The notes under the pieces are model-generated. The model worked only from the letters and a program-made list of their open reading frames with translations. It did no database searches and was not told the origin of the DNA. The position numbers and the translations under genes are program-made. A DNA stretch of 64,000 nucleotides from Actinoalloteichus hymeniacidonis (GTDB taxonomy: Bacteria; Actinomycetota; Actinomycetes; Mycobacteriales; Pseudonocardiaceae), in contig NZ_JACHIS010000001.1 of the NCBI RefSeq assembly GCF_014203365.1, forward strand, positions 4,526,001 through 4,590,000. Reading direction: 5' to 3'. Shown here piece after piece: positions 1-64,000 of the stretch; position 1 is the stretch's first letter, and every line of letters begins with the position of its first letter.

Positions 1-1
1 C

Positions 2-469
2 TTCCAGGAGCGCCTGCGAGTGAGCTGGTGGGCCTGGCCGCTACCGCTGCTGGGCGCGGGACTGATGGCCATGCAGGTCCACATGGGCAATCCCGGTCTC
101 CGGGCCTGGCTGCCCTATGTGGTCTTGATGCCGCTGGCCGTGCTCGGCATGGTGTGGCTCGGCCGGGTCCGCGTCCGCTTGAGCAGCGACGAGATCCACG
201 TCGGGAAAGCACATCTGCCGCTGCGGTTCGTCGGCGAGGTCGAGGTCGTCACCTCCGACCAGAAGCGCAAGGCGCTGGGTCCCGAGCTCGACCCGGCCGC
301 CTTCGTCGTACACCGGCCCTGGGTGGGCCCGATGTTGTGGATGGAACTGACCGACCCTGATGATCCGACGCCTTACTGGTTGTTCAGCGTGCGCGATCCG
401 GAGCGATTGAAGGAATCGATCTTGAAAGCGAAGGCGGGCGAACTCGCCGCTGTCGCAGAAGGATCCTAA
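2..469 (+). CDS. DUF3093 family membrane protein (5' end outside window)
   Basis: Small actinobacterial membrane protein of the DUF3093 family; its biochemical role is not known. The reading frame is open to the left edge: codons before the GTG at 20 read FQERLR, and family members carry a similar ERL-type segment just before the Trp-rich start of the first helix (SWWAWPLP). The gene therefore probably begins outside the window. Two hydrophobic helices (WPLPLLGAGLMAM and LPYVVLMPLAVLGMVWL) are followed by a soluble beta-rich domain of about 95 residues. It faces DUF4193 and cei, the order seen around M. tuberculosis Rv2698-Rv2700. Family assignment is by recognition. Confidence 0.85.
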   Translation, partial: FQERLRVSWWAWPLPLLGAGLMAMQVHMGNPGLRAWLPYVVLMPLAVLGMVWLGRVRVRLSSDEIHVGKAHLPLRFVGEVEVVTSDQKRKALGPELDPAAFVVHRPWVGPMLWMELTDPDDPTPYWLFSVRDPERLKESILKAKAGELAAVAEGS

Positions 470-574
470 GCGCGGACGAATACGGCACCGGAGTCCTGCC
501 CCGGTGCCGCCGCCGTGTTGATATTCATCCCTTTCACCGCATGCCCCGTTCGTTTCCCACGGAACGGGCCGTGC

Positions 575-877
575 TCAGAAAGCGCAGTCTCGACAGACGT
601 ACTGCCCGTCTCGCTGGCTGGCGAGCCTGCTGCGGTGATGCACGAGGAAGCACCTCGAGCAGGTGAACTCGTCTGCCTGCTTGGGCAGCACCTTGACCGT
701 GAGCTCCTCGCCGGACAGGTCCGCACCTGGCAGCTCGAAGTTCTCGGCGCTTTCCGATTCATCAACATCCACAGCCGCGGACTGCGCCTCGTTACGCCGT
801 GCCTTCAGCTCTTCGAGCGAGTCTTCGGCGATCTCATCGGACTCACTACGTCGTGGAGCGTCGTAGTCGGTCGCCAT
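575..877 (-). CDS. DUF4193 family protein
   Basis: A 100-residue acidic protein of the actinobacterial DUF4193 family, orthologous by position to Rv2699c; function unknown. The N-terminal half is rich in Asp and Glu. The C-terminal third carries two CxxC pairs (CSRC and CRDC) about 20 residues apart, a likely zinc ribbon, which suggests a nucleic-acid or protein-binding adaptor. The ATG at 877 is preceded by AGGGGTG with suitable spacing. It is transcribed convergently with the DUF3093 gene and divergently from cei across an unusually long 556-nt spacer. Confidence 0.88.
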   Translation of the reverse strand: MATDYDAPRRSESDEIAEDSLEELKARRNEAQSAAVDVDESESAENFELPGADLSGEELTVKVLPKQADEFTCSRCFLVHHRSRLASQRDGQYVCRDCAF

Positions 878-1433
878 CGTGTTTCACCCCTGCGATCAAC
901 GGAGACATGTTTCATGTCGCTGGAGAACGTCCCAGCTCCCCAATTCGTGCCCACCTCCGTCGGTGACGGAGATCTCGATCCACCCGATCAGTGGTAGCGA
1001 GCTCCTCGGCATCACACCGATTCACATCGACGATCCCACGCTGCGGAATCGCCTCGCCACCCGCTGTGAACGGGTTCGTCATACCGGGACGTCGCTGCCC
1101 CTGCGGCGGGGCGAGGGTAGCCCACGTTGACGCGAATCGCGCACCGGGTCACCCTGGGCGACCGTCACAGATCGACACCGATCGGGCATCTCGCCCTCCG
1201 GCGCCCACGACCAGCGGGGTTCTCAGCATGATGCCGACGTCAACAACGCGCCCGCTGCGGGCATTCCGCCTGCCTACGAGCACCCCGGTGAGACACCGGG
1301 CACAAACTCGAGCCGCAAGTCGACCCGAACGGCCCAGCCGTGGGGCGCGCGCAAACGAGAGGACATAGGCTAGGAATCCGAAAGCCCGCCCGCCTCTGCG
1401 GTGGGCTCGGCGCAACGGGGAGGCCGGCAGACC
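878..1433. other. 556-nt divergent intergenic region
   Basis: Spacer between the start codons of the divergent DUF4193 gene and cei. Short open frames exist on both strands, but none has a ribosome binding site together with a recognisable protein. Visible elements are the perfect inverted repeat at 904-918 and a weak 7-bp hairpin at 955-971. Both promoters must lie here. A TAGGCT hexamer at about 1367 could be a -10 element for cei, but I see no convincing -35 for it. Confidence 0.5.
904..918. promoter_or_regulatory. Perfect inverted repeat, candidate operator
   Basis: GACATG-TTT-CATGTC is a perfect 6-bp dyad with a 3-bp centre, 27 bp upstream of the DUF4193 ATG. Its size and position fit a dimeric repressor site in the 5' untranslated or promoter region. 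No regulator is assigned. Confidence 0.3.
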
Positions 1434-2135
1434 GTGGCTGAGGGCAGCGCTGTATCTGGTGGACGGGTGCCCAGATATCGACGTCGCAGACCACTTCCCG
1501 CATTGATCTTGCTGGCGGTTCTGGGCCTGGCGGCGGGCTATGTCTGGACCCAGGTCTTGGCACAGGCGGACGACATCGAGGCGGCCATCCGCTGCAATCC
1601 GCCCGCCGAGGTGACCGGCGGGCAGGACGAGGAGCCCGCTCCCGAACCGGGCGCGGTGCAGGCGAGGGACACCCTCGACGAGACCGAACCGCTGCCGCCG
1701 TCGGAGGTCTTCGTCACAGTCCTCAACGCCAACGGGGCGCGCAATCAGGCGACGCTGGTGGCCACAGAGCTCGACGAACTGGGCTTCGAGCAGGCCGAGG
1801 AGCCCGCGAACGATCCGGTCTATCCGGCCGAGGACATGGACTGCTACGGGCAGATCCGTTACGGCCAGAGCAGTACGAGCATGGCCCGCACGTTGAGCCT
1901 GGCCGTGCCCTGCGCCGAGCTGATCGACGATGGACGCGAGGAACAGACCGTCGACTTCGCGGTGGGCGACCGTTTCACCGACGTGAGCCCGAACTCGCAC
2001 ACCAGGGAGATCTTCGACCTGATGGCGGGCTCCGAGATGGAGGAGGCGGCGGGCGATGGCGGCGAGCAGGCCGCCGCCGCCCCGATCGAGATCTCCAACG
2101 ATCTCCTCGAGGCCGCTCGCGACGTGCACTGCTGA
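1434..2135 (+). CDS. cei: Envelope integrity protein Cei (LytR C-terminal domain)
   Basis: Orthologue by sequence and position of mycobacterial Cei (Rv2700), which is needed for cell-envelope integrity. The GTG at 1434 is chosen because GGGGAGG lies 10 nt upstream; a GTG at 1401 lacks a site. The product is 233 residues: an Arg-rich cytoplasmic tail (RRRRP), one transmembrane helix at about 22-42, a Glu/Pro-rich linker and an extracytoplasmic LytR_C-type domain starting at VFVTVLNANG. A short Glu/Ala-rich tail ends the protein. It lies convergent with suhB across a terminator hairpin. Confidence 0.85.
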   Translation: MAEGSAVSGGRVPRYRRRRPLPALILLAVLGLAAGYVWTQVLAQADDIEAAIRCNPPAEVTGGQDEEPAPEPGAVQARDTLDETEPLPPSEVFVTVLNANGARNQATLVATELDELGFEQAEEPANDPVYPAEDMDCYGQIRYGQSSTSMARTLSLAVPCAELIDDGREEQTVDFAVGDRFTDVSPNSHTREIFDLMAGSEMEEAAGDGGEQAAAAPIEISNDLLEAARDVHC

Positions 2136-2147
2136 TCCACTCCCGAC

Positions 2148-2178
2148 CGCCCGGCAGCCGTCCTGATGCTGCCGGGCG
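2148..2178. terminator. Bidirectional terminator hairpin, cei/suhB
   Basis: Perfect 10-bp GC-rich stem (2148-2157 with 2169-2178) and an 11-nt loop, 12 nt after the cei stop. It can serve both convergent genes. There is no strong U-tract, which is usual for this group. Confidence 0.7.
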
Positions 2179-2231
2179 TTCCGATGGGAGGATCCCGTCC
2201 GGCGAGACGGTTCGACGCCCGCCGGGCCGGA

Positions 2232-3059
2232 CTAGACCTCCCGGAATCCCGTCTCATGCACCGCTTGACGCAGGGAATCGGCGATTCCCGGAGCCGAGGC
2301 GAACATGAAGTCGGGCGACATCCCGTCGCCGGGGTCCTCGTCGGCGGGCAAGCGGACCTGTGCGCCCGCCTCCTCGGCGATCAGGGCGCCCGCCGCCCAG
2401 TCCCACCGGTTGAGCCCGTGCTCGACGTAGCCGTCCACCCAACCCGCCGCGATGGCGCACAGATCCAAGGATGCCGCGCCCGCGCGTCTGATGTCGCGAA
2501 CCCTGGGCAGCAACGCCGCGACGGCCTTGGCCTGTCTGGCCCGCCGATCCGCCGCGTAGGCGAACCCGGTGGCGACCAACGACAGCTCCAACCGCGTCGC
2601 GCCGGAGACCGCGAGCGGCATCCCGTCCAGGCTGGCGCCCTCTCCTCGTGCGGCGCTCCACACCCGGCCGGTCATCGGCTCGACGATCGCACCCGCCACG
2701 GACACCCCGTCCAACTGGGCGGCGACGGATACCCCGAACCAGGGATAGCCGTAGAGGTAGTTGACCGTCCCGTCGATGGGGTCGAGGACCCAGCAGAGCC
2801 TGCCCGGCTCCGGGAGGACGCCGCCCTCCTCCTCGCCGAGGATCGCGTCGTCCGGTCTACGACGGGCCAGCTCCGTGCGCAGCAGGCGTTCGGCGGCCCG
2901 GTCCGCCTCGGTCACGACGTCGGTGCTCGTGCTCTTCGTCTCCACGCCCCCCGTGTAGACGTTCGCGCCACCACGCAGCGTGCGCACCAACTCGGCCGCG
3001 ATCAGTGCCACCTCGACCGCTACGTCGCGCAGCTCACCGTGGCTTACCTGCGGGTTCAC
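2232..3059 (-). CDS. suhB: Inositol monophosphatase family protein SuhB
   Basis: Mg-dependent inositol-1-phosphate phosphatase family member, expected to supply myo-inositol for phosphatidylinositol or mycothiol synthesis. The GTG at 3059 is used: AGGGAG lies 10 nt upstream and the 275-residue product has the usual family length; the frame extends upstream to 3161 without a good site. Family metal-binding motifs are present: TEAD, GEEEGG, DPIDGT and WDWAAG. It is divergent from ppgK across 180 bp, the same order as Rv2701c/Rv2702. Confidence 0.92.
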   Translation of the reverse strand: MNPQVSHGELRDVAVEVALIAAELVRTLRGGANVYTGGVETKSTSTDVVTEADRAAERLLRTELARRRPDDAILGEEEGGVLPEPGRLCWVLDPIDGTVNYLYGYPWFGVSVAAQLDGVSVAGAIVEPMTGRVWSAARGEGASLDGMPLAVSGATRLELSLVATGFAYAADRRARQAKAVAALLPRVRDIRRAGAASLDLCAIAAGWVDGYVEHGLNRWDWAAGALIAEEAGAQVRLPADEDPGDGMSPDFMFASAPGIADSLRQAVHETGFREV

Positions 3060-3239
3060 CCGCTCATCGTCTCCCTGAAGTCCCACCCCTCCATCTGACC
3101 ACATCGCTACCGGACATCGACGCGCTGCAAATGACGGCAGTCGATATAGACCACTTGGCACACCAGGGGGTCACCATCGTCGGGGAATATGTCCTAAGGT
3201 CTCCCCACCATTACTGAATCGAGAAGGAAGGACCTCGGG

Positions 3240-3998
3240 ATGGGCGGCGCTACCCGCGGTTTCGGTATTGACATCGGCGGTTCCGGGATCAAGGGATGCC
3301 TGGTCGATCTCGAGGCGGGATCACTCGACGGGGAACGACTCAGGATCCCCACTCCACAGCCGTCCGGGCCCGAGGCGGTGGCCGAGGTGGTCGCCGAGAT
3401 CACCACGGCATTCAAATGGGAGGGCCCGGTCGGCGTGACACTGCCGTGCGTGATCTCCGATGGCATCGCACGCAGCGCGGCCAACGTCGACAAGGCGTGG
3501 ATCGGCACGGATGCCAGATCGTTGTTCGCCCGCCGGTTGGACCGGTCGGTGGACGACATCGTCGTGCTCAACGACGCGGATGCGGCGGGGACCGGCGAGA
3601 TGACCTTCGGAGCAGGCGCCGATAGACAGGGCCTCGTGGTGGTGCTGACCTTCGGTACTGGGATCGGCAGCGCCATGTTCCTGAACGGCAGGCTGGTGCC
3701 CAACACCGAGTTCGGCCATCTGGAGGTCGACGGGCATGATGCTGAGAAGAAGGCGGCTGCCTCGGTCAAGGACGACGAGGAACTCAGCTACGAGGAATGG
3801 GCGAAGCGAGTAGATCGTTATATTCACGCCTTGGAGAAGGTCATCTGGCCCGATCTGATCATCGCGGGCGGCGGGGTGAGCAAGAAGGCCTCCCGATGGC
3901 TTCCGCTGCTCAATGCGCGAACCCCGATCGTCGCGGCTCATCTGAAGAATGACGCAGGCATCGTGGGCGCCGCCTCTGCGGCCTGGAATCACGCCTGA
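3240..3998 (+). CDS. ppgK: Polyphosphate--glucose phosphotransferase (polyphosphate glucokinase)
   Basis: ROK-family kinase that phosphorylates glucose at the 6 position with polyphosphate or ATP; the actinobacterial PpgK type. The 252-residue product shows the N-terminal phosphate loop GFGIDIGGSGIKG, LPCVISDG, the catalytic-Asp segment NDADAAGTGE, the second phosphate loop LTFGTGIGSA, EFGHLEVDG and AGGGVSKK. It lacks the Cys-rich zinc motif of regulatory ROK proteins. GAAGGAAGG precedes the ATG. It lies directly upstream of sigA, as in mycobacteria. Confidence 0.95.
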   Translation: MGGATRGFGIDIGGSGIKGCLVDLEAGSLDGERLRIPTPQPSGPEAVAEVVAEITTAFKWEGPVGVTLPCVISDGIARSAANVDKAWIGTDARSLFARRLDRSVDDIVVLNDADAAGTGEMTFGAGADRQGLVVVLTFGTGIGSAMFLNGRLVPNTEFGHLEVDGHDAEKKAAASVKDDEELSYEEWAKRVDRYIHALEKVIWPDLIIAGGGVSKKASRWLPLLNARTPIVAAHLKNDAGIVGAASAAWNHA

Positions 3999-4046
3999 CA
4001 GGACGGTCGACGACCGACGATGCGGCCGGCGGGGGACTCGCACCTC

Positions 4047-4075
4047 GTTCCCCGGACCGGATATGTCGTTACAAT
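4047..4075 (+). promoter_or_regulatory. Possible sigA promoter
   Basis: TACAAT at 4070-4075 resembles a housekeeping -10 element. The -35 position at 4047-4052 matches consensus poorly. Transcription from about 4082 would give a leader of roughly 115 nt before sigA. Confidence 0.3.
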
Positions 4076-4197
4076 GGAACGCATGCCCGGCCGGTTGCCT
4101 CCAGTGAACTGGTAAAACGGGTGATCCCCCTGAACATCTGGCGGCCGAGGTTCGCGACCTGCGGCCTGCCGTGATCGATCGTCGCGAAAGGGCGTAC

Positions 4198-5604
4198 GTG
4201 GCAGCCGCAGAAACCGCAACCCGACGCTCCAGCTCCGCCGCCGCAGGCGGCGCCAAGTCGACGACGGCCACGCCGGCGCAGGCGGCCGCGAAGCTTGACG
4301 CCGACTCGGCCGCGAAGAAGCCGACCGCAGTCAGGAGGACCTCGGCGACCAAGTCGACCGCCGGGGCTTCCAAGACGTCGGCGAAGAAGGCAGCGCCGGG
4401 AACGAAGAAAGCACCCGCCAGGACAACCACCACTCGGGCAAAGAAGGGCGCCGCCAAGGGCGAGGCGGGTCCCAACGAGGGCATGGAGCTCGACGAGGCC
4501 GTCGAGCTCGACCCGGCGCCCGGCAGCGATGAGCTGGCCGAGGTCACGGCCGACCTCACCGACGACATCACCGAGGTCGAGGCCACCAGTGAAGAGGTGG
4601 CCAAGGCCAACAGCAGTGACTTCGTCTGGGATGAGGAGGAGTCCGAGGCCCTGCGTCAGGCACGCAAGGACGCGGAACTCACCGCCTCGGCAGACTCCGT
4701 CCGTGCCTATCTCAAGCAGATCGGCAAGGTCGCACTGCTCAACGCCGAGGAGGAGGTCGAGCTCGCCAAGCGGATCGAGGCCGGTCTCTACGGCGCCGAG
4801 CGGCTGCGCAAGATCGAGGAGGAGGACGAGAAGCTCTCTCCGCAGATGCGCCGCGATCTCCGTTGGATCGTGCGCGACGGCGAGCGGGCCAAGAGTCACC
4901 TTCTGGAGGCGAACCTTCGTCTCGTGGTCAGCCTCGCCAAGCGCTACACCGGCCGAGGCATGGCGTTCCTGGATCTGATCCAGGAGGGCAACCTCGGATT
5001 GATCCGCGCCGTGGAGAAGTTCGACTACACCAAGGGCTACAAGTTCTCGACGTACGCCACCTGGTGGATCCGTCAGGCGATCACCCGCGCCATGGCAGAC
5101 CAGGCCCGCACCATCCGTATCCCGGTGCACATGGTCGAGGTCATCAACAAGCTGGGTCGTATCCAGCGCGAGCTGCTGCAGGACCTGGGCCGCGAGCCCA
5201 CGCCCGAGGAGCTCGCCAAGGAGATGGACATCACCCCGGAGAAGGTGCTGGAGATCCAGCAGTACGCCCGGGAGCCCATCTCGCTGGACCAGACGATCGG
5301 TGATGAGGGCGATTCGCAGCTCGGCGACTTCATCGAGGACTCGGAGGCCGTGGTCGCGGTCGACGCCGTCTCGTTCACGTTGCTGCAGGATCAGCTTCAG
5401 TCCGTGCTCGCGACTCTGTCCGAGCGCGAGGCGGGCGTGGTCCGACTTCGTTTCGGTCTGACCGACGGTCAGCCGAGGACCCTGGACGAGATCGGCCAGG
5501 TCTACGGCGTGACCCGGGAGCGCATTCGTCAGATCGAATCGAAGACGATGTCCAAGCTTCGGCACCCGTCCCGGTCCCAGGTACTTCGCGACTACCTGGA
5601 CTAG
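4198..5604 (+). CDS. sigA: Principal sigma factor SigA (RpoD/HrdB)
   Basis: Primary vegetative sigma-70 factor. The GTG at 4198 gives a start (AAAETATRR) like mycobacterial SigA and has a weak AAAGGG site; a GTG at 4171 is in frame. An Ala/Lys/Thr-rich low-complexity N-terminus of about 100 residues and an acidic stretch precede region 1.2 ([15 protein letters not shown]), region 2 with the core-binding and -10 recognition segments ([32 protein letters not shown]), region 3 and the region 4 helix-turn-helix ([20 protein letters not shown]). At 468 residues it is shorter than M. tuberculosis SigA only in the disordered N-terminus. A strong terminator follows. Confidence 0.97.
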
Positions 5605-5623
5605 GGCGCGAGTTCTACGCCCG

Positions 5624-5659
5624 ACGCGGCTCCGAGTCGATTTCGACTCGGAGCCGCGT
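5624..5659 (+). terminator. sigA terminator
   Basis: Perfect 17-bp stem (5624-5640 with 5643-5659) beginning 20 nt after the sigA stop and followed by TTGTGTT. It is among the strongest hairpins in the window. Confidence 0.9.
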
Positions 5660-6096
5660 TGTGTTCGGGATAGGGCGAGAATGCCAGCCGGAATCCGATT
5701 TTCGCTGCGGGCGTAATCGAGATGGCTATCGGATGTCGGCGTCCGATCGGGAACGTCACCGCATCCCTGTAACCTATTCTGACCTGCTCGTCTTTATCCC
5801 GATTCAGGGATGACGGCCCCACGAGCCAACAGAAATCGACCGTGAGTGACATTTGCAATACTCACAGTGATTTCTTGAGCAGGCGTTAGGCCATCCGAGA
5901 AATCGGGGCTGCTGCAACCGGGTGTTTAGACGTGATCCGGCTCGCCGCGAGCCTCGGGAACACTGACGGGACGCCGAGCGTCTGTAAGAGTGGGTGGCAG
6001 CGAACACCACGGCCCGCTCGGTGAGTGGGTCCACCGGTGGACGCGGCAGGCCCGACGGCGTCGGAACCCCCGACCCGGGACGGAGGGAGAGGCAAC
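5660..6096. other. 437-nt intergenic region, sigA to DUF7455
   Basis: No gene is supported here. The stretch is locally less GC-rich than its surroundings at about 5690-5900 and contains a 6-bp inverted repeat (GTGAGT 5842-5847, ACTCAC 5860-5865). A weak promoter-like pair, CTGACG then TAAGAG with a 16-bp spacer near 5960-5990, could serve the downstream gene. GGAGGGAGAGG just before 6097 is the ribosome binding site of that gene. Confidence 0.4.
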
Positions 6097-6276
6097 ATGA
6101 CAGGAACACTCACCCGCCCCGAGCTCACCGCTGCAGACCGCTGCGACCGCTGCGGGGCGGCAGCCCAAGTTCGCGCCGTCCTTCCCTCGGGTGGCGAGCT
6201 GCTCTTCTGCGGCCACCACGCGCGGGAACACGAATCGCGTCTCCGTGAACTGGCAGCCGATATCCAGGACGGCTGA
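6097..6276 (+). CDS. DUF7455 family zinc-ribbon-like small protein
   Basis: A 59-residue protein common beside sigma-factor genes in actinobacteria (compare the Rv2708c position); function unknown. The ATG at 6097 has GGAGGGAGAGG just upstream, so the longer open frame from 6025 is not used. It starts MTGTLTRPELTAADRCDRCG and carries CxxC (CDRC), a later Cys-Gly-His-His (CGHH) and a final His, consistent with one zinc site. A strong bidirectional terminator follows 17 nt downstream. Confidence 0.8.
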   Translation: MTGTLTRPELTAADRCDRCGAAAQVRAVLPSGGELLFCGHHAREHESRLRELAADIQDG

Positions 6277-6293
6277 TACCCGCTGCCTGCTTA

Positions 6294-6338
6294 CGAATCC
6301 CCGGGCGGGAACCCACGATGGGTTCCCGCCCGGATTCG
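6294..6338. terminator. Strong bidirectional terminator
   Basis: Stem of 13 bp (6303-6315 with 6319-6331, loop CGA) extended by 7 bp (6294-6300 with 6332-6338) past a 2-nt bulge. It separates the DUF7455 gene from the convergent ROK regulator. Confidence 0.88.
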
Positions 6339-6406
6339 TGTTGGGCTCGGAAATCCGGCTCAACGGCCCGACCCGGGTCATCCCGGGCTCGGTCCCCCCG
6401 ATCGGG

Positions 6407-7570
6407 TCAGCTATTCGGGAGAACGCGTTCGAAGGCGAGCTCCGCAGCGCCGAGCAGGCTCGCCTGAGCCCCCAGCTCCGCAGGCCGGATCCGAACGGCT
6501 CTGGAGGCTGCTCGGCCGACCAGACTCCGTCCCCGCGCCCGTTGCTCGACACCGGCCAGCAGGGACGCCGGAACCTCGGCGAGCAGACCGCCGAGTACGA
6601 CGAGCTCCGGCGCCAGGAGATTCACTAGATTGACCACACCGACGCCCAGCCACCGGGCGTACTCCGCAAGCCCGGCGTCGGCCGCTACCTGTTCCTCGGT
6701 AAGCCCACGCAACTCTGCGACCAGACGCCGCCGGGAGGTGTCCTCCGGCAGGCTCAGCGCCCGGCAGAGGGCCTGCTCCCCCACCTCGGTCTCCCAGCAG
6801 CCTCGGCACCCGCAATAGCAGAGCCTGCCGTCCGGGCGGAGGATCATGTGTCCGACCTCGCCGACGTGGCCGGTGGAACCCCGCAGCGGAACACCACCGG
6901 TGATCACGCCGCCGCCCACTCCCACATCGGCGGAGAGGTAGACGGCGTCGCCGACCCCGCGGGCGGCGCCCCTGCTGTGTTCGGCCATCGCGCCGAGGTC
7001 CGCGTCGTTGCCGATCGCCACCGGCAGGCCGAGCCCGTCGCCGAGCAGTGTTCCCAGTGGCACCTCGCTCCAGCGCAGATTGGGCGCCTCATGAACGAGT
7101 CCGTCCGATCGACGAACGATGCCGGGCACGGAAACGGCAGCCCCCACGGGTCGTAGACCGCCGAGGCTCAGCGTCTCCGCTATCGCCAGGACCCGTTCGA
7201 CGACCACCCCGTGCTCGGTGTCGCCTCTGCGGGCGGGGCTGTTGCGCCCCACCAGGATGCGGCCGCCGAAGCCGACCAGGGCGACGGTGAGTCGTTCGAC
7301 CGCGACATCCACCGCGAGCACACAGAGCGCCTCGGCTCGGGGCGAGACCAGCAGCGAAGGGCGGCCTGCGGTCCCGTTGGGCTCGACGGAGCGCTCCGTC
7401 ACGAGACCGCTGGCCGCCAGCTCGTCGACCAGTGCCTTGATCGTGCTGCGGTTCAAGCCGAGTTCGGCGGCCAACTCGGTGCGGCTACCGGGCCCGACCG
7501 TGTGCAGGCGATGAAGCAGGGTGCTGCGGTTGTGCCTGCGCACGCCATCCGGACGGGCTCCCAGTGCCAT
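6407..7570 (-). CDS. ROK-family transcriptional repressor (XylR/NagC type)
   Basis: Sugar-responsive DNA-binding repressor of 387 residues. A winged helix-turn-helix occupies about residues 15-65 (SRTELAAELGLNRSTIKALV). A ROK sugar-kinase-like domain follows, with a degenerate nucleotide loop, the GNDAD segment, and the ROK zinc motif CYCGCRGCWE after GEVGHM. It starts 6 nt after the permease stop with no clear ribosome binding site, so it is likely translated by coupling as the last gene of the importer operon. It probably senses the imported sugar; xylose is a guess from the transporter type. Confidence 0.88.
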   Translation of the reverse strand: MALGARPDGVRRHNRSTLLHRLHTVGPGSRTELAAELGLNRSTIKALVDELAASGLVTERSVEPNGTAGRPSLLVSPRAEALCVLAVDVAVERLTVALVGFGGRILVGRNSPARRGDTEHGVVVERVLAIAETLSLGGLRPVGAAVSVPGIVRRSDGLVHEAPNLRWSEVPLGTLLGDGLGLPVAIGNDADLGAMAEHSRGAARGVGDAVYLSADVGVGGGVITGGVPLRGSTGHVGEVGHMILRPDGRLCYCGCRGCWETEVGEQALCRALSLPEDTSRRRLVAELRGLTEEQVAADAGLAEYARWLGVGVVNLVNLLAPELVVLGGLLAEVPASLLAGVEQRARGRSLVGRAASRAVRIRPAELGAQASLLGAAELAFERVLPNS

Positions 7571-7576
7571 AAGCCA

Positions 7577-9019
7577 CTACCGCCCCACGGCGGCGGCTCG
7601 TCGACGGGAGATGGCGTCCACACTCGCGGCGAGCAGGAGAACCAGTCCCGTCACGATGGAGACCATCGCGGCGGACTGCCCGAGCAACCCGAGTCCGTTG
7701 TCGATGGTGGCGATGACCGCTCCACCGATCACCGCGTCGCGCACCCGGCCCTTGCCGCCGAACAACGAGGTGCCACCGATCACGGCCGCGCCGACCGCGA
7801 ACAACAGGGTGTTGCCGCCACCGGCCTGCGGGTCGACCGAGCCGACCTTCGAGGAGTAGATGATGGCTCCGACGGCCGCGACCGTGGAACACACCACGAA
7901 CACGCTCATGCGCAACTTGGCGACATCGATTCCGGCGCGACGCGCCGCCTCACGGTTGCCGCCGATCGCGTAGAGGTGCCTGCCGTATCGGGTGCGGTCC
8001 AGCACGAAGGTGCCCAGGACGAGCAGGGCCAACACGATCGGGACCACGTAGGGCACTCCCTGGATCTCGATGGTGTCGCTGTTGGACCGGTTGACCGTGA
8101 GCAGTGCGGTGGCGGCCGCGCCCAGCACCAGGACGGCGCCGACCCTGATCAGCACCAGCGGAGTCGGCTGGGCGACCAGTCCGTTGCGGAGCCGGTTCCA
8201 GTGCCGGATGAGCAGCAGCGCCGCATAACCGCCTGCGGCGACCACGAAGAGCACCCAGCTGCCCCACACCGGCAGGTTCCCGTTGGCCACCGAGAACATC
8301 ACGTCGTTGCGTAGGCCGAGGGTGCCGCCCTGACCGATGAGCTGCAGGACGACACCGCCCCAGGCGAGGAACAGCGCGAGGGTCACGACGAAGGCCGGAA
8401 TGCCGACGCGGGCGACCAGGTATCCGGTCAGACAGCCGATGGCGGCACCGACGCAGATCGCCAGCAGCATCTCCAACCACGGGTTCGCCGGGACGCCGAT
8501 CAGCACCAGCACCACGCCGAGCAGTGCCAACGCGGCACCCGCCCATACCCGCATGATCAGCGCCAGCACCGCGGCCAGGATGAGCCCACCGCAGAAGACG
8601 GCGAAGACCGTGGTTCCCATGGCACCCAGGAGGTTGCCGCCCTCGACCAGGTGCAGGGCCATCACCGAGGCCGCCACGCCACTCGCCGTTCCCGCTGAGA
8701 GGTCGATGTCGCCCATCAGCAGGACGAAGACCAGGCCCATCGCGATCACGGCGGTGCCCGCGCCCTGGCTGAGCAGGTTCGCCAGGTTCCCCAGGGTCAG
8801 AAATCGATCCGAGAGCAACGCGAAGACGATGAAGAGGGTGGCGAGGCCGAGTAATGCGGGTAATGCACCGAGCTGGCCACCGCGCAGTCGGGACACGTAA
8901 TCGCGTAACGCGCCTGCGGTATCGCGGCGGGTGGTGTCGATTCCGAAGTTCTCATGGGAATCCGAAGCTGCTTGGTCGGCAGGCGGTTTGTCAGCCGAGG
9001 AGGCCGAGACCTCAGTCAT
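7577..9019 (-). CDS. Sugar ABC transporter permease (XylH/BPD-transp-2 family)
   Basis: Integral membrane permease of a ribose/xylose-type (CUT2) importer. The ATG at 9019 is chosen from AAGGA 7 nt upstream; the frame opens earlier at 9046. A hydrophilic N-terminus of about 50 residues is followed by around ten or more helices, including the family segment GDIDLSAGT and the late motifs GGTSLFGGKG and TIDNGLGLLG. At 480 residues it is longer than RbsC, as XylH-type permeases of actinobacteria are. It lies between the ATPase gene (205-nt gap) and the ROK regulator. Confidence 0.9.
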   Translation of the reverse strand: MTEVSASSADKPPADQAASDSHENFGIDTTRRDTAGALRDYVSRLRGGQLGALPALLGLATLFIVFALLSDRFLTLGNLANLLSQGAGTAVIAMGLVFVLLMGDIDLSAGTASGVAASVMALHLVEGGNLLGAMGTTVFAVFCGGLILAAVLALIMRVWAGAALALLGVVLVLIGVPANPWLEMLLAICVGAAIGCLTGYLVARVGIPAFVVTLALFLAWGGVVLQLIGQGGTLGLRNDVMFSVANGNLPVWGSWVLFVVAAGGYAALLLIRHWNRLRNGLVAQPTPLVLIRVGAVLVLGAAATALLTVNRSNSDTIEIQGVPYVVPIVLALLVLGTFVLDRTRYGRHLYAIGGNREAARRAGIDVAKLRMSVFVVCSTVAAVGAIIYSSKVGSVDPQAGGGNTLLFAVGAAVIGGTSLFGGKGRVRDAVIGGAVIATIDNGLGLLGQSAAMVSIVTGLVLLLAASVDAISRRRAAAVGR

Positions 9020-9224
9020 GTCGTCATCCTTGCGCGGTGAGGGCACCGCCTAGCGGTGCTGCCGTGATCTTGCGGTTCGGCGCGCGGCCGAGTGAGGCAG
9101 GTCGTGTCCGGTGCGTGTGACGCGGCGTTGTTCGGAGCGAGGTGCGTGACACGCTCGTCGTCGCACCGACCGGAAGAACCGGTGGCCGCCTGCGCGTGAG
9201 CGCCTTCTCGTCGACTACGCGGTT

Positions 9225-10004
9225 CTAGATGGCGGCGTTCTCCGCCCGGGGAAGGCCCAGATCACCCGACCGGCCTGCGGTGATGAGTTCGACCACCTGG
9301 CTGTTGTTCGTCTCCTTGACCGGGAGTTCCGCAACGAGTCTGCCCAGGTAGAGGGTGGCGATCCGGTCGGCGACCTCGAACACGTCGTTGAGGTTGTGGC
9401 TGATCAGCACCACTCCGAGTCCCTGTTCGGCCAGTCGGCGAACCAGGTCGAGAACCTGCCGGGTCTGCGCGACGCCCAAGGCGGCGGTGGGTTCGTCGAG
9501 CAGGACGACCCGACTGTCCCAGAGCACGGCTTTCGCGATGGCGACGGTCTGCCGCTGCCCACCCGATAGGGAGGCCACCGAGGTGCGGACCGACGAGACG
9601 GTCCGCACCGAGAGGGAGGCCAGCGTGCTGCGGGCCGCCTTCTCCATGTCCGCTTCGTCCAGCAGTCCGCCCTTGAGACGTTCGCGGCCGAGGAACATGT
9701 TCTGCACGATGTCGAGGTTGTCTGCCAGGGCGAGGTCCTGATAGACGACCTCGATCCCCAGTTCCGCAGCGTCCTTCGGGTCGTTGATCCGCACCGGCTT
9801 TCCGTCGAAGATCACTTCGCCGGAGTCGATGGGATGAATGCCCGCAATGGACTTGATCAGTGTCGACTTACCCGCACCGTTGTCGCCCACCAGCGCGGTG
9901 ACCTGGCCCGGCCGGACGGCGAAATCCACATCGTGCAGTACGTGGACCGGGCCGAAGCTCTTGTTCACGGCGCGAAGTTCCAGAATCGGATCGCCGTCGG
10001 CCAT
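9225..10004 (-). CDS. Sugar ABC transporter ATP-binding protein (XylG-like, single NBD)
   Basis: Cytoplasmic ATPase of the sugar importer. The ATG at 10004 has GAAGGGG 7 nt upstream. All ABC motifs are intact: Walker A GDNGAGKST, Q-loop VYQDLALAD, signature LSGGQRQ, Walker B VVLLDEP and H-loop LISHN. Unlike classical XylG or RbsA it has one nucleotide-binding domain (259 residues), so two copies are expected to pair with the permease. It is cotranscribed with the binding protein 93 nt upstream. Confidence 0.9.
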   Translation of the reverse strand: MADGDPILELRAVNKSFGPVHVLHDVDFAVRPGQVTALVGDNGAGKSTLIKSIAGIHPIDSGEVIFDGKPVRINDPKDAAELGIEVVYQDLALADNLDIVQNMFLGRERLKGGLLDEADMEKAARSTLASLSVRTVSSVRTSVASLSGGQRQTVAIAKAVLWDSRVVLLDEPTAALGVAQTRQVLDLVRRLAEQGLGVVLISHNLNDVFEVADRIATLYLGRLVAELPVKETNNSQVVELITAGRSGDLGLPRAENAAI

Positions 10005-10097
10005 GGGGACACCCCTTCGAGAATCAACGAGAAGCAACACGAATTGCAGTGCGCCGCCGGAGGCACGATGACGCGCCTCCGGCGGAGAAGCGAGGGA

Positions 10098-11216
10098 TCA
10101 GGAGATACCGAGCTCGGTGCAGGCGTCGTCGACCTCGCCTGCACAGAGGTCCTCGACGGTGACCCACTCGTCGTCGACGACCTCTTGGACGTTCTCGGCC
10201 GTCACGAGGACGGGCTCCAGGAACACCGAGGGAACCTCACGGTCACCCTCCTCGTCGGTGCTGACCTCCTGCGCCACCGCATCGGCCGCCTCGATATCGC
10301 CGTGGGCCAGCGGAACCGCCAGGTCGACCAGCGCCTGCGCCTCGGCGAAGACCGGCTTGTAGACCGTCATGCACTGGTCCCCGAGCAGCACGGAACGCAG
10401 CCCCTCCAGGGAGGCATCCTGTCCGGTCACGGGCACCTCGCCCGCCAGACCTGCCTGCTTCAGCACCGTGATCACGGCGCCGGCCAATCCGTCGTTGGCG
10501 GCGATGACGCCGTCCACCTCACCACCGTTGGCGGTCAGGATCTGCTGGAACGTCCGGCCACCGACCTGGTTCTCCCACTGGTCGATCGGCTGGCTCTGGA
10601 CGAGCTCGTACTCACCGGAGTCGTACAGCGGCTGCAGGATCTCGCGCTGCCCGTTCTGGAAGAGCGTCGCATTGCTGTCGGTCGGCGAGCCCTGGATCTC
10701 GATGATCTGTGCACCCTCCTGATCACCGATGCAGTCGACAAGGCCTTGGCCCTGCAGGGTGCCGACCTGGGTGTTGTCGAAGGAGACGTAGTACGAGGCG
10801 CTTCCGCCGAGCGTCAGCCGGTCGTAGTCGATCGTCGGGATACCGGCGGCCTCGGCACGCTGCTGGACTGCGGCGCCGCTCTCATTGCTGAGGTTGGTGA
10901 TCGCGAGGACGTCGACGCCCCGTTGGATCATCTGGTCCGCGATCGTGGAGAACCGTTGGATATCACCCTGGGCGTTCTGGATGTCGGCTTCGACGCCGGC
11001 CTCGGCGAACGCGTTCTCCAGGTACGGCTTGTCGAAGCCCTCCCACCGGGCGGAGCTCTCCGTGTCCGGCAGGACGACGCCGACCACCAGGCCCGTCGAG
11101 GCTGCGCCCGGCTCGGATCCGGAATCCTCCGGCGCCTCCGAGGCCTGGTTGGCTCCACAACCTGCGAGGGCGAGAACTAATCCGCTGGTCGCGGCGATCA
11201 TTGCCTGGGCGCGCAT
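10098..11216 (-). CDS. Sugar ABC transporter substrate-binding lipoprotein (XylF-like)
   Basis: Extracytoplasmic receptor of the importer, periplasmic-binding-protein-like family 4. The ATG at 11216 has AGAAGGGG upstream and begins a lipoprotein signal peptide with lipobox LAGC (Cys20). The mature 350 residues contain the family features VVGVVLPDTESSARWEGF, IQRGVDVLAI, the hinge segment YYVSFDN and VTGQDAS, typical of xylose/arabinose binding proteins. It is the first gene of the operon, which runs binding protein, ATPase, permease, ROK repressor. Two palindromes upstream are candidate operators. Confidence 0.9.
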   Translation of the reverse strand: MRAQAMIAATSGLVLALAGCGANQASEAPEDSGSEPGAASTGLVVGVVLPDTESSARWEGFDKPYLENAFAEAGVEADIQNAQGDIQRFSTIADQMIQRGVDVLAITNLSNESGAAVQQRAEAAGIPTIDYDRLTLGGSASYYVSFDNTQVGTLQGQGLVDCIGDQEGAQIIEIQGSPTDSNATLFQNGQREILQPLYDSGEYELVQSQPIDQWENQVGGRTFQQILTANGGEVDGVIAANDGLAGAVITVLKQAGLAGEVPVTGQDASLEGLRSVLLGDQCMTVYKPVFAEAQALVDLAVPLAHGDIEAADAVAQEVSTDEEGDREVPSVFLEPVLVTAENVQEVVDDEWVTVEDLCAGEVDDACTELGIS

Positions 11217-11278
11217 GGCATCCCCTTCTCTTCGTCGAGCACCGAGCGCAGCACGTTCTGCGCGGAGGGTGGGGAAAT

Positions 11279-11293
11279 GTTGTGCGCCACAAC
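11279..11293. promoter_or_regulatory. Candidate operator, GTTGTG palindrome
   Basis: GTTGTG-CGC-CACAAC, a perfect 15-bp palindrome centred about 70 bp upstream of the substrate-binding protein start. It could be bound by the ROK repressor of this operon or by a global regulator. Confidence 0.4.
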
Positions 11294-11333
11294 GTAACGT
11301 CCTAACGGGTGATGCGGAACACGGCAGAGGCAC

Positions 11334-11347
11334 AACTTTGAGAAGTT
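11334..11347. promoter_or_regulatory. Candidate operator, AACTT palindrome
   Basis: AACTT-TGAG-AAGTT, a perfect 14-bp palindrome about 120 bp upstream of the importer operon. An A/T-rich dyad is conspicuous in this GC-rich DNA and has the form expected for a ROK-type repressor site. Confidence 0.4.
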
Positions 11348-11559
11348 AGGTCACGATCTGACAAAACTCGGCCGTAACGTTCACTGAAGATGCTCGAACC
11401 GGGACAAACGGCGCAACGTCGGTTGAGAGTTCTTGCGGGAGCGGCATCTGGCTGATCCGGTTCGCCTAGGCTCACGACACGGTCCGTCCGGCCAATCCGC
11501 GCGGCGGGCTTGACGTTTCAGACTGCCTCGACCGTCGGCACCGAACACCGGAGATCAGA

Positions 11560-12366
11560 TTGAGCGACCCAGCACCCCGCCTGCGGCCGGTGCCACCCCT
11601 GCCGGAGCATGCGAAGGCCTTCGTGAACGGACGGACGAAGAACCTGGTCAACGTGCTTCGTTGGCTCGCAGTACGCACCTCCTTCGTGGAGAAGGAGATC
11701 CTCGGACTCGACACGGTCGTCCGTCCCGGTGACACCTGCATCGACATCGGTGCCGAGTACGGGTTGTACACCTACCAACTCCTCAAGCTGGTCGGCGCGC
11801 AGGGCGCGGTGCACACCGTGGAGCCCCAGCCCAGCCTGGTCAAGGCACTCCGGCTGGCGATGCGGGCTCTGGGCGCGAGCAACGTCCACGTGCACAGCAC
11901 CGCGGTCGGCTCGGCTTCGGGTTCGGGAGTGCTCAGCCTTCCCCGTCGCAACGGACTGCCGGTGCACGGGCGGGCCTTCCTCACCACCGGGGCCAAGAAC
12001 GAGGGCCCCAACGCGGAATTCGCCTCCCGGAAACCGTTGCGCGTACCGGTGATCACGCTCGACGAGCTGTGCGACCGGGAGGGGCTGAAGGAAGTCCACT
12101 TCATCAAGGCCGACGTCGAGGGCGCGGAGCTGACGCTGCTGGAGGGCGCGACCAAGATCCTGAAGGAACAGCGTCCCGCGCTGTTGCTGGAGATCGAGGA
12201 CCGGCATCTCGCCAAGTTCGAGCACCGGGCCGAGGATCTCGTCGGACGACTGGCCGAGCTGGACTACGTCCCCTATGTCTGGCAGGACGGCTGGCGCAAG
12301 GTCGAACGGGTCACCGAGGTGTACCGCAACTACCTCTTCACCGCACGGCCGCTCAAGGCCGCCTGA
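11560..12366 (+). CDS. FkbM family SAM-dependent methyltransferase
   Basis: Putative O-methyltransferase of the FkbM family, which usually modifies sugars or secondary metabolites. It starts at TTG 11560 with GGAG 6 nt upstream. The 268 residues contain the S-adenosylmethionine loop CIDIGAEYGLYTYQLL, an acidic motif (HTVEPQPSL) and the family segment FIKADVEGAELTLLEGA. There is no signal peptide. It stands alone between the sugar operon and a convergent helicase, with no glycosyltransferase or polyketide cluster nearby, so its substrate cannot be read from context. Confidence 0.85.
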   Translation: MSDPAPRLRPVPPLPEHAKAFVNGRTKNLVNVLRWLAVRTSFVEKEILGLDTVVRPGDTCIDIGAEYGLYTYQLLKLVGAQGAVHTVEPQPSLVKALRLAMRALGASNVHVHSTAVGSASGSGVLSLPRRNGLPVHGRAFLTTGAKNEGPNAEFASRKPLRVPVITLDELCDREGLKEVHFIKADVEGAELTLLEGATKILKEQRPALLLEIEDRHLAKFEHRAEDLVGRLAELDYVPYVWQDGWRKVERVTEVYRNYLFTARPLKAA

Positions 12367-12424
12367 TCGCCGCCCGGCCCGCCGACACCGGCCACCGGTC
12401 TGATCGCGCGCTCGCCACACCCGC

Positions 12425-14218
12425 TCACCAGGAGCGAAGGGTGGCGATCCGCTCCTCCAGCTGATCGACGGTCGCCATCGCTGTCGGCGGGCCGCCGCAA
12501 TACTTGCGCAGCTCGTTGTGGATCGCTCCGTGCGGCTTCCTGGTCCGATGATGGTGCAGAGCGACCAGGGTGTTCAGCTCCTTACGCAGGTCCGCCAGCC
12601 GTTCGGTGGTGTTCTTGGTACGCGCCTGAGCAGCCGGTCCCGCAGCCGCCTCCTGTTCCGCCTTCCGCGCCGTCGCGGCGTCGAGCTGTTTCTCCTGCCG
12701 CTGCCGCAACAGAGCCCGCACCTGGTCCGGTTCGAGAAGCCCCGGCAGCCCCAGGTAGTCCTCCTCCTCGGAGCTCGCGGCGAAGGCCGCGGTCCCGAAC
12801 GACGAACCGTCGTAGATGAGCTGGTCCAGCTCGGCCTCGGCGCCCAGGGAGGTGAAGGCCTTCTCCTCCTCGCCCGGCTCGTCCTGCTGCCGATTGGCGT
12901 CGGCCAGCAGCTCGTCGTCCCAGCCGTTCTTCTCGCGATGCGGCTTGCCGATGACGTGGTCCCGCTGCGCTTCCAACTCGCTGGCCAGATCCAGCAGCAC
13001 CGGGACACTGGGCAGGAACACACTGGCGGTCTCGCGCGCCCCGGAGGGTCCGGCCTTGGGTTTGCGCGCTCGCACGAATCGCCCGATCGCCTGGGCGAAG
13101 AACAATGGGGTCGACGCGCTCGTCGCATAGACACCCACCGCCAGCCTCGGGACGTCGACGCCCTCGCTGACCATTCGGACCGCGACCATCCATCGGTCGT
13201 CCGACATCGAGAACTCGCCGATCCGGCTGGAGGCCTGTGGATCGTCGGACAGCACCACCACCGGTTCGACCCCGGTCATCGTGGTCAAGATCTTCGCGTA
13301 GGCCTTCGCCGAGACGTGGTCGGACGCGATGACCAGCGCACCGGCATCGGGCATCCCGCCCGCTCGCAACTGGGAAAGCCGGGTATCCGCCGCCTGCAGT
13401 ACGGCGGGTATCCAATCGCCGCCGGGATCCAACGCGGTCCGCCAGGCGCGACCGGTCTCCTCGGCGCTCAGGGGCTCGCCGAGCCGGGCGACGTACTCGT
13501 CACCGGCGCTCGTGCGCCACCGGGCCTCACCGGAATAGGCCAGGAACAGCACCGGCCGCACCACGCCGTCGCGCAAGGCCTCGGCGTATCCGTAGGAGTG
13601 GTCGGCCTTGCTACGAGGCGAGCCCGCGCCGTCGGGTTCGTAGGTGATGAACGGGATCGGCGTGTCGTCGCTGCGGAACGGCGTGCCGGTCAGCGCGAGT
13701 CGTCGGGTCGCAGGCGAGAACGCCTCGCGTACCGCGTCGCCCCACGATTTGGCGTCGCCCGCGTGGTGGATCTCGTCGAGGATCACCAGGGTCTTGCGGC
13801 GCTCGGTGCGAACCCGATGCAGTGTCGGGTGTGCCGCGACCTGCGCATAGGTCACCGCAACGCCATCGAGGTCCGCCGAACTGGCACCTGCGGCATTGCG
13901 GAAGGACGAGTCCATCGCCAGCCCCACGGCGGCGGCGGACTCGGCCCACTGGTGCTTGAGATGTTCCGTCGGCGTGACCACGGTGACCCGTTCGATCACC
14001 CGGTCCGCCAACAGCTCCGCAGCGATGCGCAGCCCGAAGGTGGTCTTTCCCGCACCGGGGGTCGCCACCACCGTGAAGTCCTGCGGAGAGTCGGCCAGGT
14101 ATCGGGTGATCGCCCGACGCTGCCAAGCACGCAGCGGGCGTCCTCGCGGATCCGCGGGCGCCGGTGGTTCCGAGGACTCGGAGACGGCGGTGAGGCGATC
14201 CGTTGGCGAGTGAGCCAC
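12425..14218 (-). CDS. DEAD/DEAH box superfamily 2 helicase
   Basis: ATP-dependent nucleic-acid helicase or translocase. Motifs in order: Q/RAWQ segment (LRAWQRRAITRYL), Walker A ATPGAGKT, motif II DEIHH, motif III TGTPFRSD, and the helicase C-terminal motifs VSEGVDVPRL and QAIGRFVRARKP. A roughly 200-residue acidic and helical C-terminus follows, ending in a segment with HNELRKYCGGPP. The GTG at 14218 is preferred because GGAAGGAG abuts an in-frame ATG at 14230 and so cannot serve it. Related to the UvsW/XPB-like helicases of actinobacteria; the specific pathway is unknown. Confidence 0.85.
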   Translation of the reverse strand: MAHSPTDRLTAVSESSEPPAPADPRGRPLRAWQRRAITRYLADSPQDFTVVATPGAGKTTFGLRIAAELLADRVIERVTVVTPTEHLKHQWAESAAAVGLAMDSSFRNAAGASSADLDGVAVTYAQVAAHPTLHRVRTERRKTLVILDEIHHAGDAKSWGDAVREAFSPATRRLALTGTPFRSDDTPIPFITYEPDGAGSPRSKADHSYGYAEALRDGVVRPVLFLAYSGEARWRTSAGDEYVARLGEPLSAEETGRAWRTALDPGGDWIPAVLQAADTRLSQLRAGGMPDAGALVIASDHVSAKAYAKILTTMTGVEPVVVLSDDPQASSRIGEFSMSDDRWMVAVRMVSEGVDVPRLAVGVYATSASTPLFFAQAIGRFVRARKPKAGPSGARETASVFLPSVPVLLDLASELEAQRDHVIGKPHREKNGWDDELLADANRQQDEPGEEEKAFTSLGAEAELDQLIYDGSSFGTAAFAASSEEEDYLGLPGLLEPDQVRALLRQRQEKQLDAATARKAEQEAAAGPAAQARTKNTTERLADLRKELNTLVALHHHRTRKPHGAIHNELRKYCGGPPTAMATVDQLEERIATLRSW

Positions 14219-14492
14219 GGCGGCTTGCATCTCCTTCCGGCGCGACGGTCCGAGGTCCGGACGGGCGAGGTCCCCCGGCGTGAGCTCTCCACGCCGGATC
14301 GGCGAGGGTCTCTGGTCGAGGCAGCCGGGAGTTTACCCGTCAACGCGCAGGCTCAGCGGCCGCCGCAGGTGGCGGTCGGGCACGGCGCGGACCCCGAACC
14401 GAGCACGTCGGATCGGGGTTCGAACGTCTCCTCGTTCACGACGACCGAGGCAGGCCGGAGCTGCTACACCGGCGGCGATGCAGGTCTTGGTG

Positions 14493-14756
14493 TCAGTCCT
14501 TGCCGCCGGGCGGAAGACCCTCGAAGATCTTCTTGCAGTCCGGGCACACCGGGGAACCCGGCTTGGGCGAACGCGTGACGGGAAACACCTCGCCGCACAG
14601 CGCCACCACATGCGTACCGGTCACCGCGCTCTCGGTGATCTTGGCTTTGCGCACGTAGTGGAACATCTTCGGCGTGTCGTCGCTGGTCGTGTCGACGCCC
14701 TCCGGGCGGGTATCGACATCGGGCAGCGTCTGCGTCGGAGTACTCACATCGTCCAT
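14493..14756 (-). CDS. DUF3039 family protein
   Basis: Small actinobacterial protein of 87 residues, often found beside this helicase; function unknown. The ATG at 14756 starts MDDVSTPTQT; a GTG nine bases further in is the alternative. The N-terminal third is disordered and acidic. The remainder has the family pattern FHYVRKAKITES, then a zinc-ribbon-like set of cysteines (CGEVFP followed by CPDCKK). The far longer open frame upstream overlaps psuG and is not coding. Divergent from psuG across 39 bp. Confidence 0.82.
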   Translation of the reverse strand: MDDVSTPTQTLPDVDTRPEGVDTTSDDTPKMFHYVRKAKITESAVTGTHVVALCGEVFPVTRSPKPGSPVCPDCKKIFEGLPPGGKD

Positions 14757-14795
14757 GATGCCCCAGGCAACGAGGCACGGACTACAGGAGGCGTT

Positions 14796-15719
14796 GTGAC
14801 CGCCAAGCAGCTGATGATCAACGAGGAGGTCGCCGACGCCCTCGCACAGGGTCGAGGCGTGGTGGCGTTGGAGAGCACCCTGCTCGCCCACGGCCTGCCC
14901 GCCGGTCGCAACCGTGCGGTGGCCGCCAGGTTGGAGACCGTGATCCGTAATGCGGGCGCGGCGCCCGCCACCATCGCGGTGCTCGACGGCACGGCGCGGA
15001 TCGGCCTGACCGAGGCCGAGCTGGATCGGGTGTGCGACCCGGCCGCCGATCTCGTCAAACTCTCCCGCCGGGACCTCGGTCCGGCGTTGGGCCTGCGGGG
15101 TAACGGCGCGACCACGGTGGCCAGCACCTCGGCGCTCGCGCACGCAGCGGGTATCTCGCTGTTCGCCACCGGCGGGATGGGCGGGGTGCACCGGGGGGCC
15201 GAGACGAGCTGGGATGTCTCCGCCGACCTCGACGTACTGGCGTCGACTCCGGTGACGGTGGTCTGCTCGGGTGTGAAGTCGATCCTCGATATCCCGGCGA
15301 CGCTCGAAGTGCTGGAAAGCCGTTCGGTTCCGGTGCTCTCCTACCGCACCGACCACTTCCCGGCCTTCTATCTGCGTGATTCGGGACTGCCCTCGCCGTG
15401 GCGGGTGGACAGCCCCGAGGCGGCCGCCGCCGTGATCGCCGCCCACCACGCCTCCGTTCCCGGCGACGCGGGCGTTGTACTGGCGAACCCGATCCCCGCC
15501 GTGCACGAGATGCCGCGCGCCCTTCACGACGAACTGCTGCGCACCGGACTCGAGCTGCTGGCGGAGAAGGGGGTGCACGGCAAGGACGTCACGCCGCTGC
15601 TCCTCGAGCACTTCCATCGCACCAGTGAGGGCGCCAGCCTCGACGCGAACGAGGAACTCGTCGTGTCCAACGCCGAGTTGGCAGCGGCGGTGGCCGTCGC
15701 GCTCGCGGAATCCCGATGA
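14796..15719 (+). CDS. psuG: Pseudouridine-5'-phosphate glycosidase
   Basis: Reversibly cleaves pseudouridine 5'-phosphate into uracil and ribose 5-phosphate. The GTG at 14796 has AGGAGG 4 nt upstream, which decides the start; the frame is open far upstream. The 307-residue product has family segments ALESTLLAHGLP, AVLDGTARIGL, SRRDLG, ATGGMGGVHRGAE, CSGVKSILD and the late Asn-rich ANPIP. Its stop overlaps the ATG of the kinase gene by 4 nt, forming a two-gene pseudouridine salvage operon. Confidence 0.95.
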   Translation: MTAKQLMINEEVADALAQGRGVVALESTLLAHGLPAGRNRAVAARLETVIRNAGAAPATIAVLDGTARIGLTEAELDRVCDPAADLVKLSRRDLGPALGLRGNGATTVASTSALAHAAGISLFATGGMGGVHRGAETSWDVSADLDVLASTPVTVVCSGVKSILDIPATLEVLESRSVPVLSYRTDHFPAFYLRDSGLPSPWRVDSPEAAAAVIAAHHASVPGDAGVVLANPIPAVHEMPRALHDELLRTGLELLAEKGVHGKDVTPLLLEHFHRTSEGASLDANEELVVSNAELAAAVAVALAESR

Positions 15720-16642
15720 CCGCGCCCCGCCCCCGGGTGGTCGTGGTCGGCGACACGGGGCTGGACGTGGTCGCATCGCATCGCGCGCCCCTTGCATTCG
15801 GCGGTGACACCCGAGCCCGGGTCACGATGACCGCTGGTGGTGCAGGCGCGAACACCTCGGTGTGGCTGGCCCGCTGCGATGTCGAGCCGTTGTTGGTCGC
15901 CAGGGTCGGCGACGACTCCGCAGGGCGACAGGCTGCGGCCGAACTCACCTCGGCAGGAGTGCGTTGCGTCTTCACCGTGGACCCGAACGCCGCGACCTGC
16001 TGCGTCGTCGTGTTGGTGGATGCGAACGGACAGCGCACCATGCTCCCCGACCGTGGCGCGAGCGGCCGGGTGTCCCCCGACGATCTGGATCCGGGGCTCC
16101 TGGACGGCACGGCGGGACAGCGACCGGCGCATCTGCATCTGTCCGGTTATCTGTTACTGGATCGGACGTCCAGGCCCGCAGGCGTGGCGGCGCTGCGTGC
16201 CGCGAAGGAGGCGGGCTTGACCACCTCGGTCGACCCGCAGGCGGCTGCGCTGCTGCGGGCGCAGGGCAACGACGACTTCCTCGCTGCCATCGAGGGTGTC
16301 GACCTGCTGCTGCCCAACACCGACGAGCTGACGGCGTTGACGGGGTCGCCGGAGCCTCGATCAGCGGCGAGTCTGTTGGGGCTGGTCGGCGCGGTGGTGG
16401 TGACCACGGGCGAATCCGGAGCGAGCTGGGTGGACGCCGAAGGCGTGATCTCGGTGGAGGCGCCTGCCGTCGAATGCGTGGACTCCACGGGCGCCGGTGA
16501 CGCCTTCAACGCGGGCTTCCTCGGATCCTGGCTGCGTGGCGGCGCCCCGCTCGACGCGTTGCGTGCGGGAGTCAGCGCAGGCAGCAGCGCGGTGAGCCAT
16601 GTGGGGGCACAACCGCCGCCGTTGGATGCCCGACCCGCCTGA
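15716..16642 (+). CDS. psuK: PfkB-family carbohydrate kinase, probable pseudouridine kinase
   Basis: Ribokinase-like kinase expected to phosphorylate pseudouridine for PsuG. The 308-residue product has the N-terminal substrate segment GGAGANTSVWLAR, the central LPNTDELTAL and the PfkB signature DSTGAGDAFNAGFL with the catalytic Asp. The start overlaps the psuG stop (ATGA), so translation is coupled. Substrate identity comes from pairing with psuG; sequence alone supports only a PfkB sugar or nucleoside kinase. Confidence 0.88.
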   Translation: MTAPRPRVVVVGDTGLDVVASHRAPLAFGGDTRARVTMTAGGAGANTSVWLARCDVEPLLVARVGDDSAGRQAAAELTSAGVRCVFTVDPNAATCCVVVLVDANGQRTMLPDRGASGRVSPDDLDPGLLDGTAGQRPAHLHLSGYLLLDRTSRPAGVAALRAAKEAGLTTSVDPQAAALLRAQGNDDFLAAIEGVDLLLPNTDELTALTGSPEPRSAASLLGLVGAVVVTTGESGASWVDAEGVISVEAPAVECVDSTGAGDAFNAGFLGSWLRGGAPLDALRAGVSAGSSAVSHVGAQPPPLDARPA

Positions 16643-16790
16643 TCTCGTGGGCATCCCCGGCCGGGAGAGGTGGGCGATACGGCTTCGATCTCGTCATTCG
16701 TCGTCACTCCCTCGATCGGAGGATGAGAAGATCGCGCTCGGCAGGGGCCGACGGCACGTCGGGGCGGCCCACGCAGGCGGAGGGGATTTA

Positions 16791-17612
16791 ATGCTCAAGA
16801 AGGTGCTGGCAACGTTCGGACACGGCGGAGCGACGGTCGAGGTACTGCCATCGGCTCCCGAGGTCACCCCGGGCGAGACCATCTCGGGTCAGGTGTTGCT
16901 CCTCGGTGGTCAGGTCGATCAGGAGTTGGGTTCGTTATCGGTCGACCTGGTCACCGAGGTGCACATGGGTGAGAACAGCAGTGCGGATCCCTCGGAGGAC
17001 CCGACCGTCACGCTGCCGTTCACGAAGGTCGAGGTCGGTTCCCGCAGGTTGATCCAGCCCGGCGAATCGATCATGCTCCCCTTCGAGCTGACCATGCCGT
17101 GGGAGACGCCCATCACGATCAGCAGGACCGGCTTCCTCAGCGGAATGGCGGTGGGCATCCGTGCCGAGGCCGACCTGAACATGACCTTCGTCGACGCGGT
17201 CGCGATCGCGCCGATAGTGGTGACGCCACTGCCGTCCCAACAGCGGATCCTCGATGCGATGACCAACATCGGCTTCGTGCCGAAGGCCGCCGACATGGAG
17301 TACAACTCCCTGCGCGGCGTCGAGCAGCAGTTGCCGTTCATCCAGGAGATCGAGTACGAGCCGCCGACAGAGTTCTCCGAGAACCTGCACGATGTCGAAC
17401 TGACCTTCGTCGCCCGCGCGCACGATCTCCAGGTGGTGCTCGAGGTGGACAAGCGAGTCCGGGTGAGCAAGGGCGAGGACATCACGGCTCGCGGCGAGAC
17501 GACGATGGGCGATTTCGTGCTCCTGCACGAGGAGATCGACGAGATCGACTGGGAGGACCGGCTGCAGGCCTGGCTGACCAACGTCGCGCGGACGCCCGCC
17601 ATCCTCGGCTGA
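16791..17612 (+). CDS. Spo0M-like sporulation-control protein
   Basis: A 273-residue arrestin-fold protein of the Spo0M family, named for a Bacillus sporulation-control gene; in actinobacteria its role is not settled. GGAGGGGATTTA precedes the ATG at 16791, whereas the frame opens at 16599 inside psuK. Family features: start MLKKVLATFGHGGATVEV, PGETISGQV, the basic-proline turn PGESIMLPFELTMPWETP, and a C-terminal LHEEIDEIDWEDRL helix. No signal peptide or transmembrane helix, so it is cytosolic. Confidence 0.88.
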   Translation: MLKKVLATFGHGGATVEVLPSAPEVTPGETISGQVLLLGGQVDQELGSLSVDLVTEVHMGENSSADPSEDPTVTLPFTKVEVGSRRLIQPGESIMLPFELTMPWETPITISRTGFLSGMAVGIRAEADLNMTFVDAVAIAPIVVTPLPSQQRILDAMTNIGFVPKAADMEYNSLRGVEQQLPFIQEIEYEPPTEFSENLHDVELTFVARAHDLQVVLEVDKRVRVSKGEDITARGETTMGDFVLLHEEIDEIDWEDRLQAWLTNVARTPAILG

Positions 17613-17746
17613 GAACGGGCCGCCGGGGGCGGCGCGATGCACAGTCGGCGAGGACGATCGCCTCGCCGCCGGAGTGAGCGTCGCCCCCTACAACGAACCC
17701 CTCGGTCACCCCGTCCATCGCATCGCGGAGTGCGGCGGGCAGGCGA

Positions 17747-18067
17747 TCAATCGGCGGAGTCGATCACCTGATGATCCCGGCCTTCCACGGCCCGGGAGCC
17801 CCGGCGGAATCTGTTGACGTCCTCGCGCTTGGCAGGCGGCGCATCGTTGGCGATCAACACGGCCATCCAGGGCAACGGGATCGACAGAGCCAGGAAACCG
17901 AGGGCCAGCCACCAGATCTGGTAGGTCAAGGCCGCCGCGATCACGCAGGCCAGCCGGATCGCCATCATCGTCGAGTACTTGCGTCGACGCCGGGCGTGTT
18001 CATCCTCGTGCGACGGTGCGGCCTCGGTGATCAGGATCGGGTGATCACCACTGCTGGACCCGTTCAT
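17747..18067 (-). CDS. DUF3099 family membrane protein
   Basis: Small actinobacterial membrane protein, 106 residues, unknown role. The ATG at 18067 is used: GAGG lies 8 nt upstream, while the GTG at 18076 is too close to it. The N-terminus reads ILITEAAPSHEDEHARRRRK, then two helices (MAIRLACVIAAALTYQIWWL and ALGFLALSIPLPWMAVLIA), then a charged tail. Convergent with the Spo0M-like gene and divergent from the acyltransferase. Confidence 0.82.
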   Translation of the reverse strand: MNGSSSGDHPILITEAAPSHEDEHARRRRKYSTMMAIRLACVIAAALTYQIWWLALGFLALSIPLPWMAVLIANDAPPAKREDVNRFRRGSRAVEGRDHQVIDSAD

Positions 18068-18271
18068 GCACACCACCTCGTCCTTCGGCCACTCATCGTG
18101 CCACCATCGGCCGGTTGCGATCCGATCGGGACCGAGCCGCCCATGCGGGTGATACAGGTCACCGCCACCGGGAACCGATTCGGCGTCCGCGCGGGACGAG
18201 AATCGAGCGGCGCGATCAACGGCCCGGGTAGGCGGCCGGTTCCATCCGGCGAATCACGAGGGAGATGCACG

Positions 18272-18934
18272 GTGCTCTACGGGTTGACCAAGAACGTCGT
18301 CGGACCACTGGCCCGCCTGGTCTTCCGGCCGAGCATCGAGGGTCTGGAGAACATCCCGAAGTCGGGCCCGGTCATCCTCGCGAGCAATCACCTCTCGGTG
18401 GTCGACAGCCTGGTGATCCCCCTCGTCCTGCCGCGTCGCGTCGCCATCCTGGCCAAGGCCGAGTACTTCGAGGGCAAGACCGTTCGTGGCCGATTGTTGC
18501 GGTGGTTCCTGGGCAGCCTCGGCCACATCCCGGTGCGACGAGGCCATGGCCGCGCGGCGAAGGACGCCCTCCAGCAGGCGGAACGAGTCCTGCTGTCGGG
18601 CGGTGCCTTCGCCATCTATCCCGAGGGAACCCGCTCCACTGACGGCCGGATGTACCGAGGCCGCACCGGGGTGGGGCGGTTGGCGCTGAACACCGGTGCT
18701 CCCGTCGTGCCCATCGCACTGAGCGGCACCGAGGATGTTCAACCGATCGGACGACGCTTCCCCCGAATCAGGCCGATCACCGTGCGGTTCGGCCCGGCGA
18801 TGGACTTCTCCCGATACGACGGGATGGCCACCTCACTCCCTATCCAGCGAGCGGTGACCGACGAGGTCGTCTACCGAATCCTGGAGCTCTCCGGTGCGGA
18901 GTACGTGGACAGCTACCGGCAGGCCGCCGCCTGA
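18272..18934 (+). CDS. Lysophospholipid acyltransferase family protein (PlsC-like)
   Basis: Probable 1-acyl-sn-glycerol-3-phosphate acyltransferase, transferring a fatty acyl chain in phospholipid synthesis at the membrane. The GTG at 18272 has AGGGAG 7 nt upstream. The 220-residue protein has the catalytic HX4D motif in SNHLSVVDS, the glycerol-phosphate binding segment AIYPEGTRSTDG and VPIALSG. No obvious transmembrane helix beyond a hydrophobic N-terminal segment. It precedes dtd by 62 bp on the same strand. Confidence 0.9.
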   Translation: MLYGLTKNVVGPLARLVFRPSIEGLENIPKSGPVILASNHLSVVDSLVIPLVLPRRVAILAKAEYFEGKTVRGRLLRWFLGSLGHIPVRRGHGRAAKDALQQAERVLLSGGAFAIYPEGTRSTDGRMYRGRTGVGRLALNTGAPVVPIALSGTEDVQPIGRRFPRIRPITVRFGPAMDFSRYDGMATSLPIQRAVTDEVVYRILELSGAEYVDSYRQAAA

Positions 18935-18996
18935 TCGACGGCGGGATGTCCGGTGCGCTCGGCAGGCTGTGACTGCGGAAGTGAAGGTTGAGACAC

Positions 18997-19422
18997 ATGA
19001 GAGCGATAGTGGCCAGAGTCTCCCGAGCGTCCGTCCGAGTCGCGGACGAACTGGTCGGCTCGATCGACGAGCCCGGCCTCCTCGTCCTGCTCGGCGTCAC
19101 CCACACGGATGACATTTCGCGAGCGGTGGCGATGGCGGGGAAGCTGCACGAGCTTCGAATCCTGCCCGGCGAGCAGTCGTGCTCGAGCACCGGAGCACCG
19201 CTGTTGGTGGTCAGCCAGTTCACCCTCTACGGAGACACCAGGAGGGGGCGACGACCCTCGTGGAGCGCCTCGGCACCGGCTGCCGAGGCCGAGCCCCTGG
19301 TCGCCGAGGCAATCGCTGAACTGCGACGACGCGGTGCTCGCGTGGCGACCGGACGCTTCGGCGCCGAGATGGCGGTGGAGAGCGTGAACGACGGTCCGTT
19401 CACGGTGCTCGTCGAGGTTTGA
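18997..19422 (+). CDS. dtd: D-aminoacyl-tRNA deacylase
   Basis: Removes D-amino acids (and glycine from tRNA-Ala) from mischarged tRNAs, a translation quality-control step. The ATG at 18997 starts [13 protein letters not shown], the usual family beginning; GAAGG lies 9 nt upstream. The 141 residues contain the substrate-specificity loop SQFTLYGDT and the cross-subunit motif [10 protein letters not shown] with the Gly-Pro that excludes L-amino acids. Confidence 0.94.
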
Positions 19423-19689
19423 CGCCTGCCGGTGGTCGGACACCCAGATGTCTGGTGGGTTCTCTCAGGCGATCCTCAGGCACGCCGAAGCAACCCCTGT
19501 GACGACGGCGACGTCTTCTGTGTGTGCGACTCGGGAACGAACCGGGACCCGAGCGCGTTAGCCATATAAGCCGACGTTCCGAGCCAGAGATCCGATCCAC
19601 GGCGCCCTGGCAGGGTGCTCCGCCAGCGCTGTAACGCAGGCGGTGTCCTGCCACAGTTTGCCGACATCCCGTGACAGGGAGGGAAGTCC

Positions 19690-20664
<975 letters not shown>

Positions 20665-20694
20665 TTCGTCGGCCGCATCACCCGAACAGCCGAG

Positions 20695-20723
20695 TTGACT
20701 TGTGATTCAGATCACGGCAATCT
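20695..20723 (+). promoter_or_regulatory. Promoter-like element with CRP-type palindrome
   Basis: TTGACT (20695-20700) and CAATCT (20718-20723) are separated by 17 bp. The spacer is almost entirely TGTGATTCAGATCACG (20701-20716), which matches the CRP consensus TGTGA-N6-TCACA except for the last base. It lies 30 nt after the sigB stop and points into two hairpins with no gene behind them. Confidence 0.5.
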
Positions 20724-20738
20724 CGTAGTCAAGCGCGC

Positions 20739-20767
20739 GCGGGGACGGTCGATCAGCCCGTCCCCGC
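20739..20767 (+). terminator. First hairpin downstream of sigB
   Basis: Perfect 10-bp stem, 20739-20748 with 20758-20767, and a 9-nt loop. A terminator for sigB, or the first stem of a short transcript from the promoter-like element just upstream. Confidence 0.75.
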
Positions 20768-20775
20768 CTCCATCC

Positions 20776-20812
20776 GGGAGGTCGGACTCGTCGGGGGCGA
20801 GTCCGACCTCCC
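20776..20812 (+). terminator. Second hairpin downstream of sigB
   Basis: Perfect 15-bp stem, 20776-20790 with 20798-20812, and a 7-nt G-rich loop. It forms a tandem terminator with the preceding hairpin. Confidence 0.82.
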
Positions 20813-20971
20813 GTCCACGTCCGAGAACGACTCGCGCGCCAACCCGGCCCACTGCCTAGCCCGTCGACCTGGCGCCTCGGCGTGCCCGAGCACCGAGCGG
20901 CATCGGCCGTCGAGGAGACCCAACGCTCGTGCGCGATGCTCCCCTCTCTCCAGCGTGTGTCGTACGCAGCA

Positions 20972-21007
20972 CGATGCCCGGCCCCGCATTCGCGGAACCG
21001 GGCATCG
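20972..21007 (-). terminator. Terminator of the lipoprotein gene
   Basis: 10-bp stem (20972-20981 with 20998-21007) enclosing a nested CCGC/GCGG stem, 39 nt past the stop of the minus-strand lipoprotein gene. Confidence 0.7.
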
Positions 21008-21045
21008 GCTGGGGGGCTGGTCGGTTGGCCTGCTGGGGAACCCGA

Positions 21046-21531
21046 TCAACTCGCTTCGAGGACCACGGTGCGCTCGCCGATCGGCTCGGCCAGTTCGACG
21101 CTGACCGGGCGGATACGGATGTCCTGGGTGCAGATCGCGTCCTCACCGGGGCCGGTCTCCACGAGCTCGATGGTGACCGAGTCCGCGGTCTCCTCGACGA
21201 GCTCGGCGCTGACGACCGTGCAGCCACCCTCGCGGCCATCGGTGCCGACCACGGTGCCGTCCTCGCTGGTCCACACCTCGACGGGGTAGTCCTCGGGCAG
21301 CGCCGCGCTGTCGACCTGCTCGACGGCGAAGGGCTCCGCGTCCGCAGGTGCCTCCTCGATCGGCGGAATCTCCGGCGCGGACATGTCCCGGCTGTGCGAC
21401 TCGGTCGCCTCGGTCTCCTCGGGTGTGGGCGTCCCGCCGTACCCGACGTCGTCTCCGGTATCGGCGCACGCGGAGACTGCCAGGAGCAGGACCCCCGCAC
21501 CTACTGCGTTCATAAGGCGTCTCATGCTCAT
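21046..21531 (-). CDS. Hypothetical lipoprotein
   Basis: A 161-residue secreted lipoprotein that I cannot assign to a family. Signal peptide MSMRRLMNAVGAGVLLLAVS leads to a lipobox with Cys22 (VSAC). The mature protein has an acidic, Thr/Pro/Glu-rich linker of about 45 residues and then a small beta-rich domain with two cysteines (GGCTVVS and DAICTQD) that could form a disulphide. No good ribosome binding site is visible, so the Met at 21525 is an alternative start. Monocistronic, with its own terminator. Confidence 0.72.
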   Translation of the reverse strand: MSMRRLMNAVGAGVLLLAVSACADTGDDVGYGGTPTPEETEATESHSRDMSAPEIPPIEEAPADAEPFAVEQVDSAALPEDYPVEVWTSEDGTVVGTDGREGGCTVVSAELVEETADSVTIELVETGPGEDAICTQDIRIRPVSVELAEPIGERTVVLEAS

Positions 21532-21674
21532 AGGACGGAGTGCGCGCCGGACCGGGTTGCTCCGAATGGTGCAGTTACCTGTTCGTTATCTTCGCGTGGA
21601 CGCCGGGAGGACCGACCGGGCAGCTCGGCGCAGCCACCCGGATCACGCGATGTCGACATCCCTTGCCGGACCGA

Positions 21675-22058
21675 CTATGGCAACGGCCGGATGTCGCGGC
21701 GGAGCGGATGGTCGGCCGGGATCTCGACCAGGACGATGCGCATCCCGTCCGGATCCTCGATCCACGCCTCGTCGAGCCCCCATGGCTCGCGACGGGCCTC
21801 CCGGAGGATGGGTAGATTGCGCCCGCGTAGCTCGTCGAGCGTCGCAGACAGATCACGAACCTGTAGCCACAGGGATTGATCGGGGCTCGCACCGCGACCG
21901 CCCTCTCCGGAGACCTCCAGAAAGCCGGAGCCCAGGAAGAAGACGGTTCCGACGGCGAACTCCCGGTGGACCGCCAGTCCGAGAGTGTCCCGATAGAACG
22001 CCACACTGCGGTCGCGATCCGCCGGTCGCAGCAGCATCCGACCGCTCAAAACCTCCAT
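21675..22058 (-). CDS. VOC superfamily (glyoxalase/bleomycin-resistance-like) protein
   Basis: Small vicinal-oxygen-chelate fold protein of 127 residues. The ATG at 22058 has GAAGGG 7 nt upstream; a GTG two codons earlier is the alternative. Features: MLLRPADRDRSVAFYRDTLG, the first beta-alpha-beta module, and a second module ending DEAWIEDPDGMRIVLVEIP with the usual Glu near the C-terminus. Substrate unknown; such proteins range from dioxygenases to antibiotic-binding proteins. Divergent from the SPFH gene. Confidence 0.85.
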   Translation of the reverse strand: MEVLSGRMLLRPADRDRSVAFYRDTLGLAVHREFAVGTVFFLGSGFLEVSGEGGRGASPDQSLWLQVRDLSATLDELRGRNLPILREARREPWGLDEAWIEDPDGMRIVLVEIPADHPLRRDIRPLP

Positions 22059-22152
22059 AGCCACGCCCTTCTCCGCTCGAAGTCAGGATCTTCAGCCTCG
22101 CACGGCCCGAGGACTCCTACCGGACTCAGCAGGATCGATCTCGCCCTGCCGA

Positions 22153-22181
22153 TCAAAAATCTGATATCAGTTTGCTATAGT
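22153..22181 (+). promoter_or_regulatory. Probable SPFH promoter with palindromic operator
   Basis: TATAGT at 22176-22181 is a good -10 candidate. Between it and the -35 position (22153-22158, TCAAAA, weak) lies CTGATATCAG (22161-22170), a perfect 10-bp palindrome in an A/T-rich patch. A repressor bound there would block polymerase. The start codon of the SPFH gene is 31 bp downstream of the -10. Confidence 0.45.
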
Positions 22182-22212
22182 CGGCGGCAACGGAGAACAA
22201 CGGGAGGAAACC

Positions 22213-23127
22213 ATGACCACCTCGACACCGGCTATCGAGCAGGTGCCCATGCCGGCACCGGTAGTCCGCGAACGGAAAGCGTTCGTGGCATCCGGACCAC
22301 TCATGCTGCTGCTCGGGTTCATCCTGCTCGTCGGCGGAGTGATCCTCGGCTTGGCGGGCATCGACCGCGGCATCGCACTCATCGGCGTGGCCGCAGTCGT
22401 GCTGATCCTGGGGATCGTCATCCTCAGCGGCCTGATCATGGTGCAGCCCCGCGAGGCGCGTGTCCTGCAATTCCTCGGCCGTTACACCGGCACCGTCCGT
22501 GAGGACGGACTGCGCTGGGTCAACCCCTTCACCTCACGCACCAAGGTCTCGACCAGGATCCGCAACCACGAGACCACCGTCCTCAAGGTCAACGACGCGG
22601 ATGGCAGCCCCATCGAGATCGCGGCCGTGGTCGTCTGGCACGTCGAGGACTCGGCACGGGCCATGTTCGAGGTCGACAGCTTCGTCCGGTTCGTCCAGAC
22701 CCAGACGGAGACCGCGGTCCGTCACATCGCCACCAGCTACCCCTACGACTCCAACAGCTCGACCCGAACCTCCTTGCGCGAGAATGCCGAGGACATCACC
22801 GAGCAGCTGTCCGCCGAGATCGGGCTCCGGGTGGAGTCCGCCGGGGTCAGGGTCATCGAGTCGCGATTGACCCACCTGGCCTACGCACCGGAGATCGCCC
22901 AGGCCATGCTGCAGCGGCAGCAGGCAGGCGCGGTCGTCGCCGCCCGTACTCGCATCGTCGAAGGCGCCGTCGGCATGGTGGAGATGGCGTTGGACAAGAT
23001 CGCCGAACACGGCGTGGTCGAGCTCGACGAGGAACGGAAGGCAACCATGGTCAGCAACCTTCTAGTGGTTCTGTGCGGCGACCGGTCCACGCAACCGGTG
23101 GTCAACACGGGATCCCTCTACCAGTAG
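22213..23127 (+). CDS. SPFH domain (stomatin/prohibitin/flotillin) membrane protein
   Basis: Membrane scaffold protein of 304 residues. Two hydrophobic segments at about 29-50 and 54-76 form a hairpin anchor, followed by the SPFH/Band 7 domain ([20 protein letters not shown], then [19 protein letters not shown]) and a C-terminal helix with [31 protein letters not shown] precedes the ATG. Such proteins organise membrane microdomains and oligomerise. The next gene starts 4 nt after its stop, so the two are translationally coupled. Confidence 0.9.
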
Positions 23128-23131
23128 CGCC

Positions 23132-23380
23132 GTGGCGGAGCGAAAAAGCGTCCTCCTCAGGTTGGACCCAGCGGTGCACGACGCGCTGGTGCGGTGGGCC
23201 AACGATGATCTGCGCAGTGCGAACTCGCAGATCGAATTCCTCCTCCGCCGTGCCCTCGACTCCGCTGGACGACTCCCCAAGAACGCAGGTAAGCCCGCCC
23301 GGCGCGGTCGACCACCCAAGAAACAACCTGACGAGCCGCCACCCGAGACCGACCCCGTCGAGAAACCGATAGACGAGTGA
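23132..23380 (+). CDS. Ribbon-helix-helix (Arc-like) small protein
   Basis: An 82-residue basic protein coupled to the SPFH gene. The first 50 residues fit a ribbon-helix-helix fold: a short strand (KSVLLRLD) and two helices (AVHDALVRWANDDLR and ANSQIEFLLRRALDS). A Pro/Lys-rich tail carries an AT-hook-like GRPPKK. It probably binds DNA and may autoregulate the operon through the CTGATATCAG palindrome; that is inference. No toxin-like partner is adjacent, so an antitoxin role is not supported. Confidence 0.75.
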   Translation: MAERKSVLLRLDPAVHDALVRWANDDLRSANSQIEFLLRRALDSAGRLPKNAGKPARRGRPPKKQPDEPPPETDPVEKPIDE

Positions 23381-23424
23381 ATCGGCGTAGTACGCGATCG
23401 AAGTCGACCGACTCGCAGTGCCTC

Positions 23425-23464
23425 GGCGGAGGTGCTACTCGAAACCTCGGGTAGCATCTCCGCC
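23425..23464 (+). promoter_or_regulatory. 14-bp dyad overlapping probable promoter of the aroF leader
   Basis: Arms 23425-23438 and 23451-23464 are complementary over 14 bp with one G-T pair. The right arm contains TAGCAT (23452-23457), a plausible -10 element, and ends exactly where the leader-peptide GTG begins. With a -10 here transcription would start at about 23464-23465, making the leader message leaderless, which agrees with the lack of a ribosome binding site. The dyad could then be a DNA operator. Confidence 0.45.
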
Positions 23465-23530
23465 GTGCAGCGCTATTGGTGGTTTACCGAGCCGGCCCTG
23501 GGTGGGCCGGGCGGCGAGACCACGCGCTGA
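23465..23530 (+). CDS. Aromatic amino acid leader peptide (AroR-like)
   Basis: A 21-codon open frame starting GTG at 23465 and ending TGA at 23530. Its start reads MQRYWWFTEP, with Tyr, Trp, Trp and Phe in four consecutive codons (23474-23485), then a Gly-rich tail ending ETTR. Trp is a rare residue, so two Trp flanked by Tyr and Phe 121 nt before the stop-to-start gap of a DAHP synthase gene is very unlikely by chance. Ribosome stalling on any of the three aromatic codons would report shortage. An aroR leader before aroF is known in Corynebacterium glutamicum (from memory); this one differs in carrying all three residues. Confidence 0.82.
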   Translation: MQRYWWFTEPALGGPGGETTR

Positions 23531-23614
23531 CCAGACAACTCCCATCCAGAGCCGGCGAACAGGGTCTTCTCCCTGTTCTCGCGTGCACTGCCCATTCATG
23601 GCAGGCCGGCTCTG
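23492..23614 (+). promoter_or_regulatory. Transcription attenuator of the DAHP synthase gene
   Basis: Four pairing segments follow the YWWF codons. Segments 1 (23492-23498) and 2 (23504-23510) form a 7-bp hairpin inside the leader. Segments 3 (23547-23556) and 4 (23605-23614) form a 10-bp stem enclosing a perfect 8-bp hairpin (23557-23564 with 23571-23578), a likely terminator. A ribosome stalled at YWWF would cover segment 1 and free segment 2 (GCCGG, 23506-23510) to pair with segment 3 (CCGGC, 23552-23556), preventing termination. The logic is the standard attenuator scheme; the exact pairings are inferred by eye. Confidence 0.7.
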
Positions 23615-23651
23615 ATGCTGTTGGGGTTCGGTCTGCGGAAAGGCGCCGATC

Positions 23652-24740
23652 GTGTCCCTCGCAATCCCCGCCAGCACCGACTCGGTTCGAGATCGGCATA
23701 TCGCCGAGATCAGGCCGTTGGTCTCCCCCGCCCTGCTCCGTGACGAACTGCCGCTGAGCGACGATGCCGCTCGGGTCGTCACCACCGGACGGGACGAGGT
23801 CACCGACATCCTCGACGGTCGGGACGATCGCCTACTCGTCGTGGTCGGACCATGTTCGGTGCACGACCCGGACGCCGCGCTGACCTACGCTCGCCGATTG
23901 GCCGAGCTCGCCCAATCGGTAGGCACGGAACTGCGCATCGTGATGCGCGTCTACTTCGAGAAGCCCCGCACCACGCTCGGGTGGAAGGGCTTGATCAACG
24001 ACCCCGAGCTCGACGGCAGCTTCCAGGTCAACAAGGGCCTGCGGTTGGCGCGGAAGCTGCTGTTGGATATCCTCGATCTCGGTCTGCCGGTCGGCTGCGA
24101 ATTCCTCGACCCGATCACACCGCAGTACATCTCCGACACCGTGAGCTGGGGCTCCATCGGCGCGCGGACCGCACAGAGCCAGGTGCACCGACAACTCTCC
24201 AGCGGCCTGTCGATGCCCATCGGCATCAAGAACGGCACCGACGGGGATGTACAGGTCGCGGTCGATGCCGTCGCTGCGGCAGGCTCCAGCCACGTCTTCA
24301 CCGGCATCACCGACGGCGGTTTGGCCGCGATCCTGCGCACCACCGGCAACCCCGACTGCCATGTCGTGCTCCGAGGTAGCTCGGCGGGACCCAACTACGA
24401 CGCGGCGACGATCGCCACGACGATGGACCTCCTGCGATCCGCCGGACTGCCTGCCCGCGCGATCGTCGACGCCAGCCACGGCAACAGCGGCAAGGACCAC
24501 CGAAGGCAACCGGTCGTCGCGGGCGAACTCGCCGAGCGATTGGCCGGGGGCGAACAGGGACTGGTCGGCGTGATGCTGGAGAGCTTCCTCGTCGAGGGCA
24601 GGCAGAACGTCGTGGCGGGCGAGGAACTCCGCTACGGCCAGAGCATCACCGACGCCTGCATGAGCTGGGAATCGACCGAGTCCACGCTGCGTACGCTGGC
24701 CGACGCCGTCGCCCGACGGCGCGGCGCAGCGGCAGGCTGA
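23652..24740 (+). CDS. aroF: 3-deoxy-7-phosphoheptulonate (DAHP) synthase, type I
   Basis: First enzyme of the shikimate pathway: condenses phosphoenolpyruvate and erythrose 4-phosphate. The GTG at 23652 has GGAAAGG 8 nt upstream. The 362-residue protein is of the AroFGH (type I alpha) class: VVGPCSVHDP with the metal Cys, KPRTTLGWKGLIND, GIKNGTDGD, and DASHGNSGKDHRRQ with the metal His. Actinobacteria often carry a type II enzyme instead or as well. Expression is probably controlled by the leader peptide and attenuator upstream. Confidence 0.94.
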   Translation: MSLAIPASTDSVRDRHIAEIRPLVSPALLRDELPLSDDAARVVTTGRDEVTDILDGRDDRLLVVVGPCSVHDPDAALTYARRLAELAQSVGTELRIVMRVYFEKPRTTLGWKGLINDPELDGSFQVNKGLRLARKLLLDILDLGLPVGCEFLDPITPQYISDTVSWGSIGARTAQSQVHRQLSSGLSMPIGIKNGTDGDVQVAVDAVAAAGSSHVFTGITDGGLAAILRTTGNPDCHVVLRGSSAGPNYDAATIATTMDLLRSAGLPARAIVDASHGNSGKDHRRQPVVAGELAERLAGGEQGLVGVMLESFLVEGRQNVVAGEELRYGQSITDACMSWESTESTLRTLADAVARRRGAAAG

Positions 24741-24834
24741 CCGATCCGGTGACCACGCCGGGAGGACTCCGGGCAGCCCGCAGGCTCGGAGCCCCCGGCG
24801 TCGGGGCCGATCGATCGGTGGACTCGAACCTCGG

Positions 24835-25305
24835 TCAGACCAGGCCCTCGAAGGCGTCGTCGAGGTACGCGCCGAAGTCGGGGCCCGCTTGATTGGTCAA
24901 CACGTGCCGCATCCACGCTGCGCGTTCGTAACCGGTGACCGCCAGTTCCCAGACCGTCGCGGCGGGCGCGTCACGGACCTCGACGAACTCCTCGGGCCGC
25001 TCGACCGGCGCGTGGAAGGTGCGTTGCCACAGTTCATGCCGCCGCATCCACCAGTCCACCGACACCACGCACGCGTTCCGTGCGTCGTGGGCAACGAGGT
25101 AGGCGACACCGTGGGCACCCTGATCGGCTCCGACCGCGCCCAGGACCTCCACCGCACGCGAGACACCCGCGTCGACCAGTTCGGCTCTCGGATACCAGGT
25201 GCCCTCCGCGATGCCATAACACTTGATCCGCCAACCACCCGCCTCCTCGATGCCGAGGAAACGAACCGGACGCGGGGCATAGGACGTGTCTGTCCGAGGC
25301 TGCAC
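24835..25305 (-). CDS. Conserved hypothetical protein
   Basis: A 156-residue soluble protein without a family I recognise. GTG start at 25305 with AGGA 7 nt upstream. The sequence is rich in aromatic residues (VSVDWWMRRHELWQRTF) and Glu/Asp, begins with a strand-like PRPVRFLGIEEAGGWRIKCY, and ends in an amphipathic DFGAYLDDAFEGL. There is no signal peptide or helix anchor. Convergent with the DAHP synthase gene; codon usage looks native. Confidence 0.7.
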   Translation of the reverse strand: MQPRTDTSYAPRPVRFLGIEEAGGWRIKCYGIAEGTWYPRAELVDAGVSRAVEVLGAVGADQGAHGVAYLVAHDARNACVVSVDWWMRRHELWQRTFHAPVERPEEFVEVRDAPAATVWELAVTGYERAAWMRHVLTNQAGPDFGAYLDDAFEGLV

Positions 25306-25407
25306 GCGGTCATCCTGATGCCGCCGGACACCGCTTGTCGACCGCCAGGGGAGAACCGATACCGGACCTATGCCCGCTATTCGTTCAGAATGCTGGTGGG
25401 CGTCGAT

Positions 25408-26214
25408 TCAGGTTCCGAAGATCAGACGTGCGCCGAGGGTCAAGGCCATCGCCGCCACCACGGAGAGGAAGACCCGTCGCACGAAGCCCGAGCCCTGACG
25501 GGTGGCGATCAGCGCCCCCGTGACGCTGCCTGCGATGTTGCAGGCCGCCATCGTCAGACCGAGTCCCCACAGCACCTTGCCTGCGGGAATGAAGTAGCAC
25601 AGCGCTCCGAGGTTCGTGGCGGTGTTGACCAGCTTGGCCGTCGCCGAAGCGTGCAGGAACGCGTAGCCGAGCATCCCGACCAATAGGAAGACCAGGAACG
25701 ATCCGGTGCCGGGGCCGGCCAGCCCGTCCCAGAAGCCGATGGTGAGGCCACCCAGCGCGGCCAACGCGATCTGTGCTCGGCGGCCGAAGCGCGGGGTCTC
25801 CACCGAGCCGAGTGCCGGTTTGCGCCAGGTATAGATTCCGACGCCCACCAGGGCGATCAACACGACCCAGTTGAGCACGTCGGTGGGCAGCAGGTTCGCG
25901 AAGGCCGCCCCGCCGACCGCGCCCCCGAAGGCGATCAGTGCCATAGGCACCGCCGTCCACCAGTCGATACGCGTCCGTCGAGCGTAGGTCGGGACCGCCG
26001 AGGCCGTGCCTGCGAACGCCGCCACCTTGCTCGTGGCCAGACTCAGCAGGGTGTCGCCACCCGGCATGACCAGCAGCAGCGCGGGCAGCTGTATCAGTCC
26101 CCCGCCTCCGACGATCGCGTCGACGGCACCTGCGGCGAAGGCCGCGACGCATAAGAAGAGAAGCGCTGCCAGGGACACGTCGGCGAACCCGGCCCACTCC
26201 AGAGGACTCGACAC
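25408..26214 (-). CDS. TSUP (TauE/SafE) family membrane permease
   Basis: Eight-helix transporter of 268 residues, the YfcA/TauE/SafE group that moves sulfite, sulfoacetate or other organic anions. Both repeats carry the family Gly-rich motifs: VDAIVGGGGLIQLPALLL with the ATSKVAAFAGT segment in the first, and IGFWDGLAGPGTGSFLVF with SATAKLVNTATN in the second. No metabolic partner is adjacent, so the substrate is unknown. It is divergent from rpsT. Confidence 0.9.
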   Translation of the reverse strand: MSSPLEWAGFADVSLAALLFLCVAAFAAGAVDAIVGGGGLIQLPALLLVMPGGDTLLSLATSKVAAFAGTASAVPTYARRTRIDWWTAVPMALIAFGGAVGGAAFANLLPTDVLNWVVLIALVGVGIYTWRKPALGSVETPRFGRRAQIALAALGGLTIGFWDGLAGPGTGSFLVFLLVGMLGYAFLHASATAKLVNTATNLGALCYFIPAGKVLWGLGLTMAACNIAGSVTGALIATRQGSGFVRRVFLSVVAAMALTLGARLIFGT

Positions 26215-26319
26215 CCATCGAGCCTACGATCAGTGCGTGGCGGCTCAGACCTGCGTCGATGGCGAGAATCGTCACAGCCCGACCGGCTTCCGGCGCCCCA
26301 CGGCGCGCGGTTTCCCGGC

Positions 26320-26328
26320 TGTTAGACT
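26320..26328 (+). promoter_or_regulatory. Probable rpsT promoter (extended -10)
   Basis: TG-T-TAGACT: an extended -10 element with TAGACT at 26323-26328 in the divergent spacer before rpsT. The -35 region is weak, as extended -10 promoters allow. It implies a 5' leader of about 130 nt. Confidence 0.45.
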
Positions 26329-26466
26329 GCGCCGTCGTGCCGTGTGGCATTCCGCCATGGAGGAAGACTGTCGTTCCCGATCCGGGCTTCGCCTGCGTGA
26401 ACGCTCGGCAGCGCCACGAGAGATACGCGGCACGACTGACACACATCGAGACCGAGGGGTTGTCGC

Positions 26467-26727
26467 ATGGCGAACATCAAGTCACAGGTCAAGCGGATCC
26501 GGACCAACGAGAAGGCCCGGCTTCGGAACAAGGCGGTGAAGTCCTCGGTCAAGACCGCGATCCGCAAGTTCCGTGAGGCTGCCGAGGCCGGCGACAAGGA
26601 CAAGGCCATCACGTTGAGCCGCGAGGCGGGCCGCAAGCTGGACAAGGCTGCCAGCAAGGGCGTCATCCACGCGAACCAGGCCGCCAACAAGAAGTCGGCG
26701 ATCGCCAAGCGCGTGAACCAGCTCTGA
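26467..26727 (+). CDS. rpsT: 30S ribosomal protein S20
   Basis: Small basic ribosomal protein of 86 residues that binds 16S rRNA. Starts [19 protein letters not shown], the standard S20 beginning, and ends [12 protein letters not shown]; Lys and Arg make up about a quarter of the protein. Facing holA in convergent orientation, as Rv2412 faces Rv2413c. Two hairpins follow. Confidence 0.97.
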
Positions 26728-26734
26728 GCTGTCT

Positions 26735-26753
26735 GCCAGGACTTCGTCCTGGC
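26735..26753 (+). terminator. rpsT terminator hairpin
   Basis: Perfect 8-bp stem (26735-26742 with 26746-26753), loop TTC, starting 7 nt after the rpsT stop. Confidence 0.65.
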
Positions 26754-26820
26754 TATCCGTGACGCAGGCCGTCGGCCGCGTACAGCGGCAGCTCGGTGGC
26801 GCACGGACAGGTCGATCGAG

Positions 26821-26847
26821 ACCGCCGAGGGGCATTCCCTCGGCGGT
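26821..26847. terminator. Bidirectional terminator, rpsT/holA
   Basis: Perfect 11-bp stem (26821-26831 with 26837-26847), 5-nt loop, followed on the plus strand by a CTTTTC run. It lies between convergent rpsT and holA. Confidence 0.85.
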
Positions 26848-26913
26848 CTCTCGCTTTTCAGAGCGTCGGAGCGCGGTGACACAGGAGACCGCACCGCCGC
26901 AGACGCAGGTCTC

Positions 26914-27897
26914 TCAGTGGGCGGCGGATCTGGCGTCGATGATTCCGAACACCGCGCGTTCCAGCGCGTACGAGGAATCGGCCGCCATGCCCTTCACCTC
27001 GCCGTTGAGCGCGGCCACCAGGTGCATCGCCCTGCCCAACCCGGCTTCCTCCCAGCCTCGGACCTGGGTACGCACCTTCTTGATCTTCCACGGCGGCATG
27101 CCCAGTTCACCAGCCATCTGCATGGGATCCCCATTACGGGCGCCGCGCACCAGGGCGATGCTGCGCACGGCGTCCGCCAACGCGTCCGCGATCAGCACGG
27201 CGGGCACCCCGGTCTGCAGAGCCCACCGAAGTGCTTCGAGGGCGCCCGTCCGATCGCCGGTGACGGCCTTCTCCGCGACGGCGAACCCGGTGACCTCCGC
27301 GCGGCCCCGGTGGTACCGACGGACAACCGTCTCGTCGATGGGTCCGTCGGTGTCGGCGACCAGTTGAACTGCGGCGGCGGCGAGTTCTCGCAGGTCCGAG
27401 CCCACCGTCTCGACCAGGGCCGATACCGCCCGAGCGTCGATCCGGCCACCGACCCGCCGCACCTCGTTGCGAACGAAGGCCTCGCGCTCGTTGCTCCGAG
27501 TGATCTTTCCGCATTCCTCCACGGCTGCGCCGTTGCCCTTGAGCGCGGCCGGAAGCTGTTTGGCCAGCTTGGCACGACCGCCGCCGGAATGGACCACGAC
27601 CAGGACGATCCCGTCATCGGGCTGCGGCCGATAGGCGACGAGCGCCTCGGCGAGCTCCGCGCCGGCGTCCTGGGCCGTATCCACCACCACCACCCGCCCC
27701 TCGCCGAACAACGAGGGGCTCACCAACTCGGCGAACCGTGGCACGGTCAGTTCGGCTGCTTTGATCCGGACCGTCTCGGTCATCGGGTCGAGTGCCTTCG
27801 CCGCGTCCGACGCCGCTCGCACGGCGCGCTCGACGAGTAGCTCCTCCTCCCCCAGGACCAGCAGAAGCGGGGCGGCCGGGGCGGCTTGCTTGCTCAC
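26914..27897 (-). CDS. holA: DNA polymerase III delta subunit
   Basis: Clamp-loader delta subunit, which opens the beta sliding clamp. The GTG at 27897, with AGGA 7 nt upstream, starts SKQAAPAAPLLLVLGEEELL, the usual beginning; the long upstream frame overlaps the SAM riboswitch region and is not coding. The 327 residues show the degenerate AAA+ fold (VVVVDTAQDAG, ITRSNEREAFVRNEVRRVGG) and the C-terminal collar domain with the YALERAVFGI helix. Orthologous by position to Rv2413c. Confidence 0.92.
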   Translation of the reverse strand: MSKQAAPAAPLLLVLGEEELLVERAVRAASDAAKALDPMTETVRIKAAELTVPRFAELVSPSLFGEGRVVVVDTAQDAGAELAEALVAYRPQPDDGIVLVVVHSGGGRAKLAKQLPAALKGNGAAVEECGKITRSNEREAFVRNEVRRVGGRIDARAVSALVETVGSDLRELAAAAVQLVADTDGPIDETVVRRYHRGRAEVTGFAVAEKAVTGDRTGALEALRWALQTGVPAVLIADALADAVRSIALVRGARNGDPMQMAGELGMPPWKIKKVRTQVRGWEEAGLGRAMHLVAALNGEVKGMAADSSYALERAVFGIIDARSAAH

Positions 27898-28076
27898 CCG
27901 ACCATCCTGGCACGGGTGCCCGACCGGCTTCGGCGCCGAGAGGCCGACGGCGGTCCGATCCTGCCGCGCGGATGCGGCGAAGGCCACCGTCGGAAGAGGG
28001 CATCCGGTCCCACGCTTCGGACGCAGGGTGGTTTCGGACTGTTTCGATGCCCTAGGGTTGGCCGCACAACTGAAGA

Positions 28077-28205
28077 CTTCATCCAGAGGGGTAGAGGGTC
28101 CGGCCCTACGAAACCCCGGCAACCGGCGTCGCCTGCCAACCGCGCTCTGCGGGCTGTCGACGATCACGGTGCCAATTCCGGCCCGCGACAGCGGGAAAGA
28201 TGAGG
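28077..28205 (+). ncRNA. SAM-I riboswitch (S-box leader)
   Basis: The conserved SAM-I core is present in order: ATCCAGAG, GTAGAGGG, TCCGGCCC, GAAACCCCGGCAACC, then GGTGCCAATTCC and AAAGATGAG. P1 pairs 28077-28083 with 28199-28205. P3 is enlarged: CGTCG (28126-28130) can pair with CGACG (28158-28162), closing an insert that itself contains CCGC/GCGG. The 3' strand of P1 runs into the GGAGAGG ribosome binding site of thrC (28204-28210), so SAM binding would hide part of that site. No separate terminator is seen, which favours translational control. Confidence 0.92.
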
Positions 28206-28217
28206 AGAGGCCTCGCG

Positions 28218-29480
28218 ATGACGACCACCCTGCGCAATTCCACGGATGCCACGTTGGATCTCGGTCCGGCAATCGCATTGTCCTGCAGGGAGTGCGGCAA
28301 CCGCATTCCGCTCGCGGCCGAATTCGCCTGTGCCGAATGTTTCGGACCGCTGGAAGTGGCCTACGAGTTCGGCAGGATCCGCCGGGAGGACATCGAGGCG
28401 GGCCCCCGTTCCATCTGGCGCTACCGCAACCTGCTCCCCGTACCCGCCGACGTCGATGAGCACGCCAACACCCAGCCCGGACTGACCCGGCTCGTGCGTG
28501 CCGACCGACTGGGCGCCGAACTCGGGCTGAAGAACCTGTGGGTCAAGGACGACACCGGTAACCCCACCCACTCTTTCAAGGACCGCGTGGTCGCTGTGGC
28601 CTTGGCCGCAGCCCGGGAATTGGGATTCCAGGTGTTGGCCTGTCCCTCCACCGGCAACCTCGCCAACGCCGTCGCCGCTGCGGCGGCTCGTGCGGGTTGG
28701 CGCTCCGTGGTGCTGATCCCGTCGACATTGGAGCGGGCCAAGGTGTTGACCACCGCGGCCTACGACGGTGCCCTCATCGCGGTGGAGGGCAACTACGACG
28801 ACGTCAACCGGCTTGCCACCGAGCTGGCGGCCGAGCACGAGGACTGGGCGTTCGTCAACGTCAACGTGCGGCCGTACTACGCCGAGGGCTCGAAGACGCT
28901 CGGTTACGAGGTCGCCGAGCAGCTCGGCTGGCGACTTCCGGAGCAGATCGTCGTCCCGATCGCCTCCGGTGCGCAACTCACCAAGGTCGACAAAGGCTTC
29001 CGCGAACTGGGCGAACTGGGTCTTGTGGAGCCCACGCCCTACCGGATCTTCGGTGCCCAGGCCACCGGCTGCTCTCCGGTGTCCGCCGCGTTCCGAGCGG
29101 GCAGTGACGTGGTCCAGCCCGTTCGCCCGGACACCATCGCCCGTTCACTGGCGATCGGCGCACCTGCCGACGGCCCCTACGTGCTCGACGCCGTCCGACG
29201 CACCGGCGGTGCCATCGAGGACGTCAGTGACGAGGAGGTGGTCGCGGGCATCCGCCTGTTGGCCAGGACCGAGGGCATCTTCACCGAGACCGCAGGCGGG
29301 GTCACCGTGGCCACGACGAAGAAGTTGGTCGAGGCCGGAAAGATCGACCCGGAGGCCGAGACGGTACTGCTGATCACCGGCGACGGCCTCAAGACCCTCG
29401 ACGCGATTCAGGATCACGTCGGACCCACGGCCACCGTGCCGCCGTCGGCGCAGGCCGTGCACGAGGCGCTCGGCTACTGA
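28218..29480 (+). CDS. thrC: Threonine synthase (PLP-dependent)
   Basis: Converts O-phospho-L-homoserine to threonine; fold type II PLP enzyme of 420 residues. The ATG at 28218 has GGAGAGG 7 nt upstream, within the riboswitch expression platform. An N-terminal zinc-ribbon-like segment (CRECG at 23-27, CAEC at 38-41) precedes the PLP Lys121 in THSFKDRV, the Gly-rich phosphate loop STGNLAN, and the C-terminal LLITGDGLKT. No hom or thrB is adjacent, so this may be a second, SAM-controlled copy or a paralogue with a related substrate. Confidence 0.9.
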   Translation: MTTTLRNSTDATLDLGPAIALSCRECGNRIPLAAEFACAECFGPLEVAYEFGRIRREDIEAGPRSIWRYRNLLPVPADVDEHANTQPGLTRLVRADRLGAELGLKNLWVKDDTGNPTHSFKDRVVAVALAAARELGFQVLACPSTGNLANAVAAAAARAGWRSVVLIPSTLERAKVLTTAAYDGALIAVEGNYDDVNRLATELAAEHEDWAFVNVNVRPYYAEGSKTLGYEVAEQLGWRLPEQIVVPIASGAQLTKVDKGFRELGELGLVEPTPYRIFGAQATGCSPVSAAFRAGSDVVQPVRPDTIARSLAIGAPADGPYVLDAVRRTGGAIEDVSDEEVVAGIRLLARTEGIFTETAGGVTVATTKKLVEAGKIDPEAETVLLITGDGLKTLDAIQDHVGPTATVPPSAQAVHEALGY

Positions 29481-29526
29481 GCGAACCGGCGTCTCGAATC
29501 GGACTTGGGACTTCGGGGCGGTCGAG

Positions 29527-29564
29527 GAGCCGGCGGGATCGGTGAATCGGTCCCGCCCCGGCTC
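29527..29564. terminator. Terminator hairpin, thrC/comEC
   Basis: 12-bp stem: GAGCCGG plus CGGGA (29527-29538) with TCCCG plus CCGGCTC (29551-29564), a 2-nt bulge and a 12-nt loop. It lies between convergent genes and overlaps the comEC stop codon. Confidence 0.6.
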
Positions 29565-31935
29565 ACGGCTGGGCCACCTCCGGGGTACGACGAGCCACCA
29601 ACGGCGCCTCGGCTCCCTCGGCCACCGCCACGTCGCCGCCGAGGTCGGTACGCACCACCTCGGCGCCCAGCGTCGTCAGCTCGTCGATCACCGTGGCATT
29701 GGGATGCCCGTAGCGGTTGTCGGCACCCACGCTGATCAGGGCGACTCTCGGTCTGATCGCCGCGAGGAAACGTGGTGAGGTGTAGCGCGAGCCGTGATGC
29801 GGCACCTTGAGCACGTCCGCACCGAGGTCGACGCCCGAGCCGAGCAGGGCATCCTGACCGGCCAATTCGACGTCCCCGGTCAGCAGTACGCGACCGACCG
29901 GCGTCGTCGCGCGGATCACCAACGAGGCATCGTTGATCTCCGTGCCGGATTCCTCGTCGACCCGGGTAGGTGGGGCGACCGGTCCGAGTACCTCCATGGT
30001 CAGCTCGGGCCAGTCCAGGCGTTGATCGGCCCGGAGCTCCACGATCGGCACCTGGGCCGCAGCCGCCGATTCGCGCACCCGAGTATCGGCCCAGGCGGGT
30101 GCACGAAGCGGGCCGACCGCGACCGCCGACACCCGCCGCCCGGTCATCGCCGAGGTCAGCCCGCCGATGTGGTCGGCATGGAGATGACTCAGCACGATCA
30201 GCGCGAGAGTGTGGACGCCGAGATCACGCAGGCATGCGTGCACGGCCCCGTTGTCCGGTCCGGTGTCCACGACCACCGCGCTGCCGGGCTCGCCGGTGGC
30301 GAGCACGATGGCATCGCCCTGTTCGACGTCGCAGGCCACCACCGTCCAATCCCGTGGCGGCCAACCCGGTGCGACGATCCGGCTCGGCACCAGGAAGAGC
30401 ACCAGCACCAAGACCAGTGCCAGCACCAGGGTCCGGGTTCGCCGCGATCGCACGAGGAGGATCAGCACCACGAGAACCACCGCGAGCAGCACCCCGCCGC
30501 CCATCCCGCCCGGCCAGTCCAGGCGCGCCCCGGGAACAGCAGCGGCATGACGTCCGACCAGGATCAACCACCACACCTCGGGCCCGGCCAACCGCACGAG
30601 CAGCTCGGCGGTACCCAGGTGCAGCGGCGCGATCAGCGCCGCCAGCACCCCCAGCACCGTGGCAGGTGGCACCGCCGGTGCTGCCAGCAGGTTCGCCAAT
30701 ACCGAGATGAGACTGACCTCGCCGGACAGCCCGGCGACCAGCGGGGCGGTGGCCAGCTGCGCGGCCATCGCGACGGCCAGAGCCTCCGCGAGCACAACGG
30801 GGACACCTCGATCCCGCAGGGCACCCGCCCACCTCGGCGCCAGGATCACCAGACCCGCCGTCGCCGCCACCGACAATGCGAACCCCGGATGCGTGGCCAA
30901 CTCCGGGCGCACCATCAACAGGACGATCACCGTTCCCGCCAGCGCCGGCAGGGCACAGCGACGCCGTCCGAGCACCAAGGCCAGCAGGGTGACCGCGCCC
31001 ATCGCAGCCGCCCGAAGCACGCTGGGTTCCGGACGAGCCAGGATCACGAAGCCCACGAGCGTCACGCCCGCTGCCAAGGTCGACGGGATCGGCCCGAGGC
31101 TCAATGCCCGACATCCCAACAGGACGGCCCCGCACAGAATCGCCAGATTGGCGCCGGACACAGCGGTCAAGTGCGTCAATCCCGCAGCTTGGAACTCCTC
31201 CTCGACCTGAGCCGATTGATCGCGGGTGTCGCCGACCACCAGTGCGGGCAGCAGGCCTGCCGGATCGGGATGCAGCACGCTGGCTGCGGTCCGCAGTCCA
31301 CCGCGGATCACGTCGGCAGCCGATTGCCACCACGAGACCGGCCCGACCGCCGTGGGTGGTCCCCGCACCCGGAGCACCGCCACCGTGAGGTCGCCGGAGC
31401 GGGCAGGGAGCAGCGAGCCCTCGACGGTCACCTGTTGACCGGGTAGCAGCGTCGCCCATTCGGGGTCATCGGCGAGGACTATCGTTCCTCCCCAGGTCGG
31501 GGTCCATCCGTCGTCCCCTCGCATCGCGGTCAACTGAGTGCGGATCAACAACCTGCCGTCGTCCGGCGAGCCTGCATAGCCCGCGCTGCTCAACCGGACC
31601 GGATCCTCGGTGAGTCGTAGCCGCACGAGGGCCTCGGCGCCTCGCTCGGCTGCGGCCCGCAGTTCATGGCCGCTGGTGTGTTGGACCCGAAGGGCGATAC
31701 CGATCGAGGCCGTGATCGTCAGTGCCCCGACGGCCAGCACGCCCGCCATCATTCGTCGAGCGAGCGGGAATCGATGCCAGGCCCGGAGGCCGCAGCCGAT
31801 CACCAGCAGGCAGGCCACTATCCCGACCAGGATCGCGGCGTGGTGGCCGCCGTACATCCCGACCAGGGTGGTGCCCCACACCGCCAGCGCCGAGGGCACC
31901 AGTCGGAGGTCACGGCGAGCCGGTTGCTCGATCAT
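29563..31935 (-). CDS. comEC: ComEC/Rec2 family DNA-uptake channel protein
   Basis: Predicted membrane channel that passes single-stranded DNA in natural competence. The ATG at 31935 overlaps the comEA stop (ATGA). The 790-residue protein has an N-terminal DUF4131-like part with several helices, the central competence domain of about seven or more helices beginning near TAVSGANLAILCGA, and a C-terminal metallo-beta-lactamase-like domain with HLHADHIGG (residues 584-592), LLTGDVELAG and KVPHHGSRY. Order holA, comEC, comEA matches Rv2413c-Rv2415c. Whether the organism is competent is unknown. Confidence 0.92.
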   Translation of the reverse strand: MIEQPARRDLRLVPSALAVWGTTLVGMYGGHHAAILVGIVACLLVIGCGLRAWHRFPLARRMMAGVLAVGALTITASIGIALRVQHTSGHELRAAAERGAEALVRLRLTEDPVRLSSAGYAGSPDDGRLLIRTQLTAMRGDDGWTPTWGGTIVLADDPEWATLLPGQQVTVEGSLLPARSGDLTVAVLRVRGPPTAVGPVSWWQSAADVIRGGLRTAASVLHPDPAGLLPALVVGDTRDQSAQVEEEFQAAGLTHLTAVSGANLAILCGAVLLGCRALSLGPIPSTLAAGVTLVGFVILARPEPSVLRAAAMGAVTLLALVLGRRRCALPALAGTVIVLLMVRPELATHPGFALSVAATAGLVILAPRWAGALRDRGVPVVLAEALAVAMAAQLATAPLVAGLSGEVSLISVLANLLAAPAVPPATVLGVLAALIAPLHLGTAELLVRLAGPEVWWLILVGRHAAAVPGARLDWPGGMGGGVLLAVVLVVLILLVRSRRTRTLVLALVLVLVLFLVPSRIVAPGWPPRDWTVVACDVEQGDAIVLATGEPGSAVVVDTGPDNGAVHACLRDLGVHTLALIVLSHLHADHIGGLTSAMTGRRVSAVAVGPLRAPAWADTRVRESAAAAQVPIVELRADQRLDWPELTMEVLGPVAPPTRVDEESGTEINDASLVIRATTPVGRVLLTGDVELAGQDALLGSGVDLGADVLKVPHHGSRYTSPRFLAAIRPRVALISVGADNRYGHPNATVIDELTTLGAEVVRTDLGGDVAVAEGAEAPLVARRTPEVAQP

Positions 31936-32855
31936 GCCGTCACCAGGTCCTTCAATCGCTCGTACCTGGTGGGGCCGATCCCGTCCACCTCGCGCAGGTC
32001 CTCGACGGAATCGAACCGACCGTGTTCGGTCCGCCAATCGAGAATGCGTTGCGCGGTGACCGGCCCCACGCCGGGCAGCGAGTCGAGCTGGGCGACCGAT
32101 GCCGCGTTCAGGTCGATCGCGGCACCACCACCGGCGGTGGCCGCGGCCTCGCCACCGCCGACCACGCCGCCGTCGGACTGCGCTCCGGGTGGCACGGGCG
32201 CATCGACGTGGATCTGCTCACCATCTGCCAGCGGACGAGCCAGGTTCACCGTGTCGAGATCGGCATCCGGGTGTGCCCCGCCCGCAGCCGCCACCGCGTC
32301 CGCCACTCTGGCTGGCGCGCTGAGCGTGACCAGTCCGGGTGTCATGACCCGCCCGACGACGCTGACCACCAGTTCGGCGGGCGCCGTCGTCGTCTCTGCC
32401 ACCGAGGTCGACGAGGTCTGCGGAGTGGCGGCGGCGGGCACCAGCGGTAGTGGTTCCGCAGCAGGCGCGGACCGCCAGAGCAATCCCACCGTGACGACCA
32501 AGGCGATACCCACCGCGCCGAGCCCGAGCGCCAGCGCGCCCGATCGGCCGGGGTCCAGTCGGGCCGAGCCGATGCCAGCGGGCACCCAGCGCCGGACGAG
32601 GCGGTTGAGCCTGCCTTCGGTGGGTAGCTTCACGGAGGTCGGGTCACCGACGCGACTGCGATGTCGCCCGCCGACGGGTGGAGCACCTCGACCGGTCCCG
32701 TCCCGCCGTCTCCAGCCATCCCCGACGGCCCTCGTCACACCGGCGTCCGGCGGCACGCCATCGCCGTCCTCCCCGGTGACGATGACGTCGAGTCGCCGCC
32801 GAGGGCCCGGGAAGACAGCTCGGCGTGGTGTCGTGGAAACGGCCATGCCGTGCAT
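31932..32855 (-). CDS. comEA: ComEA family helix-hairpin-helix DNA-binding protein
   Basis: Membrane-anchored DNA receptor for uptake. A long basic N-terminus, one transmembrane helix at about 106-127, a Thr/Ala/Pro linker, an SLBB-like domain (VVSVVGRVMTPGLVTLSAPA) and a C-terminal pair of helix-hairpin-helix motifs (DLNAASVAQLDSLPGVGP and LREVDGIGPTRYERLK). None of the candidate starts has a good ribosome binding site: ATG 32855 gives 307 residues, ATG 32846 three fewer, and a start near residue 68-74 is possible. Its stop overlaps the comEC start. Confidence 0.88.
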   Translation of the reverse strand: MHGMAVSTTPRRAVFPGPRRRLDVIVTGEDGDGVPPDAGVTRAVGDGWRRRDGTGRGAPPVGGRHRSRVGDPTSVKLPTEGRLNRLVRRWVPAGIGSARLDPGRSGALALGLGAVGIALVVTVGLLWRSAPAAEPLPLVPAAATPQTSSTSVAETTTAPAELVVSVVGRVMTPGLVTLSAPARVADAVAAAGGAHPDADLDTVNLARPLADGEQIHVDAPVPPGAQSDGGVVGGGEAAATAGGGAAIDLNAASVAQLDSLPGVGPVTAQRILDWRTEHGRFDSVEDLREVDGIGPTRYERLKDLVTA

Positions 32856-33009
32856 TCAAGCCGTCGATCACGAGCAACACCCGAGTTCAAGATCCACATG
32901 TGGATGGATCGGACGGTGTGGACAACTCCCCGGTCAGAACGCGACGGCGGCCTTCCGATCGCCCTCGGTTGCGTAACGTCGTGGGGTTACGCCCAGCCAC
33001 TCGGGTGGC

Positions 33010-33870
33010 TCAGCCGATCAGGTCAGGGCCGCCCGGCAACACGACCGCGCCCAGCACGCCGGGCCCGGTATGCGCGCCGATCACCGCGCCCAACTCCGAG
33101 ATCAGACAGGCCCGGCAGCCGGGAACGCGTTCCTCGATCCTCGACGCCAGTTCCACCGCTCGCTCCGGCGCATCCAGGTGGTGCACCGCCACGCCGACAT
33201 CGCCGGACCCGGCGGTCTCGACGACATGGTCGACCAGCCTGGTCAGCGCCCGCGCAGAGGTGCGGACCTTCTCCAGGGGGACGATGCCGCCGTCGTCGAC
33301 GTGTAGCAGCGGACGCACCGCCAGCGCCGTGCCAAGGAACGCCGCCGCAGTGCCGATACGACCACCACGTCGCAGGTACTCCAGGGTGTCCAGACAGAAG
33401 AAGGCCCTGGTCCGCAGCGCTGTCTCCTCGGCGATCCTGGCAGCCTCGTGGCCATCGGCACCGGAGCCCGCCGCGATCGCGGCCGACAGGACCGCATAGC
33501 CCAGGCCCATCCCGGTGGAACGAGAATCGATCACCTTGATCCGGTCCGAGCCCAGTTCCTCGGCTGCGAACCACGCCGCATCCCAGGTTCCGGAGAGGTC
33601 TGCCGACAGGTGCACCGAGACGATCATCTCGGCGCCGTCCCGCAGCAGTTCTCGATAGACCGCGGCGAACTCGCTCGGTGTCGGGCGGGAGGTGGTGACC
33701 AGGCGGTGGGCCCGGAGGTCGGCGGCGAGTTCCTTCGGGCCGACGTCGACGCAGTCTCGCCGCGACCGGCCGTCCACCAGGACGTGCAGCGGCACCACCC
33801 GCACCCGATATCGCTCGGCGAATCCCTCGGGGAGGTGGGCTGTCGAATCGGTGACGATGGCCACGGTCAT
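33010..33870 (-). CDS. DegV family fatty-acid-binding protein
   Basis: Two-domain protein of 286 residues that binds a fatty acid, often acting as the carrier for fatty acid kinase. Family features: VAIVTDSTAHLP, the TSRPTPSEF loop with the Ser/Thr pair that holds the carboxylate, SVHLSADLSGTWDAA, VIDSRSTGMGLG and YLRRGGRIG. Its ATG overlaps the octT stop by 4 nt, so it is the last gene of a nadD-rsfS-gpgP-octT-degV run. Same neighbours as Rv2417c. Confidence 0.92.
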   Translation of the reverse strand: MTVAIVTDSTAHLPEGFAERYRVRVVPLHVLVDGRSRRDCVDVGPKELAADLRAHRLVTTSRPTPSEFAAVYRELLRDGAEMIVSVHLSADLSGTWDAAWFAAEELGSDRIKVIDSRSTGMGLGYAVLSAAIAAGSGADGHEAARIAEETALRTRAFFCLDTLEYLRRGGRIGTAAAFLGTALAVRPLLHVDDGGIVPLEKVRTSARALTRLVDHVVETAGSGDVGVAVHHLDAPERAVELASRIEERVPGCRACLISELGAVIGAHTGPGVLGAVVLPGGPDLIG

Positions 33871-34676
33871 CCCGGGCGCCTGCTGTTCTGCCGCCAGGCC
33901 ATCGCTTCGATGCCGTGGTGCGTCGGCCGTATCGCCGTCCGGATGGGTTCGCCGGTCGCGATGACCAGCTCGGCCAAGGCCAGCCCGACGGCATGATGTG
34001 CCGTCCAGCCCCAGTGCAGCCCGTCACGGTTGCCCTGGCCGGAGTCCAGGTGGTCGGTGACCAGCGAAGGCAGATCGAGCAACGGGATGCCGACTCGGCC
34101 GCCCCAGGCCCGGATCTCCGCTTCGGCAGGCGCATGCCCGGTATGGATCCGGGCATAGGAGTCGGCGCGGTGGACCGAGGGCACCATCGCGATGATCGGT
34201 AGCTCGGGACGTAGCGCTCGGATCGCCCGTCTGCATTCATCGAGATACCGGACCGTCAGCCGAGGCGGCAGCGCCACCGGCTTACCGCCCATGGCCCGGG
34301 TCAGCGACGGCTGGAGCCGCCGGTAACCCGCCCGGACCCGTCGACGCAGGCCGTCGGGACGCAGGTACCGGATGCCTTCCCGCAATGCCGTCGGCAGCGG
34401 CGAGGGCAGCGTGTCCATGCTTCCGACACCCAATACCACCGCGCGGACCAGCGGCAACGCGGCCCACACCCTCGGATCGCCGGTCAATGCCCACCAGGCG
34501 TCCCGTGCCGTCCAACCGAGCCCCGCGACGAGTTGAGCGGTACCGCCCAACTCTGCGGCGGCGACATTGGGCCACAGCCTCGGTTCGTCGGCCGGATGTG
34601 GGCCCTGCGGACCGTGGAAGGCGAGGGAATCGCCGAGGACCAGCAGCTCCCCACCTCTACGATCCGCCGCGTTCAC
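33867..34676 (-). CDS. octT: SGNH hydrolase-type octanoyltransferase (OctT-like)
   Basis: Orthologue by position and fold of mycobacterial OctT (Rv2418c), which octanoylates diglucosylglycerate in methylglucose lipopolysaccharide synthesis. The GTG at 34676 overlaps the gpgP stop (GTGA) and starts NAADRRGGELLVLGDSLAFHG; the frame runs upstream to 34844 through gpgP. Motifs: GDSL (catalytic Ser), VLGVGSMDTLP in place of GxND, and DGLHWGWTAHH with the Asp/His pair. 269 residues, no signal peptide. The specific substrate is inferred from the gpgP neighbour. Confidence 0.85.
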   Translation of the reverse strand: MNAADRRGGELLVLGDSLAFHGPQGPHPADEPRLWPNVAAAELGGTAQLVAGLGWTARDAWWALTGDPRVWAALPLVRAVVLGVGSMDTLPSPLPTALREGIRYLRPDGLRRRVRAGYRRLQPSLTRAMGGKPVALPPRLTVRYLDECRRAIRALRPELPIIAMVPSVHRADSYARIHTGHAPAEAEIRAWGGRVGIPLLDLPSLVTDHLDSGQGNRDGLHWGWTAHHAVGLALAELVIATGEPIRTAIRPTHHGIEAMAWRQNSRRPG

Positions 34677-35284
34677 TCCGAGATGCCTGCGTTGTACTGC
34701 CGTAGCCGCCACACGATGTCGTCGGCACGGCGTTCCAGAACCGTCCAATGGCAGTTCCCGATGCCACCGAGTTGCAGCCAATGGGGCAGATCCAGACCGA
34801 GCAACCGCCCGGTGAGCGTCGTGATCAGACCACCGTGGGCGCACAGCAACACCGTGCCCGAATACTCCTTATCCAGGTCTGCGACGACGCTTGCGGCGCG
34901 GTCCGCGACCTGGATCCGTGTCTCCCCGTTCGGCGTCGGCTGAGTCGGATCGTCGCGCCACTTCGACAGCAGCCCCGGCCAGGCCTCCTCGATCTCCACC
35001 GAGGTCAGACCCTCCCAATCACCCATGTGCGTCTCACGCAACCTGGTGTCGGTCTGAGTCTTGACGCCGGTGATCAGGTGGAAGGCCGACGCGGTGTCGG
35101 CAGCACGACGAAGATCCGAGGTGACCACGACCTCGGGTTCGAAACGAACCAACTCGGGCGCGGCACGGCGAGCCTGCGCACGCCCCCGCTCGGTGAGTTC
35201 GGTATCGAGGTGGCCCTGCAACCGGCCCTCTGCGTTGTGCCCTGTCTCGCCGTGCCGCCAGAGCACCAATCTGGACAGCGTCAC
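34673..35284 (-). CDS. gpgP: Histidine phosphatase, probable glucosyl-3-phosphoglycerate phosphatase
   Basis: Member of the phosphoglycerate-mutase-like histidine phosphatases, orthologous by position to GpgP (Rv2419c), which dephosphorylates glucosyl-3-phosphoglycerate. The GTG at 35284 overlaps the rsfS stop. The 203 residues begin TLSRLVLWRHGETGHN with the catalytic RHG, and contain ELTERGRAQA, TSDLRRAADTA, the acidic RETHMGDWEG and the second catalytic His in CAHGGLI. Coupled to octT, which supports a glucosylglycerate role. Confidence 0.88.
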   Translation of the reverse strand: MTLSRLVLWRHGETGHNAEGRLQGHLDTELTERGRAQARRAAPELVRFEPEVVVTSDLRRAADTASAFHLITGVKTQTDTRLRETHMGDWEGLTSVEIEEAWPGLLSKWRDDPTQPTPNGETRIQVADRAASVVADLDKEYSGTVLLCAHGGLITTLTGRLLGLDLPHWLQLGGIGNCHWTVLERRADDIVWRLRQYNAGISE

Positions 35285-35706
35285 GCCTGATCGTCCTCGG
35301 TCGCCGAAGCCGCCTCGGCGCTGTCCTCGGAAGACGTCGACGTGGGGGCTCCATCGTCGAACGGCACCCTCGGACAGTCCTTCCACAGCCGCTCGAGCCC
35401 GTAGAACGCACGTTCCTCGGCGTGTTGCACGTGGACGACGACGTCCACGAAGTCCAACAGCACCCACCGGCCTTCACGGGCGCCCTCACGGCGTACCGGC
35501 TTCACACCGATCTCGCGCAGCTTCTCCTCGATGCCGTCGACGATGGCCGAGACCTGACGCTCGTTGGGCGCCGAGGCGATCACGAAACAGTCGGTGATGA
35601 CAAGCTGATCGGACACGTCCAGCACCACGATCTCGTGGGCCTTCTTGTCCGCCGCCGCACGGGCGGCGACGAGCGCCGTCTTCCGCGCCTCGTCGGTCGC
35701 TACCAC
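35281..35706 (-). CDS. rsfS: Ribosome silencing factor RsfS
   Basis: Binds L14 of the 50S subunit and blocks subunit joining under nutrient stress. The GTG at 35706 follows GGAGGGAGAACT; upstream frame to 36198 has no protein-like character. Features: EIVVLDVSDQLVITDCFVIA, the ERQVSAIVDGIEEKLRE helix, EGRWVLLDFVDVVVHVQ and FYGLERLWKDCP. A Ser/Glu/Ala-rich tail of about 25 residues is extra. Order with gpgP as in Rv2420c-Rv2419c. Confidence 0.94.
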   Translation of the reverse strand: MVATDEARKTALVAARAAADKKAHEIVVLDVSDQLVITDCFVIASAPNERQVSAIVDGIEEKLREIGVKPVRREGAREGRWVLLDFVDVVVHVQHAEERAFYGLERLWKDCPRVPFDDGAPTSTSSEDSAEAASATEDDQA

Positions 35707-36289
35707 AGTTCTCCCTCCGTGGCGGGCAAGCTCGCCCGCTCGAGTGTCTGAGCGTACCGGTGCCCGGTACATCGCCGACACGCAAAAAGACGTGAGGTGA
35801 CGTAGCCGGGTGTTGGAACGATCCTGGTCCGACGTCAGGCCCCGGTACAGCCCGCACCCGGTGCGGTGATGCGAGCGGGAACCAGGACCACCCTGGCCGA
35901 CTCGTTTCGTCGCTGACCTGGTGTAATCGATTGCCGGACTACTTCGTGCCACAGGGGTCACGCCAGCTCGACAACACCGTCGATCCACAGCGCTGCTGCG
36001 CCCGAGACGGGCGGGAACGCCCCCATCCGGACGTCGAGCGTGCTGCCCACCCGGCTCCGCGACATCGGCCGGTTCGAGGTCGATCCCGCCGCACAGGCCG
36101 ATGAGGCCACTACCTATCGGACAACGCAGACCGGCGCCGAGCTCTCGCCGATGGCATACCGTGGCTCCACCTCGCCTACGCCCTGCGCCAGACCGCATCG
36201 GCGATCACCGTGCTGGACCACACGACGGACCGACTCCAGAACCGATCGGACTCATTCCCACCGACCCCCGATGGCGACAAGACAGCAGG
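35707..36289. other. 583-nt region between nadD and rsfS
   Basis: In mycobacteria these genes are adjacent; here 583 nt separate them. I find no frame with both a ribosome binding site and a recognisable product on either strand. A T-arm-like string near 36074 is not part of a foldable tRNA. The rsfS promoter should be here, but no clear -35/-10 pair is visible. It may hold the remnant of a lost gene. Confidence 0.4.
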
Positions 36290-36922
36290 TCAGCGACTGG
36301 AATCGACGTATAGGTCCCGCTTGGAGATGTACTGGACGACGCCGTCGGGAACCAGGTACCAGACGGGCATCCCCTCCGCCACGCGCGTGCGACACGCCGT
36401 GGACGAGATCGCCATCGCGGGCACCTCGATCAGCGTCACCGAGCCTGCCGGCAGGTGGTGGTCCGCGAGTTGATAGCCGGGCCTGGTCACTCCGACGAAG
36501 TGCGCGAGCGCGAACAGCTCGTCGGCTCGACGCCAGGACAGGATCTGCCCCAACGCGTCGGCGCCGGTGATGAAGAAGAAGTCCGTATCGGTGTAATGGG
36601 TGCGCAGATCCCGCAGGGTGTCCACGGTGAAGGTGGGCCCGTCGCGGTCGATGTCGACACGGCTGACCGAGAACCTCGGGTTGGACGCCGTCGCGATGAC
36701 CGTCATCAGATAGCGGTCCTCGGCGGCGGTGATGACCTGGCCGTCCTTCTGCCAGGGCTTTCCGGTGGGCACGAACACGACCTCGTCCAGTTCGAAGCGT
36801 GCCTGTACCTCGCTCGCGACCACCAGGTGGCCATGGTGAATCGGGTCGAAGGTGCCGCCCATCACACCCACCCGCCGACGGGCAGAACTCTCCATCGGAC
36901 TCACCGCCGTCGTCTCGGACAC
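36290..36922 (-). CDS. nadD: Nicotinate-nucleotide adenylyltransferase
   Basis: Transfers AMP from ATP to nicotinate mononucleotide to form deamido-NAD. The 210-residue protein has the nucleotidyltransferase motif [19 protein letters not shown], the substrate segment [23 protein letters not shown] and the second signature [13 protein letters not shown]. The latter usually reads ISSTxIR; the Cys is a small variation. GTG 36922 gives an N-terminal extension; ATG 36895 is the alternative. Orthologous to Rv2421c. Confidence 0.95.
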
Positions 36923-36968
36923 GAACGGGCAGCTTACCGGTCGGGTGGATGGGCGGCGGCCGACCAGG

Positions 36969-37193
36969 TCAGTCGACCGGTGCTACGACCTTCCCACCGA
37001 CCAACTCACGCACCAGGATGGCCTCGACCGGGCAGCTGTCCGCGGCGTCGATCACCCCATCGTGCGCGTCGATCTCCTCCGAGATCGCGCTGGCCGCAGC
37101 GCCGTCGAGCCGGAAATGCTCGGGCGCGGTGCCTGCGCACATGCCCGATCCGACGCACGCCCCCTGGTTGACGTCGATCTTCCAGCGACTCAT
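36969..37193 (-). CDS. [3Fe-4S] ferredoxin, P450 partner
   Basis: Small electron carrier, 74 residues. The ATG at 37193 has GGAGG 8 nt upstream. Cys ligands: CVGSGMC (CX5C) near the N-terminus and the later SCPVEAI, the CX5C...CP pattern of single-cluster bacterial P450 ferredoxins. It begins 14 bp after the stop of the cytochrome P450 gene, so it most likely delivers electrons to that enzyme. No ferredoxin reductase is nearby. Confidence 0.92.
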
Positions 37194-37207
37194 GACGTCG
37201 TCCTCCC

Positions 37208-38401
37208 TCACCAGCTGACCGGAAGCCTGACCAGACCCCGGACCAGCACCGGACTCTTCCATTCGAGACCATCATCCTCGACGGCGAATCGGAGCTGTGG
37301 CAGTGCCCCGAACAACGCGGTCAATCCCACCTGAAGCATCATCCCGGCCAGCGCGGCGCCAGGGCAGCGGTGTGGACCATGCCCGAAACCGAGATGCGGA
37401 CGACCGATCCGATCCGGGTCCAGATCCTCGGGTCGTTCGAAGGCGGCCGGATCCAGGTTCGCCGATCCGATGGCAGGAAGCACGGCCTCCCCCGCCCGGA
37501 TGAGGACGTCACCGAGCAGTACGTCCGACAAGGCATAACGGGCGAAGCTTGCACTTGCGCCGAGCGGCACGAAACGTGTCAGTTCCTCTACCAGGGTGGG
37601 GGCCAGACCAGGATCTGTCCGCAGGCGATCGACCAAGCCCGGCCACTGGATGAGGAGGTAGATGAAGTTCGAGAGTTGACTTGTGACGGCCTCGTTCCCC
37701 GAAGCGAGTACACCGATCCAAGTCGGGACGATCTGATCCTCGGAGATGACTCCGTTGTCGGCCGCGTCCACCAACTCTCCGAGTAGACCGACTGACGGGG
37801 TCCGCCGGTGGCGGTTGATCAGTTCGGCGAGATATTCCGCCAACCTCGCCATGCTCTCGTCGACCTCGGCTGGACTCATCGTGGTCACACTCAAGGTGGC
37901 GTCGGTCCACTCGCACAACTGTTTGCGGTCCTCGGTCGCCATCCCGAGAAGTTCGAAGGTCACCTCGGCTGCCAAGGGGATGGCGAAGTCGTGGACCACG
38001 TCGGCAGGCGGACCGGTGTGCACCATCTCAGCGATAAGCGAGTCAGCTACTGACCGCGCCGTCGGGCGCAGCTCCTCGATCCGGCGCGTATTCAAGGACC
38101 GCATCACAATCCGCCTACGCGGAGTGTGTTCCGGTGGGTCCAGGGATAGCAGGCCGCCCTGGATCACGTCCTCACTCATCCTCGGCTCGTCCCGGCCGGT
38201 GGAGGCGGCACGGCTGAACCTGGGATCGGACAACACCGTCCGAACGTCCTGGTAGCTGGTAGCGAGCCAGGCGTCCTCTCCGTAGGGCATCCGGACTCTC
38301 ACCACCGGCTCGGTGGAGCGCAAGGCCGCATATGTCGGATCAAGCTCTAAGCGGTCGACCGACCCGAAGGGATAGCTCCTCGGTTCGCCTGCTGTGACCA
38401 T
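37208..38401 (-). CDS. Cytochrome P450
   Basis: Soluble bacterial class I monooxygenase of 397 residues, CYP107-like in size and style; substrate unknown. GGAG lies 8 nt before the ATG. Motifs: C-helix DPPEHTPRRR, I-helix SGNEAVT (234-240), K-helix ExxR (273-276), and the heme loop FGHGPHRCPG with Cys346. The I-helix position normally held by Thr is Ala238, as in P450eryF, so proton delivery may depend on the substrate. Paired with the ferredoxin; no biosynthetic cluster surrounds it. Confidence 0.93.
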   Translation of the reverse strand: MVTAGEPRSYPFGSVDRLELDPTYAALRSTEPVVRVRMPYGEDAWLATSYQDVRTVLSDPRFSRAASTGRDEPRMSEDVIQGGLLSLDPPEHTPRRRIVMRSLNTRRIEELRPTARSVADSLIAEMVHTGPPADVVHDFAIPLAAEVTFELLGMATEDRKQLCEWTDATLSVTTMSPAEVDESMARLAEYLAELINRHRRTPSVGLLGELVDAADNGVISEDQIVPTWIGVLASGNEAVTSQLSNFIYLLIQWPGLVDRLRTDPGLAPTLVEELTRFVPLGASASFARYALSDVLLGDVLIRAGEAVLPAIGSANLDPAAFERPEDLDPDRIGRPHLGFGHGPHRCPGAALAGMMLQVGLTALFGALPQLRFAVEDDGLEWKSPVLVRGLVRLPVSW

Positions 38402-38564
38402 CCAGTCGTCTCCTCATCGGCGGCTTCCGAGATGGAAGATCCACACAGAGAGTAAGAATACGACTACCCAAAGTCAACGAGGGTGGTGAGCGGTGCGCTC
38501 ACACGCATGACGGTATGCCGGGCGGGGTAGCGAGCCGCCGCCCGGAAACCGATCGAGAAAAAGA

Positions 38565-39929
38565 TCACGACCTCGGGCGTACCTGTCCCTCGCCCCAGAT
38601 GACCCACTTGGTGGAGGTCAGTTCCGGCAGGCCCATCGGTCCCCTGGCGTGCAACTTCTGCGTCGAGATACCGATCTCGGCGCCCATGCCCAGTTCGGCG
38701 CCATCGGTGAAGCCGGTCGAGGCGTTGACCACGACCGCCGCAGCATCGACCCGGGCGACGAACCGCTTCGCGACCCGCAGGTCGGTGGTGAGCACGGCCT
38801 CGGTGTGCCCCGAACCGTGTCGCCCGATGTGATCGATGGCGTCCTCGAGGGAGTCGACCACCTTCACCGCAAGGTCCATCGACAGGTACTCGGTGTCCCA
38901 GTCCGCCTCGGTGGCAGGCACCGACTCCGGCAGCAGCGCTGCGGCGGTGGCGTCGGCATGGAGCAGCACCTCGGCGGCCCGCAGCTCCGAGCCCATCCTC
39001 GGCAGGAAGGTCTCCGCGACGGAGCGATGCACCAGCAGGGTCTCGGCGGCGTTGCACACGCTGGGGCGGCGGGTCTTGGAGTTGAGCACGATGCGAACTG
39101 CCCGATCGAGGTCGGCGGACTCGTCCACGTACACATGGCAGTTGCCCACCCCGGTCTCCACGGTGGGAACGGTGGCCTGCTCGACGACGGCGTTGATGAG
39201 ACCGGCGCCGCCACGGGGGATGACCAGGTCCACCAGACCGCGCGCGGTGATCAGGTGCCGAACCGAGGCTCGATCGTGGCAGGGCAGCAGCTGCACCGCG
39301 TCGACCGGCAGCTCCCGAGCCGCCAGGACATCACGCAGAATCCCGACGAGCGCGGTGTTGGACCGCTCGGCGGAGGACGACCCACGCAGCAACACCGCAT
39401 TGCCGGACTTCAGCGAGAGCCCGGCGGCGTCCACCGTCACGTTGGGCCTGCCTTCGTAGACCATGCCGAGCACACCGAGCGGCACCCGCAGTTGCCGCAG
39501 TTCCAGCCCGTTGGCCAAGGCGCCGCCCCGCACCACCTCGCCGATCGGATCAGGCAGCTCGGCGATGGCCCGCAACCCCTCGGCCACCGCAGCGATGCGC
39601 TCCGGAGTCAGGGTCAGGCGGTCGACCAGATTCGCGGCCATATCGGCCTTGTGCGCGATCGCCCGATCGGCCTCGTTGGCCTCGACGATCTCCGGGGTGC
39701 GTTCGAGCAGTGCCTCGGCCATGGCGACAAGAGCGGAGTCCTTCTCGCCCCGCGTCAACAACGCGGTGTCCGCAGCGGCCGAACGAGCCCGTCGCGCGGC
39801 ATCGAGCACCTCGATCCGCAGTGCCTCGCCTGCCAACGGGTCGGCGGGAGAATCGACGGCGGCACCCGGGGTGTGCCTGCCTTCGGTGTCGGGGTTCTCC
39901 ACGGCCTCATCCATCGTCGTGCTGGTCAT
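38565..39929 (-). CDS. proA: Gamma-glutamyl phosphate reductase
   Basis: Second enzyme of proline synthesis: NADPH-dependent reduction of glutamyl 5-phosphate to the semialdehyde. The ATG at 39929 starts [13 protein letters not shown]; a second Met five codons on is possible, and the frame is open to 40019. Motifs: [28 protein letters not shown], the catalytic Cys in [12 protein letters not shown], and [20 protein letters not shown]. 454 residues, with an extra N-terminal tail of about 25 residues. proB lies 4 kb away, past the helicase and DUF7937 genes. Confidence 0.95.
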
Positions 39930-40007
39930 CTGCCCAGCGTAGAGGCTTTCCGCCACCGGCATCGACTGAGTTCCCACCCGGTGCGATGTCCCCGTGCGGC
40001 CTGAGGT

Positions 40008-42128
40008 ATGCCTGAGCATGTGGACGAGCAGGGGTTGCGAGAACTGGCCGAGGAGCGACTGCGCGCGCTGGCAGGCCCGCAGGCACGACTACGTGCGGAC
40101 CAATGGGCGGCCATCAGTGCGTTGGTGATCGACCGCAGGCGGGCGCTCGTGGTGCAACGAACGGGCTGGGGCAAGTCCGCCGTCTATTTCGTCGCGACCG
40201 CGTTGTTGCGCGAGCTGGGCGAGGGCCCGACGATCATCGTCTCGCCGCTGTTGGCCCTGATGCGCAACCAGGTAGAGGCCGCAGCAGCCGCAGGCGTGCA
40301 CGCGGCCACGATCAACTCGGCGAACGCCACCGAATGGGAGCAGGTCCAGGACGCCGTGGCCTCCGGCGAGGTCGACGTTCTGCTGGTCAGCCCGGAGCGG
40401 CTGAACAACCCGGATTTCCGCGACACCGTCCTTCCCGCGCTGACCGAGAGCGCCGGTCTGCTCGTGGTGGACGAGGCACACTGCGTCTCCGACTGGGGGC
40501 ACGATTTCCGTCCCGATTACCGCAGGCTCCGGACCCTGCTCACCGAGCTGCCCCCCGGTGTCCCGGTGCTGGCGACCACGGCCACCGCCAACGATCGCGT
40601 GGTGCACGACGTCACCGAACAACTCGGCCTTGGTCAACCGGAAGCGCAGACCCTGGTGCTGCGTGGACCGTTGGACCGGGAGAGCCTCCATCTAGGTGTC
40701 CTCCGGCTGCCGACGGCCCAGGCTCGGCTCGGCTGGCTCGCCGAGAATCTCCCGAATCTCACCGGATCGGGGATCGTCTACACCTTGACCGTCGCCACCG
40801 CGGAGGAGGTCGCGGGCTATCTGCGCGACCGAGGCCACGAGGTGGTCGCCTATACCGGTCGCACCGAGGCAGCCGAGCGGGAGCAGATCGAGGCCGATCT
40901 ACTGGCGAACCGGGTCAAGGCCGTGATCGCGACCTCGGCGTTGGGGATGGGCTTCGACAAGTCCGACCTCGGATTCGTCCTCCACCTGGGAGCTCCGTCC
41001 TCGCCGATCTCCTACTACCAGCAGATCGGCCGAGCGGGACGTGGTGTCGAGCGGGCCGACGTCCTGCTGCTGCCCGGCAGGGAGGACGCCGACATCTGGC
41101 GCTACTTCGCCTCGTTGGCCTTCCCCCCGGAGCCGGTGGTCACCCAGGTGCTCGCGGCGTTGAACGGCGCGGACCGACCGTTGTCCACCTCGGCGTTGGA
41201 GCCTCGAGTCGAGCTGTCCCGCAATCGACTCGAGGTCGTGCTCAAGGTGCTCGACGTCGACGGGGCGGTACGTCGGGTGCGCGGAGGCTGGGAGGGCACC
41301 GGGGAGGCCTGGTCCTACGATGCCGCGCGGTATCAACGGATCGAGCAGGCCAGGCAGTCGGAACAACAGGCCATGCTCACCTACCTGGACACCTCCGGAT
41401 GTCGGATGGAGTTCCTGCGCACCCAACTCGACGACCCGCAGTCGGCGCCCTGCGGACGCTGTGACAACTGCACCGGAACGAACTGGTCCAACGAGGTGTC
41501 GACAGCCGAGCAGGAAGCGGCGGGCGAGCGGCTGCGCAGGCCGGGTGTCGAGGTGGGCACCCGTAAGCAGTGGCCCACCGGACTGGCCACCATGGGTATC
41601 GAGGCCACGGGTCGGATCGATGCCGGTCATGCAGCGGAACCGGGTCGGGCGCTCGGGCGACTCACCGATATCGGGTGGGGAAACCGACTGCGTGAGCTGT
41701 TGGCCTCCGATGCGTCGGATCAAGCGGCGCCCGAGGACATCGTGACCGCCTGCGTGACGGTCCTCGCCGCGTGGGATTGGCGGCAACGACCGGTGGGAAT
41801 CGTCGCCGTCGGCTCCCGCAGGCGGACGAGATTGATCCGCAGCCTCGCGGAGCGCATCGGTGCGCTGGGCAGGCTCCCGGTGCTCGGTGAGGTCGCCGTG
41901 CTCGGCGATGCACCGCACCGCGCGAACAGCGCCCAGCGGGTTGCGGCGCTGTGGAACGCCTTCGAGATCCGGGAACCGCTCGCCGGTCGACTGGCCGGTG
42001 TCGAGGGCCCGGTCCTGCTGATCGACGACCACGTCGACAGCGGTTGGACGATGACCATCGTGGCGAAGGCACTTCGGCAAGCAGGAGTGCCCGCCGTCCT
42101 GCCCTTCGCCTTGGCGGTCACGAACTGA
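40008..42128 (+). CDS. RecQ-family DNA helicase with phosphoribosyltransferase-like C-terminus
   Basis: A 706-residue superfamily 2 helicase. Walker A is [10 protein letters not shown], motif [20 protein letters not shown] (the RecQ aromatic-rich extension), motif [11 protein letters not shown], then the RecQ zinc-binding set (CRMEF, then CGRCDNC). The last 170 residues replace RQC/HRDC domains and end in [20 protein letters not shown] at about 670-690, which matches the PRPP-binding loop of type I phosphoribosyltransferases and ComFC. The ribosome binding site GAGG lies only 1 nt from the ATG, so the GTG at 40020 may be used. Convergent, overlapping the next gene by 11 nt. Confidence 0.85.
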
Positions 42129-43956
42129 CCCCCGCCTGCTTCTGCCTCCCGTCCGAGGCGGCCCGTCCGTCCGAGACCGAGTCGTCGGTACCGGCAGGCG
42201 CCTGCTGGGTCTCGACGGCCGGTTCCGACTCGGCAGCCGGTTCCGACTCGGCAGCCGCATTCGACGCAGCAGTCGAGACGCCGGAATCGCCCGGGTTGAT
42301 AGCGGTCTCGGGACTCGGAGTCGGCTGTTCTGCCCCGGTGGCCGCCGCGAACGAGATCCGCTGTCGGAGTGGGTCCGCGACCGCCGGATCAGGAGTTCCG
42401 GGCCCGAAGCCGGGTTCCTGATCGGAGGCGGGCTCGGGCACCGAGTCCGCCACGATCCGGATCGGACCCGTCTGCGGCGCGCCCGGGTCGCCGGATGGCG
42501 TCGGCCCCGGGTAGGTGTGGGGGCGGGCGAGAGCACCGCGAACCGACGACGGAACGGTGAGCGCGATAACCACCAGTGCGGGTAGCCCGAACGTCGAGCT
42601 GATCAACAGCGGGTCGGCGACGACGATCCCCGGCACGCCGCTCTCGGCGACCATCGCCCGGACGACGATGCCCACCACACCGAACATCAGGAACACCGAG
42701 GCGGTGGTCACCGCAATCGGCCGACCACGCCCGGGGTCACGCCGAAGCACGGCCCGAGCGGTGAGCGAGCCGACGACCAGGGCTGCCGAGAAGATCAACA
42801 TCATCACCCGGACACCGCGATCCTCGGTCGCATCGAAGAGCGTGATCAGCAGGTGGATGAAGCCCGCCACTCCCGTTGCGGCGATGAGTTCCAGCGCCCG
42901 ACCCGCCGTGCTCAGCCAGCCGAGGTGATCCGGCAGCCGGTTCATCGTGCGCAGCACTCCGGGTGCGGCCACGAACACGGCTGCCGCAGGCCAGAAGACC
43001 AGGCCGCTCAAGGGCCGGTAGATCGACTCCACAGCGGGCGTGAACACCATCGTGATGAGCAGGACCGCACCCAGCCAGATGACCACCCGCCGCCAGCCGG
43101 GGTCGCCCAACACGATGCCGACGAACGGCGGCACCGTGAACACGACCATCGACAGGACCAGCGAAGCCATTCCCAGCAGGGTGACCGGTGCGAATTCGCC
43201 AGCCCGGTCGATCATCCCGAGCACGGTGCTCAGCAACAAGCACAGCACTGTCAGCGCGGCGACCGTCACCGAGGAGATCCGGCAGGCCTCATCCAGGCCT
43301 CGGCGCACCCAGAACAGCTCCCACGCCCTCGGCGACAACGCGAGGACCGCACCAGCCAGGCCGATACCGAGGCCGGAACCGAACCCACCCTCGATACCTG
43401 CGGCAGCCGCGTCCAATCCGCCGCTGTCGAGCGCCACGCCGTGATCGGCCGCTCGGCCCCCGACGATGTCCAGCACCAGAGTGGTGATCACCACCGTGAG
43501 ATACGGGAGCACCAACAGCAGCCGGATCAGCCATGCGCGAAAGGGATCCGGTGGCCGAGATAGCGCACCGGAGCGGACGATGTAGGGCGCCGAGACCGCG
43601 AGCAGCACCAACACCGCCGTCAGTACCACGGGAACCCGATCGGCACCGAACCCGGACCCGTCCCAGGGCGATGCGAGCGACAACACGACGAGAAGCAGCG
43701 CCACGCCGTCACGCAGGTAGTCCGAGACAGAGATCCGTCCCGGTTGCGTGGCTGCGGCGACGGGCGGTCTAACAGGCGGCTGTCCGAGATTTCCAGCCGG
43801 CGCGCCGATATTCGCTCCGACACCCGCAGGGGTTCCCGATTCCGTTGCGGCAGACGCCCCGGCGGCAGCCGGAACGAAGTGAGGTCGTGCCGCCACGCAA
43901 TGGGAGCAGGCACTCGCGCCCCCCGTAGCGCTCCCGCAGCTCTCACACGTTTTCAC
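42118..43956 (-). CDS. Zinc-ribbon, multi-pass membrane protein (DUF7937-like)
   Basis: A 612-residue membrane protein of unknown function. GTG start at 43956 with GAGGAG 5 nt upstream. An N-terminal zinc ribbon (CESCGSATGGASACSHC) is followed by a Pro/Ala linker, about ten to twelve transmembrane helices from residue 85 to 440, and a disordered acidic Pro/Ser/Glu tail of about 130 residues containing a short ESEPAA repeat. The cytosolic ribbon plus helix bundle recalls DUF7937 proteins of actinobacteria. Its 3' end overlaps the convergent helicase gene. Confidence 0.8.
   Translation of the reverse strand: MKTCESCGSATGGASACSHCVAARPHFVPAAAGASAATESGTPAGVGANIGAPAGNLGQPPVRPPVAAATQPGRISVSDYLRDGVALLLVVLSLASPWDGSGFGADRVPVVLTAVLVLLAVSAPYIVRSGALSRPPDPFRAWLIRLLLVLPYLTVVITTLVLDIVGGRAADHGVALDSGGLDAAAAGIEGGFGSGLGIGLAGAVLALSPRAWELFWVRRGLDEACRISSVTVAALTVLCLLLSTVLGMIDRAGEFAPVTLLGMASLVLSMVVFTVPPFVGIVLGDPGWRRVVIWLGAVLLITMVFTPAVESIYRPLSGLVFWPAAAVFVAAPGVLRTMNRLPDHLGWLSTAGRALELIAATGVAGFIHLLITLFDATEDRGVRVMMLIFSAALVVGSLTARAVLRRDPGRGRPIAVTTASVFLMFGVVGIVVRAMVAESGVPGIVVADPLLISSTFGLPALVVIALTVPSSVRGALARPHTYPGPTPSGDPGAPQTGPIRIVADSVPEPASDQEPGFGPGTPDPAVADPLRQRISFAAATGAEQPTPSPETAINPGDSGVSTAASNAAAESEPAAESEPAVETQQAPAGTDDSVSDGRAASDGRQKQAGVSS
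42221..42256. repeat. Tandem 18-bp repeat in coding sequence
   Basis: Two perfect copies of ggttccgactcggcagcc, encoding the duplicated ESEPAA unit in the disordered tail of the DUF7937-like protein. Copy number may vary between strains. Confidence 0.85.
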
Positions 43957-44142
43957 CGGGTCTCCTCACCGCTGGAAAACATCGAGACGCGCGTCTGCTC
44001 TCGCCAGAGAGATGGCAGAGCTCGCCAGCGTCGATACCACATCGCATTGTTGCGGTAGCCGCGCTTCCCGTTCCGCGCGGGATGCTGCTCCCCGACGGGT
44101 CTGTCCGTCGCCGGAGGATCACGAATCAGCGCGCAGGCCCGA

Positions 44143-45279
44143 TCACTGCAACACCACGAGGTCGTCCGCGTGCACGATCTCCCGGCGGAACTCGGCGGGC
44201 AGCTCATGGGTGGATCGTCCGATCAGCTCCGGCAGCTCGGAGGCGTCGTAGCCGACCACCCCTCGGGCCACCACCCGATCGCTCCGGTCTACCAACTCAA
44301 CGACGTCACCCGCGTGGAAATCGCTGGTCGTGTCAAGGATTCCGGCTGCCAGCAACGAACGACGTCGCTGTGTCACCGCCTGCACCGCGCCATCGTCCAA
44401 TCGAACCCGACCCTTGGCGCCCGCCGCATATCCGAGCCAGAACCGCCGGGCCGACAATCGAGCCCCGGTGACGGCGAAAGCCGTACCGACATCGGCCTGA
44501 TCGAGCGCACGCGCGGCATCATCGGCACCGGCCAACAACACCGGGATACCCGCTGAGGACGCCAGCTTGGCGGCGGCCAGTTTCGAGGCCATTCCGCCGG
44601 TACCGAGCCCATCTACCCGACCGTCGCCCGCCTGTACCTGCACGAGGTCCTCGGGTCCCCGGACCTCGGTGATCCGGGTGGCACCGCCGTGTCGCGGGTC
44701 GCCGTCGTACAGGGCGTCGACATCGGAGAGCAGGACCAACGCATCGGCGCCGACCAGGTGCGCGACCAACGCGGCCAGGCGATCGTTGTCACCGAATCGG
44801 ATCTCGTCGGTGGCCACCGTGTCGTTCTCGTTCACCACCGGCACCGCCCGCAGGGCGAGCAGCCGTTCGAAGGTTCGCTGGGCATTGCGGTAGTGCGCCC
44901 GACGGATGACGTCGTCGGCGGTGAGCAGCACCTGGCCGACGACCCGCTGATGGCGTCCGAAGGAGGTCGCGTAGGCGTGTGCCAGCGCGAGCTGTCCCAC
45001 GCCTGCCGCCGCCTGCTGGGTCGCCAGATCCTTCGGCCGACGAGCCAAGGCCAAGGGGGCGAGCCCCGCCGCGATGGCACCGGAGGAGACCAAGACGAGT
45101 TGACCACCACGCGCGCAACGGTCGGCCACCACGTCGACCAGGGCATCCAGCCGAGCACGGTCCAGGCCGCCGTGGGCGGTGGTCAGCGAGGAGGAACCGA
45201 CTTTGACGACGAGCCTGCGTGCCGTACCGACTCGCTGACGCGTCTCGGACCGTGCAGTGGCAGGCTCGTTCACCGTCAT
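44143..45279 (-). CDS. proB: Glutamate 5-kinase
   Basis: First enzyme of proline synthesis. The 378-residue protein has the amino-acid kinase domain ([54 protein letters not shown]) and a C-terminal PUA domain from about 285. The ATG overlaps the obg stop by 4 nt (ATGA), so translation is coupled. The obg-proB pairing is general in actinobacteria (Rv2440c-Rv2439c). Likely feedback-inhibited by proline, as for the family. Confidence 0.96.
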
Positions 45280-46718
45280 CCCGCTGTGTCCTCCACGTCG
45301 AGACCTCGTCGGATGCGCGAGGCCGCTTTACGGTCCTTCGCAGGCACGCGGTCGTTGCGCTCCAGCCTTCGGTCGGTTCCTCGGCCGGTCATCGACACCG
45401 CCACGCCCGCAGGGGTTGACGGCTCCCAGTCGAAGGTCAGACCGCCGAGGGTCACCGAGGCGCCGGGCTCGGCGCCCAGCGCGGCCAGCTTGTCCTCGAC
45501 ACCCAGTCGGGCGAGCCGGTCGGAGAGGTAGCCGACTGCCTCGTCGTTGTTGAAGTCGGTCTGGCGCACCCATCGTTCGGGCCGCTCGCCGCTGACGATG
45601 AAGGCACCGGGCTCAGCCGGGTTCGGTGCGACCGAGAAGCCGCTGTCGTCGACCGCCTTCGGACGCAGCACCAGTCTGGTGGGCTCCTGTGCGGGCTGGG
45701 CAGCGCGGTACTCGCTCACCACGCGTCCCAGCGCGAAGTTCAGCTCCCGCAATCCTTCCCTGGTCGCGGTGGAGATCGGGAAGACCTCCAGGCCACGTTC
45801 CTCCAGGTCGGGGCGAACCATGTCGGCCAGTTCCCTGGCCTCCAGGATGTCGATCTTGTTCAGCACCACGATCCTGGGTCTGCCTGCGAGATCGCCACCC
45901 AAAGACGGCGTGTAGCGGGCGAGCTCCTCCTCCAACGCCTCCAGGTCGGAGACCGGATCGCGGCCGGGTTCCTCCGTGGCGCAATCCAGGACGTGGACCA
46001 ACAGCGCGCAGCGCTCGATGTGCCGCAGGAAGTCGAGCCCCAGGCCCTTGCCCTCGCTCGCGCCAGGAATCAGACCCGGCACGTCGGCCATGGTGAAGAC
46101 CGTCTCACCAGCGGTGATGACACCCAGATTGGGTACCAGCGTGGTGAACGGATAGTCGGCGATCTTGGGCCGCGCGGCGGAGAGCACCGCGATCAGCGAG
46201 GACTTGCCCGCCGAGGGGAAGCCCAGTAGGCCGACATCGGCGACCGACTTCAGCTCCAGAACGAGCTCGGCCTCCTCGCCGGGCTCACCGAGCAACGCGA
46301 AGCCGGGCGCCTTGCGCGCCTTGGATGCCAAGGAGGCATTGCCCAGGCCGCCACGACCGCCCTGCGCGGCGACGAGCCTGGTGCCGTGCCCCGTGAGATC
46401 GGCGAGGATATTGCCGTCGGGATCGGTGACCACCGTGCCGTCGGGAACCTTCAGCTCCAGGTCGACGCCGGTGGCGCCATCCCGGTTGTTGCCCTGGCCC
46501 TGCTTGCCGTTGGTGGCGCTGGCGTTCGGGTGGTAGTGGAAGTCCAACAGCGTGTGCACGTTGGAGTCCACGACGAGGATGACGTCGCCGCCTCGGCCAC
46601 CGTTGCCGCCGTCCGGGCCGCCCAGCGGCTTGAACTTCTCCCGGTGTACGGAGGCACAGCCGTTTCCGCCGTTGCCTGCGGCCACATGAATCGCCACTCG
46701 GTCGACGAAACGCGACAC
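45276..46718 (-). CDS. obg: GTPase Obg/CgtA
   Basis: Essential ribosome-assembly and stress GTPase. The 480 residues comprise the Gly-rich Obg fold (residues 1-159; [25 protein letters not shown]), the G domain with GFPSAGKSS, the switch [25 protein letters not shown] and NKIDIL, and a C-terminal OCT domain typical of high-GC Gram positives, with a basic tail of about 45 residues. A strong hairpin separates it from rpmA, so part of its transcription is probably independent. Confidence 0.97.
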
Positions 46719-46778
46719 GGCGGTACTTCCTCTCTCACTGTCCGGCTCCGGTGGTCACCGGCTCGGAACCGACACAAG

Positions 46779-46816
46779 GCGAGGGGCGGTCCGGATCTAT
46801 CCGGGCCGCCCCTCGC
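46779..46816 (-). terminator. Terminator between rpmA and obg
   Basis: 17-bp stem (46779-46795 with 46800-46816) with one G-U pair and a TCTA loop, 30 nt past the rpmA stop on the minus strand. It should limit read-through from the ribosomal protein pair into obg. Confidence 0.85.
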
Positions 46817-46845
46817 CAGGGTCGAGCTATCGTCTTCGGCGGGAC

Positions 46846-47103
46846 TCAGCCCTGCGCCAGAACGATGTTGACGGTCTTGCGACCACGCTTGCTACCGAAC
46901 TCGACCGCTCCAGCGGAGAGCGCGAACAGCGTGTCGTCCTTGCCTCGGCCGACGTTGACGCCGGGGTGGAACTTGGTGCCGCGCTGGCGGACCAGGATCT
47001 CACCTGCGCTGACGACCTGACCGCCGAAGCGCTTCACACCGAGCCGCTGGGCGTTGGAATCGCGGCCGTTCCGGGAGCTCGATGCGCCCTTCTTGTGTGC
47101 CAT
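46846..47103 (-). CDS. rpmA: 50S ribosomal protein L27
   Basis: Ribosomal protein at the peptidyl transferase centre, 85 residues. Starts [20 protein letters not shown]; the N-terminus is the mature type that needs no cleavage. Contains [19 protein letters not shown] and [15 protein letters not shown]. It lies 14 bp after rplU in the standard rplU-rpmA operon. Confidence 0.98.
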
Positions 47104-47117
47104 GGCTGCTCAGGTCC

Positions 47118-47429
47118 TCACTTGTCGGAGATGCCGGTGACCTCGACGCGGGTCAGCTTCTGCCGGTGACCCTGGCGCTTGTGGTACCCGGTCTTGTTCT
47201 TGAACTTGTGGATGCGAATCTTGGGGCCCTTGGACTGCTCGACGACCTTGCCGGTCACCGCGAACTTCTCCAGGGCGGACGCGTCGTGCGTGATGTCGTT
47301 GCCATCGACGACGAGCAGCGCCGGGAAGTTGACCTCGGTGCCCGGCTCGCCCTCAAGCTTCTCGACCTCGACGACGTCGCCGACAGCCACCTTGTACTGT
47401 TTGCCGCCGGTCTTGACGATCGCGTACAT
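47118..47429 (-). CDS. rplU: 50S ribosomal protein L21
   Basis: 23S-rRNA-binding ribosomal protein, 103 residues. Starts [20 protein letters not shown] and ends with the L21 signature region [20 protein letters not shown]. First gene of the rplU-rpmA operon; a bulged hairpin lies 41-85 nt upstream of the ATG in its probable leader. Confidence 0.98.
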
Positions 47430-47469
47430 CAGGACGGAAGTCTCCTGCTACTCGACGATGATGGACGGC

Positions 47470-47514
47470 GTGCGAACACAGATCGAGAAAAGCGGATTCT
47501 GTGTGAATTCGCAC
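47470..47514 (-). repeat. Bulged inverted repeat in the rplU leader
   Basis: Arms 47470-47482 and 47498-47514 pair over 13 bp (7 plus 6) with a 4-nt bulge (TGAA on the plus strand, 47504-47507) and a 15-nt loop. In the minus-strand transcript it would sit just upstream of the L21 ribosome binding site. It could be a ribosomal-protein leader, the terminator of the upstream operon, or both. Confidence 0.45.
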
Positions 47515-47573
47515 GGCTGGGTTCGCCCGGACGGCGAACCGGAGCCCAGGTTACGTGTCCGGTTGTCACAGGG

Positions 47574-49091
47574 TCAAACCGGGGTCCCCTCACCCGCAGC
47601 AGACCGCCGTGCCTGGCCGAGACCGAGCATACGTTCTGCCTGGTCACGATACCTACGAACCAGAATCAGACCGGGCGATTCCTCGGAATCATCGACCCGC
47701 AGGCGCAGGCTGCGGTCGAGGCGTTCGAGCGCCAGGCTCGCCGCTCGCCGCACCGTCCATTCGCCGGGCTCGTCGGTCAGCTGCGCGCCGAGGTCCGGCT
47801 GAGCGAGCAAGGCCGAGCCGCTGTGCAGCAGACATCGCGCCAGACCCGCCGCATCACCGAGCTCGACGAAGAGATCGGTGGCCTCCCGCCACAGCCTCGC
47901 AGCTCTGACCCGATCACCCAGTTCCCATTCCGCCACACCGCGCAGCTCCACCGCATGGGCCCTGGCCGTCTGGTCATCGACCTGTCCGGCCAGCCATTCC
48001 GCCTCGTGAAGGTGCTGCAACGCATGCCGAGGCTCACCACGGCGTAGCCGCAACGCGCCGAGATTGATCCGGATCCCGATCCAGCCCTTCAGATCGGAGA
48101 AGGGCAGCCGGTCGGCCGCATCCCGCAGGCAGCTCTCGGCCTCCTCGAGCGCGTTGTCCTGGGAGTGGGCAGGCAGGGTGCCCGCCAGCCTGCCGTGTTC
48201 CACCTCACGTAGCCGAAGCACCGCCCAGGCGTTGTTCTCCCGCCCCGACAGCGAACCCGAGTACGTCATGGTGATCTCGCCGAGTTCCTTCTCGGCCTGT
48301 TGTGGCAGGTCCTCGAGCTGGAGGGCCGTGGCACGGGTGATGCGGGCCAGGTTCTGCACCTCGGAGTCGTGTCGGCGAGGCAGGTGCTCCGGCCAGGCTC
48401 GCCGCCACCGTCGCCGCGCCACGCCACGCTCGCTCGCCGCCGCGATCGCATCGGCGAGCGCGTGTAGGTCGGCGCCCCGCCGCTGCCGGAGGAACCAGAC
48501 CTCCAAGGCGTGCGCGACGGCGCGCAGCCTGCGGGCGGCACCGGGCCGTCGATCCTCGATTCGAAGCAGGTCCAAGAGCCGCGATTCCTCGGCGGCGAAC
48601 CAGCGTTCGGCCCTGGCCCGTCGATGGGCGACGAAGAGGTCCTCGGCGAAGAATTCCGCGCGACGGGCGTAGTAGCGCAGCGGATAACGGCGGTCTCGTC
48701 CGCCGCGCCCGAGGCGGGTCCGCTCGGCGGCCGGTTCGTCGGGCGAGTCGACGTCGGGAGGCCGCCTGCGCTGCCAGGACCGCAGTGTTCGCAGCCCGAT
48801 CCAGGCCAATGCCGCCACGCAGATCCCGGCGGCCAGGATGATCGTCAAGGAGATCCGGCTGCCCGGACGGGCCAGCACGACCTCGGCTATCGCCGCCGAG
48901 AGCAGCACCAACGGAAGCCAGGACAGCACCTTGACCGCCCAGTCACGGGCGACCTCGGAGTGCCAGCCACGCCACGGACGGCCGCTCGACGTGGCCTTCT
49001 GCTCCGAGCCCGAGGGACTCGACACGGCATCGGACGCCGCCTCGTCGGCCGCCGTCTCTCGATTGACATCGGGAAGGTCGTCACGCGGCAT
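47574..49091 (-). CDS. Membrane-anchored helical-repeat (TPR-like) protein
   Basis: Last gene of the four-gene ABC-like operon; 505 residues, function unknown. Two transmembrane helices at about 53-73 and 81-100 follow an acidic N-terminus. The rest, apparently cytosolic, is rich in amphipathic helices with TPR-like Ala/Leu spacing (GIRINLGALRLRRGEPRHAL, HAVELRGVAEWELGDRVRAA, DLFVELGDAAGLARCLLHSG). An Arg-rich stretch comes after the helices. The start overlaps the permease stop by 11 nt, so the two are coupled. It could be a scaffold or a sensor arm of the transporter-like complex. Confidence 0.75.
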   Translation of the reverse strand: MPRDDLPDVNRETAADEAASDAVSSPSGSEQKATSSGRPWRGWHSEVARDWAVKVLSWLPLVLLSAAIAEVVLARPGSRISLTIILAAGICVAALAWIGLRTLRSWQRRRPPDVDSPDEPAAERTRLGRGGRDRRYPLRYYARRAEFFAEDLFVAHRRARAERWFAAEESRLLDLLRIEDRRPGAARRLRAVAHALEVWFLRQRRGADLHALADAIAAASERGVARRRWRRAWPEHLPRRHDSEVQNLARITRATALQLEDLPQQAEKELGEITMTYSGSLSGRENNAWAVLRLREVEHGRLAGTLPAHSQDNALEEAESCLRDAADRLPFSDLKGWIGIRINLGALRLRRGEPRHALQHLHEAEWLAGQVDDQTARAHAVELRGVAEWELGDRVRAARLWREATDLFVELGDAAGLARCLLHSGSALLAQPDLGAQLTDEPGEWTVRRAASLALERLDRSLRLRVDDSEESPGLILVRRYRDQAERMLGLGQARRSAAGEGTPV

Positions 49092-51435
49092 CTCGGCGCA
49101 CCCCCGCCAGTCCTCGAACGGCCGTCCGCCACCCGACGATCAACACGAGCAGCGGGACCATCAACGACAACACCGCCCCGGCGGCCAGCGGACCCGCCGA
49201 GGTGTGGAACCAACGGCTCTCGCCCCACAGCAGCACCGTGAGCGGCGAAGCGAGCGTCCCGCCGAGCAGCAGTCCCATCACCAGGTCGTTCCAGACCAGG
49301 ACGAACTCCAGGACCGCGACGGCGACCACCGCGTCCCAGTGCCGCCGGATGAGACCGAAGGCTTCCGTCCGCCGATCGACCTCGCCCGTCAACATTCGCT
49401 CGGAACCGCTCGGCGCGGTCAAAAACGCCCCGCGCATCAACAGGATCGCGAAGGGCAGGCCCGCCGCCGTGTGGGCAAGAATCAGCGCGAGATTCAGGTT
49501 CGTCCCAGTGAGATTGCTCGACCCGAACCACTCGGCCATCGGTGCGGCATAGAGCTGCACGGGAGCGACCGCCAGCAGGGCGAGAGCGACCACGATCGCG
49601 GTGGCCCGGCGCGGACCGGCCGCGCCCCATGCCAACGAGTGGGCGACCGATCCTGCGATGACCGCCACCAACAGTGCCGTGGTGCCCGCCATGAACAGGC
49701 TGGCACCGAGCGCGCCGAGCAGGCCGCTGTCGAGCATCTCCCGCACCGATTCCAGACCGAGACCCGCCGTGCCCGGACTCCACCAGCCGTGCAAGGCGGC
49801 ATCGGCGGGGCTTCGCAGCGCGGTGCCGACCAGCACCACGATCGGCAATAACCACACCACGGCGATCAGGCCGAGGGCCACCGCGACGGAGCCGCGCAGC
49901 AGAGCGCTCCTGCGCGGTGGGCTTCCGATCCGACCGTCGACTCGGCCGCGAGGTACCAGCGGCAGCAGCACGCTGGTCACTCCCCGGCTGCGCCGCACAC
50001 CCCAGACCGCCCCGAGCGCGACCACGGCCACCATGACGAACAACAAGGTCGCCATCGCAGCGCGTTCGCCCTGGGTCGCCTCCGCGGAACGCCACCACAG
50101 CACGGCACCGACGTCGACCTCGGCCTGCAACGGGCCGGGCACCAGGACCAACACCAGATCGAAGAGCCGCACCGCGGCCACGATCAAGGTCAACATCACC
50201 ACGAAGACCACCGGCCGGAGCAACGGCAGGATCAGCCGGGTCACCCGCCTGATCGGGGTGAGGCCCTCTGCCTTCGCGATTCGCACCAGATCCGGTGGGA
50301 TCGCATCGAGCCTGGCCCGAAACAGCGAGACGGCGAACCCCAGCCACGCCCAGGTGAAGGCCGCCACCAGCGGGAGCCACACGACCTCCGCCCGATACGG
50401 CTGCGGGCCCGACCAAGACGGCGTGATCGCGTGCTCCGGGATGATCAGCCGGTAGTCGATGAATTCGGCCTCGGCGTCCGCCGACGGACGCAGCCGCAGG
50501 GTGAATCCGCCTCGCTCATCGGTCACCGTGCTCACCGGCTCGGCCCCGGAGGCGTCGGCCAGGATCGGCACCCCGGGCAGCGGACCCCATTGATCGACCA
50601 GGGAACCCGTGATGAACTCGGAACGCGGTTGGTCCGGCTCGGGGCATGAGATCGGCGAGAGCTCCCCGGCAGGCCGGTTCGCTGCGGGCGGCACACTCGA
50701 CGGCCGGCCCCCGGTCTCCGCAGCTGCACCGGACACCGATGCGTCGGCTTCGCGGAGGGTGACCACTCGGAGATCGACATGGCAACCGGCGCGATGACCG
50801 AAGGTCGTGGCCAGGTCGCCCTGATCATGTAGACGGGCCGGATCGGGCAGGGTCTCGTCGGGCCGAGCGCCCGGCGCCGGAGCCGGCTCGGCGAACATCT
50901 CGTACACGCTCGTCGCCAGCGCGCTGAGCGTGCCGCGCTCGGGATCCGGGTCGATGAGCAGTCGGAAGGCCGCTCCGGTGACCAACATCGAGGCGGCCAA
51001 CGGGATCAGTAGCGACAGGGTGAGCAACCGCGATCGCGTGCCGGCCAATCGGCTCAGAGCCGCGATGGACAGGCCCAACAGGCTGACTCCGATGGCGACG
51101 ACGGCCCAGAGTCCGCTACGCGCCAGGGCATCGCGCATCGTCGGATCCGTCAGGACACCGAGGTAATGCTCCAGACCGAAGCCCCCATCGGGTCCGGGGA
51201 TGCGCAGACTGCGCCAGATGGTCACCAGAATCGACGCCACCAGGAGTACGGCGAGGACCCCGGCGAACAGATTCGCCGCCAATCGCAGGCCGGCAGGATG
51301 TAGAAAATGCGCGCGCTGCGGACGGCCCGCCGAATGGTGGGTGACTCCCGCAGTGATGTCCCGACTCGCCAATTCGAATTCGATCGGCTCGATGGGTTCC
51401 TCGGCGGCCGTATCGGGATCGGCCCGCTCGCTCAC
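49081..51435 (-). CDS. Fused MalF-MalG-type ABC permease with inserted extracytoplasmic domain
   Basis: A 784-residue single-chain protein made of two binding-protein-dependent permease halves. Half 1 (about 52-500) contains the EAA coupling segment AEGLTPIRRVTRLILPLL near 389-407. Half 2 (about 505-780) has the equivalent DRRTEAFGLIRRHWDAVV, which has lost the EAA-x3-G pattern. Between helices of half 1, residues about 162-350 form a large extracytoplasmic insert with Cys218 and Cys264 and a carboxypeptidase-regulatory-like beta-sandwich (ITGSLVDQWGPLPGVPILAD, TVTDERGGFTLRLR). Start GTG overlaps the binding-protein stop. Confidence 0.82.
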   Translation of the reverse strand: MSERADPDTAAEEPIEPIEFELASRDITAGVTHHSAGRPQRAHFLHPAGLRLAANLFAGVLAVLLVASILVTIWRSLRIPGPDGGFGLEHYLGVLTDPTMRDALARSGLWAVVAIGVSLLGLSIAALSRLAGTRSRLLTLSLLIPLAASMLVTGAAFRLLIDPDPERGTLSALATSVYEMFAEPAPAPGARPDETLPDPARLHDQGDLATTFGHRAGCHVDLRVVTLREADASVSGAAAETGGRPSSVPPAANRPAGELSPISCPEPDQPRSEFITGSLVDQWGPLPGVPILADASGAEPVSTVTDERGGFTLRLRPSADAEAEFIDYRLIIPEHAITPSWSGPQPYRAEVVWLPLVAAFTWAWLGFAVSLFRARLDAIPPDLVRIAKAEGLTPIRRVTRLILPLLRPVVFVVMLTLIVAAVRLFDLVLVLVPGPLQAEVDVGAVLWWRSAEATQGERAAMATLLFVMVAVVALGAVWGVRRSRGVTSVLLPLVPRGRVDGRIGSPPRRSALLRGSVAVALGLIAVVWLLPIVVLVGTALRSPADAALHGWWSPGTAGLGLESVREMLDSGLLGALGASLFMAGTTALLVAVIAGSVAHSLAWGAAGPRRATAIVVALALLAVAPVQLYAAPMAEWFGSSNLTGTNLNLALILAHTAAGLPFAILLMRGAFLTAPSGSERMLTGEVDRRTEAFGLIRRHWDAVVAVAVLEFVLVWNDLVMGLLLGGTLASPLTVLLWGESRWFHTSAGPLAAGAVLSLMVPLLVLIVGWRTAVRGLAGVRRDAA

Positions 51436-52748
51436 GGTCTTCCCACCGGCGCCCCGGCGCCGTGCATCGGCCGACTCATACGCTCCCCCATGGCTGATGC
51501 GAGCCGAGCGATCCGATCCTGCTGCGCACCCTGTACATCCCGCAGGAATCGCTGGAGTTCACTGCCGAGTCGGCCCCCCAGCGCACCGATGTGATCGGAC
51601 AGATCGAAATTCAGATCCCCGTCGACCTCCCGGATCTCCTTCGCCAATCCGGCCAGAATCGGATGTCGATAGCCCGCATCGGGAAGGTCCTGCTGCAGCG
51701 ACAGGAATCCGCCTTCGCCCGCCCAGATCCGGGCCGCCGCGCCGCCCGCAAGCCATTCGACCAGCGCAAGCGCGCTCGGGGGAGCCTGCGCGGTCACCAC
51801 CGCGACATCGCCGCCGACCACCAGCGGGGGTGCCTCGCCGGACTCGGCGCTCGGGAACGGAAAGAAATCCCAATCCCAGCGACCACCGGCATTCATCGGG
51901 CCGTGCTCGTCGATCAACGAATAGACGAAATCCGATCCCGCGACCATCAAGGCAGCATTCCTGGCGAAGACATCCAACACCGCGTCGTCGTGCTGGGTGG
52001 CCAATGCGGCATCCACTCCACCGGCCAACGCCCTGGGAGTGCCCCATAACCGCCCCAACCGACGTAGCGCCTCCTGTACACCTGCGCTCGTCCACCCGAT
52101 TCCGGCCTGCGCCATCCTCCGATAGGCCGCCGCGTCGACGGAGAGCAGGACGTTCTCGAAGAAGTCGGTCAACACCCAGCCGTCCGAGGCGCCCAACGCG
52201 AGTGGGGTCAACCCGTGGTTGATCAATCGGTTGTTGAGCGCGATCCACTCGCCCCAGGTGCCAGGGACGTCCTCGCCCAGATCGTCGAATGCCTGCCTGC
52301 GGTACCAGACACAGGATTTGTGCGCGACCTTGAACGGCAGCCCGTAGGGCCGCCGGTCGACGGAGACCACGGACCGCCACGCATCGGGGACCACGTCCTC
52401 GTCGAAGGGGAGCGGCAACAGCCGGCCCGCGACGACGTTCGCCCGGATCAGGCCGGGCTGTGGCACCAGCACCACATCCGGCGCGCCGACCGGCCGAGGC
52501 CCGAGCGCTGCGGCGATATCGTCGCCCATCGGCACCAGCTGGGTGGCCACGCCGAATGGCTGAGCGGCGAAGGCGTCCAAGACCTTGCGGAACGCCGCGA
52601 GTTCCCGCCCACTCCAGGCCACCGCCACTCGCAGCGGCCCCGTCTCGCTCGCGCAACCGGCGATCGGACCCGCGATCAGGCACGCCCCCAACGGAAGCAG
52701 CATGCGGCCGAGGACGTGTCTGCGGGAGAGACCTCGGGAGCGGGTCAC
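51432..52748 (-). CDS. Extracellular solute-binding lipoprotein (ABC family 1)
   Basis: Receptor-like component of the operon, 438 residues. The N-terminus has a twin-arginine SRRHVLGR and a lipobox ending in Cys32 (PIAGC), so it is probably exported folded by Tat and lipid-anchored. The mature part resembles sugar-binding proteins: VAVAWSGRELAAFRKVLDAF, YGLPFKVAHKSCVWYRRQAF, WGEWIALNNRL and the hinge segment AALMVAGSDFVYSLID. The start (GTG) overlaps the stop of the ATPase-like gene. Ligand unknown. Confidence 0.85.
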   Translation of the reverse strand: MTRSRGLSRRHVLGRMLLPLGACLIAGPIAGCASETGPLRVAVAWSGRELAAFRKVLDAFAAQPFGVATQLVPMGDDIAAALGPRPVGAPDVVLVPQPGLIRANVVAGRLLPLPFDEDVVPDAWRSVVSVDRRPYGLPFKVAHKSCVWYRRQAFDDLGEDVPGTWGEWIALNNRLINHGLTPLALGASDGWVLTDFFENVLLSVDAAAYRRMAQAGIGWTSAGVQEALRRLGRLWGTPRALAGGVDAALATQHDDAVLDVFARNAALMVAGSDFVYSLIDEHGPMNAGGRWDWDFFPFPSAESGEAPPLVVGGDVAVVTAQAPPSALALVEWLAGGAAARIWAGEGGFLSLQQDLPDAGYRHPILAGLAKEIREVDGDLNFDLSDHIGALGGRLGSELQRFLRDVQGAQQDRIARLASAMGERMSRPMHGAGAPVGRP

Positions 52749-53395
52749 GACACGACCGTCGGATCGCCGCGAGATGCCCCGAGATCCACGATGTCGGGGC
52801 CGGGGACCACACCGTCGAGGCGGTGCCGATCATCGGTCACCACCAATAGAGCGACGCCGGCTCTGGCCGTGGCATCGAGTCTGCCCGCCCATCGGGGAAA
52901 ACCGACCCTGTCCTCCACGACGGCGACGCTGCGACCTCGGAACAGGACCCTGGCGAAACCAGTCTGTTGACGCTGTCCCGGAGTGGCCCGATGCGGGTGG
53001 CGGTCGAGCCCCATCAGCAGCCCGGCGCGTACTGCCGCGCGATCCGCGTCATGGGCCAGCCGTCTGCTCGCGTTCGGGCCGTCCGGCAGCCTGCCGAACA
53101 GGATGTTCTCGCGAAGGGTCAGGTGCGGTAACAAGCCGCCGTCGGCGGGGACCAGTCCGATCAGGGGGCGGGTGCCGTCGGCCTCGGCGGAGCCGGGTCG
53201 CGCCCTGGGGCGCCCATCGACGGTGATCGTTCCCGCCGCAGGCTCAGCCACTCCGACGACCGCATCCGAGAAGCGGCACGCGAGGCTCGCATCGGGGAGC
53301 ACTACCCCACCGACCAAACCGATCGCGACGGTGAGGCGCACCGGCCGGGGCATCCCGTCGATGCGGACGTCACGCAGCGCCAGACCTTCCCCCAT
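52745..53395 (-). CDS. Degenerate ABC ATPase-like protein
   Basis: First gene of the operon: 216 residues that align end to end with sugar-importer ABC ATPases but lack the catalytic residues. Where Walker A should be, residues 30-46 read GVVLPDASLACRFSDAV, with no GKS/T. The Q-loop Gln is Ala84 (LVPADGGLLPHLTLRENILF). The signature is ATPGQRQ instead of LSGGQ. Walker B reads SVAVVEDR with Asp-Glu replaced by Glu-Asp, and the H-loop His is Asp188 (VVTDDR). GGGAGG lies 5 nt before the ATG. It is intact, in frame and coupled to the next gene, so it looks like a selected pseudo-ATPase, not decay. Confidence 0.8.
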   Translation of the reverse strand: MGEGLALRDVRIDGMPRPVRLTVAIGLVGGVVLPDASLACRFSDAVVGVAEPAAGTITVDGRPRARPGSAEADGTRPLIGLVPADGGLLPHLTLRENILFGRLPDGPNASRRLAHDADRAAVRAGLLMGLDRHPHRATPGQRQQTGFARVLFRGRSVAVVEDRVGFPRWAGRLDATARAGVALLVVTDDRHRLDGVVPGPDIVDLGASRGDPTVVS

Positions 53396-53541
53396 CCGAT
53401 CCTCCCGACCACAACGGCGTGTCCGTCATCACAGTAGTCAGTTGCACCGGGGTCGGATAGCAGGTCGGAAACGAAAGGACAACGGCTACGCACTCGTTAT
53501 GGCCGAGGAAAACGGGGTGGCAGGGAAGAGCCGTAGAAAAA

Positions 53542-53574
53542 CGGTGGGACCCGAATCCACCTCGGGTCCCACCG
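53542..53574 (-). terminator. rne intrinsic terminator
   Basis: Perfect 13-bp stem (53542-53554 with 53562-53574), 7-nt loop; in the minus-strand transcript it is followed by five U. It starts 24 nt past the rne stop: a textbook intrinsic terminator that isolates the downstream ABC-like operon. Confidence 0.93.
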
Positions 53575-53598
53575 TCGATTCAATTCGAGTCGGTTATC

Positions 53599-56460
53599 TC
53601 ATGCCGATTCGGTTCCGCTGCTCTTCGGCGGGCCCGCGGGCCGAGCGGCCGACCGCCTGCGTTGCCGTCGGACGACCGGGGCCGCTGCGGGCTCCGGCGT
53701 CGCAGGTGCGCTGCTCACCTGTTCCGGCTCGACGACCGTCTGCACCGCGTGGCCGTTGCGCGCCGAGGCGGCAGGCTCCGGGGCGACAGTGGTGGTCCCG
53801 GCGTCGACCGGTTCCCGACCGGTGGACTCGGCGACGGCAATCGAGGACGTCGCCTCGGCCGTCCGGGCGCTCGCTCGCAGGGCCTTGGCCTCGGCACGGG
53901 CCTCGGCCCTGCTCTGCCGCCTGCCCTGCACCGGGCTCTCGCCGTTCTCCCGATTCCCGTCCGCCGAGCCGACCTCGACGGCGGCCGCCTCGGTCGTCGA
54001 ATCCGTCCCGGTGTTGCCCTTGGAACGCACCCGCGATCGGCGAGACTGCGTCGGAGCGTTGCCGTTCTGCTTCTCGGGGCCTGCCGCGCCGTTGCTGTGC
54101 GCGAGTCCCGCCGTCGACTGCGGGTGCTGGTGGTTTCCGGCGCCGTTGTTCTGCGCGGCTGCCCCGGAACCGGACGTGCCGGTCGCCGCTCCCCCGATGG
54201 GCTCGGTCGAGATGATGACGCCCCGACCACGGCAGTGTTCGCAATTGGTGCTGTAGGCCTCGAGCAGTCCGGTACCGACCCGCTTCCGGGTCATCTGCAC
54301 CAGACCCAACGAGGTCACCTCGGCGACCTGATGTCGGGTTCGATCCCGCCCCAGGCACTCCGTCAATCGCCGCAGCACCAGGTCCCGGTTGGACTCCAAC
54401 ACCATGTCGATGAAGTCGATGACGATGATGCCGCCGATGTCGCGCAGCCGAAGCTGCCGCACGATCTCCTCGACCGACTCCAGGTTGTTCCGGGTGACGG
54501 TCTCCTCGAGGTTTCCACCCGAACCGGTGAACTTTCCGGTGTTGACGTCGACGACCGTCATCGCCTCGGTGCGGTCGATCACCAGGTATCCGCCCGAGGG
54601 CAGCCAGACCTTCCGGTCCAGGGCCTTGGCCAATTGCTCATCGACCCGGAACTCGGTGAAGGCATCCTTGAGACCGACGTGCCGCCGGAGCCTGCCCGCC
54701 AGGTCGGGTGCCACGTGGTTCACATACGACTCGATGGTGTCCCAGGCCGTGTCGCCCTGGACGACCAGCCCGGAGAAGTCCTCGGTGAAGAGATCCCGGA
54801 CCACCTTGATCAGCAGGTCCGGCTCCTCGTAGAGCAGCTGCGGGGCCTGGGTCCGGGGAATCGCCGCCCGTTCCTTGATGACCTCCCACTGCGCACGAAG
54901 CCTGCGCACGTCTCGATCGAGGGATTCCTCGCTGGTGCCCTCCGAGGCGGTCCGGATGATGACGCCTGCCTCGTCCGGGACGATCCGCTTGAGGATCTCC
55001 TTCAATCGCTTGCGCTCGACGTCGGGCAGCTTGCGGCTGATTCCGGTCGCGCCGCCGCCGGGCACGTACACCAGGAATCGACCCGGCAGACTGATCTGCG
55101 TGGTCAGCCTGGCGCCCTTGTGGCCGACCGGTTCCTTGGTGACCTGCACGAGCACGCTGTCACCCGTGGACAGGGCCTGCTCGATCTTGCGAGCCTTGCC
55201 TTCGAGTCCTGCGGCATCCCAATCGACCTCGCCCGCGTACAGCACCGCGTTACGGCCTCGACCGATGTCGACGAACGCCGCCTCCATGCTCGGCAGCACA
55301 TTCTGTACCCGACCGAGGTAGACATTGCCCACGATCGAGCCGTTGCCCGACGAGGTGACGAAATGCTCGACGAGCACGCCGTCCTCGAGGACCGCGATCT
55401 GCGTCCGGTCGCCACGCTCCCGCACGACCATCCGCCGCTCCACCGACTCACGACGGGCGAGGAACTCGGCCTCCGACAGGACGGGCACGCGCCTGCGGCC
55501 TGCCTCGCGGCCGTCCCGCCTGCGCTGGCGCTTGGCCTCCAGCCGGGTGGAGCCGCGCACGGAGCGCACCTCGTCCTCGACGACCGGCTCGACCTTCGAA
55601 GCGGGCGGCTTGCTCTCCCGAACGTGCACGACGGTGTTGGGCGGGTCGTCGGAGCGCGCGGCGGTCTCGTCGTCCGCGGTGCCCTTGCGGCGGCGGCGCC
55701 TGCGGCGGCGCCTGCTGCCCTCGGTCTGCTCCCCGTCGGCGTCCTCGGTGTCGGCCTCGGCCTCCGGCTGCTCCTCGACGACGGGCGTCGAGGGGGCGGG
55801 CTCGGTCGCCGTCGGTGTGGTGTCCGTGTCCTCGCCGTGTTCGTCGGTGCCCTCGGCATCCTGGCCGCCTCGACCGCGTCCCCGACCACGACGACCACGC
55901 CGACGCCTGCGCCTGCTGCCGGAGTCCTCGTCCTCGTCGCCGTCGTCGGTGCTGGTCGGCGCCGGAGCAGGCTGCTCGACGGGCTCGACGGGCTGCGGAG
56001 CCTCCTTGATCGGTGTCTGCTTGGCGGGCGCCTGCCGGACGGCCGGTACGGCGGCGGGTGCCTGCGGCGGCAGGAAGACGGGCTGCGGCGGCGCGAACAC
56101 CGGTGCTGCGGCCCCGCGCGGGCCGGACTCCTCCGGCGCGGGAGCGGGTTCGGGCTCAGGCGTCTCGGCCCCGGACTCCGGCGTGCCCGCGACGGCCACG
56201 TCCGTCGGAGCGGCGGCGAGCTCGCTGTTGGGGGCCAACTCGGCAATGACCTGAAGTGCCAGCTCCCGCGACACACTGGACTGCGCGCTGCGCACCTCGG
56301 TGCCCAGCGCGGCCAACGCGCTCATCACGTCCTTGCTGCGAACCTCGAGCAGCTTCGCCAACGCATGCACTCGTAGCTTGGCCGGTAGCTCGGTGCCACC
56401 ACCAGCCCGCGCGTCGGTAACCCCGCTGCGCTCGTCAGCGGGCGCGTTCTCCATCGACAT
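53599..56460 (-). CDS. rne: Ribonuclease E/G
   Basis: Endoribonuclease for mRNA decay and rRNA maturation, 953 residues. The ATG at 56460 has GGAGGAG 5 nt upstream. Order: an IF2-N-like module (LRVHALAKLLEVRSKDVMSA), a long disordered region with acidic and Arg-rich tracts, the S1 RNA-binding domain (IVGNVYLGRVQNVLPSMEAA), the catalytic core with DVNTGKFTGSG and GGIIVIDFIDMV, the zinc-link STNCEHCRGRG, and a disordered basic tail. The catalytic part is in the second half, as in actinobacterial enzymes. Orthologous to Rv2444c. Confidence 0.95.
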   Translation of the reverse strand: MSMENAPADERSGVTDARAGGGTELPAKLRVHALAKLLEVRSKDVMSALAALGTEVRSAQSSVSRELALQVIAELAPNSELAAAPTDVAVAGTPESGAETPEPEPAPAPEESGPRGAAAPVFAPPQPVFLPPQAPAAVPAVRQAPAKQTPIKEAPQPVEPVEQPAPAPTSTDDGDEDEDSGSRRRRRRGRRGRGRGRGGQDAEGTDEHGEDTDTTPTATEPAPSTPVVEEQPEAEADTEDADGEQTEGSRRRRRRRRRKGTADDETAARSDDPPNTVVHVRESKPPASKVEPVVEDEVRSVRGSTRLEAKRQRRRDGREAGRRRVPVLSEAEFLARRESVERRMVVRERGDRTQIAVLEDGVLVEHFVTSSGNGSIVGNVYLGRVQNVLPSMEAAFVDIGRGRNAVLYAGEVDWDAAGLEGKARKIEQALSTGDSVLVQVTKEPVGHKGARLTTQISLPGRFLVYVPGGGATGISRKLPDVERKRLKEILKRIVPDEAGVIIRTASEGTSEESLDRDVRRLRAQWEVIKERAAIPRTQAPQLLYEEPDLLIKVVRDLFTEDFSGLVVQGDTAWDTIESYVNHVAPDLAGRLRRHVGLKDAFTEFRVDEQLAKALDRKVWLPSGGYLVIDRTEAMTVVDVNTGKFTGSGGNLEETVTRNNLESVEEIVRQLRLRDIGGIIVIDFIDMVLESNRDLVLRRLTECLGRDRTRHQVAEVTSLGLVQMTRKRVGTGLLEAYSTNCEHCRGRGVIISTEPIGGAATGTSGSGAAAQNNGAGNHQHPQSTAGLAHSNGAAGPEKQNGNAPTQSRRSRVRSKGNTGTDSTTEAAAVEVGSADGNRENGESPVQGRRQSRAEARAEAKALRASARTAEATSSIAVAESTGREPVDAGTTTVAPEPAASARNGHAVQTVVEPEQVSSAPATPEPAAAPVVRRQRRRSAARPAGPPKSSGTESA

Positions 56461-56636
56461 ACGGCTCCTCCGCCCCCGGGCGCGTCCTTGGGCGGACGCG
56501 GCCGCGCAGGGGCCTTCCTGTTCGTCTCCGTCGCGTCGAGCGACGGGAATCCTGTTTGAAGCCTGCCGTCTCCTCAAGCCTGGACTCGAGCAATCCGTGC
56601 AGGCTGATGCCTACGACGCCGTGTGGGCCTGCCCCA

Positions 56637-57596
56637 TCATTCCCTGTGACAGGGAACACCCGACTCTGCTCGGGCGACCGCTCTATCAGCGGTCAACGGA
56701 TCGACTAGACGCCCATCATCGTCGAGCCGCCCCTGCGCCATCCGGGTCGCCTTCGCGGGTACCGGCGGCTCCACAGCAGCGACGACGCGAAGCGCACTCA
56801 GCACGTCGTCCGGTCGCACGGTCGGAGTCACCTGCCGTACCACCGCCACGAGTATCCCATACGGTCTTTGCACAGCGCGCCGATCAAGCTGCCCGGCGCG
56901 CCGGGCGACCACCTCATCACCCTGTGTTGCGGGCTCACCCGATCGATTCGTTGCTGCGCCGCTGGTCGGGACTGCGGGTGCGAGGAGAGTCGATTCTCCA
57001 GTGATAGTGGACACGGTGGCCGACACCGTCTCCGGATCCGATTCCGAGGACAGCACCTCGGCTCGCACGATCGCGGCGCGCGCGTCGATGGCACGAAGTC
57101 CGTTCTTGGTCATCCGTTCGACCTGCACCGCCGACTCCGCCAGCATCAACTCGGTCGCCGCGCGCAGCGCCTCGGGATCGATCCCCGGAACATCGATCCG
57201 CCAACAGCTGGCGGTGAGCCGCTCGGCCAGCGATCCCGGTCCGGCCACGGTGGCCTCGACGACGTCCAGCCCGGGCGGCAGGGCCGTGTCCAACTCGCGG
57301 GCCAGCACCAACGGGTCGACGACCTCGGCCAGTGCCAGTTCGACGTACTCCGCCTCGCTCGCCGCACCGGTCGGTGCGGCACCCGCCCAGGAAACCTTGG
57401 GATGCGGGTTGAAGCCCTGGGAGTACGCCATCGGAACCCCGGCCCGCCGTAGGGCTCGTTCCATCGAACGAGCCACATCACGATGTGAGGTGAACCGCAG
57501 TCGCTCACGTTTGGCGAACCTCAGACGGAGCCGCTGCACCGGAGGTTGGGACGGATTCGGTTCGGATCTGCCGCTCAGCTCACACCATCCTGGCAC
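56637..57596 (-). CDS. DUF2344 (TIGR03936) radical-SAM-associated protein
   Basis: Partner protein of the B12-binding radical SAM enzyme encoded at 59832-61799; function unknown. 319 residues from GTG 57596; the typical family start QRLRLRFAKRERLRFTSHRD is at residue 20, where a GTG at 57539 could be the true start, but neither has a good site. Features: SHRDVARSMERALRRAGVPM and SQGFNPHPKVSWAGAAPTG. A Ser/Thr/Ala-rich linker of about 50 residues separates the two halves. In Firmicutes the two proteins are adjacent or fused; here idi and a protease gene lie between. Confidence 0.88.
   Translation of the reverse strand: MPGWCELSGRSEPNPSQPPVQRLRLRFAKRERLRFTSHRDVARSMERALRRAGVPMAYSQGFNPHPKVSWAGAAPTGAASEAEYVELALAEVVDPLVLARELDTALPPGLDVVEATVAGPGSLAERLTASCWRIDVPGIDPEALRAATELMLAESAVQVERMTKNGLRAIDARAAIVRAEVLSSESDPETVSATVSTITGESTLLAPAVPTSGAATNRSGEPATQGDEVVARRAGQLDRRAVQRPYGILVAVVRQVTPTVRPDDVLSALRVVAAVEPPVPAKATRMAQGRLDDDGRLVDPLTADRAVARAESGVPCHRE
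56640..56656. repeat. 17-bp palindrome at the 3' end of the DUF2344 gene
   Basis: TTCCCTGT-G-ACAGGGAA, overlapping the last codons and stop region. As RNA it forms a 7-bp stem with a 3-nt loop and may act as a weak terminator ahead of rne. Confidence 0.45.
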
Positions 57597-57731
57597 CGCG
57601 TGTCGGGGGTCGCACAGACGGTACCGCGTGCCGATGGATGGGGCGCTTGTCTCCCGACGTCCGAATGGTTACCGTCCGCACATCGCCGATCGTCTCCTCG
57701 GCGAACGGTGATCGAAGCGACGGGAGCATCA

Positions 57732-59138
57732 GTGCCTCTCCTCAGCTCCGCGGCGGCGGCTGCGGTGGGCGTCGCGCTGGTCACAGCAGGTCAACTCGCC
57801 GTACCTGCGGCGCGACCGAGCATCGACTCGGACCCATCCTCGACCAGCTGTCTGACCGCCGAGGCCTTCCGGTACCTCGTGCTCTTCGAACCGGGTACCG
57901 ATGACGACACGGCACGCAGCGCGATCGAGACGGCCTGCGGAACCCAGACCGTGAACTACTCGGAGATCGGCGTCGCCGTGGCGACCTCGGCGGATCCGAG
58001 ATTCGACGAACTGCTCGGGGCCGACAGGGTGTTCTCCGCAGAACGCGCTGCCAGGGAACTCATCGGGCCGAGTGCCCTCGAAACAGACCGGGACGTCTCG
58101 GCGGCCGGGTCCACGCGGCCCGCCACGTCGTTCCAGGTACCCGGCTGGGCACAGCGCGTCGCGACCGGCAGTGCGGAGGTACTCGTCGGAGTACTCGACT
58201 CCGGTATCGACGCCGGGCACCCGGCCCTCATGAGAGCCATCGACACCGAGGCATCCGCAGGCTGCCTGAGCGGCGCTCCGGATCGCTCGGCAGCCGCCTG
58301 GACCGCGACGAGATCCGTACACGGCACGCACGTCGCGGGCATCATCGGCGCCGAGGGTGCGGACACGAGCGGGGTGGCCCCCGGCGTGCGATTGGCGTCG
58401 ATCCGGGTGGTCGACGAGACCGGGGCGGTCTATCCCGAGGCGGCGGTGTGCGGATTACTCTGGGCTGCGGCCGAGGGCGTCGACATCGCCAACAACAGCT
58501 ACATCGTCGATCCGTGGAACGCGCGCTGCACGGACGTGCCCGGTCGGGCGGTCGCGACGGAGGCCGTGCAGCGCGCGGTCCGATACGCCTCCCAGCAAGG
58601 GGTCCTACCCATTGCGGCGGCGGGGAACAATGCGTCCGACCTACTGGCTCTCGGCAGGCAGAGCGCCGCAGCGGCCGAATCGGGCGGCGACTGCCGTCCG
58701 TTACCGGCGGGGCTGCACGAGGCCGTCACGGTCTCGGCGGTGGGTCCCGAGAATCAGAAGGCCGGATACAGCTCCTACGGGCTGGGCGTGATCGACGTCG
58801 CCGCCCCCGGCGGTGAGCATCGGCGTGGCACCGACGACGGGGTGAGCGGCTGCATCAGCTCGACCGTGCCCGGCGGCGGTTACGACCGGTTATGCGGAAC
58901 CTCGATGGCGGCTCCCTACGTGTCGGGGGTCGCCGCGCTGCTCGCCTCCCGACACCCGGAGGCGACGCCCGCCGGACTGCGCTCGATGCTGCGGAACCAG
59001 GCCATCCCGCTGCCCTGCCCTCGGGAGTACGACCTCAACCACGATGGCACCCAGGACGCGGAATGTCGCGGCACCGCGATGTACAACAGCTTCTACGGAT
59101 CGGGCCTGGTCAACGTCCTGAACGCGGTTCGCTCCTGA
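57732..59138 (+). CDS. Secreted S8 (subtilisin) serine protease
   Basis: Exported serine endopeptidase of 468 residues. The GTG at 57732 has GGGAG 5 nt upstream and starts a Sec signal peptide (PLLSSAAAAAVGVALVTAG). A propeptide of about 100 residues resembling inhibitor I9 (FRYLVLFEPGTDDDTARSAI) precedes the catalytic domain with Asp in VGVLDSGIDAGHP, His in HGTHVAGIIG, the oxyanion Asn in AAAGNNASD and Ser in GTSMAAPYVSG. Cysteines are frequent. There is no C-terminal transmembrane helix, so it is not a typical mycosin. No ESX genes are nearby. Confidence 0.92.
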   Translation: MPLLSSAAAAAVGVALVTAGQLAVPAARPSIDSDPSSTSCLTAEAFRYLVLFEPGTDDDTARSAIETACGTQTVNYSEIGVAVATSADPRFDELLGADRVFSAERAARELIGPSALETDRDVSAAGSTRPATSFQVPGWAQRVATGSAEVLVGVLDSGIDAGHPALMRAIDTEASAGCLSGAPDRSAAAWTATRSVHGTHVAGIIGAEGADTSGVAPGVRLASIRVVDETGAVYPEAAVCGLLWAAAEGVDIANNSYIVDPWNARCTDVPGRAVATEAVQRAVRYASQQGVLPIAAAGNNASDLLALGRQSAAAAESGGDCRPLPAGLHEAVTVSAVGPENQKAGYSSYGLGVIDVAAPGGEHRRGTDDGVSGCISSTVPGGGYDRLCGTSMAAPYVSGVAALLASRHPEATPAGLRSMLRNQAIPLPCPREYDLNHDGTQDAECRGTAMYNSFYGSGLVNVLNAVRS

Positions 59139-59181
59139 TCCGCCGGAGCCCGACCCCGGAAGGACACCGGCTGCCCCGGTT

Positions 59182-59754
59182 TCAGCGGGTCGCGGCGAGG
59201 TAGTCGCTGGTCGCCGCAGCGACCTGCGGCAGCCATGGGGTGAAGGAGTCCGGGTCCCCGTCGGCCAACTCCGCGAGGACCTCGGACAGCGGGCTCCACC
59301 GCAGGGCGAGGACCTCGCTGGGATCCACCTCCGTCGGCATCCCGCCGAAGCGGCCGACGAGGACATGGTCGTATTCGTGCTCGACGTAGCCCTGTTCCGG
59401 GTCGGCCGCCCGGTACACGAACGGACCGGCCTCTCGCAGTTCGTCGACCTCCACCCCGAGTTCCTCACGCAACCGGGTGCGCGCCGCATCGACCACCGAC
59501 TCGCCCGGCCAGGGATGTCCGCAGCAGCTGTTCGTCCAGCGAGCCGGGAATCTCAGCTTGGCGGGCGAGCGCTGCTGCAGGAGCACCCGGTCCTCGGCAT
59601 CGACCAGCATCACCGAGAACGCCCGATGCAGGATTCCCCCGTCCGAGTGGGCGGTGTGCACCGACGAACGTCCGACGGCCCGGCCCTGGGGGTCGACCAA
59701 CTCGACCAGCCGCTCCTCACGGCCCCGCTGTCTGTCCTGCGCTGTACCGACCAT
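59182..59754 (-). CDS. idi: Isopentenyl-diphosphate delta-isomerase, type 1
   Basis: Interconverts isopentenyl and dimethylallyl diphosphate for isoprenoid synthesis; Nudix-fold metal enzyme. The ATG at 59754 is chosen for AGGAGG 7 nt upstream; an ATG at 59799 lacks one. The 190-residue protein has LHRAFSVMLVD, the catalytic Cys and metal His in SCCGHPWPGE, the Nudix-like AARTRLREELG and the catalytic Glu in VEHEYDHVLVG. No other isoprenoid genes flank it. Convergent with the S8 protease gene. Confidence 0.94.
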   Translation of the reverse strand: MVGTAQDRQRGREERLVELVDPQGRAVGRSSVHTAHSDGGILHRAFSVMLVDAEDRVLLQQRSPAKLRFPARWTNSCCGHPWPGESVVDAARTRLREELGVEVDELREAGPFVYRAADPEQGYVEHEYDHVLVGRFGGMPTEVDPSEVLALRWSPLSEVLAELADGDPDSFTPWLPQVAAATSDYLAATR

Positions 59755-59831
59755 CCGGGGTCCTCCTGCTGTCGGGGCCCGCAACTCGCCGAGAGTCACG
59801 GCCTGCGGTGGCGTCGCCTCAGCGTCCGGCC

Positions 59832-61799
59832 TCAGACGCCGGAGGACAAGGACGGATTACGTACCGGGCTGCCCTTTCCGACCGGGGTGATCGACAGCAT
59901 CGGCCGACCGGTGGGACCGATCTCGATGTCGGTGCCCATCGCGGGGCACACGCCGCAGTCGAAACAGGGGGTCCAGCGGCAGTCGTCCTGCTCCTGCTCG
60001 TCCAGCGCGTCACGCCAGTCCGCCCACAGCCACTCCTTGTCGAGACCGGAGTCGAGGTGGTCCCACGGCAGCGTCTCGTGTTCGGTGCGCTCCCTGGTGG
60101 TGAACCAGGCGATGTCGACCCCGAACGCGGGCAGCTCGTCGGCGCAGGCGTCCAGCCAGCGGTAGTACGAGAAGTGCTCGGTCCAGCCATCGAACCGACC
60201 GCCCTGGCGCCACACCCGCTCGATGACGCGGCCGATCCGCCGATCGCCCCTGGAGAGCAGGCCCTCGATCAGCGAGGGCTTCCCATCGTGGTAGCGCATC
60301 CCGATACTGCGGCCCAGTTTCCGATCCTCGTTGACCGCCGCCCGCAGCCGACGCAGTCGGGCGTCGATCGTGTCGGGATCGGTCTGGGAGGCCCATTGGA
60401 ACGGGGTGTGCGGTTTCGGCACGAACCCGCCGATGGAGACCGTGCATCGGATGTCCTTGTTACCCGAGGCCTCCCGACCTGCGCGAATGACCTCCTTGGC
60501 CATCGCCGCGATCTGCAGGATGTCCTCGTCGGTCTCGGTGGGCAGCCCGCACATGAAGTACAGCTTCACCTGCCGCCAGCCGTTGGCGTAGGCGGTGGTG
60601 ACGGTGCGGATCAGGTCTTCTTCCGACACCATCTTGTTGATCACCCGGCGGATCCGTTCGCTACCGCCCTCCGGAGCGAAGGTCAACCCGGAGCGCCGTC
60701 CGTTCCTGGCCAGCTCGTTGGCGAGGTCGACGTTGAAGGCGTCCACCCTGGTGGAGGGCAGCGACAAGCCGGTGTTGGTGCCCTCGTAACGATCGGCCAG
60801 GCCCTTGGTGACCTCGGCGATCTCGGAGTGGTCCGCGCTGGACAGCGACAGCAGACCGACCTCCTCGAAGCCGGTGGCCGCGATCCCCTGTTGCACCATG
60901 GCGCCGATGCCCTCGGCCGAGCGTTCCCGCACCGGACGGGTGATCATGCCCGCCTGGCAGAAGCGGCATCCTCGCGTGCAGCCTCGGAAGATCTCCACGC
61001 TCATCCGCTCGTGCACGCTCTCGGCCAGCGGAACGAGCGGCTGCTTCGGGTAGGGCCAGGCGTCGAGGTCCATGGTCGTGCGCTTGACGACGCGGGCGGG
61101 CACCCGGTCCCTGGTGGGTCGCACCTCGTCGATGGCCCCGTCCGACAGATAGGTGACCTCGTAGAACCGGGGCACGTAGACGTTCCCGGTCTCGGCGAGT
61201 CTGGTCAGGATCTCCTCCCGACCGCCTGGTCGTCCCTCTGCCTTCCAACTCCGGATCAGCTCGGTGACCTCGAGAACCGCCTCCTCGCCATCGCCGAGGA
61301 CGGCCGCGTCGAGGAAGTCGGCGATCGGTTCCGGGTTGAAGGCCGCATGCCCACCAGCCAGCACGATCGGGTGATCTTCGGTGCGGTCGACGGCATGCAG
61401 CGGAATTCCCGCCAGGTCCAGGGCCGTCAAGAGATTCGTGTAACCCAGTTCCGTGGCGAAGCTGACGCCCAGCACGTCGAAGGCACCCACCGGTCGATGC
61501 GCGTCGACGGTGAACTGCGGGACATCGTGCTCCCGCATCAGAGCCTCCAGGTCCGGCCAGACCGAGTAGGTCCGCTCGGCGAGCACATCGGGCTGCTCGT
61601 TGAGGATCTCGTACAGGATCATGACGCCCTGATTGGGCAGCCCCACCTCGTAGGCATCCGGGTACATCAACGCCCAGCGGACCGTGGTCGCGTCCCAGTC
61701 CTTGATTGTCGCGTTCAGCTCACCGCCGACGTACTGGACGGGCTTGGACACCCGAGGCAACAGCGGTTCCAACCGAGGAAAGACGGACTCGACGCTCAC
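59832..61799 (-). CDS. B12-binding radical SAM protein (TIGR03960)
   Basis: Radical SAM enzyme of 655 residues with an N-terminal cobalamin-binding-like domain; reaction unknown. The GTG at 61799 begins SVESVFPRLEPLLPRVSKPV, the usual start; the frame upstream overlaps the permease gene. The [4Fe-4S] site is CTRGCRFC in FRGCTRGCRFCQAGM. Other segments: GVMILYEILNE, PEGGSERIRRVINK, MCGLPTETDEDI and a C-terminal Cys cluster CFDCGVCPAMG. Genome partner of the DUF2344 gene 3.2 kb away on the same strand. Confidence 0.92.
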   Translation of the reverse strand: MSVESVFPRLEPLLPRVSKPVQYVGGELNATIKDWDATTVRWALMYPDAYEVGLPNQGVMILYEILNEQPDVLAERTYSVWPDLEALMREHDVPQFTVDAHRPVGAFDVLGVSFATELGYTNLLTALDLAGIPLHAVDRTEDHPIVLAGGHAAFNPEPIADFLDAAVLGDGEEAVLEVTELIRSWKAEGRPGGREEILTRLAETGNVYVPRFYEVTYLSDGAIDEVRPTRDRVPARVVKRTTMDLDAWPYPKQPLVPLAESVHERMSVEIFRGCTRGCRFCQAGMITRPVRERSAEGIGAMVQQGIAATGFEEVGLLSLSSADHSEIAEVTKGLADRYEGTNTGLSLPSTRVDAFNVDLANELARNGRRSGLTFAPEGGSERIRRVINKMVSEEDLIRTVTTAYANGWRQVKLYFMCGLPTETDEDILQIAAMAKEVIRAGREASGNKDIRCTVSIGGFVPKPHTPFQWASQTDPDTIDARLRRLRAAVNEDRKLGRSIGMRYHDGKPSLIEGLLSRGDRRIGRVIERVWRQGGRFDGWTEHFSYYRWLDACADELPAFGVDIAWFTTRERTEHETLPWDHLDSGLDKEWLWADWRDALDEQEQDDCRWTPCFDCGVCPAMGTDIEIGPTGRPMLSITPVGKGSPVRNPSLSSGV

Positions 61800-61843
61800 G
61801 GCGCACAGGGTAACCGTCGTCCCGGGGCCCGTCGCCAACCCGA

Positions 61844-62698
61844 TCACGTCAGCAGCAGCTTCTCCAGGCGTCGGGTCGCCACGATGACGCCGATACCGGC
61901 CATCACGACGAAGTACCCGACATGCCCGATCAGGCCCCAACTCACCACGCCGGTGGCCAAGGCACGCATCAGTTCGACACCGTGGAACAACGGCAGACAC
62001 TGCACCAGGAACTGGGCAACCCTCGGGTAGACCTCCAGCGGGAAGAACGTGGTGGAGAACAGCGCCATCGGGAGGATCGCCAGCTGGACGAAGTCGAAAT
62101 CCTGGGTGGATCGGATGAATGTGGTCGCCGCCATACCCACCGCAGCGAAGGCGAAGGAGATCAGCAGGGCGACGGGCAGGGCCAACAACGCCCACGGAGA
62201 GGTGATCAGCCCCATGCCGAACATCACACTCAAGAACCCCGCCGCGTACACACCACCTCGGAGCACCGCCCAGGCGATCTCGGCGATCGCAACGTCCAGC
62301 GGCCCCATCGGCGTGGCCAGCACCGCGTCGTACAGCTTGGCATAGCGCAGTTTGAAGAAGATGTTGAACGTGGCGTCGTAGACGGCGCCGTTCATCGCCG
62401 AGACGGCCAATAAACCGGGGGCGATGAACGCCGCGTATTCGATCGGCGCCCCGCCGGGTCCGCTGATCTGGCCGACCATCCCGCCGAAGGCGAAGCCGAA
62501 CGAGATCAGATAGAAGACCGGCTCGAAGAAACCCGAGAGGATGGCCAGCCAAGCGCCCTTACCCGCCAGCAATGATCGTTCGACCAGTCTGCTCGCCCGC
62601 CCCGCGTACAAGCCCGGCGGAAAAATCCGCAAGCCGCTCGCCCACCTGCTGGGCTGCGGATCGGTCTCGCGTTCGGTCCTCGTCTGCTCGACGGTCAT
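61844..62698 (-). CDS. ABC-2 type exporter permease (second subunit)
   Basis: Membrane subunit of a DrrB/NodJ-like exporter, 284 residues, six predicted helices. The ATG at 62698 shares one base with the stop of the preceding permease gene (TGATG), so translation is coupled. Features: FEPVFYLISFGFAFGGMVG, the ABC-2 segment YDAVLATPMGPLDVAIAEI and the late TTFFPLEVYPRVAQFLVQCL. NodJ-like proteins work with a NodI-type ATPase. Substrate, perhaps a lipid, polyketide or drug, unknown. Confidence 0.9.
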   Translation of the reverse strand: MTVEQTRTERETDPQPSRWASGLRIFPPGLYAGRASRLVERSLLAGKGAWLAILSGFFEPVFYLISFGFAFGGMVGQISGPGGAPIEYAAFIAPGLLAVSAMNGAVYDATFNIFFKLRYAKLYDAVLATPMGPLDVAIAEIAWAVLRGGVYAAGFLSVMFGMGLITSPWALLALPVALLISFAFAAVGMAATTFIRSTQDFDFVQLAILPMALFSTTFFPLEVYPRVAQFLVQCLPLFHGVELMRALATGVVSWGLIGHVGYFVVMAGIGVIVATRRLEKLLLT

Positions 62699-63531
62699 CA
62701 CACCACCAACTGCTTGCGGAAGAGTCGGCACGACAACACCGTGCCGATGGCGAGGAGACCGCCGAGATAGGTCAGATGGCCGACCGTCGGGAGAAGAGTC
62801 AACGTGCCGAACGCGGCACCTCTGGCCAGCTCGCTGCCATGCCAGAGCGGCGTGATCCAGGCAATCGGCTGCAGCAGTTCCGGCAGGTTGCTGATCGGAT
62901 AGAAAGTCCCGGCGAACAACATCTGCGGCATCACAACGAAGCGGAACAGCGCATTGAATCCGTCGCCCTCGCCCTTCATCGCCGCAGCCAACGCCACCAC
63001 AGGAGCGGCGAAAGCCATCCCTGTGAGCACCGAGAACGGCAGAGCGAGTAACACACCTAACCCACTGACGGCGCCCATCAGCGCCGCGACCAACAGGAAG
63101 GCCACCCCGGAGAAGGTCAGCCGCAAAGCAATCCACACCAGCTTCCCGCAAGCCAACTGCGCGGGAGTGATGGGCGTCGCGGTGACCGCCCAGAAGTTCT
63201 TCTGCCACTTGAAACCGGACAAGACCGGATAGGTGGCTTCGCCCGCACCGTTCTGCACAGCCCCCACGACCAGCATGGCCGGAGCCAGGTACGCCAGGTA
63301 GTCCATGCCTGCGGTTGCTTCACTGGGTTCGATGAGAGCGCCCATCCCCATGCCCAGGGCCACCAGGAACAACACCGGCAGCAGAACGCTGGAGATCACC
63401 GTCGAGCGCCAGTTCAGCCGGTACCAGATCCACTGCCCTTCCAGAATCAGCAAGATCGAGGCAGCGAAGCCACTGACCCGTCCGGTGGAGGCTCGGGCAC
63501 GCGCAGCGGTCGAGGTATGCGAGGTCACCAT
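62698..63531 (-). CDS. ABC-2 type exporter permease (first subunit)
   Basis: Second membrane subunit of the same exporter, 277 residues, six helices. It resembles its neighbour in layout (WRSTVISSVLLPVLFLVALG, VLSGFKWQKNFWAVTATPI, MLFAGTFYPISNLPELLQPI), so the two probably form a heterodimer. The ATG at 63531 shares one base with the ATPase stop (TGATG). The run ATPase, permease, permease is tightly coupled on the minus strand. Confidence 0.9.
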   Translation of the reverse strand: MVTSHTSTAARARASTGRVSGFAASILLILEGQWIWYRLNWRSTVISSVLLPVLFLVALGMGMGALIEPSEATAGMDYLAYLAPAMLVVGAVQNGAGEATYPVLSGFKWQKNFWAVTATPITPAQLACGKLVWIALRLTFSGVAFLLVAALMGAVSGLGVLLALPFSVLTGMAFAAPVVALAAAMKGEGDGFNALFRFVVMPQMLFAGTFYPISNLPELLQPIAWITPLWHGSELARGAAFGTLTLLPTVGHLTYLGGLLAIGTVLSCRLFRKQLVV

Positions 63532-64000
63532 CAGTCCACCAACGTCCGGCCGGTGAGCCGCAGGAAGACGTCTTCCAAGGTGCTTCTGCGAACGAGGCTG
63601 GACACCGGTTGCACGTCGCGGCGGTGAATGGCCGCCAACGAGGCCTCACCATCCGTCGTGTAGAGCAGCAGCCGGTCGGGCAGCGTCTCGATCCGCTCGG
63701 CGGTATCGGCCACCAACGGCGCGAACCGCTGCACCTCGCCCGGCGGGAAGCGCAGTTCAAGCACCTCTCGGGTGCTGTACTGCGTGATCAGCTCACGCGG
63801 CGATCCCTCGGCGGCGATCCGACCGCCGTCCATCACGACCAGGCGGTCGCACAGCTGCTCGGCCTCGTCCATGTAGTGCGTGGTGACGATGAGGGTGACG
63901 CCGTCCTGCTTCAGTCGGAACAGTCGGTCCCACAGCACATGCCTGGCCTGCGGGTCGAGTCCGGTGGTCGGCTCGTCGAGTAACAGGACCTCGGGGTCGT
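63531..64000 (-). CDS. ABC exporter ATP-binding protein (5' end outside window)
   Basis: C-terminal part of a DrrA/NodI-type ATPase; the N-terminus with Walker A lies beyond the window. The visible 156 codons start with DPEVLLLDEPTTGLDPQARH (Walker B and D-loop), then the H-loop in LIVTTHYMDEAEQLCDR, and end with the exporter-type C-terminal extension RRSTLEDVFLRLTGR. The second Leu of the Walker B run is a TTA codon (63983-63981), the rarest codon in such genomes. Confidence 0.92.
   Translation of the reverse strand, partial: DPEVLLLDEPTTGLDPQARHVLWDRLFRLKQDGVTLIVTTHYMDEAEQLCDRLVVMDGGRIAAEGSPRELITQYSTREVLELRFPPGEVQRFAPLVADTAERIETLPDRLLLYTTDGEASLAAIHRRDVQPVSSLVRRSTLEDVFLRLTGRTLVD

Follow-up and report, generated by a model that had tools for sequence, protein, structure and literature searches.

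Organization of the locus

The window analysed in this work is a stretch of 64,000 nucleotides from the genome of Actinoalloteichus hymeniacidonis, whose minus strand carries at positions 47574-53395 four open reading frames, read in the order gene 1 to gene 4, with rne upstream (53599-56577) and rplU downstream (47118-47429) (Table 1). The coordinates of the reading frames bear out the original prediction of four genes between rne and rplU that overlap at their junctions by 4, 4 and 11 nt. Across the related loci described below 42/54, 69/84 and 68/84 of the junctions offer a start codon placed for a 4-nt overlap, these figures being upper bounds because the start codon nearest to the 4-nt overlap was taken; together with the fixed gene order, such starts suggest that the subunits are made together. 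The region between rne and gene 1 folds into a strong hairpin (71 nt, -34.4 kcal/mol), and the module may therefore have its own transcript start. A simple scan found no sigma-70-like promoter, and this same scan also missed the rne/gene 1 hairpin.

Table 1. Genes and sequence features of the module, with positions in the window
Feature	Position	Strand	Basis
U-tract hairpin in the rne/gene 1 interval, likely rne terminator	53540..53576	-	z -4.74
Gene 1, ABC-type pseudo-ATPase, 216 aa, without C-terminal regulatory domain	52745..53395	-	Pfam, motif comparison
Expected Walker A place of gene 1, residues about 30-45, without G....GK[ST]	53261..53308	-	motif reading
Conserved segment of gene 1 directly following the lost Q-loop Gln, residues 88-97 (L88, P90, N97)	53105..53134	-	
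Gene 2, solute-binding lipoprotein, 438 aa	51432..52748	-	signal and profile of relatives
Twin-arginine signal (RR residues 9-10) and lipobox Cys 32 of gene 2	52653..52748	-	
Gene 3, fused MalF-MalG type permease, 784 aa, 12 TM-like segments	49081..51435	-	
Long insert of the MalF half (residues about 160-350), between TM-like segments and presumably extracytoplasmic	50386..50958	-	
Degenerate EAA site of the MalF half, Glu lost, Gly retained	50263..50292	-	
Expected EAA region of the MalG half, motif not recognisable	49327..49422	-	
Gene 4, membrane-anchored TPR protein, 505 aa, without NB-ARC domain	47574..49091	-	
Pair of TM-like segments in gene 4 (residues 55-98), preceding an Arg-rich stretch	48798..48929	-	

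Relatives, gene order and distribution

Relatives were all chosen by permease similarity in a scan of genome contigs, and their genes were located by a profile search that demanded the strand of the permease and a distance within 7 kb, with no demand on gene order. The module or a three-gene core was recovered in the best 80 of 111 relatives, and the genera represented among these 80 include Lentzea, Umezawaea, Kribbella, Actinopolymorpha, Actinophytocola, Actinoallomurus, Micromonospora, Actinoplanes and Nocardia. The 85 loci compared correspond to 84 distinct copies, L034 and L043 being one genome. Profiles matched the permease in all 85, the solute-binding protein (SBP) and gene 4 in 84 each, and the ATPase-like protein in 54; the conserved order that the original prediction proposed to look for was found in 85/85 loci, where the genes present always follow the succession NBD-SBP-permease-gene 4. 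The sole locus lacking a gene 4 match is cut by a contig end. Contig ends aside, the SBP, the fused permease and gene 4 were not seen lost in these loci, and either of the two NTPase-type components can be missing.

The distribution of the module is patchy. Permease matches at E <= 1e-40 occur in 63/98 genomes of the genus holding the Nocardia exalbida query and, in the order, in 35/397 genomes, of which 31 belong to a single family; one order-level match (G590) is apparently a two-gene importer. A class-wide search with an Actinoallomurus permease matched 1/296 genomes, namely that of the window. In the window's family (200 genomes), matches at E <= 1e-45 occur in 23, 9 of them with close copies and 14 with a distant sister type only. 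One of the 9 (G216; loci L122 and L145) harbours a distant sister-type permease in addition to the dead-ATPase module, which shows that they can coexist. In a quick tree with a weak root and long branches, including that of L035 itself, the L035 permease groups with those of Thermomonosporaceae and Streptosporangiaceae.

Vertical inheritance, as suggested originally from the location beside rne and ribosomal genes, agrees with part of these data. The rne-rplU site is common to three genomes of the window's genus (G001 and G002 among them), Umezawaea beigongshangensis (G034), where rne was identified from its open reading frame and tblastn did not report it, and one Lentzea. On the other hand, the end of the rne core lies within 1.5 kb of rplU in 21/27 other relatives, so that nothing as large as the module fits between them, the other 6 being unclear (rplU neighbourhoods were matched in 36/37 genomes and given for 30 loci), and in other families the module sits among other neighbour genes. 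Upstream of the module, 11/25 Nocardia loci carry a gene for an SPFH/Band 7 protein on the same strand (confirmed by Pfam for L111:6747-8114, E 4.5e-40), and 17 loci show a regulator-like gene upstream of gene 1, also on the strand of the module, the copy at L084:6737-7813 being a WYL-domain HTH protein.

An ABC-type ATPase without catalytic residues

The gene 1 product is a homologue of ABC ATPases (Pfam ABC_tran, E 2.7e-06), and a profile built from 18 relatives matches molybdate/tungstate and MalK-type ATPases (2onk, E 6.2e-35). The claim that it has lost its catalytic motifs was confirmed: Walker A, the Q-loop Gln, LSGGQ, the Walker B Glu and the H-loop His are all absent from the window copy, which thus lacks the Walker A, Q-loop, signature, Walker B Glu and H-loop that define the ATPase of a CUT1 importer. 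The loss is uniform, since G....GK[ST] and SGGQ were each found in 0/54 loci with an ATPase-like protein. When 53 distinct copies (one duplicate dropped from 54) were compared position by position with five intact sister ATPases, the Walker A Lys, the Q-loop Gln, the Walker B Glu and the H-loop His were each retained in 0/53, the sister ATPases of L036-L040 having Walker A in 5/5 as a control. By contrast with these losses, the residues that follow the Q-loop are strongly preserved (L87 53/53, P89 53/53, L91 51/53, N96 53/53); the signature Gln and Arg mostly persist as well (Q139 47/53, R140 53/53). In MalK the stretch after the Q-loop meets the coupling helices of the permease. The loss of catalytic residues with retention of this segment therefore suggests that catalysis has gone and the contact face has been preserved.

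The ATPase-like gene was not found in 31/85 loci, comprising 25 from Nocardia, four from Actinophytocola (L049, L052, L055 and L058), L035 and L060; among these, a contig end truncates L035, L049 and L060, and the sequence of L052 extends upstream by only about 650 nt. Neither Nocardia nor Actinophytocola yielded a gene 1, upstream reading frames having been inspected in 5/25 Nocardia loci, L052, L055 and L058. As these counts took in only matches on the permease's strand and within 7 kb, the limit was lifted, and two more loci then showed an ATPase-type match, far upstream in L080 and on the opposite strand with an intact Walker A in L087. L054 has an intact ABC ATPase reading frame within 6 kb on the other strand.

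The solute-binding lipoprotein and the fused permease

The product of gene 2 had been read as a Tat lipoprotein binding protein, and its twin-arginine signal, its lipobox and a sugar-SBP profile match uphold this reading. By itself the window protein has no Pfam match and two weak NCBIfam matches (best E 0.00049). The assignment to the family-1 SBPs typical of CUT1 systems comes from its relatives: a profile of 24 of them matches sugar-binding proteins, including those for xylo-oligosaccharide and chitin-oligosaccharide (best E 7.9e-21), and SBP_bac_1 is recognised in L034 and L094; the L088 protein likewise has no Pfam match. The twin Arg is near-invariant in the family (81/82 and 80/82), whereas the sister importers match each residue in only 2/6. 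Over 82 sequences, a set that leaves out the partial SBP of L119 and that of L034, 53 columns are conserved in at least 93% of members, and 36 of these have the same letter in 6/6 sisters, including W44, E48, K139, W147, D188, W190, N198, D272 and W341; for conserved polar or aromatic columns the identity with the SBPs of sister importers reaches 17/22. These columns in common with true importers would argue for a retained sugar-like ligand, and Q251, a family-specific residue (0/6 sisters), may indicate that the ligand has changed.

Gene 3 encodes, as predicted, a single-chain MalF-MalG permease with six TM-like segments per half, matching successively GlcT-like (E 5.8e-12) and GlcU-like (E 4.9e-09) permease models, both far below the curated cut-offs. 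The original prediction placed the loss of the EAA coupling motif in one half; the loss holds and extends to both halves, neither of which has the EAA Glu, so that the EAA pair of a CUT1 permease is missing. The MalF half of the window permease still retains the Gly and LPLLRP at the EAA site. EA[AS]..[DE]G was found in 0/85 permeases of the family, and in all six sister loci used as control, in both halves in four of them and in one half in two. The insert of the MalF half has a weak CarboxypepD_reg match (E 0.017), and the L035 permease is without this insert.

Gene 4 is related to AfsR-type regulators

The two TM segments and the TPR-like region claimed for gene 4 were both recovered, the former as TM-like segments and the latter as a match that is weak in the window copy (E 0.036) and clear in a relative (TPR_12, E 1.1e-07). 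Near the start of the protein, two TM-like segments were read in 63/84 copies, one in 13, three in 7 and none in 1. In G034 and G056 the protein is longer (787 and 809 aa) and comprises a membrane hairpin, an NTPase domain and TPRs; the profile of the family aligns with AfsR across NB-ARC and WHD (E 1.1e-40). An NB-ARC domain is present in 53/84 copies, and the 31 without it belong to the window's genus (3), Kribbella (2), one Streptosporangiales MAG and Nocardia (25). Wherever the domain exists it appears disabled, the P-loop Lys being replaced by T, S or A in 53/53, with the first Asp of Walker B kept and its neighbour usually Asn; G..G.GK[ST] occurs in 0/84 gene 4 proteins. Of the hallmarks of STAND regulators, the intact P-loop Lys is thus lacking, through absence of the whole domain in the window and of the residue elsewhere, and the TPR domain at the C-terminal end is there. 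Energising of the complex by the NB-ARC domain was rejected on account of the same missing Lys. Pfam detects no SARP DNA-binding domain in gene 4 of the window, L034, L035, L088 or L094. From its sequence, the window protein is best described as a shortened relative of an AfsR-like NB-ARC-TPR protein, a relationship that, together with the spread of the module over several actinobacterial families, goes beyond what had been predicted.

Just downstream of malG of the intact sister importer of L036, on the other strand (5413-7773), lies a gene for a 786-aa HTH-NB-ARC-TPR protein (Pfam NB-ARC E 3.8e-10, TPR_12 E 1.2e-18), and no NB-ARC match was found in the other five sister importer loci; this neighbour gives no more than a hint of an earlier encounter between importers and NB-ARC-TPR proteins. 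An anti-phage role for the module has no support, PADLOC models giving no match at E <= 0.001 to the four proteins of the window or to gene 4 of L034; gene 4 of L094 gave one generic TPR match (E 5.1e-06).

Purifying selection on the four genes

In three pairs from the window's genus, dN/dS was 0.16-0.19 for gene 1, with synonymous distances up to 1.37, 0.22-0.29 for gene 2, 0.25-0.30 for gene 3 and 0.29-0.34 for gene 4; in eight Micromonosporaceae pairs the values for the genes span 0.07-0.48. All four genes are therefore under purifying selection, less constrained than obg (0.06-0.09), the rplU values (0.12-0.30) deriving from too few changes to judge.

Discussion

The uniform loss of catalytic motifs among relatives favours the original proposal of a repurposed importer, and orthologous operons with an intact Walker A, sought as the case that would speak against it, amounted to 0/54. 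We put at about one half the probability that a CUT1-type carbohydrate ABC importer has been converted here into a non-transporting ligand receptor; the module probably senses something outside the cell and does not import it. The lipoprotein would bind a sugar-like ligand outside the membrane and dock on the fused MalF-MalG chain, which would in turn relay the bound or unbound state across the membrane, presumably inwards. Where it is kept, the pseudo-ATPase could serve as a coupling piece, its conserved segment being expected to face the permease. The output would be the membrane-anchored TPR arm of gene 4, to which many relatives add a dead AfsR-like NB-ARC domain, and this arm may bind or release a cytosolic partner. 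It is tempting to speculate, in a more tentative extension of the receptor model that we hold for possible and somewhat doubtful, on a new class of system in which a whole ABC importer body is combined with two dead NTPases, one ABC-type and one NB-ARC-type, either of which can be dropped, and in which permease conformation, not nucleotide turnover, controls the TPR output.

The module resembles CUT1 importers such as MalEFGK2, GlcTU and those of the sister loci L036-L041 in having an SBP, with many identical columns, MalF- and MalG-like halves and an ABC-fold ATPase homologue, and departs from them in its single-chain permease devoid of EAA motifs, its dead and truncated ATPase, the added gene 4 and the twin-arginine signal of the SBP. 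The sulfonylurea receptor illustrates that an ABC transporter body can be used as a regulator; such proteins keep nucleotide binding and, unlike them, the module is bacterial and of importer type. Gene 4 is comparable with AfsR-type STAND regulators (NB-ARC-WHD-TPR) in its profile match over NB-ARC and WHD and in its C-terminal TPRs, differing from AfsR in the membrane anchor, the absence of a SARP DNA-binding domain and the lost P-loop Lys, besides the window copy being without NB-ARC. By analogy, the closest functional precedent is the mycobacterial GlnH-GlnX-PknG system, where an SBP lipoprotein is proposed to act via a membrane protein on a TPR-containing kinase (PMC6069109). There, too, the SBP lipoprotein, the membrane protein and the TPR protein are co-encoded in one operon, and sensing without transport has been proposed; nonetheless, GlnX has predicted four-helix-bundle sensor domains instead of a permease fold, PknG is an active kinase, and neither an ABC ATPase nor a permease takes part (PMC6069109). 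A search of open-licence papers found no description of the module itself.

Several observations weigh against a receptor, among them the patchy distribution, with a close copy in 9/200 genomes of the window's family, and the family-specific Q251. Furthermore, the TPR arm can be a scaffold instead of a signal output, and we consider it unlikely, though worth bearing in mind, that the complex binds an extracellular glycan and anchors cytosolic or membrane partners through this arm without any switching signal. Such a static role in the envelope would suit the sugar-type SBP, the TPR arm and the pair of dead NTPases, as well as the SPFH/Band 7 gene upstream of part of the Nocardia loci; against it, the SBP columns common with working importers suggest reversible ligand binding, and the neighbour genes vary among families. 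Loss of ATP hydrolysis would also allow passive solute passage, as in an ATP-independent facilitator in which the SBP and the fused permease let a solute through, both components remaining where the ATPase-like gene is missing. A facilitator has no need for gene 4, which is nevertheless found in 84/85 loci, the single miss being at a contig end, and this makes the idea improbable.

On the residues lost from gene 1 and gene 3, an ATP-driven importer is very unlikely. Sharing of a MsiK-type ATPase is established in actinobacteria, and the original prediction had offered it as an alternative that would leave the module an ordinary importer; six homologues of the ATPase of the sister importers exist in the genome (E <= 1e-60; assigned by similarity). 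However, an ATPase borrowed from these homologues should need the EAA motifs that the sister importers keep and 85/85 permeases of the family lack, and borrowing would not explain the purifying selection on gene 1, so that this alternative fared badly and appears still less probable than a facilitator. Finally, lost motifs and lineage-specific losses of domains and of gene 1 could be taken as signs of a decaying operon or a sequencing artefact; we reject both, as dN/dS is well below 1 for all four genes, the frames are open with close junctions, and the same losses recur in independent assemblies of many genera.

Several actinobacterial groups thus keep, under selection, an importer-shaped complex whose dead ATPase is tied to an equally dead signalling-type protein. 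Among bacterial ABC importers we are aware of none whose ATPase is uniformly disabled over several families, and selected as such, beside a second disabled NTPase. The annotation of an ABC importer would be an error for these genes. If the module is indeed a receptor, it would show how an energy-driven transporter becomes a sensor and would represent an unrecognised ligand-sensing route in Nocardia, Micromonospora and their relatives.
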